A DNA stretch of 34,010 nt from contig JABCYQ010000029.1 in assembly GCA_013290125.1 (NCBI GenBank), positions 1 to 34,010 of the forward strand. Reading direction: 5' to 3'. Of this stretch, positions 1 to 34,010 are shown piece after piece. The DNA is from Vulcanimicrobiota bacterium (GTDB taxonomy: Bacteria; Vulcanimicrobiota; Vulcanimicrobiia; Eremiobacterales; Eremiobacteraceae). Both the position numbers and the translations under genes were made by a program. How positions within the stretch are numbered: position 1 is the stretch's first letter; every line of letters starts with the position of its first letter. The notes beneath the pieces were generated by a model that was not told the origin of the DNA, did not search any database, and was given only the letters and a program-made list of their open reading frames with translations.

Positions 1-901
1 CCCATCTCTTGTCGAGCGCGCGCACGAACGTGGTGACCATGATCTTGCGGTTCTTGTCGATCCGCACGCCGATGGTGCCTTCGGTCGTGTCGTTCTTTGT
101 GCCGTTATCCGTTTCGAACTCGATCCACGCGCCGCGGTTCGGAATCACGGTCGCGCGGTAGATGGGCCGGCCATTCGTGTCCTGGTCGCCGGCGAAATAC
201 ACGCCGGGTGAGCGGACAAGCTGGCTGACGATCACGCGCTCGGCGCCGTTGATGAGGAACGTGCCTTTTTCGGTCATGAGCGGGAAATCGCCCATGAAGA
301 TCTCTTGGTCTGGAATGCCTTTGATCTCGCCGGATTCCGACGTGATGAGGCGGACGCGCACGCGCAGCGGCGCGCAGTAGGTCATGTCGCGCTCGCGGCA
401 CTCGTCTACCGTGTATTTCGGCTCGCCGAGGCTATGCTCGCCGAACTCTAGGACGAGGTTGCCCGTGAAGTCCTTGATAGGAGAGATGGAAGAGAACGCT
501 TCGCGCAGCCCCTCGGTGATGAACCAGTTGAACGAGTCTTTCTGCAGCTCGATCAGGTCGGGGATGTCGAGCGTGTGCGGGATCTTCGCGAACGTGAAGC
601 GTTCGCGCTTGAGTCCGGGCGGCCGCACGTCGGCGCTCGGTCCCTCGACGGTCTTGACGACGCCCTTCGTCTCGATCAGCGCTTCGAGCGCTGCGCGTGG
701 ATCGGTGAGACGCGCCAAACGCGCGATCGGCCTCGGCTGCCGCGCGCGGGCGCGCGCAATCGAGCTCCCTTTCTTCTTTGCAGGAGCTTTCGGTTTCGGC
801 GGCTTGGGCGGCTTCGCAGCGCGGGGTGCCTTTGGCACCTTCGGCGTGGCGGATTTAGTCGCTCGGGGAGCCTTCGGCTTGCTCGAATCTTTTGTGGCCA
901 T
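1..901 (-). CDS. rpoB: RNA polymerase beta subunit, N-terminal part (runs off window)
   Basis: This is the catalytic beta subunit of RNA polymerase. Translating down from the ATG at 901 gives the conserved RpoB N-terminus, including [62 protein letters not shown] and [19 protein letters not shown]. About 300 codons are present and the rest lies beyond base 1. The ATG is preceded by AAGGTGAC about 10 nt upstream. The first roughly 75 residues form a Lys/Pro/Ala/Arg-rich low-complexity extension before the usual RpoB start (around [14 protein letters not shown]). That extension is longer and more basic than in most RpoB proteins. No rplJ/rplL lies upstream; the next gene is a glycosyltransferase separated by a promoter and a long leader, so rpoB heads its own transcription unit. 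Confidence 0.97.
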
Positions 902-1134
902 CGACTTTTAGTGTCACCTTGCTCTATGGTAGCTCGGCTTGCGCATTAGCCGGGCTCGTGCATTTTAGGTTCAGAGGCGCGGGGAGCGCCTAGATAGCTC
1001 TGGCCGGCAGAAAGTCGCGGGCCTTGAAAGCAAAGCGGACGACGCGCGGTGAAGCTGTCGGCTGCATCTCGGGCTTGAGCTTCCGGTTCAAGCTCCGGTG
1101 TGCCGACGGGCGCAATCGTCCCACTGTGGCATAG
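902..1134 (-). promoter_or_regulatory. Structured 5' leader of rpoB (about 230 nt)
   Basis: No believable gene lies between the rpoB promoter and its ATG. The leader contains several short perfect or near-perfect inverted repeats: GAGCTT 1077-1082 with AAGCTC 1090-1095; AGGCGC 975-980 with GCGCCT 986-991; and AGCTCGGCT 931-939 with AGCCGGGCT 948-956 (one mismatch). The last of these sits about 11 nt upstream of the Shine-Dalgarno sequence. They could act in attenuation, RNase processing or translational control. No known riboswitch or ribosomal-protein binding motif was recognised. The transcription start is inferred from the promoter boxes. Confidence 0.5.
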
Positions 1135-1140
1135 ATTGCC

Positions 1141-1168
1141 ATTATAACACAAAACCCCATACAGTCAA
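1141..1168 (-). promoter_or_regulatory. Sigma-70-type promoter for rpoB
   Basis: Read on the minus strand, TTGACT (1168-1163) is followed after 16 bases by a perfect TATAAT (1146-1141). The -35 box matches consensus at 5 of 6 positions and the -10 at 6 of 6. The predicted start is near 1134. This is the best promoter in the window and fits a highly expressed gene. Confidence 0.85.
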
Positions 1169-1259
1169 GCAGCGGTGCACGCTTCTCAACTGGGTGGGTG
1201 TTGCGTATTAAGTTTTCGCTCGATCGTACAAGGTCAATTCGACGCGGCGAAAACGGTTC
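1169..1259. other. Spacer between glycosyltransferase end and rpoB promoter
   Basis: This 91-base stretch holds no ORF of note. It contains an 8-bp inverted repeat, GTTTTCGC 1212-1219 with GCGAAAAC 1247-1254, separated by 27 bases. It lacks a T-run and is not a convincing terminator. A TTGACC on the minus strand (about 1229-1234) could be part of a second rpoB promoter, but no good -10 box lies at proper spacing. Confidence 0.3.
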
Positions 1260-2321
1260 CTATGCCGACGCCGACGCTTTCGCTAGAATCGCCAATGTCG
1301 CGTCTGCTGTTCTATCCCATGACATAAAGGCAGCCCGGCGCAGTCCGTTCTCGCGCAAGTCGTTCTGCTTGCTTGGTTCGTCCAAAACGGATTGGAGTGC
1401 TAGTACCAATTGGTCTACATCGCCTGACCGAAAATACAACGCGGCGTCTCCACCGGCTTCAGGTATCGCGCCCGCGTCCGACGCGATGACCGGCGCGCCG
1501 GCTGCCATCGCCTCCAAGACCGGCAGTCCGAACCCTTCGTACGACGATGGATACACCACGACAGCGGCGCCCGAGTATAAGGAAGCGAGCCGTTCGTCGG
1601 AGACCGCACCGAGGCCAATCACGAGTGGCCGGCCCAAGCCGTCGTCGAATATTCCCGTGCCTTTGCCCGCAAGCACGACGCCGAGACCGTCCTGGGTCGC
1701 GGCGGATAGACGCTTCGCAGCCGCAAGCAGCAACTCCAAACCCTTGCGTGGCTCGGGCTCGCCGACGAAAAGCACGTAGCGGCGCAAGCCATCGAAAGCG
1801 GCAGGCGCGACCGAGCGGGGCGGATAGACACCGAGGTGCACGACGTCGATGCCCGATCCAGACAGCCCCAAATGCCGCTCGAGCTCCGACTTCGAAAAAT
1901 CCGAATCCGTGATCACTTTCCGCGCTCGATCTGCCGCCAGCCGAAAGGGGCTTCGTTCCTCCTCGGCTGCAGCCTCATCGGTCGGCGGCAGCGCGAATAG
2001 CGATGCGTCGTGAAGGGTCGCGACCGCCACGAGGTCGGTCGTCCACGACATCCCGTTCCAAGGAAACCAGGCAACGTCAAATCGGCCGCGCCGCGCAGCG
2101 CTCCGATGTTCGACGGGCAGACGTCCTGCGGAGAGCTCCGAACGATAGGGCGCGGCATGCAGCCAGGCTGGCCATTCGGGGATGATGAGCGTCGGTGTTA
2201 CGCGGTCGGAAGCGCGGCGCTGCCACGACCCCAAAATCGCCCGAACGTATCGCCCTATGCCGCGGCGGTCATGCGGCAGATTCCACGCGTCGACCGCGAC
2301 GCGCAGCCTGGATCCGCTCAC
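1260..2321 (-). CDS. Glycosyltransferase family 4
   Basis: This is a 353-aa cytosolic GT-B fold glycosyltransferase that transfers a sugar from a nucleotide-sugar donor. The N-terminal acceptor domain begins LRVAVDAWNLPHDRRGIGRY, the glycine-rich opening typical of GT4. The C-terminal donor domain starts around YVLFVGEPEPRKGLELLL and carries the E-x7-E signature in SSYEGFGLPVLEAMAAG, followed by GAPVIASDAGAIPEAGGDAA. It starts with GTG 7 bases after the TGA of the upstream methyltransferase, so the two are probably co-transcribed and translationally coupled. The neighbouring genes suggest surface polysaccharide or glycolipid assembly. Donor and acceptor cannot be read from the sequence. Confidence 0.9.
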   Translation of the reverse strand: MSGSRLRVAVDAWNLPHDRRGIGRYVRAILGSWQRRASDRVTPTLIIPEWPAWLHAAPYRSELSAGRLPVEHRSAARRGRFDVAWFPWNGMSWTTDLVAVATLHDASLFALPPTDEAAAEEERSPFRLAADRARKVITDSDFSKSELERHLGLSGSGIDVVHLGVYPPRSVAPAAFDGLRRYVLFVGEPEPRKGLELLLAAAKRLSAATQDGLGVVLAGKGTGIFDDGLGRPLVIGLGAVSDERLASLYSGAAVVVYPSSYEGFGLPVLEAMAAGAPVIASDAGAIPEAGGDAALYFRSGDVDQLVLALQSVLDEPSKQNDLRENGLRRAAFMSWDRTADATLAILAKASASA

Positions 2322-2328
2322 TCGCCGA

Positions 2329-3150
2329 TCAGAAAAACCAGAACCGCTTGCGCCGTGCGGCGCGCGGGGCGCCTTTCGTGAACGTCACGATGAACGCATA
2401 GCGCAGGTCGCGGCGGATCGCGCTCAGCCGATACGGCGCGTCGTCGCCGCGCAAGAAATCTCGATATTGCTCTTCGCTAAACCGCAGCCGGTCGCCGGGC
2501 GGATACGGCGCGATCTCCACGCCGCCCAATCCCGCGCCTTCTGCCAGACCGATCATGTCGTCGAGCGAGACGGAATCCTCGAGCACGCCATGCGACTTCG
2601 TCTCCGATTTCGCTTGATCCGATTCGTGATGATGACCGCCGGGCTCCACGAAGGTCGCGCGGCCGCCGTCAGCGAGTACGCGCGCGAACTCGGCGAAGAT
2701 GGCCTGCTTGTTCGGGATATGATGGAAGGCATCGAAACAGGCGACGCGATCGAATGCTGCGTCGACGAACGGGAAACGATAGCCGTCGTACGTCGCGTAT
2801 TCGAGCGCGACATCCGCATTCAACTGCGGCGACGCGGCGGCCGCAGTCCGCGCGAATTCGATGGCCGATTCCGCTACGTCGATGCCGCTCGCTGCAAGTC
2901 CGAGCTGGTTGATCATGCGCGCGAGCCAGCCCGCGCCCGTACCGAAATCGAGCACTCTGAGACCCGGCCGTAGATCCATGGCGTAGAGCATCAAGCCAAG
3001 TTTGTAGACGAGCTGCGGAGCGCAAACGGTGCAGCAGAACGGCTTACGCGTTTCGTGCCGCAAACCGATGTCGGTGGCGACGAATTCGCTGAAGCGCCGT
3101 TCCGCCGCCGCGTTGAAGCGGTCGATCACCGTGCGGTCGCTCGTGTCCAT
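2329..3150 (-). CDS. Class I SAM-dependent methyltransferase
   Basis: This 273-aa protein has the SAM-binding motif I VLDFGTGAGWLARMI, an acidic motif II (ASGIDVAE) and a motif resembling post-I/IV in DRVACFDAFHHIPN, the pattern of Methyltransf_11/25 proteins. Before the fold lies a cysteine-containing stretch, KPFCCTVCAPQLVYK, possibly metal-binding or structural. The frame stays open up to 3321, but those extra codons overlap the divergent glycosyltransferase start. ATG 3150 has GAGGAG just upstream (3-nt gap), whereas ATG 3180 has none, so 3150 is preferred. It is the first gene of a two-gene unit with the GT4 gene. A glycan or lipid substrate is inferred from context only. Confidence 0.85.
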   Translation of the reverse strand: MDTSDRTVIDRFNAAAERRFSEFVATDIGLRHETRKPFCCTVCAPQLVYKLGLMLYAMDLRPGLRVLDFGTGAGWLARMINQLGLAASGIDVAESAIEFARTAAAASPQLNADVALEYATYDGYRFPFVDAAFDRVACFDAFHHIPNKQAIFAEFARVLADGGRATFVEPGGHHHESDQAKSETKSHGVLEDSVSLDDMIGLAEGAGLGGVEIAPYPPGDRLRFSEEQYRDFLRGDDAPYRLSAIRRDLRYAFIVTFTKGAPRAARRKRFWFF

Positions 3151-3219
3151 TGGCTCCTCAGTTGCCTCCGCGGCCTTCATAGGAAAGGAGGTCGCGCGCG
3201 TTCGGGCAATTCGGTCAGC

Positions 3220-4158
3220 ATGCTCCGGTCTCCCGGCATAGTCGCCAACATAATCGTCGGCGCAAAGGCCGAACCGTATCTCGCCGCGTCCCTTGAAGCC
3301 ATCGCGGACGTCTGCGACCACGCGGTCATCAACGACAATAGCGGAACGCCGTTCGGGGCGAACGCGCCGGTCTATTCGCGTTCGCGTCTAGCTGCGACGG
3401 GCCGGCTGACCGTGATCCGCACGCGCTTTGAGAATTTCTCCGTCGCGCGCAACGCGTGCCTCGAAGCCATCCCGCGGGCCTTCAACGGCAGCTGGATTCT
3501 TTTCGTCGATGCGGACGAGATCCACGGCGCCGAATTGCCGGCGATGGCCAATCTCCTGGACCGGCTGCCCGATGACATCGATGCTGTGGACGGCTACAGC
3601 AGGCACTATTGGGGTTCATTCCGTTGGTGGGTGGCAATCGATCGGCGGCTCTGTTTTTTCAGGCACACGCCGCGTGTGCGATGGTGCGGGGCGGTCCACG
3701 AGCATTTGGTAGGCGCGGATCGCCGCGCCGTTCTTCCATCAGTCTGGGCGCACTACGGTCATGTCGTCACGCCGCGCATGGAGTGGGAAAAGAGCAGGCT
3801 GTACGCGTCGCTCGGGCAGTGCGACTGGGCGCCGGATGACGCCACACTCGCAGCCGCAACGCCGGCAGATGTCTATGGCCAGCGGGCGCGGCGCGCGATG
3901 CCGCATCGCGGCGCGCATGCGCCGTTTGTGGCGAAGGTCGTCGCCGCACTCTCGCACTCATGGTCCGCGAACTTCCACGAGATCGATCGCCTCGTCGCAA
4001 TGCAGTCGCCCGCTGATCGGGCGAGAAATGCACTACGTTCGGTGAACTATGCGCGCTTGCTGGGCTGGCGCGCCGCAGAAGCGCGTATCCGGTGGGGCTG
4101 GTCCGCGGGTGCGGAGCAGCCTGCGCGTCGACTCTTGCCGGCTTCGCGCGCCGTTTAA
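3220..4158 (+). CDS. Glycosyltransferase family 2-like
   Basis: This is a 312-aa GT-A fold glycosyltransferase. It opens with IVANIIVGAKAEPYLAASL, followed by HAVINDNSG and the donor/metal-binding motif ILFVDADEIHG (DxD-like), then WWVAIDRRLCFFRH and RWCGAVHEHLVG, as in GT2 proteins of the SunS / LPS core type. ATG 3220 is chosen because the conserved domain starts immediately after it. The open frame reaches back to 3055 but runs into the opposite-strand methyltransferase. A GGAGG lies at 3187-3191, too far (about 28 nt) to be a good ribosome site. It is divergent from the methyltransferase and convergent with the next GT4 gene. Confidence 0.85.
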   Translation: MLRSPGIVANIIVGAKAEPYLAASLEAIADVCDHAVINDNSGTPFGANAPVYSRSRLAATGRLTVIRTRFENFSVARNACLEAIPRAFNGSWILFVDADEIHGAELPAMANLLDRLPDDIDAVDGYSRHYWGSFRWWVAIDRRLCFFRHTPRVRWCGAVHEHLVGADRRAVLPSVWAHYGHVVTPRMEWEKSRLYASLGQCDWAPDDATLAAATPADVYGQRARRAMPHRGAHAPFVAKVVAALSHSWSANFHEIDRLVAMQSPADRARNALRSVNYARLLGWRAAEARIRWGWSAGAEQPARRLLPASRAV

Positions 4159-4187
4159 TTCGGGCAGCTTGTTTTGCGGCGCGCCAT

Positions 4188-4230
4188 TAAGGTCCGCCCG
4201 ACATCGCTTGGCGGACCGTAAGGTCCGCCC
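4188..4230. repeat. Palindromic repeat cluster GGTCCGCC/GGCGGACC
   Basis: Two direct copies of TAAGGTCCGCCC (4188-4199 and 4219-4230) flank an inverted copy GGCGGACC (4210-4217). The first copy and the inverted copy form an 8-bp perfect stem with an 11-base loop, and the inverted copy can instead pair with the second copy. It lies in the 77-base gap between convergent genes. It may act as a weak bidirectional terminator or be a REP-like repeat. No T-run follows on either strand. Confidence 0.6.
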
Positions 4231-4235
4231 TAGAT

Positions 4236-5336
4236 TCATGCGGACTTCGCTGTAAATCGCTTGATAGCTATGTCGTAGCCTTTCTGTGTCGCGCGCGCGC
4301 TCTGTAGCGCAGTCAACCGACTGATGCGCCGATCCAGCGAATCGCCATGCGCACGCGCGGGCCGCGCTCGCGAGCGCTCGACAGCAGCCGAGATCGAATC
4401 CGGATCAGCCGGATCAGCATACTCCGCGTCGTCTTCGAAATATTCGGCTTCTGCGCCGCGGTCGCCGACGACGATCTTTGCGCCGACCGCAGCGGCCTCC
4501 AAACTCGCGATGCCAGCGGTCTCCACCCATGACGCTAGGATGTGAATTTCGCACTGCCCGTAAAGCCGCAAGAGCGTCTCGCGGTCGACCGCGCCGAGGA
4601 AACGCGAATTCTTGGACCATGCCGCGATCGCTTCAAACGGCCACGGGTCGTGGGCCGCGCCGACCACCGTAATCGGCAGGGGGACATTGCGCAGTCCGAA
4701 CAGCATAGCCGTCTGATTCTTGCGCGCCTCGATACGCCCCACGCACAAAATTCCGTTGCGCGCTTTCTGCCAGTATGACGAGGGCGTGGGGTCAGCCGCG
4801 ATCGGCACTACGACGAACGGCGTTTCGCGGACGCCGAGACGCACGAGACAGTCACGCGCCTCGATCGTGCTATTCGGCAAGAGCACGTGTGCGCGCCGCA
4901 GCAGATCAGCTTGCGCAGCTCGTGAGCGGCCCAGGCGGATGCGATCCCGCAGGCTCAAGAATGACGCAGCCGTGCGCGGTCTCCACGCGCGCAGTTGGCG
5001 CTCGAGCTTTGCCGAATCGCGCGTGCGCTCGAACAGACGATGCTGCGCTTGACCGCGGCCCGTGTATTCCTCAAGATCGAGCCAGACGGGCGAGAGCGCG
5101 ATCGGCACGCGCGCCTTCTCGCACGCGGCGATCTGACGCGCGCATATCTCTGGCTGGCCTACGTTGAAGACGTGCGCGACGTCGTAGCCGCGCGGGTCGG
5201 GTTCATCGGTGTGGACGACGTCTGCGCCTACGCCGTCGGCGATCAATGCCGCGGCCGTGTCGCGCACGAGGACGGTATCGCCGCCGAACCTAGTCTCGGC
5301 ATCGGGCCTCATGATGAGCAGTGCGCGCAGAGTCAT
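4236..5336 (-). CDS. Glycosyltransferase family 4
   Basis: This is a 366-aa GT-B glycosyltransferase. It opens with LRALLIMRPDAETRFGGDTV, a GGDT opening seen in GT4 mannosyl/rhamnosyl-type enzymes. The donor half includes NGILCVGRIEARKNQTAML, the E-x7-E motif in VETAGIASLEAAAVGAKIV and GDRGAEAEYFEDDA. ATG 5336 is used because homology begins there. The frame extends to 5477, but that part overlaps the start of the divergent FkbM-like gene. It probably acts in the same glycan pathway as its neighbours. The substrate is unknown. Confidence 0.87.
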   Translation of the reverse strand: MTLRALLIMRPDAETRFGGDTVLVRDTAAALIADGVGADVVHTDEPDPRGYDVAHVFNVGQPEICARQIAACEKARVPIALSPVWLDLEEYTGRGQAQHRLFERTRDSAKLERQLRAWRPRTAASFLSLRDRIRLGRSRAAQADLLRRAHVLLPNSTIEARDCLVRLGVRETPFVVVPIAADPTPSSYWQKARNGILCVGRIEARKNQTAMLFGLRNVPLPITVVGAAHDPWPFEAIAAWSKNSRFLGAVDRETLLRLYGQCEIHILASWVETAGIASLEAAAVGAKIVVGDRGAEAEYFEDDAEYADPADPDSISAAVERSRARPARAHGDSLDRRISRLTALQSARATQKGYDIAIKRFTAKSA

Positions 5337-5404
5337 GTGCCGGACATACCTCGGCGCGCGCATCGCGACCTTGCTGCGCCGCTCAACTGTCAGGATAGGA
5401 TTGC

Positions 5405-6178
5405 TTGGCCCGCCTGACGTACACGGCGCCGATGTTGCCGGCGCTTCGAAGAGTCTTCGTCCCTTGGATAGCGTCACCTAACGATTACGAGAAGCAGGTA
5501 CGCTCGCAGAACGGCGAGGACGGAATCCTTGTCGAGCTCTTCTCGCGCTTGCAGATCCACCGCGGATACTTCGTCGAGTTCGGTGTTCAAGACGGCGCGC
5601 AGTGCAATGCCGCGCATCTCGCCTTGGACCGGCAGTGGGCCGGGGTTATGATCGAGGGCAACCCGGACTATGCACCAGCTCTTCTGCAGCGTTACCAAAC
5701 TAGTGCGACGCGTGTCGTCTCGGCCTTCGTCACGGCTGAGAATATCGCCGGCCTCTTCGAAGCAGCGAGCGTACCGGCCGACTTTGATCTTCTCTCCATC
5801 GATATCGACGGCAACGATTACTGGGTGTGGCGCGCGCTGCACGCATACCGACCGAAAGTGGTGGTCATCGAATACAACGCCGTCCACCCGCCGCCCGAGC
5901 GCTGGGTGATGCGCTACGATCCGGCGCATGTCTGGGACGGCTCAACGTATTACGGCGCAAGCTTGGCTTCGCTCGTTGCGCTCGGCGAATCGATGGGGTA
6001 TGCGTTGTTGTGCACAGACGTGCGCGGCGTCAACGCGTTCTTCGTCAGGCGCGAATTCGCGGCGGCCGTGCGGTTCGCGCTCCCGTCGGTCGAGCGCGCA
6101 TATCATCCGGTCGCGTTCCAAGGCTCCACGGGCGGCATCGGTCACCCTCCGGGAGAGGGTTCCTTCGAGCGAATCTAG
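5405..6178 (+). CDS. FkbM-like methyltransferase
   Basis: This 257-aa protein resembles FkbM / Methyltransf_21 proteins found in polysaccharide clusters. Visible hallmarks are VRSQNGEDGILVEL, YFVEFGVQDGAQCNAAHL (SAM-binding loop), GVMIEGNPDY (acidic ribose-binding strand), DLLSIDIDGNDYWVWRAL and PKVVVIEYNAVHPP. Such proteins usually O-methylate sugars. The TTG at 5405 has AGGATAGGA directly upstream; ATG 5432 is an alternative start, 9 codons shorter. Its stop overlaps the stop of the opposing sulfotransferase at CTAG 6175-6178. Confidence 0.83.
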   Translation: MARLTYTAPMLPALRRVFVPWIASPNDYEKQVRSQNGEDGILVELFSRLQIHRGYFVEFGVQDGAQCNAAHLALDRQWAGVMIEGNPDYAPALLQRYQTSATRVVSAFVTAENIAGLFEAASVPADFDLLSIDIDGNDYWVWRALHAYRPKVVVIEYNAVHPPPERWVMRYDPAHVWDGSTYYGASLASLVALGESMGYALLCTDVRGVNAFFVRREFAAAVRFALPSVERAYHPVAFQGSTGGIGHPPGEGSFERI

Positions 6179-7083
6179 TCCCGCTGCAAAGGCATGAGCC
6201 CGCTGCCATACATGCCGGATAGACCGAAGGCTTCAATCGTCTCAAACGCCCAGCGCACTTGGTCGTCGGTAAACGCCGATCGCCACGTATCCACGAGGTC
6301 GTCCCCCTTGGAGATGGCGGTTGCACGATCAAGCGCGGTCGCCGACGGACGACGCACAGCCCGCGCGAGGCGCGGGCTATCCACAGGTATCGACGCATAG
6401 TCCATCAGCCGCCGTAGTTCGCGGTCCGGATCCGTGCAGAGCAGTTCGTAGTAGACCGTGCGATGTTCGCACCGTCCGATCTGGTGCTCCGCGACGAGAT
6501 ATTCGATGCACCACGCCGTCACGTGCTTCTCGAAATCGGTACGCGCATGCGCGATGAGATCAAGATGCGGTTGGAGATGATCGCGAACGAGTTTCTCTTG
6601 ACTGAGGAATTCCGCGTCGAGGTTCATCGCCGGCGTGTGCGCGAGTCGCGACCGCACAGTGGCAAGCGGGTGGCGCAGCAGATAGATGATCTTCATCCCC
6701 GGGAGATTCTCGGCGAGCCAACCGATCATCAGATTTGCGCGCACTTCTTTGACGAGTCGGCGTGAACAGAACAGCCTGCGGTTATACATGTCGACGCGAT
6801 CGTGGCGCAGGCGACCGGTGAGAACCTCTGTCGCGAAGCGCAGGTGCGTGGGCGAGTCTTCGTCCGGCGCAAGGTATTGCCAGTTCGCAAACGCGGCTGC
6901 CGCGGGCACCTCACCCGCGTAGAACGGCTCGAACATGTAGCGGAAGTCGTTTCGATAGTTGAGCAGCTCGGCTAGCCACGTCGAGCCGCCGCGCCCGGCG
7001 CTTGTGAGCAGCAAGGTCCGCCTTGGATCGGGATCCGCGTCTACGAAGTGTTTGACGAGCACGTTGCGGATCGCGCCGATCAC
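6175..7083 (-). CDS. Sulfotransferase (PAPS-dependent type)
   Basis: This 302-aa protein has the 5'-phosphosulfate-binding loop LLLTSAGRGGSTWLAELLN at the N-terminus and a 3'-phosphate-binding-like segment IIYLLRHPLATVRSRL in the middle. That matches the Sulfotransfer_1/3 superfamily, which moves sulfate from PAPS onto carbohydrates or other acceptors. The GTG start at 7083 is preceded by GGAGGAA with about 8 bases of spacing. It lies 17 bases after the stop of the ABC exporter and is probably co-transcribed with it. With the glycosyltransferases nearby it suggests a sulfated surface glycan or glycolipid; the acceptor is unknown. Confidence 0.82.
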   Translation of the reverse strand: MIGAIRNVLVKHFVDADPDPRRTLLLTSAGRGGSTWLAELLNYRNDFRYMFEPFYAGEVPAAAAFANWQYLAPDEDSPTHLRFATEVLTGRLRHDRVDMYNRRLFCSRRLVKEVRANLMIGWLAENLPGMKIIYLLRHPLATVRSRLAHTPAMNLDAEFLSQEKLVRDHLQPHLDLIAHARTDFEKHVTAWCIEYLVAEHQIGRCEHRTVYYELLCTDPDRELRRLMDYASIPVDSPRLARAVRRPSATALDRATAISKGDDLVDTWRSAFTDDQVRWAFETIEAFGLSGMYGSGLMPLQRD

Positions 7084-7100
7084 CGGGGGACTTCCTCCAC

Positions 7101-8831
7101 TTAGGTGCTAGTCTCCGCCGGTTCGAGCGCCTGCGTGCGATACAGACGCGCGTATAAGCCGTCGTGCGCGATGAGTTCGGTATGCGTGCCGCGCTCGACG
7201 ACGCGGCCGTCGTCAATCACGAGGATCAGCGTAGCGCGCCGGATCGTGGATAGGCGGTGCGCGATGATGAACGTGGTGCGGCCCACTAACAGGCGGTCGA
7301 GTGCATCGTTGATGAGCGCTTCGGATTGCGCGTCCAGCGACGAGGTAGCCTCATCAAGGATGAGGATGCGCGGCTTGCGCAGGATGGCGCGCGCGATCGC
7401 GATCCGCTGGCGTTCGCCGCCCGACAGCCGGATGCCGCGCGCGCCTACAAGCGTCAGGTAGCCGTTCGGGAAGCGTGAGATGAACTCGTCTGCGTTTGCC
7501 TGCGCCGCCGCGTCGCGCACTTCTTCAGGGGTTGCGTCGAGCCGTCCGTAGCGCACGTTGTCGGCGATGGTCCCCGAGAACAGCTGCGGATCCTGCGGTA
7601 CGATCGCGATCGCGCCGCGCAGCGTGCCGAGCGTCGCCGATCGGATATCGCGCCCGTCTATCGTCACCGTCCCCTGCGACGGCAGATAAAAGCGGGGAAG
7701 CAAGTTGACGATCGTCGTTTTGCCCGATCCGGAGGGCCCGACCAGGGCGACGACGTCGCCGGGCGCGATCGACGCGGTCACTCCTTTGAGGACATTGTTG
7801 ACGCCGTCGTACGAGAAATGGACATCGCTGAATTCGACGGCGCCGCGGATGTCTTTGATCGGACTTGCGCCAGGCGCATCGCTCGCTTCGACGGGCAGAT
7901 CGAGGATTTCGAATGCGCGCTTGGCGCCGATATACGCTTTGTTCAGATCGCCGACGTAATTCGAGATCTGGCTGACTGGATTTCCCGAGACCATCGCAAG
8001 TGTGAAGAACGCCGCCCATTCCTGCATCGAGAGCCGTCCGATGACGACTTCGTAGAACGAGTAGCCTGCAAGTATCGCTAGGCCGAGGCTGACGATGACG
8101 TCTACGACCGGGGTCTGCGTCAGCGCGATCTGCGACATCTTCAGCGATGCGCCGAGATAGGCGTCGTTGCTGTTCGTAAAGCGCGCGTACTCGTGTTCTT
8201 CGCGGCCGAACGCCTTGATGACGCGCATCGAGTCGATCGACTCCACGAAGACCGCGTTGACATCCGCGACGCGAGCGAGAGATGTTCCGGTGACGCCGCG
8301 CAGCACGGCCGAGAAACGCGAAACCGCATACGAAACGAACGGCGAAACTACCATCAAAACGAGCAGGAGCCGCCAGTTCACGACGCTCATCGCGATGATC
8401 GAACCCACGAGCGTCAGTATCGCGCCGATGAACTGCGGAGACGACATCACGCCCTGGACCATGATGTTCACGTCGTTGGAAAAACGAGATAGGAGCTCGC
8501 CGCCGCGCCAGCGGTCGAAGACATTCAGCGGCAGGTATTCGATACGCCGGAACAGCTCGGAACGGATGCGCGCGACTATCTGCTGTCCCGTGGCGGCGAT
8601 GGTGTACGAACCCGCGTATGTCGCGGCGTTCTTGATAACGTTAAGGATGGCAAAGGCGAGCAGCGTTTCGAAAAGCAGGTTAAGGCTCTTGCTTTGGACG
8701 GACGAAACGAGCGATTCGGCCACTTTGAAATAGGCGATGGTCGCAGCCGAGCCGAGGGCCGTGCATGCCAATCCGAGCGCGATCCGCCAAACGTGCGGCC
8801 GCGCGTAATTCAGCAGTCGCCTATAGACCAT
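7101..8831 (-). CDS. ABC exporter, MsbA-like (fused membrane and ATPase domains)
   Basis: This is a 576-aa half-transporter. An N-terminal type-1 exporter membrane domain (about six helices, residues 15-310) is followed by one ATPase domain with Walker A GPSGSGKTT (about 363-371), the Q-loop region IVPQDPQLFSG, signature LSGGERQRIAIARAIL (about 467), Walker B ILILDEATSSLD (about 487) and H-loop IIAHRLSTIRRA. The length and layout match MsbA and lipid-linked oligosaccharide flippases. ATG 8831 begins at the first amphipathic helix; the longer open frame to 8969 is rejected because it runs through the divergent intergenic region. A sulfotransferase follows in the same unit. The likely cargo is a lipid-linked glycan, but multidrug export cannot be excluded. 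Confidence 0.9.
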   Translation of the reverse strand: MVYRRLLNYARPHVWRIALGLACTALGSAATIAYFKVAESLVSSVQSKSLNLLFETLLAFAILNVIKNAATYAGSYTIAATGQQIVARIRSELFRRIEYLPLNVFDRWRGGELLSRFSNDVNIMVQGVMSSPQFIGAILTLVGSIIAMSVVNWRLLLVLMVVSPFVSYAVSRFSAVLRGVTGTSLARVADVNAVFVESIDSMRVIKAFGREEHEYARFTNSNDAYLGASLKMSQIALTQTPVVDVIVSLGLAILAGYSFYEVVIGRLSMQEWAAFFTLAMVSGNPVSQISNYVGDLNKAYIGAKRAFEILDLPVEASDAPGASPIKDIRGAVEFSDVHFSYDGVNNVLKGVTASIAPGDVVALVGPSGSGKTTIVNLLPRFYLPSQGTVTIDGRDIRSATLGTLRGAIAIVPQDPQLFSGTIADNVRYGRLDATPEEVRDAAAQANADEFISRFPNGYLTLVGARGIRLSGGERQRIAIARAILRKPRILILDEATSSLDAQSEALINDALDRLLVGRTTFIIAHRLSTIRRATLILVIDDGRVVERGTHTELIAHDGLYARLYRTQALEPAETST

Positions 8832-8986
8832 GTGTGTCCGGCCTGTTTGGCCGAGCGGCGTGGGAATCCCCCAACTGCGCACGCGCCGCGGCGGTGAAAC
8901 AAACCTCAAACGCTCAGGTACATCAGAGCGGATGGACCCTTGGAAAACCACGGAGATGGGATTCCACACGTCATCGGAGGCGCCAC
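8832..8986. other. Divergent intergenic region
   Basis: This 155-base region separates the ABC exporter (minus) from the zinc-finger membrane protein (plus). Short hairpins are visible near the exporter side: CGGCC/GGCCG with loop TGTTT near 8838-8852, and TGGG/CCCA around 8870-8884. No clear -10/-35 pairs were found. Confidence 0.3.
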
Positions 8987-9580
8987 ATGAGCTGCTACTA
9001 TCATCCTGCCGTTCCGACCGCGCTCACCTGCCGCGATTGCGGTCGCGAGATCTGTTCGCACTGCTCGGTCGATGCTGTTTGCCCCGGCTGCCGGCTTGGC
9101 CGGGCGATCAACGCGCATGCCCCTGAGCGGCCCCGTTTGTCCGGAGCGGCGAACGGCGGTCCCCGAACTGTCGGCCCAGAGACCGCAACTGCCGCGCCCC
9201 CGCCGAGTCAGCCGCGGGCCTCTGCGAACGTGAGCACGATCGAGCCGGCGCCGTCTTCTGAAGACCGCCTGCTTGCGGCGCTCTGCTACCCGCTGTGGCC
9301 GCTCGCGCTTCTCATGCTCTTCATCCGCTCGCATCGCAACGCTTTCGTGCGCTATCACATCGTGCAGGCGTTGGGCGTGAACGCGCTCGGCGTGCTCGTC
9401 TATCTCGCGTACAGCTACAGCGTCAATCTGCCGCTCGTGGGATGGCAGAGCGCGCTCTTCATGCCGTTTATGGTACCTGCATGGTTCTTCGTGGATCTGT
9501 ATCTCGCGGTCCGTACGTTCGGCGGTCATACACCGCGCGTGCCGATCGCAGCCGACTACGCGGAGAAATACGCGGCGTAG
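8987..9580 (+). CDS. B-box-type zinc finger fused to DUF4870-like membrane domain
   Basis: This is a 197-aa protein. Residues 3-40 are a cysteine/histidine cluster (CYYHP, CRDCG, CSHCS, CPGC) of the B-box zinc-binding type. A Pro/Ala-rich linker runs to about residue 85. The C-terminal part resembles DUF4870: an ALCYPLWPLALLMLFIR helix, RYHIVQALGVNALGVLVYL and a last hydrophobic segment MVPAWFFVDLYLAVRTF, giving about three membrane helices. ATG 8987 has GGAGG 6 bases upstream. The role of such fusions is unknown. Its stop lies 23 bases before the composite repeat. Confidence 0.75.
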   Translation: MSCYYHPAVPTALTCRDCGREICSHCSVDAVCPGCRLGRAINAHAPERPRLSGAANGGPRTVGPETATAAPPPSQPRASANVSTIEPAPSSEDRLLAALCYPLWPLALLMLFIRSHRNAFVRYHIVQALGVNALGVLVYLAYSYSVNLPLVGWQSALFMPFMVPAWFFVDLYLAVRTFGGHTPRVPIAADYAEKYAA

Positions 9581-9603
9581 ATTGCGATCTGCTGTGGATT
9601 ATC

Positions 9604-9812
9604 TGAAGGGGCCGACTTTATGTCGGCCCTCATTTTAATCGCCCGCGGCATCACCGGCGATGTCGTCAGACGGGGCGTCTGAGGCGGCGAAAGCCGCCGA
9701 AGTCGAGCGGCGGATGTTGGTCATCCCGTTGATCCGCCGCGTCCCCGGCGCAGACATCGCCGATGATGCAGAGCGCAACGAAATGAGGGCCGACATAAAG
9801 TCGGCCCCTTCA
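9604..9812. repeat. 209-bp composite inverted-repeat element with multi-stem interior
   Basis: Perfect 32-bp arms (9604-9635 and 9781-9812, inverted) enclose 145 bases. Each arm is itself a hairpin: GGGCCGAC, loop TTTAT, GTCGGCCC. The interior carries further nested stems: 9648-9664 with 9753-9769 (16 of 17 pairs); TCAGACG 9666-9672 with 9676-9682 (loop GGG); GGCGGC 9683-9688 with 9693-9698 (GAAA tetraloop); GCGGCGGAT 9707-9715 with 9732-9740. About two thirds of all bases can pair. The photolyase stop codon is the first TGA of the right arm read on the minus strand. It sits between convergent genes. It could be a REPIN-like or MITE-like element, a bidirectional terminator, a structured RNA, or more than one of these. 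Confidence 0.85.
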
Positions 9813-11210
9813 TCCGCGGTGCGCTTTGTAGCGCGCCAAGAACGCGCGCGCTGCCGTCGCGTGATCGACCATCTGCTTCGCGTAGTGGTCGGGCGTGAAG
9901 AATCCGAACTCGATCTGGTGGCTGCGATCGACGCTCCATGGCGCGAGCGCCGCTGATGTCGGCAGTTTGGCGAGCTCCGGAACGTAGCGGCGGATGTAGA
10001 CCGCTTGGGCGTCGAAGTAGCGCGCTTGTTTCACCGGATTGTAGATCCGTGGATACGATGCTTGATCGGAGCCGCTGCCGGCGATGCGCTGCCAGTTTCC
10101 GTCGCACTGCGCCTCGTCGGCCTCAAGTAGTTGATCCATCCAAAGATCGCGGCCCGTACGCCAGTCTCCGCCGAGATCGATGCAAAAGAACGAAGCCGCG
10201 CAAATCGCCGCGCGCTGATGGACGTGTCCTTCCGCGCGCAGTTGGCGCATCGCCGCATCGACCAGAGGGTAGCCGGTATTACCGGAGGCGAAACGCTGCA
10301 GCGTCTCGTCGGAAACGGCGGACGCAAAGCCGCGCATCTTGGGCTGCTGCTCAAGGTCGTGGAGCGACGGATCGAAGTAGCCGAGCTGGATGAAGAAGTC
10401 GCGCAACGCCAATCGGCGGATCACGGTCTGCATCGAATGGCGCTCTTCTACCAGCGTCCACGAACGCGACATCTTCTCGGCCAGCGCGCCGTAGATCTGA
10501 CGCGGACTGATACAGCCGAAACGAAGCGACGCGGCGAGGCGCGACGTTCCCCCGCGCCCCGGATATTCGGCGTTGGTCCGATAGTCGCCGGCAGACGCGG
10601 TGATGAAATGCGTGAGCCGATCCGCGGCCCACGCTTCGCCGGGACCGGCGACGCCGAACGCGCCCCCGAAATCAGGCAGCGGACCGTCCTCATCGTCGCG
10701 TCCGTTCGGCGGCGATTCCGGTCCAGGGGGATCGGCCGGGATCTCGCGCCACACATCGTAGAACGCGGGAAAGACGAGGTAACCATCGCCGGGCGCCTGC
10801 TTTTTTTCGGCAACGACTTCGGGTTCGTGCACGCAATCCGCGCGACCGGTGTGCAGTTCGATGTCATCTCGTGCAAGCACCGCTGCAACCTCGGCTTCTT
10901 GCTCGCGCTCCAGTCGGCTGTAGCCGCGCGCGCAGTAGACGGCGCGCGCTCCAAGCCGTCGCGCCGCAGCAGCGATCGCTTCGCCGGCCGGTCCGTCGCA
11001 GAGCGTCAACGAAGCGTCGCGTTTCGCGAGATCCGCCCGCATCTTTTTGAGGCAACCGCAGGCGAACGCACGCTGTCGGATGTTCAGCGCGCCGAAGTCC
11101 GCGCTCGCGAAGACTCCGTATGTCGTCTGTGCTGCGGCGCGCGCGGCGGAAAGCGCGGGGTTGTCGCGCAGACGCAGATCGCGACGGAACCAATAGAGAT
11201 TGACTGTCAC
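9810..11210 (-). CDS. phrB: Deoxyribodipyrimidine photolyase / cryptochrome family
   Basis: This is a 466-aa flavoprotein of the photolyase family, which repairs UV-induced pyrimidine dimers using blue light. The N-terminal antenna domain begins VNLYWFRRDLRLRDNPAL. The FAD-binding helical domain carries GRGGTSRLAASLRFGCISP, TGYPLVDAAMRQL, HQRAAICAASFFCIDLGGDWR, the conserved GNWQRIAGSGSDQA and PRIYNPVKQA. The length suits class I CPD photolyase; distinguishing CPD from (6-4) or cryptochrome activity needs phylogeny. The GTG start at 11210 has a GGAA 5 bases upstream. It lies downstream of a strong terminator, so it has its own promoter. Its TGA stop falls within the 32-bp repeat arm. Confidence 0.92.
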   Translation of the reverse strand: MTVNLYWFRRDLRLRDNPALSAARAAAQTTYGVFASADFGALNIRQRAFACGCLKKMRADLAKRDASLTLCDGPAGEAIAAAARRLGARAVYCARGYSRLEREQEAEVAAVLARDDIELHTGRADCVHEPEVVAEKKQAPGDGYLVFPAFYDVWREIPADPPGPESPPNGRDDEDGPLPDFGGAFGVAGPGEAWAADRLTHFITASAGDYRTNAEYPGRGGTSRLAASLRFGCISPRQIYGALAEKMSRSWTLVEERHSMQTVIRRLALRDFFIQLGYFDPSLHDLEQQPKMRGFASAVSDETLQRFASGNTGYPLVDAAMRQLRAEGHVHQRAAICAASFFCIDLGGDWRTGRDLWMDQLLEADEAQCDGNWQRIAGSGSDQASYPRIYNPVKQARYFDAQAVYIRRYVPELAKLPTSAALAPWSVDRSHQIEFGFFTPDHYAKQMVDHATAARAFLARYKAHRG

Positions 11211-11264
11211 CGTGTTCCGCGTTTTACGCCGTCGCGTCGCGGCGCCTGCTCGCGCGTGGTCGGG

Positions 11265-11294
11265 AAAGCAAAAGCCCGGCCGCGAGGCCGGGCT
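11265..11294 (-). terminator. Rho-independent terminator after the cytochrome c gene
   Basis: A perfect 9-bp stem AGCCCGGCC/GGCCGGGCT (11273-11281 and 11286-11294) closes a four-base loop. On the minus strand it is followed by TTTGCTTT. It lies 22 bases downstream of the cytochrome c stop and ends the six-gene minus-strand operon. Confidence 0.85.
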
Positions 11295-11316
11295 CAGATG
11301 GGTTCGAGCGCCGTTC

Positions 11317-11784
11317 TTACTTCTTCAACGAAGCGACGTACGCTGCGATGTCCGCGAGATCCTTATCTGTGATGCCCCCCAATTTCGGCATCGCGGATTC
11401 CTTATCGACCGCCGCCGGATTGCGGACCATAAACGCCACCTGACCGGCTTTGAGTCCGACGCCCGCAATGGTCGGACCGACTTGACCGTTCTTCCCGCCG
11501 GCACCGTGGCAGCTCTCGCAGTTCGCGGCGAATAGCTTGGCGCCGTTTGCGACGTCGCCCGCCGCCACTTTGAGCATGGGCAACTTCGCGAGCGGAATCG
11601 GCAGGCTTGCGGCCGCGGACGATCCTGCGGTCATGGCAGCTGCGGTAGCCGCTGCCATCGTGGGGGCCGAGGTGTCGGCGCTTGATCCGCCCGAACTTGA
11701 ATTTGCGTTCGAGTTGCTTCCGCATGCGGCGACGGCGACTGCCGACGCGAGCATGACTGCCACCAAAGCTGCGATTTTCTTCAC
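11317..11784 (-). CDS. Class I cytochrome c lipoprotein
   Basis: This is a 155-aa periplasmic electron carrier. The signal peptide ends in a lipobox-like VAVAACGS, so it is probably lipid-anchored. A Ser/Ala/Thr-rich linker follows. The C-terminal domain has the haem-attachment motif CESCH, then GPTIAGVG and the likely axial methionine in AMPKLGGITDKDLADIAAYVASL. The GTG start at 11784 is well supported by AAGGAG with a 7-base spacing. It lies 45 bases after the MFS gene and is followed by a strong terminator, so it closes the operon. Its redox partner is not evident here. Confidence 0.92.
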   Translation of the reverse strand: MKKIAALVAVMLASAVAVAACGSNSNANSSSGGSSADTSAPTMAAATAAAMTAGSSAAASLPIPLAKLPMLKVAAGDVANGAKLFAANCESCHGAGGKNGQVGPTIAGVGLKAGQVAFMVRNPAAVDKESAMPKLGGITDKDLADIAAYVASLKK

Positions 11785-11829
11785 GCTGACGCTCCTTATA
11801 TCAAGCGCTGCGGTGCGATTCGAGGCGGG

Positions 11830-13110
11830 TTATCGGGGCCGTCGCGTCATTCCTTCCGCCTCGCCCAATGGCTCGCGCACGAACGCGAGCGCGATCGCAC
11901 CGAGAACCACATAGGCACTGACGAGCGCGAAAAGCACCCGATATCCATCGCCGGGCGCCAACGCCGCCAGGGCTCGTGAATCGACGAGTAAGCCGCCGAT
12001 GAGCGGGGCAAGCACCTGCGGTCCTGACGCCCCGATATTCCAAAGAGCCATGAGCGCGCCGGCGCGTGCACGCGGCAAGAGATTGCACGCAAGCGCCCAG
12101 TCCACGGAGTAGTACGCTCCCCAGCCGATGCCGATCGGTATGGCGACGACGGTGACGATCTGCAAGTTCGTGGCAAGCGCGAGCCCGAGCGCGCCGATCG
12201 CAAGCGCGCCAAGCGCGCCGAACATCAGCGCTTTCTTGGAAAATCGATCGCTCGCGATGCCCGCGGGCAACGTGCCGATAAGCGAACAGCCGGTCATGAC
12301 GAGCAGCAGGTCGACGCTTGTGGGCAGGTAGGTCGCGACGTGGATCGCGTTTCTGAGATAGAAAGCAAAAAACGGGAGTATCGAATACAAGCCGAGGTTG
12401 ACGAGCGCGCGCGAAACCGTCAAGATCGCAAAGGAACGCCGGTATCGCCATGGCTCTTCCGTAGACGCGCCAGATGGTTGTGCGGCGCTGTCGTCCGTTC
12501 GTGGCGCGACTTCGCCGGCGGCTACGAGCGTGATCAGGAGTCCGACCACGAGCAGAGCCGAGATCGCCGCTGCCAGCAACAGCAGACCGTGTTCGAAAGC
12601 CGCGACGCTGACAGTGGGACCGGGTTGGCGAACGAACACTCGCGCGAGCAGAAGTCCGCCGGCGTTGCCCGCGAGGCGGAAGAGACCCATGAATGCCGAC
12701 GCGCGTCCTTGCTGTTCCGGCGCGATTCTATCCGGTATGAGGGCCTGATATGGTCCGCCGGCGATGTTGAGCGAGATCTGCACCGCACAGAATGCGACGA
12801 CCACCGAGAGAAACGACGGTGCGAGCGCGAAACAGAAAAGCGCCGCCACATCGCACACGGTCCCCGCGATCATGAACGGCATGCGCCGGCGCATGCGGTC
12901 GGATGCGCGACCTGCGACGTATTGCGAGATGATCGAAAGCGCGGCGCCGAAACCGAACAAGATAGACGACGCGTGACCGACGAACGACGGGTCGGCAAAT
13001 CTGGCGATCTGTCCTTGCGCCGCGGCGCCTAGAAGCGCGGCCCAGTGCGCCTCGAGCGCGAACCAGTAGGCGGACAATGCGGCTGGATGGACGCGCCGCG
13101 CCAGGCTCAT
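11830..13110 (-). CDS. MFS transporter
   Basis: This is a 426-aa major facilitator superfamily protein with about 12 membrane helices in two halves and a hydrophilic loop in the middle (around APRTDDSAAQPSGASTEEPWRYRR). The loop-2/3 MFS signature appears as GRASDRMRRRMPFM and its repeat as GIASDRFSKKALMFG. ILFGFGAALSIISQYVAG and GPYQALIPDRIAPEQQGRAS resemble sugar/drug MFS families of the GPH or SLC45 type. ATG 13110 overlaps the upstream nucleotidyltransferase stop as ATGA. The substrate is unknown. Confidence 0.87.
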   Translation of the reverse strand: MSLARRVHPAALSAYWFALEAHWAALLGAAAQGQIARFADPSFVGHASSILFGFGAALSIISQYVAGRASDRMRRRMPFMIAGTVCDVAALFCFALAPSFLSVVVAFCAVQISLNIAGGPYQALIPDRIAPEQQGRASAFMGLFRLAGNAGGLLLARVFVRQPGPTVSVAAFEHGLLLLAAAISALLVVGLLITLVAAGEVAPRTDDSAAQPSGASTEEPWRYRRSFAILTVSRALVNLGLYSILPFFAFYLRNAIHVATYLPTSVDLLLVMTGCSLIGTLPAGIASDRFSKKALMFGALGALAIGALGLALATNLQIVTVVAIPIGIGWGAYYSVDWALACNLLPRARAGALMALWNIGASGPQVLAPLIGGLLVDSRALAALAPGDGYRVLFALVSAYVVLGAIALAFVREPLGEAEGMTRRPR

Positions 13111-13853
13111 GACGCCACCCGCTCGTAGCGCGCCTGCGCGTATGTGAAATCCGTCGCGTCATCGCAATCCAGCGCGAGCGCCGGGTCGGCTCCGCGCAGA
13201 GCGACGACCGTTCCTCCAAGCAGGGCGCTCGCCCGCACTTCGATCTGTCCGACATTCGCCGCGCCGCGCACGAACGCGAACGCTAACGCCGGGCCGAGGA
13301 TCGCCGCAAGCGCGAAGAGATTCTTGCGGGCACCGAACGCTTTCGATAAGAGCGCCGAACGCTCGCGCAGTGCCGCCGCCCGGACGACGAACGCGCTACC
13401 GCCCGTGAATTCGCCATCCGCCAGCCGTGCGAACGCACTGCGGCCGCCCGGGAACGCCGCATCGAATTCCGAGCGCGTATATATAGGATAGACAACGACT
13501 GCCGGCGCCGGCGCGCGAAGCAGCAGGTCGTCGAGCGCGCCGGCCGTCACAAACGCCATATCCGACGCGCAGAGCAGCGTGCGCTCGCCCTGCACTGCCT
13601 CGAGCCCGGCCAGCAGATTTTTCTCGCCGCTCGCCGTTTCGTCGACGAATCGATCGACGTCGATGCGACGGCGGATCTCGGCCGGTCCGACAACGGTGAT
13701 GCGCTCGACCACTCCGACGCCGCGCAACGCCGCGATCGTCCGATCGATCAGGGTGACCCCGCCGATGGGAACGAGCGCCTTTATGTCCGTCTCGAATCGG
13801 CGAGCCAATTCAAGCGGTAGACGTGCGCCGGCCGTGACCAGAGCGTCGATCAC
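13107..13853 (-). CDS. MobA-like nucleotidyltransferase family protein
   Basis: This 248-aa protein looks like the MobA-like NTP transferase domain (NTP_transf_3). It has an N-terminal nucleotide-binding loop (VTAGARLPLEL), the lysine motif DIKALVPIGGVTLIDRTI, an aspartate metal site in CASDMAFVTAGALDDLL and a second acidic site near the C-terminus (DCDDATDFTYA). The GTG at 13853 is preferred because it overlaps the TGA of the upstream methyltransferase (GTGA), the same coupling seen elsewhere in this operon. The frame opens 10 codons earlier. It may cap a cofactor or sugar phosphate. With no molybdopterin genes adjacent, a MobA role is not claimed. Confidence 0.75.
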   Translation of the reverse strand: MIDALVTAGARLPLELARRFETDIKALVPIGGVTLIDRTIAALRGVGVVERITVVGPAEIRRRIDVDRFVDETASGEKNLLAGLEAVQGERTLLCASDMAFVTAGALDDLLLRAPAPAVVVYPIYTRSEFDAAFPGGRSAFARLADGEFTGGSAFVVRAAALRERSALLSKAFGARKNLFALAAILGPALAFAFVRGAANVGQIEVRASALLGGTVVALRGADPALALDCDDATDFTYAQARYERVAS

Positions 13854-15067
13854 GGCTCGGCCGTTCCGCACACGAGCGCCCACTTCTTCTCACGCAACGT
13901 CGCGCAAATCAAGACGGCTTCATCGCGGTCGCCGACCCGCAGCAGCGCCCGGATCTCGTCGGGCTGCATCGGAAACGCCCTTGTTTTCACGATCACGTCG
14001 TGCAGGCCCAATTCGCGCAAGCGCGCGCGGACGCGGTGGACGTTGAACGGTAAAGCCTCGATCAGGCGAAACCAGCGCGCGAACGGCGTACGCGCAGGGT
14101 TGTCCGACGTGAGATACGCGACGTGGCGATCGACCACCGTTGCATTCTCGATCGCGCACAGCTCGGCGATCAACCCTGCGCGGATCACGGCAGCGTCTGG
14201 CTCGCCGATGAAGGACCGGAACACCGAGGTAGGGGCTTCGCTGTGCATCTCACCGTCGAGCACTGCCGCGATGCCAGAACGGATGACGGTCGCGCGCCGC
14301 GCGCCGTCGTGCCGCGCGAGCTCGCCGCACCACAGCACCGTCTCTTTGCACGTGCCGCGGTCGGATACGAGCTCGACTTCCAGAGCGATGCCCGGTGCGA
14401 GGCCTGGTAAGACGCGCTCGCCCACGCGAAGACCCGGCGCGGCCTTGACCGCAAGCCGATTTCCTGGCAGATGGGCGGCACGCGCGAGCACGGCGGCGAG
14501 CGGCGGAGAGTATTCTTCGCCCCTTTTCACCCGCAGCCCGCAGCTGCGCCGCGACGGGTCGGCGAACGCGGCGTCGCAACCTGACAGATCGAAGGTCATG
14601 GCATCACCGGATTCCACGCGTACGCGCTCGCCCAGTCCGAGCGCCGCGGCGTTAGCCCTTACGCAAGCACAGGCATCCGCGGAAAGATCGATCGCGCGCA
14701 CGTTGCAGCCGGCGCGTGCAAGAGCGAGCGTGTCGCCGCCGATCCCGCAGCACAAGTCGGCCACGGTTTGAAATCCGGCGAAGCGCTCGGCGCGGTGACG
14801 CGCCACCGTGTCGGCCGTCGCCTGTTCGAAGCCCTCGCGCGTGAAGATCATGTCGTGCGGTTGGTCGAACTTATGCGATCCTGAGGCACGCCGGCGTGCG
14901 AACACCGTCGCCAGCGCCGCGGCGGCGAGCGGCGCTGGCACGCGTGCGCGCGCGTACGCGACGGCTTCGGTGAGGCGCGCCTCGGTGAACGATTCAAGAC
15001 CTTGGATCAGCGCTTTGCCCCGTTCCGTCGAAAGCTCAGCGAAGGGGCTCTCACGGTCAGAAGCCAC
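13850..15067 (-). CDS. THUMP-like class I methyltransferase
   Basis: This is a 405-aa SAM-dependent methyltransferase. SAM motif I is TVADLCCGIGGDTLALARAG, followed by VRAIDLSADACACVRANA and a catalytic-type motif in DAAFADPSRR. The C-terminal half (LREKKWALVCG at the very end, with FNVHRVRARLRELGL before it) matches the THUMP-like domain found behind this type of methyltransferase. Proteins of this architecture are annotated as putative RNA methyltransferases, but the target is unproven. The GTG start at 15067 lies 3 bases after the ABC-F stop, and its own stop overlaps the next gene (GTGA). Placement with an ABC-F protein suggests a translation-linked operon. Confidence 0.82.
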   Translation of the reverse strand: MASDRESPFAELSTERGKALIQGLESFTEARLTEAVAYARARVPAPLAAAALATVFARRRASGSHKFDQPHDMIFTREGFEQATADTVARHRAERFAGFQTVADLCCGIGGDTLALARAGCNVRAIDLSADACACVRANAAALGLGERVRVESGDAMTFDLSGCDAAFADPSRRSCGLRVKRGEEYSPPLAAVLARAAHLPGNRLAVKAAPGLRVGERVLPGLAPGIALEVELVSDRGTCKETVLWCGELARHDGARRATVIRSGIAAVLDGEMHSEAPTSVFRSFIGEPDAAVIRAGLIAELCAIENATVVDRHVAYLTSDNPARTPFARWFRLIEALPFNVHRVRARLRELGLHDVIVKTRAFPMQPDEIRALLRVGDRDEAVLICATLREKKWALVCGTAEP

Positions 15068-15070
15068 GGT

Positions 15071-17011
15071 TCAGCGGGTCTCGATTTCAAATGCCGCAAG
15101 TTCGGCTATCGCGTTTTCCCATGCCGACATCGCCGCGGCGTGCTCGCGGGCGATCGACTCTAGTTCGGAGGTCGCTGCGCGTATGGCGTCGGCATCTTTG
15201 CCGATCCCGGGTGCGGCGAATCGCGCTTCGACTTCACTCCTACGCGCATCCAGTTCTTCTATCTCTAGTTCTCGTGCGGCGCAGTCGGCTTCGAGCTGCG
15301 CCCTGCGATTCTTGGAGAGCGGCGCACGCGGCACCGCCTCTTCGGGTTTCGATCGCTCGTCGACTTGCGCCGAATCGAGCGAGCCTTTTGAATCTCTGTT
15401 CTCGAACGCGTCGTAGCCGCCGTCGAATAGTTCCCAGCCACTTGGAGACAGCGAGAGTACGCGGTCGGCGATGCGCCTTAGCAAATACCGGTCGTGTGAG
15501 ACCGCGATGATCGACCCTGGGAACGTGTCGAGCGCGCGCTCGAACGCCTCGCGGCTGTCGATATCGAGATCGTTTGTGGGCTCATCCAAAAGCAGACATG
15601 GCGCCTCGCCCGCGATCAAACGCGCGAGCATGATGCGCCGGCGTTCGCCTCCCGAGAACGATTCCACGGGTTTGTCGCCGGCTTCACCGCTCAAGCCCAA
15701 GGCACCGAGCAACGAGCGAGCGCGTTGCGGCGTGATACCGGGTGCGTGCGCGACAACATCGACGGCTCGCGCACCTGGGGGTAGCGCTTCGCTTGAATCC
15801 TGCGAGAAGTAAGCGGGCGCGACGCCTGATCCAAATGTGACGGTCCCAGCGTCCGCCTTGATCATGCTCGCAAGTATCTTGAGCAAGGTGGATTTGCCGG
15901 CGCCGTTCGGACCGACTACGGCAAGCCGCTCGCCGGCGACGAGTTCGAATCGCAGGCCGGAGAAAAGCGGCTTGGCGAATCGCTTTGCGAGGCCGTCCAC
16001 AGAGATGGCGACGCTTCTGCCCGTCGCGCGCGAGGATCGCAGACCGATCCCGATCGCGCGCGCGCGCCGCCGCGGTCCCTCCGGCGCGACGAGCTTCGCG
16101 AGTTGTTTTTCGCGGCTTCGGACTTGCGCATAGTTGTGAGAGCCGTGCGTGCGCAGTTCTGCGATGACCTTGAGGCGCCGATCGCGCTCGGCTTCGAAGC
16201 GCTCGCTCTCGGCGGCCGCCGCTTCTTCGCGCACTTGCCGCTCGGCGACGAACGCTGCATACGCACCAGCACCACGCGGTGCCGGATAGTCGATGACCTT
16301 GCCGACGTCGAGCTCCCAGATGTCGGTCGAAACGCGATCGAGCACGTAGCGATCGTGCGAGACGATGATGTAGGCGCGGCGATCGCTGATTATCAGATCT
16401 TCCAGCCGGCGAACCGCCTCGAGATCGAGATGATTCGTCGGTTCGTCGAGCAGCAGACAATCTGGATCTTCGAGCAGCACGCGCGCGAGATTGGCGCGCG
16501 TCCGCTGACCGCCGGAGAACTCTCGCAATGGACGGTCGAGGTCATCCTCGCCGAAACCAAAGGCAGCGATCATCGATCGCATTCGCCGCGGCATCGCAGC
16601 GCCGCCGTGACGCTCGAAGTCGTCATGCGCTTGACCGTAGCGGACCATAAGGCGCTCAAGATCGGACTCGTTCGCCGTCGCCATCGCTTCTTCAAGCGCG
16701 CGAAGCTCGCGCTCGTGTTCGAGGACGGCTGATACGGCCGACTCCAGCGCCTCGCGCAAGCTTCCGTGCGCTCCCTCGGATGCGTCCTGGCCGACGAAGC
16801 CGAAGCGCGCGCCTCTCGCTCGCACAACCGTGCCCCCGTCGGCGCGATCCATACCCGCGAGGATCCGCAGCAGCGTGGATTTTCCCGCACCGTTGCGGCC
16901 GACAAGTCCTATCTTCTGCGAGTCGCGCAGCACTCCCGACGCGCCGGACAGGACGCTCTGTCCGCCGTACGTTCGAGCAAGGTCGGAGAAGCGGATCCAC
17001 TCCATCGGCAT
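15071..17011 (-). CDS. ABC-F family ATPase (Uup/EttA-like)
   Basis: This is a 646-aa soluble protein with two ATPase domains and no membrane helices, typical of ABC-F ribosome-associated factors or resistance proteins. The first domain has Walker A GRNGAGKS (38-45), signature FSGGQRTR (about 165) and Walker B LLLDEPTNHLD (about 183). An interdomain linker rich in Glu/Arg/Ala follows. The second domain has GPNGAGKS (about 366), FSGGERRR (about 450) and LLLDEPTNDLD (about 470). A C-terminal acidic coiled coil (ARELEIEELDARRSEVEARF) resembles Uup. ATG 17011 overlaps the upstream stop as TGATG. The neighbouring methyltransferase supports a role in translation, but this is inference. Confidence 0.92.
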   Translation of the reverse strand: MPMEWIRFSDLARTYGGQSVLSGASGVLRDSQKIGLVGRNGAGKSTLLRILAGMDRADGGTVVRARGARFGFVGQDASEGAHGSLREALESAVSAVLEHERELRALEEAMATANESDLERLMVRYGQAHDDFERHGGAAMPRRMRSMIAAFGFGEDDLDRPLREFSGGQRTRANLARVLLEDPDCLLLDEPTNHLDLEAVRRLEDLIISDRRAYIIVSHDRYVLDRVSTDIWELDVGKVIDYPAPRGAGAYAAFVAERQVREEAAAAESERFEAERDRRLKVIAELRTHGSHNYAQVRSREKQLAKLVAPEGPRRRARAIGIGLRSSRATGRSVAISVDGLAKRFAKPLFSGLRFELVAGERLAVVGPNGAGKSTLLKILASMIKADAGTVTFGSGVAPAYFSQDSSEALPPGARAVDVVAHAPGITPQRARSLLGALGLSGEAGDKPVESFSGGERRRIMLARLIAGEAPCLLLDEPTNDLDIDSREAFERALDTFPGSIIAVSHDRYLLRRIADRVLSLSPSGWELFDGGYDAFENRDSKGSLDSAQVDERSKPEEAVPRAPLSKNRRAQLEADCAARELEIEELDARRSEVEARFAAPGIGKDADAIRAATSELESIAREHAAAMSAWENAIAELAAFEIETR

Positions 17012-17583
17012 CAGTCGACGACGATGACGTCCACGGCGTTCGACTCGGTCATCGCGGAGCTCGCGGCCGTTATCTGATGCGAAGCGCACGATGCGATGAT
17101 CGCGATGCTTCCTTCTTGCATGCCGTCGATCAGGCGATACCCGACATGCGTGGAGAGTCTGGGTCCAATCGCGGTCCCGAGGACCGCGCCGCCGATAATG
17201 CCAATCACGAAGAAGAACAGTGCGTCGGCGACGATCGAGAATTCGGGCTCGACGTGTGCGACCTGGCCGACTGGGGAAAGCCCGAAAGCGATGCCAGCGA
17301 GAATTCCGACCGATGCACCGACGAGCGCTCCGCGGTCGGCTCGCGCACGCTGCTCGACGGGTCCCTCAAGTCCCGGCGCGCCGGCAAGCGGATCTTCGGC
17401 GGAACGATCTCCGCTGACACCCAGACGATCTGCGAGCGCTCGCGCTCGGGCGACGTCATGAGCGCACAGACTCAGAGACGGCGCTTCGATGCCGGCCGCG
17501 ATAAGCGCCGCGATAGTCCTCTCCGCGGCGGACTCATCCGCCGCGAGACTGGCCACGGTCGCGCGCCCCAATGGCAGGTCCAT
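17011..17583 (-). CDS. Small membrane protein with stress-protein-like N-terminus, unknown function
   Basis: This is a 190-aa protein. Residues 1-60 (LPLGRATVASLAADESAAER, ARALADRLGV) look like an alpha/beta domain similar to YflT/general-stress-protein N-termini. Two hydrophobic Gly/Ala-rich segments follow, ALVGASVGILAGIAFGL and ALFFFVIGIIGGAVLGTAIG, typical of glycine-zipper membrane helices. A second alpha/beta stretch (GSIAIIASCASHQITAASSAM) comes at the end. It is the first gene of the operon, with a TGATG overlap to the ABC-F gene. No enzyme motif was found. Confidence 0.65.
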   Translation of the reverse strand: MDLPLGRATVASLAADESAAERTIAALIAAGIEAPSLSLCAHDVARARALADRLGVSGDRSAEDPLAGAPGLEGPVEQRARADRGALVGASVGILAGIAFGLSPVGQVAHVEPEFSIVADALFFFVIGIIGGAVLGTAIGPRLSTHVGYRLIDGMQEGSIAIIASCASHQITAASSAMTESNAVDVIVVD

Positions 17584-17601
17584 CTGCTATCGCACCTAAC
17601 C

Positions 17602-17630
17602 TCTAGAGTAAGAGCCGCGATCGTTGCCAA
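17602..17630 (-). promoter_or_regulatory. Candidate promoter for the 17583-11317 operon
   Basis: On the minus strand TTGGCA (17630-17625, 5 of 6 to consensus) is followed after 17 bases by TCTAGA (17607-17602, 3 of 6 to consensus), 18 bases before the ATG at 17583. The position fits the operon start, but the -10 box is weak. Confidence 0.35.
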
Positions 17631-17649
17631 CCGGTCCGGTACGCACAGC

Positions 17650-17940
17650 ATGATCGATCGCCCAGGCGTGCTCGTCGGCAAATCCGTCACGATCCGCGCA
17701 GGCGGACCCGAGCCCGAGTACTTCACGGCCGTCCACCGGCAGTTCGCCGGCAGCACGGGTCGCGTCCATGCCGTGGTTCCAGCCGAACCGCGCGAGAACC
17801 CGCTCGTCAAAGTAGGCTTCGAGGACGGCACCAAGATCGCGTTCTTCCGGCTCGCGGACCTCATCGTCGATCGCGAGGCCGAATCGGCGACGCCCGTCAA
17901 GCACGGGAAACGCGGCAGCCACCTACCCGGCGGTTCGTGA
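17650..17940 (+). CDS. Small SH3-like-barrel candidate, unknown function
   Basis: This is a 96-aa protein. The core GVLVGKSVTIRAGG, STGRVHAVVPAEPR, LVKVGFEDGTKIAFFRLADLIVD reads as a small beta-barrel like SH3/KOW-type domains, with a G-x-V turn and a 'valueFEDG' hairpin. The last 20 residues are basic and polar. ATG 17650 is used because coding character starts there, although no clear Shine-Dalgarno precedes it. Its TGA overlaps the GTG of the acetyltransferase (GTGA at 17937-17940), so the two are coupled. Confidence 0.6.
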   Translation: MIDRPGVLVGKSVTIRAGGPEPEYFTAVHRQFAGSTGRVHAVVPAEPRENPLVKVGFEDGTKIAFFRLADLIVDREAESATPVKHGKRGSHLPGGS

Positions 17941-18362
17941 CCGCCGAAATCAAATCGTGCGCTGTCGAGACCGCGCGGAACTTTTGCACCTCGCGTGAGA
18001 GCGCCAATGCTCGGAGGCTCTACGGCGCCCCGTTCGCCGCGGTTTCATCGACGCACGCGCTCGCTGCGACGGCTATCGCCGGGGCGTCGATCGTCGGCGC
18101 GCTCATCTATACGCTATGCGGCGGCGTTGCGGAAATCGAATCTGTCGCCGTCGATCCGGCGCTCCTCGATGTGGGTGATGCGCTCGTCCGCCGTTTCGAG
18201 GAAGCTGCCTCGTACAACAATTGCCACAAGCTCATGGCGCGTGTGAAACAGGGCAGCCCGGAGCAGGCGCTGCTCGAACGATTTCGTTTTCGCGTGACGG
18301 CCGTGCTCGAGCGGCATTTCTTCCAAGCGGACTTCGCTGATATGGTGAAGTGGATCGCATGA
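17937..18362 (+). CDS. GNAT-like N-acetyltransferase
   Basis: This is a 141-aa protein. The central strand and helix AEIESVAVDPALLDVGDALVRRFEEAASYNNCHKLMARVKQGSPEQALLERFRF follows the GNAT pattern (acetyl-CoA-binding loop, then helix, then next strand and a short insertion before the C-terminal strand). The canonical R-x-x-G-x-G loop is modified to LLDVGDAL, so activity is uncertain. The GTG start overlaps the preceding stop. The gene ends 36 bases from the convergent btuF stop; that gap holds no terminator-like hairpin. Confidence 0.65.
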   Translation: MTAEIKSCAVETARNFCTSRESANARRLYGAPFAAVSSTHALAATAIAGASIVGALIYTLCGGVAEIESVAVDPALLDVGDALVRRFEEAASYNNCHKLMARVKQGSPEQALLERFRFRVTAVLERHFFQADFADMVKWIA

Positions 18363-18398
18363 TGTGTCGCTTGCCCCTTCAGATTGTTCCCCGACGAA

Positions 18399-19244
18399 TC
18401 AATGCCCGGAGAGCGCCGAGTGCAACCACGAGAGGCCTTCGACGATGCGCGGGCCATTGCGTTCCATGATGTCATCGGACGGCGGCCGCAGCACTGCACC
18501 GTCGCGGACCGCTCGCAGCACGCGCCACGGCATCTGCGCCCGCACATCTTTGTCGAACGGTGTGTCGACGGCGACGATGATCACATCCGGATCAGCCCGC
18601 ACGATCGCTTCGGCATTCAAATCCGGGTACGGCTCGTCGCTCGCCGACGCCACGTTCTCTCCGCCCGCCGCTTCGATCATGTCGCCCAAGAACGAGTGCT
18701 TACCCGCCGCGAAACCGGGAAGCCCGAGCAGGTAGAGAACATGCGGCCGCGGCCGCCCGCGCGACGCGCTCGCGATCGACGCGATCTTCTGCGTCAACGA
18801 CTTCGCGAGCGCAGCCGCTTGCGAAGTCCGGTCGCACGCGCGCCCGACGCCGTCGATGTCCGCAGTAAGATCGCCGAGGTCGCGATTCGGCAGATACGAG
18901 ACCGGAATTCCAAGCTGTCGCTCGATCGGCGACCCTTCCGCCTCTTGGTCGTGCAGCGCGACCACGATCGTCGGATGCAGCGCAGCCACGAGTTCGAGGT
19001 TCGCGGTCCGCGTATCCGCCACGTGGGGCAGCGCGCGTGCGACGGCTGGATAATCGTCGAAGACCGTGTCGGCGACGAGGCGCTCGCCGCAGCCGATCGC
19101 AAATGCGATCTCGGTGAGCGACGGAGCGAGCGAGACGATGCGCGGACTTGTGCCGGCCGGCGCGCTATTCTTGGTCTGCGCCGCACACGATGCTAGCATC
19201 ACCCCGAACGCGCAGATCGCGACCCCGAGCGCACATACACGCAT
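18399..19244 (-). CDS. btuF: Cobalamin-type ABC transporter substrate-binding lipoprotein
   Basis: This is a 281-aa periplasmic binding protein. The signal peptide ends in lipobox LASC with the lipidated Cys at residue 20. The mature protein begins PRIVSLAPSLTEIAFAIGCG, the standard start of BtuF/FepB-like helical-backbone binding proteins, with GIPVSYLPNRDLGDL and GKHSFLGDMIEAAGGEN later. ATG 19244 overlaps the btuB stop as TGATG; the frame also allows TTG one codon earlier. It is the last gene of the riboswitch-controlled btuC-btuD-btuB-btuF operon, which sets the expected ligand as vitamin B12 or a corrinoid. Confidence 0.88.
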   Translation of the reverse strand: MRVCALGVAICAFGVMLASCAAQTKNSAPAGTSPRIVSLAPSLTEIAFAIGCGERLVADTVFDDYPAVARALPHVADTRTANLELVAALHPTIVVALHDQEAEGSPIERQLGIPVSYLPNRDLGDLTADIDGVGRACDRTSQAAALAKSLTQKIASIASASRGRPRPHVLYLLGLPGFAAGKHSFLGDMIEAAGGENVASASDEPYPDLNAEAIVRADPDVIIVAVDTPFDKDVRAQMPWRVLRAVRDGAVLRPPSDDIMERNGPRIVEGLSWLHSALSGH

Positions 19245-21160
19245 CAAGGCCGCGCCACCGTCAGGCGGACGCTGAAGGTCGTGCCCTCAACCGGATACCC
19301 GAACGTGTCTTGAACGCGCTCGCCGGTGAGATTATCGGCGCGCAGCGTGAGGCCCAGGCCGCGTCCGATAGGCCGCTCGATAAAAGCGCCGACACTCGCG
19401 TAGCCCGGTAGCACGATCGTGTTGGTCTCATTCGCGTACCGGCGTCCGGTAAACGTAAGACTCAGGCCCGCCGATCCCGATCGCAGCGCGCGTTCGATGT
19501 CGGCCGAGCCGGTCGCAGTCGGACGATACAAGAGCCTGATGTTCGGCGCGCCGCCGAGATCCGCCGCACGCGGATAGTCCGTATATGCAAACCGCATCTG
19601 CCAATCATCGGCGGCGCGCAGCGCAACGGACGCGTTCACGCCGCGCACGCTCGCGCGGCTGACGTTCACGGGCAAGAACGTGATCGGATCGAACACGATG
19701 AGGTTGTTCGTATCAGTGCCGAACCAGGTGAGACTCGCGCTGCCTGCGGCGTTCTCGGCGCTCAATCCGGCGTCGAACGTGGCCGCGTACTCCGGCTGCA
19801 GCGCCGGATTTCCCGCAAACGGAAAATACCGGTCATCGAGATCGGGTGTGCGAAACGCCCGCGCATAATTCGCGCGAAACGTCACTGCGCCGGAGAGTTT
19901 CTCCAGAATCCCGATTGAGGGCACGCCTGTGCGCTTCGTCCCTTGCGGCCGCTCCTCGCGCAATCCGACGCTTGCCGACAACGGCGAACCAGCCGCACGC
20001 AGATCATCCGCCACGAAGATCGCCGTGGTCCCGTCAGATGCCGGCGAAGCCGGCTGCCCAACGCCCGAACCGAAGTACGCGCGATCGCCGCGCGAATCAT
20101 ACCCGAACGTGACGATCTGGCTCGCACCCGCCTGCATCGAGTCGCGCAATGAGAATCCCCGCGATACTGCGTTGTCGAGCGCGTCGTATGGAAACGGGAG
20201 GTCCGGATCACCGATGTGCTGCCGCCTTCCGTCCGCGAACAGTTGCAGTGTCCACGCGTTGCGGCCCGCAGGCGCTTCTAATGTGAGATCGCTGCGCTCG
20301 TAGATCCGCTGCTCCCGCCCGAGCGGCGTCGACTGGAACGAGAGATCACCGGGTATGCCGATCGATTGTGCCTGGTCGCTGAGATGTAAACGGATCGATA
20401 CGTTTCCGGCATCGTGCGATAGCGCAAGCGATTCGTCTTGCAGATTCGCGTCGGAATTCGACCGAGTGCCGGCGGGCAGCGACCCGAACGCGGGATAGTC
20501 AAATTGGTTGCGCGCGTGCGTGGTGCGAACATCGAACGCATAGGCGAGCGATTTCGCCTCCCCGCCGGACGCGGCGATACCCTGATCCACCCTGCCCTCG
20601 AAGCCGGCCTCCACGAACGCGCTGGCCGCCGGCGCGGATGCTTGCTGCGTGATGATGTTGATGACGCCTCCGACCGCGCTCGAGCCGTAGAGCGTCGAGG
20701 CGCCGCCTTCGACGATCTCGATACGGCTTATCCCGGCCACGGGCAAAGACGAGAAATCAACCGCGCCGGTATCGGGATCGTTGATCGGCCGGCCGTCCAC
20801 CAGAACGAGCGTCTGCGTCGACGACGCGCCGCGCAGAAACACCGACTGAAGCGAACCGACGGTCCCCGCGTCTTTGACGGTGATGCCGGGGATGAAGCGC
20901 AGCGCATCGGCGACCGAATTCGATCCGAGTCTGCGAAGGTCCGCGGCGGAGACCACCCACGTCTCGCGCGACGTCGCGCCGATCGTACTAGCGTGACGCT
21001 GCGATGTGACAACCACGGTATCGAGCGGCTTCGCATGCGGCGACGCCGATGGTGACGGCGATGGCGCGGGCGACGGCGATGTTGCCGGCGCCGCGCTTGC
21101 CGGCGCGGTGAAGACCAACGCGGAAAGCACGCAGGCGACGATGGCGATCGATCGGTTCAT
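19244..21160 (-). CDS. btuB: TonB-dependent outer-membrane receptor, BtuB-like
   Basis: This 638-aa protein has a signal peptide (MNRSIAIVACVLSALVFTAP), a Pro/Ser-rich linker, a TonB-box-like DTVVVTSQRHAS, then the plug domain (SVADALRFIPGITVKDAGT, SVFLRGASSTQTLVLVDGR, ISRIEIVEGGASTLYGSSA, GGVINIITQ). The remainder is a 22-strand-type beta barrel. ATG 21160 is backed by AAGGAG with 6-base spacing and overlaps the btuD stop (ATGA). Corrinoid uptake is inferred from the upstream cobalamin riboswitch and the adjacent BtuC/D/F genes. A TonB-like protein is encoded at 26946-27863, but it need not be its partner. Confidence 0.92.
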   Translation of the reverse strand: MNRSIAIVACVLSALVFTAPASAAPATSPSPAPSPSPSASPHAKPLDTVVVTSQRHASTIGATSRETWVVSAADLRRLGSNSVADALRFIPGITVKDAGTVGSLQSVFLRGASSTQTLVLVDGRPINDPDTGAVDFSSLPVAGISRIEIVEGGASTLYGSSAVGGVINIITQQASAPAASAFVEAGFEGRVDQGIAASGGEAKSLAYAFDVRTTHARNQFDYPAFGSLPAGTRSNSDANLQDESLALSHDAGNVSIRLHLSDQAQSIGIPGDLSFQSTPLGREQRIYERSDLTLEAPAGRNAWTLQLFADGRRQHIGDPDLPFPYDALDNAVSRGFSLRDSMQAGASQIVTFGYDSRGDRAYFGSGVGQPASPASDGTTAIFVADDLRAAGSPLSASVGLREERPQGTKRTGVPSIGILEKLSGAVTFRANYARAFRTPDLDDRYFPFAGNPALQPEYAATFDAGLSAENAAGSASLTWFGTDTNNLIVFDPITFLPVNVSRASVRGVNASVALRAADDWQMRFAYTDYPRAADLGGAPNIRLLYRPTATGSADIERALRSGSAGLSLTFTGRRYANETNTIVLPGYASVGAFIERPIGRGLGLTLRADNLTGERVQDTFGYPVEGTTFSVRLTVARP

Positions 21161-21912
21161 GAGCGGCTCCTTATCTCTGAGGATGGCGTGCACAACAGAA
21201 AACCCCACTCGGGATGGCGATGAACGCTGACTTCGACGTCGTACGCGTTCGAAAGAATTTCCGCAGTCAGAACTTTCTCAGGTGGACCAACTATCATCGT
21301 GCCGCCCGCGAGAACGCACACTATGTCGCCGAAGCGCGCTGCAAGCGAAAGATCGTGCACCGCGGCCGCGACCGCGACCCCGTCTGCAGCAAGCGCGCGA
21401 AGCGTTTTCAAAACGTCGATCTGATAGCGCAGATCGAGGTGCGACGTGGGCTCGTCCACGAGCAGCGCGCCCACTTTTGTCGCCAGCGCGGCGGCGATCC
21501 AGGCGCGCTGGACTTCGCCTGCGCTCATCTCGCCGAGCGCGTCTCGTGCGCGATCCGTCAGTCCGGTCCGCGCTAAGGCGGCTTCGACCGCGTCATCCTC
21601 TTCGCGCGACGCAGCAAGTCGGTACCACGGTCGCCGCAGCGCGAGTCCATATCCGGCGAGATCTCGCGGCGTGACATCCGGCGGCGGCGCGGACTGTGAG
21701 CCGATGAGCAGCGTTGAGGCAGATCGCTGCACGGCGCCAGTCGACGGTTTTTGAATTCCGGCAAGGACGCGCAGGAGGCTCGACTTGCCGGAGCCGTTGG
21801 GACCGACTATGACGACCAACTGTCCGGCCGGCAATTCGAGATCGACTTCGTCGAAGACGCGCCGCGCGCCATAGCGCACGCCGAGCGATCGGCCGGAGAC
21901 CGCGATGCTCAT
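21157..21912 (-). CDS. btuD: Cobalamin-type ABC transporter ATPase
   Basis: This is a 251-aa ATPase that energises the BtuC permease. It has Walker A GPNGSGKS (37-44), signature MSAGEVQRAWIAAAL, a variant of LSGGE, Walker B ALLVDEPTSHLDLRYQ and an H-loop AAAVHDLSLAARFGD. The order and spacing match BtuD/FhuC. Its ATG overlaps the btuC stop (ATGA), and its stop overlaps btuB. The MSAG in place of LSGG is a minor variant. Confidence 0.92.
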   Translation of the reverse strand: MSIAVSGRSLGVRYGARRVFDEVDLELPAGQLVVIVGPNGSGKSSLLRVLAGIQKPSTGAVQRSASTLLIGSQSAPPPDVTPRDLAGYGLALRRPWYRLAASREEDDAVEAALARTGLTDRARDALGEMSAGEVQRAWIAAALATKVGALLVDEPTSHLDLRYQIDVLKTLRALAADGVAVAAAVHDLSLAARFGDIVCVLAGGTMIVGPPEKVLTAEILSNAYDVEVSVHRHPEWGFLLCTPSSEIRSRS

Positions 21913-22910
21913 ATGTCCACCGGCCGGCGCGCGATGATCAGAAAGAACGGCACGCCGGCGAACGCGAGCACAACGCCGAGCGGCACCTCCGCGGGTGCGG
22001 CGATCGTGCGCGCTAACCCGTCAGCGAGCAGCACGACGCAGGCGCCGCCTACGACGCACGCCGGCAGCAATCGCCGCGCATCGCCGCCCACAAGCCGCCG
22101 CATCGTGTGAGGAACCATGAGACCGACGAAGCCAACCACGCCGCTCACCGCCACGCACGCGGCAGTTATCAGCGCTGCGATCGCCAGGACGCGCAGACGC
22201 GCCGCATCGACATTGAGCCCGAAACCAGCGGCAGCGACCGTTCCCAAGCGCAGCGCATTGAGATCGCGCAACGCAAAGATCGAAGCGGCGAATCCAACGG
22301 CTAGATAGGCGACGACCCAGCCGAGCTCCGGCCACCCGCGACCGCCGATGCCGCCCGCGAGCCAACCGATCACCGATCGTCCACCTGCTTCGCCGGCAGC
22401 GAGCAGAACGAGCGTCACGATCGCCGCGCACAACGCTGATATCGCAACGCCGGCTAACACGAGCCGCAGGTTCCCGTCGGCCCCGCCGCTCGCGCCGACG
22501 AATGCGACGATCGCGGCACATGCTATCCCGCCGGCGAACGCATACGCGGGGATGACGGCAAACGACGCGGAGAGCGAGAGCGCGGCGACAGCGGCAAGCG
22601 CCGCGCCGGCCGACACGCCGCTGATGTACGGATCGACCAGCGCGTTGCGGAAGAGCATCTGCAACATCGCGCCCGCCACGCCGAGCCCCGCGCCGACGCA
22701 TATGCCGATCAGAATTCGCGGCAATCTGATCGCCCACACTATGGTCGCGGCAAGGTCTGTGTGACCCGGATGCAGCAACGCGTCGAATACTTGCGCTGGA
22801 TCTAGCGCGACAGGGCCATAGAAAAGACCAGCGACGGCCAGAGCGATTGCGAGAAGCGCAAGCGCAAATAGGCGAACTGAGTAGCTGGCGCCGATGCGCC
22901 CCGAAGTCAT
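21909..22910 (-). CDS. btuC: Cobalamin-type ABC transporter permease (FecCD family)
   Basis: This is a 333-aa integral membrane protein with about 9-10 helices. Hallmarks of the FecCD/BtuC family are RLPRILIGICVGAGLGVAGAMLQ near the N-terminus, FRNALVDPYISGVSAGAALAA, and GFVGLMVPHTMRRLVGGDARRLLPA with the coupling helix at the C-terminus. It is the first gene after the cobalamin riboswitch. An AGG lies 4 bases upstream of ATG 22910, and the riboswitch B12 box is only about 60 bases away, so the switch may control translation start. Confidence 0.93.
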   Translation of the reverse strand: MTSGRIGASYSVRLFALALLAIALAVAGLFYGPVALDPAQVFDALLHPGHTDLAATIVWAIRLPRILIGICVGAGLGVAGAMLQMLFRNALVDPYISGVSAGAALAAVAALSLSASFAVIPAYAFAGGIACAAIVAFVGASGGADGNLRLVLAGVAISALCAAIVTLVLLAAGEAGGRSVIGWLAGGIGGRGWPELGWVVAYLAVGFAASIFALRDLNALRLGTVAAAGFGLNVDAARLRVLAIAALITAACVAVSGVVGFVGLMVPHTMRRLVGGDARRLLPACVVGGACVVLLADGLARTIAAPAEVPLGVVLAFAGVPFFLIIARRPVDI

Positions 22911-22966
22911 TGTGCCTGAGCTCCGTCTCTCTCTCGCGAAGAGGCCGTGCCTATTCGATTACCTGA

Positions 22967-23109
22967 GTCCGAGACAGGTCTCCTGACTTCCGGATCCTAG
23001 CCTTGATGCCGGCGCCTTCCCATCGCTAGGACAGTGGCGCGTCGGCGGCTCCCCGGTTACAGTGGCGCGTCCGTGCCGGATTTCCACCGGCTTCCCTGAC
23101 GCCTCGGAC
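22967..23109 (-). ncRNA. Cobalamin (AdoCbl) riboswitch
   Basis: Read on the minus strand, the conserved 5' core includes GGGAAGCCGGTGGAAATCC, then GCCACTGTAACCGGGGAGCC, and the 3' B12 box AAGTCAGGAGACCTGTC (22989-22973). The closing helix P1 is CTCGGAC at 23103-23109 with GTCCGAG at 22967-22973. The GACGCGCCACTGT motif occurs twice (ending near 23031 and 23069), as in many members of the class. It precedes btuC by about 56 bases on the same strand and should repress the btuCDBF operon when cobalamin is plentiful. Confidence 0.96.
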
Positions 23110-23171
23110 CGTTGACGTCACCGCTTTTCTCGCGCGCTAGGAGAAATCCCGCTGCGCTGTAATCACCGCGC

Positions 23172-24035
23172 ATGACTGCGCGCCTTCTCGAGTACTTCGA
23201 GCCGCACTTCTTGGAAGAGGCGCTGGTCGTGCTCGATCGCTTCGACGGCCGCGCACGAGCGCTCGCGGGCGGCACCCGCCTCGTCCCTGAACTGCACGCG
23301 CGGCTCGGCGACGTCGCCGCGCTCGTCAATCTCAAACGCGTTGCAGATCTCCATGCGATCACCGCGGAGAACGGCGCGATTTCGATCGGCGCTCTTGCTA
23401 CGGCCGCGAGGCTTACGAATGACCCGGCCGTCGCGGAGAACGCACCGCTGCTCGCTGTCGCCGCTTCGACGCTTGGGTCCGTTCAAGTTCGCGCGCTCGC
23501 CACGATCGGCGGCAACATCTGTTCCGGCGATCCCGCCTCGGATCTGACGGCGGCACTGCTCGCGCTCGACGCCACGTGTTGCGTAGCGACGCTTGCATCC
23601 GGCGAGCGGCGGGAGTCTCTGAGCGATCTCTTGGTGCCGGGCGGCGTCGCGCTTCGCACAGGTGAAGTGTTAACACGAGTCATCATCCCGTTCCAAAGAT
23701 CGCGGTTCGCCTACCGCAAGATGGCGACGCGCCGCGGCTTCGAGATGGCGCTGGTCGCCGTCGCGATCCTGCTCGAAAGCGACGGTGCGCGTATCCAAAG
23801 GATCCGGATCGCGTTCGCCGGCGCCGGGCCGACGTGCGTGCGCGGGCTCCATGCCGAACAGCGGGCACTCAACGCGAATATATTGTCGGAAGATCTCGAT
23901 GCGGTCGCCGCCGCGGCCGCAGACTATGATTGCGCGCCGCAAACGGACCTCCGCGCGAGCGCGCTGTATCGCAAGCAGCTCGTCAGAGTCTTGACCAGGC
24001 GTTGTCTCGAAGATGTCATGAGAGTGCGGACTTGA
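23172..24035 (+). CDS. Molybdenum hydroxylase FAD-binding subunit (CoxM/XdhB-like)
   Basis: This 287-aa protein is the medium subunit, passing electrons from the iron-sulfur subunit to FAD. The two FAD-binding motifs are visible: ALAGGTRLVPELH (the AGGT motif) and ATIGGNICSGDPASDL (the TIGGN motif). The order matches CoxM, CutM and related oxidases. The ATG at 23172 is the first start after the riboswitch region and has no strong Shine-Dalgarno. Its TGA overlaps the next gene's ATG (TGATG), as is usual for these operons. Confidence 0.9.
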   Translation: MTARLLEYFEPHFLEEALVVLDRFDGRARALAGGTRLVPELHARLGDVAALVNLKRVADLHAITAENGAISIGALATAARLTNDPAVAENAPLLAVAASTLGSVQVRALATIGGNICSGDPASDLTAALLALDATCCVATLASGERRESLSDLLVPGGVALRTGEVLTRVIIPFQRSRFAYRKMATRRGFEMALVAVAILLESDGARIQRIRIAFAGAGPTCVRGLHAEQRALNANILSEDLDAVAAAAADYDCAPQTDLRASALYRKQLVRVLTRRCLEDVMRVRT

Positions 24036-24556
24036 TGCAGCCCGTCCATTGCGTGGTCAACGGCGAGGCTCACGATCTGCTCGTACAACCGCTTGAGACG
24101 CTGCTCGAGACGCTGCGCACGCGGCTTCAAATGCCCGGCACGAAGGAAGGCTGCGGCACGGGTTACTGCGGTGCGTGCACCGTGCTCCTCGACGGCAGCG
24201 CCGTCAACTCGTGTCTTCTTCTCACCGTCGACACGGACCGCCGTGCCATCACGACGATCGAAGGTCTATCGCGTGATGGCGTGCTCGACGCCGTGCAGGC
24301 TGCCTTCGTCGCGAACAGCGGGCTGCAATGCGGCTTCTGCACGCCGGGGATGATCCTCTCAGCGTGCGCGCTGCTCGCGCAGAGTTCCGACCCGTCGGAA
24401 GGCGCGATCCGGGAAGCGATCGCCGGCAACGTCTGTCGCTGCACCGGATACCAATCGATCGTCGCGTCGGTGCGTGACGCGGCGCAGCGGCTTCGCGCAG
24501 CAAGCGACGTGCGTGACGTACCGCGGCCACGGCCGCCCATCCGGAGCCGCGCATGA
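24035..24556 (+). CDS. Molybdenum hydroxylase 2Fe-2S subunit (CoxS/XdhC-type small subunit)
   Basis: This 173-aa protein carries two [2Fe-2S] clusters. The plant-type ferredoxin-like cluster is formed by the cysteines in KEGCGTGYCGACTVLL and the following NSC. The second, alpha-helical, cluster is formed by LQCGFCTPGMILSACALL and GNVCRCTGYQ. The pattern is that of CoxS/XdhA small subunits. The start overlaps the preceding stop, and the stop overlaps the large-subunit start (ATGA at 24553-24556). Confidence 0.93.
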   Translation: MQPVHCVVNGEAHDLLVQPLETLLETLRTRLQMPGTKEGCGTGYCGACTVLLDGSAVNSCLLLTVDTDRRAITTIEGLSRDGVLDAVQAAFVANSGLQCGFCTPGMILSACALLAQSSDPSEGAIREAIAGNVCRCTGYQSIVASVRDAAQRLRAASDVRDVPRPRPPIRSRA

Positions 24557-26832
24557 CGGTGCCCGGCACGGTCATCGGGGCGAAATGGCCGCGCGGCGAC
24601 GGACACGTCAAAGCAGCGGGGTCGGCACGCTATACCGCGGACATGATGATCGATGGGGCGCTCAGCGGCGTGGTGCTGCGCTCGCCTCACGCGTTCGCGC
24701 GAATCCGCCGCGTCGACATCGCAACGGCGCGCGCGTTACCGGGTGTGCACGCGATCGCGTTCTCCGGAAACGTGCCGGCGAAGCCGCTCGATTTCTCGAT
24801 CAAAGACCAGCATCTCTTCCCCCCGGACTACGTGCGCTATCTCGGTGAACCGGTGGCAGCGGTTGCCGCGGAAACCGAAGCGCAGGCGCGCGATGCAACA
24901 GCGGCGATCATCGTGGAGTACGAGCCGCTCGCGCCGGTTCTGACGATCGAGCAAGCCCTTGCGCAAGACGCAGCCCTTGTACATCCGGACTGGCAATCGT
25001 ACGAGCGCCGTGAGAGCAGCGTCTTGGAAGGCAATGTCTGCGGCCGCAATCGCATTCGGCGCGGCGACGTGGATGAAGGCCTCGTCCGTGCGGCACACGT
25101 GGTCACCTCCGAGTTTACCTTCTCGGCAGGTCTGCCCGGTTACATCGAACCGCGCTGCGCTGTTGCGCACGCCGGCAAAGACGGCACGTTGACTGTCTGG
25201 TGCGGCTCGCAATCACCGCATGGGAACCGCGACGATCTGGCGGCGTTCTTCGACCTCGATCCGTCGAAAGTCCGATTCATCAACCAATACGTCGGCGGAG
25301 CGTTCGGCGGGAAGATCCTCATGGCGCCCGAGATGTATGCCGCGGCGCTTGCGCTGCAATGCGATCGTCCGGTACGCGTCGCGTGGTCGCGTCACGAAGA
25401 TTGTATGCACGCGTTTCCGCGCGCGGGCGGATCTGCCGTGTTCACGTCCGGAGCGGATGCTGATGGCCGCCTGTTGGCGATGCGCGCATCATTCGTCTTC
25501 GACACGGGCGCCTACATCGGCTATGGTTCAGGCTCTGCCTTGATCGCGACGATGTTGGCGTCTGCACCGTATCGCATTCCGGCGTTGGATTTGGACGGGA
25601 CGCTCGTCTACACGAACAAGCACATCGCCGGTCCGGTGCGCGCGCCGGGCGCTCCGCAAGCGAATTTTGCAAAGGAACTGCATCTCGATGAGCTTGCCCT
25701 GGCGGCCGGCGTCGACCCGTTGGATTTTCGGCTCATTAACGCGTGGCAGGATGGCGACCTCAGCCCGACGGGTCAGCGCCTTTCCTCCGTGAGCGTTCGC
25801 GAAGCGCTCGAAAAGGCCGCGGCGGCGATCGGCTGGGGCCGCCCTTTGCCCGCTCTTCGCGGTCGCGGCATCGCCGCCGGATGGTGGTTCTCGGCGTGCG
25901 GCACGTCGCAAGCGCGGGTGCGCGTCAATGCCGACGGCCGCGTGCGGGTCATCTCCGGCAATCCGGAGATGGGCACCGGTGCGGCCGCGCAGGGCCTGCC
26001 CATCATCGCCGCCGATGCGCTCGGAATCGATCCCGCTAACATTGAATTTGCTCTCGCCGACACAGGCGATGAAGCGCCTGACGACGGCGCTCACGGAAGC
26101 ATTTCGACGTTCTCTGCAGGTCAAGCGGTTGCGGCAGCCGCCGCCGACGCGCGCGATCAACTCTTGGCGCAGGCTGAGTCCATGCTCGAAGCGCGGCGTG
26201 AAGATCTCGAACTTCGCGATGGTCGCGTCGTCAATGCGGAAGTTCCGTCGGTCGGGGCGTCGTTCGCGGAGTTGGCGCTTGCCGCAGGCGGTTCTATCGA
26301 AGGACGCGGCGCGAGCAGCGGTCTTGCGGATCCGGAAATCGACGAGTCACTCGTGCAAGGTCACGGTTTTGCTGCATGGCCCGCCGCCTCGTTCCTCGCG
26401 ACGGCCGCGGAGGTCGAGGTCGATCCGGAGATGGGCGGCGTCCACGTGGTCCATCTCGCGACCGCGCAAGACGTGGGGTTTGCATTCAACCCGGCCGGCG
26501 TCATTGGACAGATCGAAGGCGGCGCCGTTCAAGCGATGGGTTGGGCGCTCACCGAAGAGTTGAAATACGAAGATGGCGCGCTCCTCAACCCCGACCTAAA
26601 GCACTATCTTCTTCCAACGGCGCTCGACGCGCCCCGCATCACTGCCATCATCGTCGAGCGGCCATCCGAAGAAGGGCCGCGAGGGATGAAGGGCGCGGGC
26701 GAGCCGCCCGTCACGACACCGGCAGCCGCGATAGGCAACGCGATCCGCGCTGCTTGTGGTGCAGTTCCCCACACGACGCCGATGACACCGGAGCGCATCT
26801 GGCGCGCTCTCAATCCAAATCTCCGCGCCTGA
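24553..26832 (+). CDS. Molybdenum hydroxylase large subunit (xanthine dehydrogenase family), substrate unknown
   Basis: This is a 759-aa catalytic subunit binding molybdopterin cytosine dinucleotide. Family motifs are VGGAFGGK (cofactor site), GPVRAPGAPQANFAKELHLD, QGLPIIAADALG and the C-terminal GMKGAGEPPVTTPA with the catalytic Glu. CO dehydrogenase has an AYXCSFR loop with an active-site cysteine at the VRAPG position; this protein lacks it, so it is not form I CO dehydrogenase. Likely classes are aldehyde, purine or N-heterocycle hydroxylases. The three-gene order FAD, Fe-S, Mo is the usual cox-type. No XdhC/MobA/CoxF-type maturation gene is adjacent. Its TGA is the first three bases of a repeat unit. 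Confidence 0.87.
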   Translation: MTVPGTVIGAKWPRGDGHVKAAGSARYTADMMIDGALSGVVLRSPHAFARIRRVDIATARALPGVHAIAFSGNVPAKPLDFSIKDQHLFPPDYVRYLGEPVAAVAAETEAQARDATAAIIVEYEPLAPVLTIEQALAQDAALVHPDWQSYERRESSVLEGNVCGRNRIRRGDVDEGLVRAAHVVTSEFTFSAGLPGYIEPRCAVAHAGKDGTLTVWCGSQSPHGNRDDLAAFFDLDPSKVRFINQYVGGAFGGKILMAPEMYAAALALQCDRPVRVAWSRHEDCMHAFPRAGGSAVFTSGADADGRLLAMRASFVFDTGAYIGYGSGSALIATMLASAPYRIPALDLDGTLVYTNKHIAGPVRAPGAPQANFAKELHLDELALAAGVDPLDFRLINAWQDGDLSPTGQRLSSVSVREALEKAAAAIGWGRPLPALRGRGIAAGWWFSACGTSQARVRVNADGRVRVISGNPEMGTGAAAQGLPIIAADALGIDPANIEFALADTGDEAPDDGAHGSISTFSAGQAVAAAAADARDQLLAQAESMLEARREDLELRDGRVVNAEVPSVGASFAELALAAGGSIEGRGASSGLADPEIDESLVQGHGFAAWPAASFLATAAEVEVDPEMGGVHVVHLATAQDVGFAFNPAGVIGQIEGGAVQAMGWALTEELKYEDGALLNPDLKHYLLPTALDAPRITAIIVERPSEEGPRGMKGAGEPPVTTPAAAIGNAIRAACGAVPHTTPMTPERIWRALNPNLRA

Positions 26833-26943
26833 AAGGCCGATTTTGCTGAAGGGGCCGATTTGCTGAAGGGGCCGATTTTATATCGGCCCACGATATGTTC
26901 GCTCGGGCCGACATAAAGTCGGCCCCTTCAGGCTACCCCTTCA
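26830..26943. repeat. Compact copy of the TGAAGGGGCCGA inverted-repeat family
   Basis: Three tandem half-units begin with TGAA: 26830-26846, 26847-26863 and 26864-26889. The last is an arm of a 26-bp inverted repeat whose other arm is 26905-26930, separated by 15 bases; 24 of 26 positions match. The right arm is identical over 26 bp to the arm at 9787-9812. Another partial arm end, CCCCTTCA, lies at 26936-26943. The first unit's TGA is the stop codon of the Mo-hydroxylase large subunit. It lies between convergent genes. Confidence 0.85.
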
Positions 26944-26945
26944 AA

Positions 26946-27863
26946 TTAGTGGAACAGCGAGTAGCTCTGCAGATCGAAGTAGACGCCTCGACACGGCGTG
27001 CCGTCGCACTGCGCGGGGCGATACGTGGACTTCTTCGCACTTAGCACGGACGCCGCGTCGATCTCATCGTTGTGCGATGAGACGACGATGTCAGCGCGCT
27101 CGACTCCGCCGTCCGGTCCGATGACGACTCGCACGACGACCGATCCTTCGATGCCGGCGCGTGCAGCGTCGTCAGGATACGGCACGAGGTCTTCTTTCGT
27201 CATGATCGGCGCCCGGTGCACGACAGGTGAAGAGACGAATGGCGGCGGCGCGAGATATCCAAGACGTCTGGCCGAGAGATCATCGAGCGCCAGCAATTGC
27301 CCCACTCGCCCCGACTCGAGTTCCGCGACTACCACGCCGCCTGAGAGCGCCCATGCACGGATCGTCGAGTCCGGCTCGGCGATCATCTCGCCGCCCGCCT
27401 TGGCGATCGAGGTGCCGGCGTCGTCCGCTCTCATGGTCAAGGCCGCAAACTCGGCCGGCTGAACGATGGGAGCGGGCGTGCTGTTCGGCACCGATGCCGG
27501 CTCCGCGACCAAGACTTGTTGAACGATCATATCGTCGTCGGTCAGGACCTCGCGATCGAGTCCGCCCGTGTCGACCCACTGCCACTCGTGTCCTATGTCC
27601 GTCGTGCGCAGGACGTCCGGCGGACCGATCGATTTCACGACGTCGAGCACAGAATGCCCGATGATCACGCCGCCGAGCGACAACGGGGTCGGTGTCGGTG
27701 TTGCAACGGGCGACGGTGTTGCGAGCGGCGACGGTGTTGCGAGCGGCGACGGTGTTGCGACGGGCGCTGGCGAGAGCGCGGCGCCTCCAGCCGCGGGAAG
27801 GCTCGCGATCGTCAGCCCTGCGGCCAATGCCGCGAGCAGCATCCAGGCGTCACCGCGCGTCAT
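26946..27863 (-). CDS. TonB C-terminal-domain protein with SmpA-like N-terminal region
   Basis: This is a 305-aa protein. It starts with a signal-like or anchor segment (MLLAALAAGLTIASLPAAGG), then a Thr/Pro/Ser/Ala repeat tract encoded by an 18-bp tandem repeat. A region LGGVIIGHSVLDVVKSIGPPDVLR follows, with a shape like BamE/SmpA or copper-amine-oxidase-like domains. At the C-terminus is a TonB energy-transducer domain (DAARAGIEGSVVVRVVIGPDGG, VVSSHNDEIDAASVLSAKKS, YRPAQCDGTPCRG). ATG 27863 overlaps the preceding stop region by 14 bases; ATG 27842, 7 codons later, is a good alternative with GGTGA upstream. It may energise receptors such as BtuB, but the lack of an adjacent ExbBD leaves its role open. 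Confidence 0.72.
   Translation of the reverse strand: MTRGDAWMLLAALAAGLTIASLPAAGGAALSPAPVATPSPLATPSPLATPSPVATPTPTPLSLGGVIIGHSVLDVVKSIGPPDVLRTTDIGHEWQWVDTGGLDREVLTDDDMIVQQVLVAEPASVPNSTPAPIVQPAEFAALTMRADDAGTSIAKAGGEMIAEPDSTIRAWALSGGVVVAELESGRVGQLLALDDLSARRLGYLAPPPFVSSPVVHRAPIMTKEDLVPYPDDAARAGIEGSVVVRVVIGPDGGVERADIVVSSHNDEIDAASVLSAKKSTYRPAQCDGTPCRGVYFDLQSYSLFH
27697..27768. repeat. Tandem repeat of an 18-bp unit inside the TonB-like gene
   Basis: Four consecutive 18-bp units (27697-27714, 27715-27732, 27733-27750, 27751-27768) have the consensus GGTGTTGCGAGCGGCGAC. Units 2 and 3 are identical. On the coding strand they encode a repeated ATPSPL/V hexapeptide. In-frame copy-number change would lengthen or shorten the proline-rich spacer without a frameshift. 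Confidence 0.9.
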
Positions 27864-29934
27864 CGAGATACATCGCCAAGAGATCCTCTTCGGCAGCCCA
27901 AAACGGCGCCTTGCCGAAGCCAGAGAGCGTCGTCGAGACCGTGCCGCGCGACGCCGCATAGGCAAGCACTCGACGCTCGCCTTCGAGATAGCGCCGCTTC
28001 GCGCCGAACTTCGCATAATACCACGCGAATTTCGCCGTCTGATTCGGGCCTGCCGCGACATTCTCGCGCACGATCAGACCAAACGTCCGTGAAAAGGCGA
28101 GCGCCCGAGGGATGTAGACTCGCGGAAATCGCTCCCGCGCCACACCGGCGACGAAGACGTGCGCAAAGCGCGTCCCCTTCACAGCGACCACGCCCTCGCA
28201 CGCGATCGCGCCCGCCACGCCGACAGCCGGATCCGGAGCGACGACGCCGTCCTCGATCAGGGCTACCGCCTCCGAAAGATTGCGGCACGCTCCGCTCGAC
28301 CACGCGTGGTCGAAGGCGCGCGCGAGCCGTGACGCATCGGCGCCGAATCGCTCCGCCATATGCGGCTGCGCCTGGCGCCAGTGTGCGTCGAAACCGGCAT
28401 CGACGATGAGATACCGTAAGGCGTCCGGCGGCGAAAGTCGGGCACAGGCAGTTCGCCACGTCGACATGCGTTCGCGCAACGCGCTCATCGACCGGCGCGT
28501 CTCCTCCGGCAGCCCCACATCGGCTGCGCCGCTCAAGACATTTTCTGCAAGCCGTGTGAAGCCGGCGCTGCGCGAACCGCCGCGCACCGGCTGAGCTGCG
28601 TCGATCTCAAGCGATAGTTGTCGCTGTGGCGCAGGGTCCGAACAGAGCGCGAACAACGAGGCATCGCTCAAACCCACCAGCGGCGACGCCAAGACGCGGA
28701 GCAGATGTACTTGATCGAAAGGGTCGTCGCAGACGCAGGCAAGCGCGAAGAGGTCCGCGATGTCGGCGACTGCGGCAAAGTGCGAAGATGGCGGCAGTGC
28801 CGGAACGCCGCGCTGCGCGAGCAGCGTCGCGTAGACGCCGGCCGCTTCGTCGTCGCGCGCGAGGACGGCGATATCGTCAGGGCGGACCCCGCTTGCGATG
28901 AGATCCACGATCGCTTGCGCGATGAAGTCGGATTCCGCGGACTCATCGGCGAATCGCCACGCGCTCGGGCGCGCCGCTAACGCGCGCACGAACCGCGGCA
29001 CGCTGCTGTCGCCGGCAGAGCACAGTCGCCGCCCACCCAAGTGGTCTATGGCCGACGCTTCGCGCCCGGCCACGATAACTTCCTCGACGCCCGCCGAGCG
29101 CGCGAGGGCAAGGAGATCGGGCAAAGCCGGTTCGGCGTCCTCAGCGTCGTCGACGATCAGCGCCGCAACGCCGCGAAATGCGCGTTGCGCCGCCGACGGG
29201 TCGGAAGACAGCCACGCTATTCCCGAATCGATGACGCCGGCCTCGGATTTCACCGCTGCGCGCCGCTCAACGTCGATGTACTCCTCGTACAGTCGAGCGA
29301 GCAGAATGCCGAGATCGCGTTCGGCACGACGTTGCAGACGCAACACGTCTTCAGCGGCGCGCAAAGCTTCGCGCGCGCGCCGGCTCGCGCGCCGTACGGT
29401 TTCGGGATCGGCGAGCCTGATGCGCGCGTCTTCGACGTCGGCGCCGTAGAATTCGCGGACACCGCCGTCGCATGCCGCGCGAAACGCCGCCGGCGTGACG
29501 CGATTGCGGCGCAGCCACTCGATGAGCGCCGCGCTTTCGTCCAAGAGCGTGCCGACGCGCCGCGCGTACGGAAGGTCGAGGTCGATCGAATCGTCGCGCA
29601 ATTCTGGCCAGGTTAGGTCCAGCATGCCGCGCGCGGCCTTCGCGACAATCGCGCGCCCGGCCGCTGGTCCGCCGACCAAGAAATTCGGCGCCGCACCAGA
29701 ACTCGCGGAGTCCGCGCGCATCAGCCGCGCCAGAAGTCCGCTCAGCGTGTCTACGTCAAGCGCGCCGGGGTAGTCCAGCTCATCGCACGCTCGTCGAAAC
29801 GCCTGACATGACGAAGGATGCGAGCAGATGACATAGACACTCGCGCGCCGCGCATGTTCGACCGCGAGCGCGGCCAACGATGCGGTCATCCCCGTCGCCC
29901 GCGGTGAATCCGAGGCGAGCGTGCTAACGCGCAA
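27850..29934 (-). CDS. UvrD/AddB-like protein with degenerate ATPase motifs
   Basis: This 694-aa protein follows the order of UvrD/AddB-type helicases, but key motifs are altered. The P-loop position reads ASDSPRATGMTASLA, where the usual GKT/S lysine is Met. The Walker B position reads ALIVDDAEDAEPALPDLLALA, with D in place of the catalytic E in DExQD. A later motif reads IAVLARDDEAAGVYATLLAQ, and motif V-VI reads EGVVAVKGTRFAHVFVAGVARERFP and GERRVLAYAASRG. It therefore looks like a structural, probably non-hydrolysing, helicase subunit, as RecC and some AddB proteins are. TTG 29934 is strongly supported by GGAAGGAGAGG upstream; ATG 29889 is an alternative. It overlaps the nuclease gene by 11 bases. 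Confidence 0.75.
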   Translation of the reverse strand: MRVSTLASDSPRATGMTASLAALAVEHARRASVYVICSHPSSCQAFRRACDELDYPGALDVDTLSGLLARLMRADSASSGAAPNFLVGGPAAGRAIVAKAARGMLDLTWPELRDDSIDLDLPYARRVGTLLDESAALIEWLRRNRVTPAAFRAACDGGVREFYGADVEDARIRLADPETVRRASRRAREALRAAEDVLRLQRRAERDLGILLARLYEEYIDVERRAAVKSEAGVIDSGIAWLSSDPSAAQRAFRGVAALIVDDAEDAEPALPDLLALARSAGVEEVIVAGREASAIDHLGGRRLCSAGDSSVPRFVRALAARPSAWRFADESAESDFIAQAIVDLIASGVRPDDIAVLARDDEAAGVYATLLAQRGVPALPPSSHFAAVADIADLFALACVCDDPFDQVHLLRVLASPLVGLSDASLFALCSDPAPQRQLSLEIDAAQPVRGGSRSAGFTRLAENVLSGAADVGLPEETRRSMSALRERMSTWRTACARLSPPDALRYLIVDAGFDAHWRQAQPHMAERFGADASRLARAFDHAWSSGACRNLSEAVALIEDGVVAPDPAVGVAGAIACEGVVAVKGTRFAHVFVAGVARERFPRVYIPRALAFSRTFGLIVRENVAAGPNQTAKFAWYYAKFGAKRRYLEGERRVLAYAASRGTVSTTLSGFGKAPFWAAEEDLLAMYLDDAR

Positions 29935-31690
29935 AAATCCTCTCCTTCCGCAGCGGCCGCTCGCGGCAGGCAGCCGCGTACGCGCAATAGCCGCACGGCG
30001 GATCGACGCCTGGAACGAAATGCTCGAGTCCCGTCTTGGTCAGAAGATCGCAGCGCTCGAGAATCGCCGCCAACGCTTCATCGAGATCGGCGGTCGAGCA
30101 GACGGCAGATCCTGCGCGCGGTACCGGGGCGACCGCCTGATCGTCGACGATGTCAAGTGCCAGGACTCGAACGCCCGTTTCCGGATCGCGTACGGAGACG
30201 AGTGCCACACGGCCGACCTCGGAGCCCGCCGCACGGCACATGAAATAGTAGAGGGGCAACTGCGACTCATCGCCGCTGCGGACGTCGGCGAGATACGCGG
30301 CCGGATTTGAAGTGATCCTCCCCGTCTTGTAGTCGTAGATCGTCACCGGTCCGCCGCCTACGGGTTGGTCGATGCGGTCGATATATCCGACAAAATCGTG
30401 CCCACCAGCACGCAGGCGGTGCTGCGATTCCAGCGCCACGATCGTCGCGGGCGCGCTCTTGGCTTGTGCGACGAGCCAGTCGACGTAGTGCGGCGCGATT
30501 CGCCGCGCCTGCAGTCTTGAGACCGCGTATTCCCACGGCGTTGCAAACGCGCGGCGCGACTTGGCGAACGCCGTGTCGATCTCGAGGAGCAAGGCAGCCA
30601 ACGTCGCGGACGAGCGCTCTTCCGAGAATTCTGATTCGTTATGGTGCAGCGCCTCGAGCGCTTCGTGCAGCACCCGGCCGTAGGTCGCCTGGATCGACCC
30701 TTCATCTTCCACTGCGTCGCAGAGGTACTCGAAGAACCAGCGCCGGCCGCACTTCACGAACGCGTTCAAACGCGACGCCGAAAATGTCATCGGCGGCGCG
30801 ATGACCGCGCGATCGGATTCCGAAACCGGCCAGACCCACGGACTTTCTGATTCAAGCGATGCTCGTCGCCGTTCGCCATTCGGCCGCGCGGTCGGCAGAG
30901 AGACCGCGGCGCTCATGAAACTCGGCGACGCGATCGGCCACGCCGCAAGGGTCGCCTCGTGCCGAGTCAATGCGTCGAGAAATATCTGCGCACGATCGCG
31001 CAGCGAAACCTCACGCGCCGCACCGCGCCATATTTCGTCTGCGCCGCGCGCGGCAGCGCAGAGCGCATCCGCGACGCCTTTGGGAAAAGGATCGGCGATG
31101 CGGGCCGACGCTACCGCGCACATCCCAGCGCGAATCAGCGATTCAAGCGTGGTGCTCTCGTCTGCCGCGGGAACGGATATCGCGCGCAGCGCTGCCGCTG
31201 CCCGCGCCGCGATCTCTCGCTGCGCGACTCCGGGAAACGCGTCGAGCGCCTGACCAAGCGCAGCTTGCAGTGGTTCTCCGCGCCGCATGCGGTGCGCGGC
31301 GCGGACGTGGGCGATGTCAAGGCCGACATCCGCCGAAGCCAAGAAGCGGATAACGACTTCATCGTGCGTGGACAGTGCAGCTTCGATGAAACGCGCGAGC
31401 ACAAGCGCTGAGCCGTCTGAAGCGACGTCACCGGCCTCGTCGGGCGATTCATCAGCGAGCCAAGCTCGAGCGGTCAAGAACACGCGCGCGATCAGGCTCG
31501 TCGCGTTATCGCCTTCAGCGGCCGCCAGAGCGAGTGAAGTCGCGTCAATTGCGGCCGCCTCCGCGGCGGCGAAGAGCGCGACGTAGCCATCGAGCAGCGC
31601 TGCATCGACAAGCCAATGCTCGTTCGCCGGCGAGACGTGTTCAGCGAGCGCTACCCAGAGGGCCGCCCGGCGGCGTACCGTTTGGATCAC
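29924..31690 (-). CDS. Fe-S cluster PD-(D/E)XK nuclease (AddB C-terminal-like)
   Basis: This 588-aa protein carries a RecB-family nuclease domain at its C-terminal end. The first Fe-S cysteine is in FVKCGRRWFFEYL (about 312), then GRVLHEALEAL, the GYIDRID aspartate (about 435) and IYDYKTG (D-x-K, about 452). The cluster closes with PPCGYCAYAAAC (about 564-573). This is the four-cysteine arrangement of AddB/AdnB. The N-terminal 300 residues are helical without recognisable helicase motifs. GTG 31690 is the only reasonable start; the open frame reaches 32071 but that part overlaps the sigma-factor promoter region. Its stop overlaps the start of the helicase-like gene, so the two proteins are probably partners in DNA end processing. 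Confidence 0.8.
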   Translation of the reverse strand: MIQTVRRRAALWVALAEHVSPANEHWLVDAALLDGYVALFAAAEAAAIDATSLALAAAEGDNATSLIARVFLTARAWLADESPDEAGDVASDGSALVLARFIEAALSTHDEVVIRFLASADVGLDIAHVRAAHRMRRGEPLQAALGQALDAFPGVAQREIAARAAAALRAISVPAADESTTLESLIRAGMCAVASARIADPFPKGVADALCAAARGADEIWRGAAREVSLRDRAQIFLDALTRHEATLAAWPIASPSFMSAAVSLPTARPNGERRRASLESESPWVWPVSESDRAVIAPPMTFSASRLNAFVKCGRRWFFEYLCDAVEDEGSIQATYGRVLHEALEALHHNESEFSEERSSATLAALLLEIDTAFAKSRRAFATPWEYAVSRLQARRIAPHYVDWLVAQAKSAPATIVALESQHRLRAGGHDFVGYIDRIDQPVGGGPVTIYDYKTGRITSNPAAYLADVRSGDESQLPLYYFMCRAAGSEVGRVALVSVRDPETGVRVLALDIVDDQAVAPVPRAGSAVCSTADLDEALAAILERCDLLTKTGLEHFVPGVDPPCGYCAYAAACRERPLRKERIFAR

Positions 31691-31802
31691 GGTAGGGTGA
31701 GCCGAATCACGTGGAAATCCAGATCGGACGCCGTATGAAGTAGGTGAAAAGTGCGCACGGAAGCCTCTGGCGAATCGAATGGGGCACGATTGACGTGTTA
31801 CT

Positions 31803-31808
31803 ATAATG
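31803..31808 (+). promoter_or_regulatory. Candidate -10 box upstream of the ECF sigma gene
   Basis: A perfect TATAAT ends 5 bases before an ATG at 31814, the spacing of leaderless transcripts. A TTGACG occurs at 31790-31795, but the 7-base gap is far too short for a normal -35 partner. Evidence is the box alone. Confidence 0.4.
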
Positions 31809-31813
31809 TAGAA

Positions 31814-32014
31814 ATGTTGGAGTATGGAGGTACGGTTTTGAGTTCGCGCGGCTGTCCCACGCCGCCTTGGCTGGCCCCCGATCGCATATTGAGTGTCGCC
31901 GCTCAAACTATGCCGCTGCATGTAATGTTCTGCCGGGAGCGGCCCGATATTGTAGTCATCGGGAGCTGTCCCGAAAATGACAGCTTTCTCGAATCTCGGG
32001 ATGACGACGGATAA
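31814..32014 (+). CDS. Possible small leader ORF ahead of the ECF sigma factor
   Basis: ATG 31814 opens a 66-codon frame that ends in TAA at 32014, 3 bases before the sigma-factor ATG at 32018. The peptide has three cysteines and no recognised domain. An in-frame TTG at 31838 with GGAGG upstream would give a 58-aa version. Coding bias is weak. It could be a translated leader coupled to the sigma gene or a chance ORF. Confidence 0.25.
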   Translation: MLEYGGTVLSSRGCPTPPWLAPDRILSVAAQTMPLHVMFCRERPDIVVIGSCPENDSFLESRDDDG

Positions 32015-32017
32015 CCA

Positions 32018-32629
32018 ATGCTGCCAATCTTTTTCGGTGTAACGATACCGGGGGCAGTGCGGTCGTATCACCTAGAGCCTGTCTCGACTGGTCGAGACAT
32101 GGCCCTCATGCAGAAAATCGCCGCGGGGGACGGCGAAGCGTTCGCTGAGCTGGTGAGGCGATACACAAGAATGCTCTACAACGTGGCCTACCGCTACAAC
32201 GCATCTTCTGCCGAGGACCTCGTGCAGGAGTCCTTTCTACGTGCTTTTCAGCACGCGAACACGTTCTCCGGACGAAGCAAAGTGTCGTCGTGGTTGTACC
32301 GCATCTGCGTGAATGTCTGCCTGACCCACCAGGGCAAGGCCGGCCTGCCGATGACGGACATCGACGATGTGAATGAAGCCGAGCTGCAGAGCCGTCACGA
32401 CGAGCGGCCCGAGGCGACGGCCGAGCGCGGCGAGACGTTCCGCGCTCTCGAAGATGGTCTGCGTGCGTTGCCGAGCCAGCAGCGCATGGTCTTCATCCTG
32501 CGCGAATTGCAAGGCCTCTCTTATGGGGAGATCGCGGACATACTAGGCATCAATGAGCAGGCGGCCCGCACGAACCTCTGCCGCGCGAAGCGGCGGTTGC
32601 AAGTGTGGCTCGACCCGCTGATCTGCTGA
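32018..32629 (+). CDS. ECF-family RNA polymerase sigma factor
   Basis: This 203-aa protein has the two conserved ECF domains. Sigma region 2 is LMQKIAAGDGEAFAELVRRYTRMLYNVAYR and SSAEDLVQESFLRAFQ, with the -10-binding segment SSWLYRICVNVCL. Region 4 is ALPSQQRMVFILREL, LSYGEIADILGINEQAARTNLCRAKRRL, which contacts the -35 element. The start is uncertain: ATG 32018, GTG 32057 or ATG 32099 (the last preceded by an 18-base palindrome). The next gene begins 19 bases downstream and looks like its membrane anti-sigma factor, so the pair forms a signalling operon. Confidence 0.93.
   Translation: MLPIFFGVTIPGAVRSYHLEPVSTGRDMALMQKIAAGDGEAFAELVRRYTRMLYNVAYRYNASSAEDLVQESFLRAFQHANTFSGRSKVSSWLYRICVNVCLTHQGKAGLPMTDIDDVNEAELQSRHDERPEATAERGETFRALEDGLRALPSQQRMVFILRELQGLSYGEIADILGINEQAARTNLCRAKRRLQVWLDPLIC
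32081..32098. repeat. 18-base palindrome abutting an alternative sigma-factor start
   Basis: GTCTCGAC and GTCGAGAC form a perfect 8-bp inverted repeat with a 2-base centre, directly before ATG 32099. If translation begins at 32018 it is coding sequence; if it begins at 32099, it could be an operator or a hairpin at the start site. Confidence 0.5.
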
Positions 32630-32648
32630 GCAAGGAAGGAGAACGCAG

Positions 32649-33584
32649 ATGGAATGTTCCGAAGCGCTCGACCTGCTCTACTCGGCATTTGACGGGCAGA
32701 TCACGCCGACGCAACAAGCCTTGCTCGACGGCCATCGCCGCGTCTGCTTCGCATGCGCGACGTCCCTCATCAAGGCCGAACGCTTCCAAGAACTGATCCG
32801 CCATGTGCCGCAGCTCTCGGTGCCGCGCGGTCTCGAGCAGCGTATCATCAACCGCGTCACGCAACGCGCAACCGCCGGCGCGCCGGCGGGCGACAAAGTT
32901 CGATCGATCGCGAGCGCCGCAGGGCGATACTGGCGAGCGATGGCTGCTACGGGCGGTGTCCTCGCCGCGGCGTATGGCCTGTTCTTCTTGCTGCAGGATC
33001 CGCTGAGCGCACTGCTCACGCATCGTCCAAAAGACGAGACGGTCACCGCGATGGTCTCGGGTCAACTGCAAGACCTCGCGCCGAACAACAAACAGACCGA
33101 AGTGGACGGCGCAAGCACGCCGCTCAGCTCCGGTGAGACGCTGACCAACTACACAGCCCGGTCCGCGACTGTCGCGTTCTCGCCGCATCTCGCGGTGACG
33201 ATCGGCAGCTCGACCGTCGTACACGTCAACAAACTGCACGTCTCTGGCGACGGCACACTCGACACGGTCGACGTGCATATCGACCGCGGTTCGTTCGGCG
33301 TGACGGAAGATCTCCATCATGGCGATTCACCGATCTACGTAGCGACAAATCAGGCCACGATGGTGCCGACGGGCACGACGTTCACGGTTCTCGAGAGCAA
33401 GAATGTCACGCACCTCGGCGTCGTCAAGGGCAGCGTTGCGGTGTACATGCCGGGTCGGACGTTCAACGTGATCGCAGGGCAGACGGTTCAGATCTCGCAA
33501 GGCGGAGTGCTGCGTGAGATCGTGACGAAAGCCAAGCGCCCGGCCGGGACGGCGCCGGTCAAACCGGTAAGCCCGGCGAACTAG
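32649..33584 (+). CDS. Zinc-finger anti-sigma / FecR-domain membrane protein
   Basis: This is a 311-aa protein. Residues 1-40 carry a zf-HC2 anti-sigma module: C3, H29, C33 and C36 in the H-x3-C-x2-C pattern (GHRRVCFAC). A single membrane helix follows at about residues 93-115 (MAATGGVLAAAYGLFFLL). The outer part holds a FecR-like beta-rich domain: VAFSPHLAVTIGSSTVVHVNKL, DVHIDRGSFGV, ATMVPTGTTFTVLE, GSVAVYMPGRTFNVIAGQTVQISQGG. The likely role is to hold the sigma factor inactive until an outside signal reaches the FecR domain. ATG 32649 has GGAAGGAG 7 bases upstream. A strong terminator lies 18 bases after its stop. Confidence 0.87.
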   Translation: MECSEALDLLYSAFDGQITPTQQALLDGHRRVCFACATSLIKAERFQELIRHVPQLSVPRGLEQRIINRVTQRATAGAPAGDKVRSIASAAGRYWRAMAATGGVLAAAYGLFFLLQDPLSALLTHRPKDETVTAMVSGQLQDLAPNNKQTEVDGASTPLSSGETLTNYTARSATVAFSPHLAVTIGSSTVVHVNKLHVSGDGTLDTVDVHIDRGSFGVTEDLHHGDSPIYVATNQATMVPTGTTFTVLESKNVTHLGVVKGSVAVYMPGRTFNVIAGQTVQISQGGVLREIVTKAKRPAGTAPVKPVSPAN

Positions 33585-33601
33585 CACCGCGCAACTACGA
33601 G

Positions 33602-33633
33602 CAAGAGCGGCCAAGTTGGCCGCTCTTGTCTTT
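33602..33633 (+). terminator. Rho-independent terminator after the sigma/anti-sigma operon
   Basis: CAAGAGCGGCC and GGCCGCTCTTG form an 11-bp perfect stem with loop AAGTT (33602-33628), followed by TCTTTGTC. The stem is fully symmetric, so it could also work for a transcript from the other side. Confidence 0.88.
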
Positions 33634-33664
33634 GTCGGGGGTCGAGCGAACCGATAACATAGCA

Positions 33665-34010
33665 ATGCACCTTGCAGCGCTGGCTCTGGTCATGCACTTC
33701 GCCCGCGGCGAACGGTTGTCAGAGATGGTGAGTTCGAGCGACCGCGTTGCGTGGATACTGCCAAAAATCAAGCTCGAGAACGCTCGCCGCAATGGCATCG
33801 TCATCGTGGAGGACACAGTGAGCGTGACGATCGCCGGCCTTTCCATCGTGAATGCCGATGCGGCTTCTGCCACCATCCATTCCATCGCCACGACGGTGAC
33901 GCTCGATGTTCCGCGGCGCAAGAGCGCCACGACCAGTATCAATGCCGCATCGACCTTTTGGACCGACGGCGGCCACGCGGCTTTGAGTCTCTCGCCGGTC
34001 GATGCGGCAC
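33665..34010 (+). CDS. Unidentified ORF, C-terminal end beyond the window
   Basis: From ATG 33665 the plus frame stays open to the last base (115 codons), with GC-rich third positions like the neighbouring genes. The protein starts MHLAALALVMHFARGE and continues with alternating Ile/Val/Thr-rich stretches suggesting beta strands (IVIVEDTVSVTIAGLSIV). No family was recognised. It could be a secreted or surface protein with a short hydrophobic start, or the beginning of a longer gene. The start could also be ATG 33692. Confidence 0.45.
   Translation, partial: MHLAALALVMHFARGERLSEMVSSSDRVAWILPKIKLENARRNGIVIVEDTVSVTIAGLSIVNADAASATIHSIATTVTLDVPRRKSATTSINAASTFWTDGGHAALSLSPVDAA

Follow-up and report, generated by a model that had tools for sequence, protein, structure and literature searches.

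A 209-base palindromic unit from an uncultivated Eremiobacterota combines a REPIN-type frame with a second repeat family

Two kinds of described repeats come closest to the element analyzed here. REPINs are extragenic inverted pairs of an abundant REP palindrome set a few bases apart, and copies of that REP flank their cognate REP-associated tyrosine transposase (RAYT, or TnpA_REP; Bertels and Rainey 2011, PMC3116915). Rickettsia palindromic elements (RPEs, around 150 bp) and CGTC-tagged REPs make up the second kind (Di Nocera et al. 2013, PMC3733652; PMC10969869). Cases of REPs and RPEs inserted into DNA-repair genes have been described, and the termini of GTAG REPs are a known source of stop codons (PMC3733652). 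REPs, REPINs, and palindromes inside genes are usually studied separately. Here, they are nested in one lineage, with a record that can be read genome by genome.

The window, i.e., the whole stretch of 34,010 nt that we analyzed, is contig C29 of the 2.9-Mb genome of an uncultivated member of the Eremiobacterota (hereafter G000). It carries a 209-base unit in the spacer between two convergent genes (3'-3'), one of which encodes a DNA photolyase (Table 1). Among named genomes, the matches of this photolyase are restricted to Eremiobacterota records and one unidentified bacterium, at 50-58% identity. Known kinds of repeats are combined in a new way in the 209-base structure, which is very unlikely to be a new RNA gene. 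Our preferred reading, to which we give a probability of about 0.6, is that the unit is a composite mobile palindrome: a REPIN-type frame, presumably mobilized by a RAYT, around a passenger palindrome that we call A.

The geometry of the unit agrees largely with the first-pass annotation of this DNA. The two 32-nt arms are perfect inverses separated by 145 nt, each containing an 8-bp hairpin (GGGCCGAC-TTTAT-GTCGGCCC), and the interior is closed by the 17-bp helix with a C-A mismatch that had been described. This helix, P1, is a genus-specific terminal inverted repeat of A. The folds computed for the two strands also lie far below those of 200 dinucleotide shuffles (-145.5 kcal/mol, z -13.7 for the + strand; -148.5 kcal/mol, z -14.6 for the - strand). 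As for the smaller interior hairpins, the one with the GAAA loop is confirmed, while the one with a GGG loop (CAGAC-GGG-GTCTG) is real but private to the window copy and not a trait of the family: it arises because this copy has GACGGGG where nearly all others have GCCGGGG. Elsewhere, the family pairs GCCGGGG with CCCCGGC instead. The CCCGA motif in the loop of P4 is kept in most copies of A.

Table 1. Coordinates of the unit, its neighbors, and the genes with in-frame copies (window positions unless a locus is given)
Feature	Location	Strand	Remark
Convergent left neighbor gene	8765..9580	+	No Pfam match
Left REP arm	9604..9635	+	TGAAG foot, palindrome 9609-9629, inward T-rich tail, terminator-like
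Interior A module	9638..9772	+	138-bit match to the covariance model; G000 has 28 copies
Helix P1 (outer), 5' strand	9648..9664	+	Pairs with 9753-9769, one C-A mismatch
Helix P2, 5' strand	9669..9675	+	Family GCCGGGG, here GACGGGG with one mismatch; partner 9743-9749
Helix P3 with GAAA loop	9683..9698	+	
Helix P4	9707..9740	+	9707-9714 with 9733-9740; CCCGA motif in loop
Helix P2, 3' strand, CCCCGGC	9743..9749	+	
Helix P1, 3' strand	9753..9769	+	
Right REP arm	9781..9812	-	Perfect inverse of left arm, palindrome 9787-9807, terminator-like on - strand
TGA, outer end of right arm	9810..9812	-	Stop codon of photolyase gene
DNA photolyase gene, convergent right neighbor	9810..11210	-	PF03441, PF00875
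Plain REPIN with the same arms	26864..26930	.	15-nt spacer; between two other convergent genes of the window
imuB-like gene with in-frame palindromic insert, three species	L025 321-2336, L064 750-2939, L046 334-2316		
mfd of G005	L243 2-2539	minus	In-frame A between UvrB-interaction and RID domains
MurF + F420-ligase domain (G005, G012)	L035 2-2314, L037 738-3032		One continuous ORF, A at the junction

The arms are REPs. Their palindrome has 426 exact matches in G000, 203 in one congener, and 14 in another; the reversed control pattern has none in G000 and 0-1 across the genomes compared. We found a single Y1-transposase gene in G000 (L048, contig C26). It encodes a RAYT of 170 aa that passes the NCBIfam REP_Tyr_transpos equivalog NF047646 with 91.8 bits (cut-off of 80 bits), and it is bracketed by arm REPs, four in tandem on one side and three inverted on the other. 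Plain REPINs with identical arms are common in the genome (TGAAGGGGCCGAC..GTCGGCCC-spacer-GGGCCGAC..GTCGGCCCCTTCA), with about 15 nt between the palindromes. These observations support the first-pass suggestion of a REPIN- or MITE-like element. They also dispose of the idea of a local accident, given the multiple copies in G000 of both parts (about 28 interiors and 426 arm palindromes). In the relatives, the RAYT gene is likewise flanked by its own REPs, with different sequences: GTAG-GGCGGACC in the sister species G001, GGGCAAGC in G002, and GCGGTCGAG in G004 and G011. The cognate palindromes number 233 in G001, 464 in G004, and 292 in G011. One copy of the GGCGGACC REP of the sister species, which has 32 copies in G000 as compared with the 233 of G001, occurs in the window at 4210-4229.

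In a 756-kb sample of G000, annotated with a home-made gene caller, arms are present in 43 of the 103 convergent spacers, as against 25 of the 337 codirectional and 4 of the 115 divergent ones, at a median position of 26 nt past the stop codon. A terminator scan flagged both arms of the unit, facing inward (2 found versus 0.6 expected), and at convergent gene ends the arms resemble inward-facing terminators. One could regard the unit as mainly a bidirectional terminator, or a 3'-end stabilizer, that selection both places and keeps between convergent genes, whatever its origin. The preference for convergent spacers just downstream of stops is consistent with this, as is the photolyase spacer, in which G000, G001, G002, G004, and G011 each carry their own REP. 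However, arm orientation is unbiased in codirectional spacers (15 same versus 12 opposite), the long T run is missing in many arms, and the interior would not be needed for such a role. We consider this explanation unlikely as the main one, even if it is compatible with a composite mobile palindrome.

The interior belongs to a second repeat family. Using a covariance model built from 46 copies, we identified 28 copies of A in G000 and 2-14 in eight relatives. A is present in 9 of 14 genomes of the taxonomic family to which G000 belongs, and the same model found none in the 103 other genomes of the class that it was run on. The first-pass annotation had asked whether the interior is a conserved fold, and compensatory change is indeed strong: 22 of the 28 pairs of the four-helix structure show two-sided changes, a value reached by none of 500 shuffles (mean 8.1), with 8-15 such pairs in slid controls. 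Of the 46 aligned copies, 42 have GAGA or GAAA as the P3 loop. Hence, the fold of A is maintained, in a repeat family of its own, although these results do not show that this happens at the RNA level.

The other first-pass proposal, that of a structured RNA, deserves to be weighed on this point, since covariation across genera and a GNRA-type loop are what a small RNA or a cis-element would display, and the extended outer helix P1 has a mild strand bias (34 GU versus 17 AC departures). However, the core helices have none (18 GU versus 23 AC). Template switching in quasi-palindromes is an alternative source of compensatory change. No Rfam family reached its gathering score, and the best candidate, MIR918, obtained 54 bits where 268 are needed; we attribute this hit to a hairpin that is long and perfectly paired, and treat it as an artefact. 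Furthermore, A is absent from orthologous sites, including that of the unit itself in the sister species, sometimes inverted, and open in frame inside genes. The unbiased core helices, the Rfam results, and the polymorphic occupancy make a conserved RNA gene very unlikely.

The diversity of the family can be described as follows. Many copies in genus g1 have a further palindrome of 127 nt, B, on their 5' side, often preceded by a truncated inverted A (as judged by eye), and the copies of genera g3 and g4 often occur as divergent pairs. Of the two strands of module B (L049-L078), the GA-rich one has the more stable fold (-63 versus -50.7 kcal/mol), in which G-A mismatches separate many GC steps. 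Five copies of A (L006, L011, L018, L019, L021) have in common a small replacement beside P3, from TCTGAGGCGGCGA to TCGAAAGGCGA or similar, and possibly form a subfamily. The tree of A is star-like and poorly resolved. Therefore, amplification of the unit as a whole is not demonstrated, and we did not retain the short and long forms of A as separate lineages. We also rejected membership of A in the CGTC-tagged REP superfamily, as CGTC precedes P3 in most g1 copies and is replaced in many of those of g3 and g4. Spread by phages or plasmids was rejected as well, with no match in IMG/VR (exact pattern), PLSDB, or INPHARED.

Copies of A in G000 tend to lie beside REPs, and at a near-constant spacing. 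Among the 29 A loci, 14 are framed by a pair of inward-facing REPs, and 12 have such a REP on a single side (two of these 12 being doubtful by eye). A right-hand REP is present at 19 loci, not counting the doubtful pair, with a gap of 29.5 +/- 2.9 nt; by comparison, 5% of the positions drawn at random from convergent spacers have an inward REP 10-60 nt to the right. Each arm beside A retains its inward T-rich tail. The association extends to other genomes: a cognate REP occurs on at least one side at 6 of the 10 A sites examined in G004 (on both sides at two), and beside A at 4 of 8 sites in G011 (on both sides at one). In G006, a different REP provides hairpins on both sides at 2 of 2 sites. 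Across three genera, the inward-facing REPs that frame or adjoin A are unrelated to one another in sequence. In the g4 genomes, REP adjacency was seen at 1 of 11 A sites, and no Y1 transposase was found in those that carry A. Nor did we find A in the ten RAYT loci examined. The g4 genomes and these loci weaken the case for RAYT as the sole mobilizer of A; since A is found inside genes with no REPs beside it, and in g4 genomes in which no Y1 gene was found, RAYT cannot be its only route.

The comparison with the sister species G001, whose proteins are 92% identical to those of G000, reveals a turnover of both components. The orthologous photolyase spacer of G001 contains neither the REPs of G000 nor A, but has a hairpin linked to its own RAYT, and G002, G004, and G011 each have their own REP there. 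Several species thus have a RAYT-linked REP of their own, and each of these REPs recolonizes the same convergent spacer. We compared 16 further loci of G000 and G001. A is absent in G001 at L003, L007, L008, L014, L016, L027, and L029; the A and/or B part is inverted between the species at the shared sites L005, L006, L009, L023, and L025; and the orientation is the same in both at L012 and L021. At L012, A is common to the two species and the REPs occur only in G000, while at L016 the REP is common and A occurs only in G000. These two loci show that the A and REP families have partly separate histories and that the unit may assemble stepwise. The evidence for mobility consists of presence and absence between species; we found neither target-site duplications nor joined excision products.

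In another explanation, A would be mobile in its own right and would insert preferentially within or next to REP hairpins, in the manner of some insertion sequences. The frame of REPs would then be a landing site and not a vehicle, and some other enzyme would move A. A single property of A would in this case account for its adjacency to three unrelated REP families, and the persistence of A in g4 genomes without a Y1 transposase, as well as the state of L016, fit such independence. On the other hand, simple insertion into a single REPIN spacer of 15 nt would not leave each arm with an inward T-rich tail of its own, A is also found in genes without REPs, and no candidate enzyme was identified. 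We regard independent targeting as rather improbable, though somewhat less so than the terminator explanation.

Copies of A also persist inside genes, in open frames. In G000, G001, and G002, the imuB-like gene of Y-family polymerase (PF00817) holds sequence of A, of B, or of both, which nowhere closes the reading frame and has opposite orientations in G000 and G001. The ImuB-like protein of G004 is continuous across the insertion point and lacks the insert. Two further cases, in mfd and in an ORF joining MurF to an F420-ligase domain, come from G005 and G012 (Table 1). In genus g4, the imuB-like gene (L275, L277; G005, G012) seems to carry another kind of insertion, about 150 nt long and at a more downstream position, which the model did not report as A.

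Returning to the composite mobile palindrome, the frame would be two inward-facing REPs arranged as in a REPIN. The RAYT of G000 probably recognizes their hairpins and may move REP-A-REP as one single-stranded unit. The interior would belong to a second palindromic family, which is older and non-autonomous, is preserved as DNA that folds, and occurs between REPs, at the ends of genes, and in frame within them, much like RPEs. In the species of G000, the unit would have landed or accumulated in the 3'-3' spacer, where the right arm supplies the photolyase stop codon and both inward, terminator-like arms may terminate transcription. More tentatively, A could be a transposase-less palindrome tied to RAYT/REP systems, a cargo between REPs adopted independently by unrelated REP families in several genera and tolerating inversion as well as in-frame insertion either way; we see this broader scenario as possible, not as probable. 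A second structured palindrome recurs next to unrelated REPs and persists within repair genes without closing their frames. With a nested record in one lineage and defined sequences, the question of whether REP transposases can carry cargo becomes directly testable.

Each ingredient of the unit is of a known kind, and, as the first-pass annotation had stated of the exact layout, no named family searched matched it. In the literature searched, we found neither this combination, nor its recurrence with unrelated REPs, nor the Eremiobacterota A family, which is not proof of absence. The unit resembles REPINs (PMC3116915) in its extragenic position, its inverted pair of a short, high-copy palindrome, and its cognate RAYT flanked by the same REPs. 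It differs from them in its spacer, which is not a few bases forming one hairpin but a 145-nt member of another family, and we therefore call the unit REPIN-framed, not a plain REPIN. Its foot in G000 is also TGAAG and not the GTAG tag, which is found in the RAYT-linked REPs of two relatives, G001 and G002. A itself is closer to RPEs and CGTC-tagged REPs (PMC3733652; PMC10969869): it is a multicopy palindromic repeat of about 100-150 nt, has no dedicated transposase, and lies both in intergenic regions and in frame in genes, including DNA-repair genes and one gene whose homologue (in G004) lacks the insert. The likeness is in behavior only, as A has another phylum and sequence, a branched fold, a GNRA-type loop, and a CGTC tag that is not conserved across genera. 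Insertion sequences that enter REPs, such as ISPpu9 (PMC8450116), are also REP-associated second elements, but A measures about 135 nt and encodes no transposase. Finally, repeat families inserted in one another are known from the BOX/RUP/SPRITE clusters of pneumococci (PMC10969869), and REP dimers lie within other palindromes in GTAG-15 of Anabaena variabilis and CGTC-1 of H. neapolitanus (PMC3733652). There, however, the REPs are inside, whereas in the present unit they form the outer part, and such nesting is seen in three genera with REPs that are unrelated.
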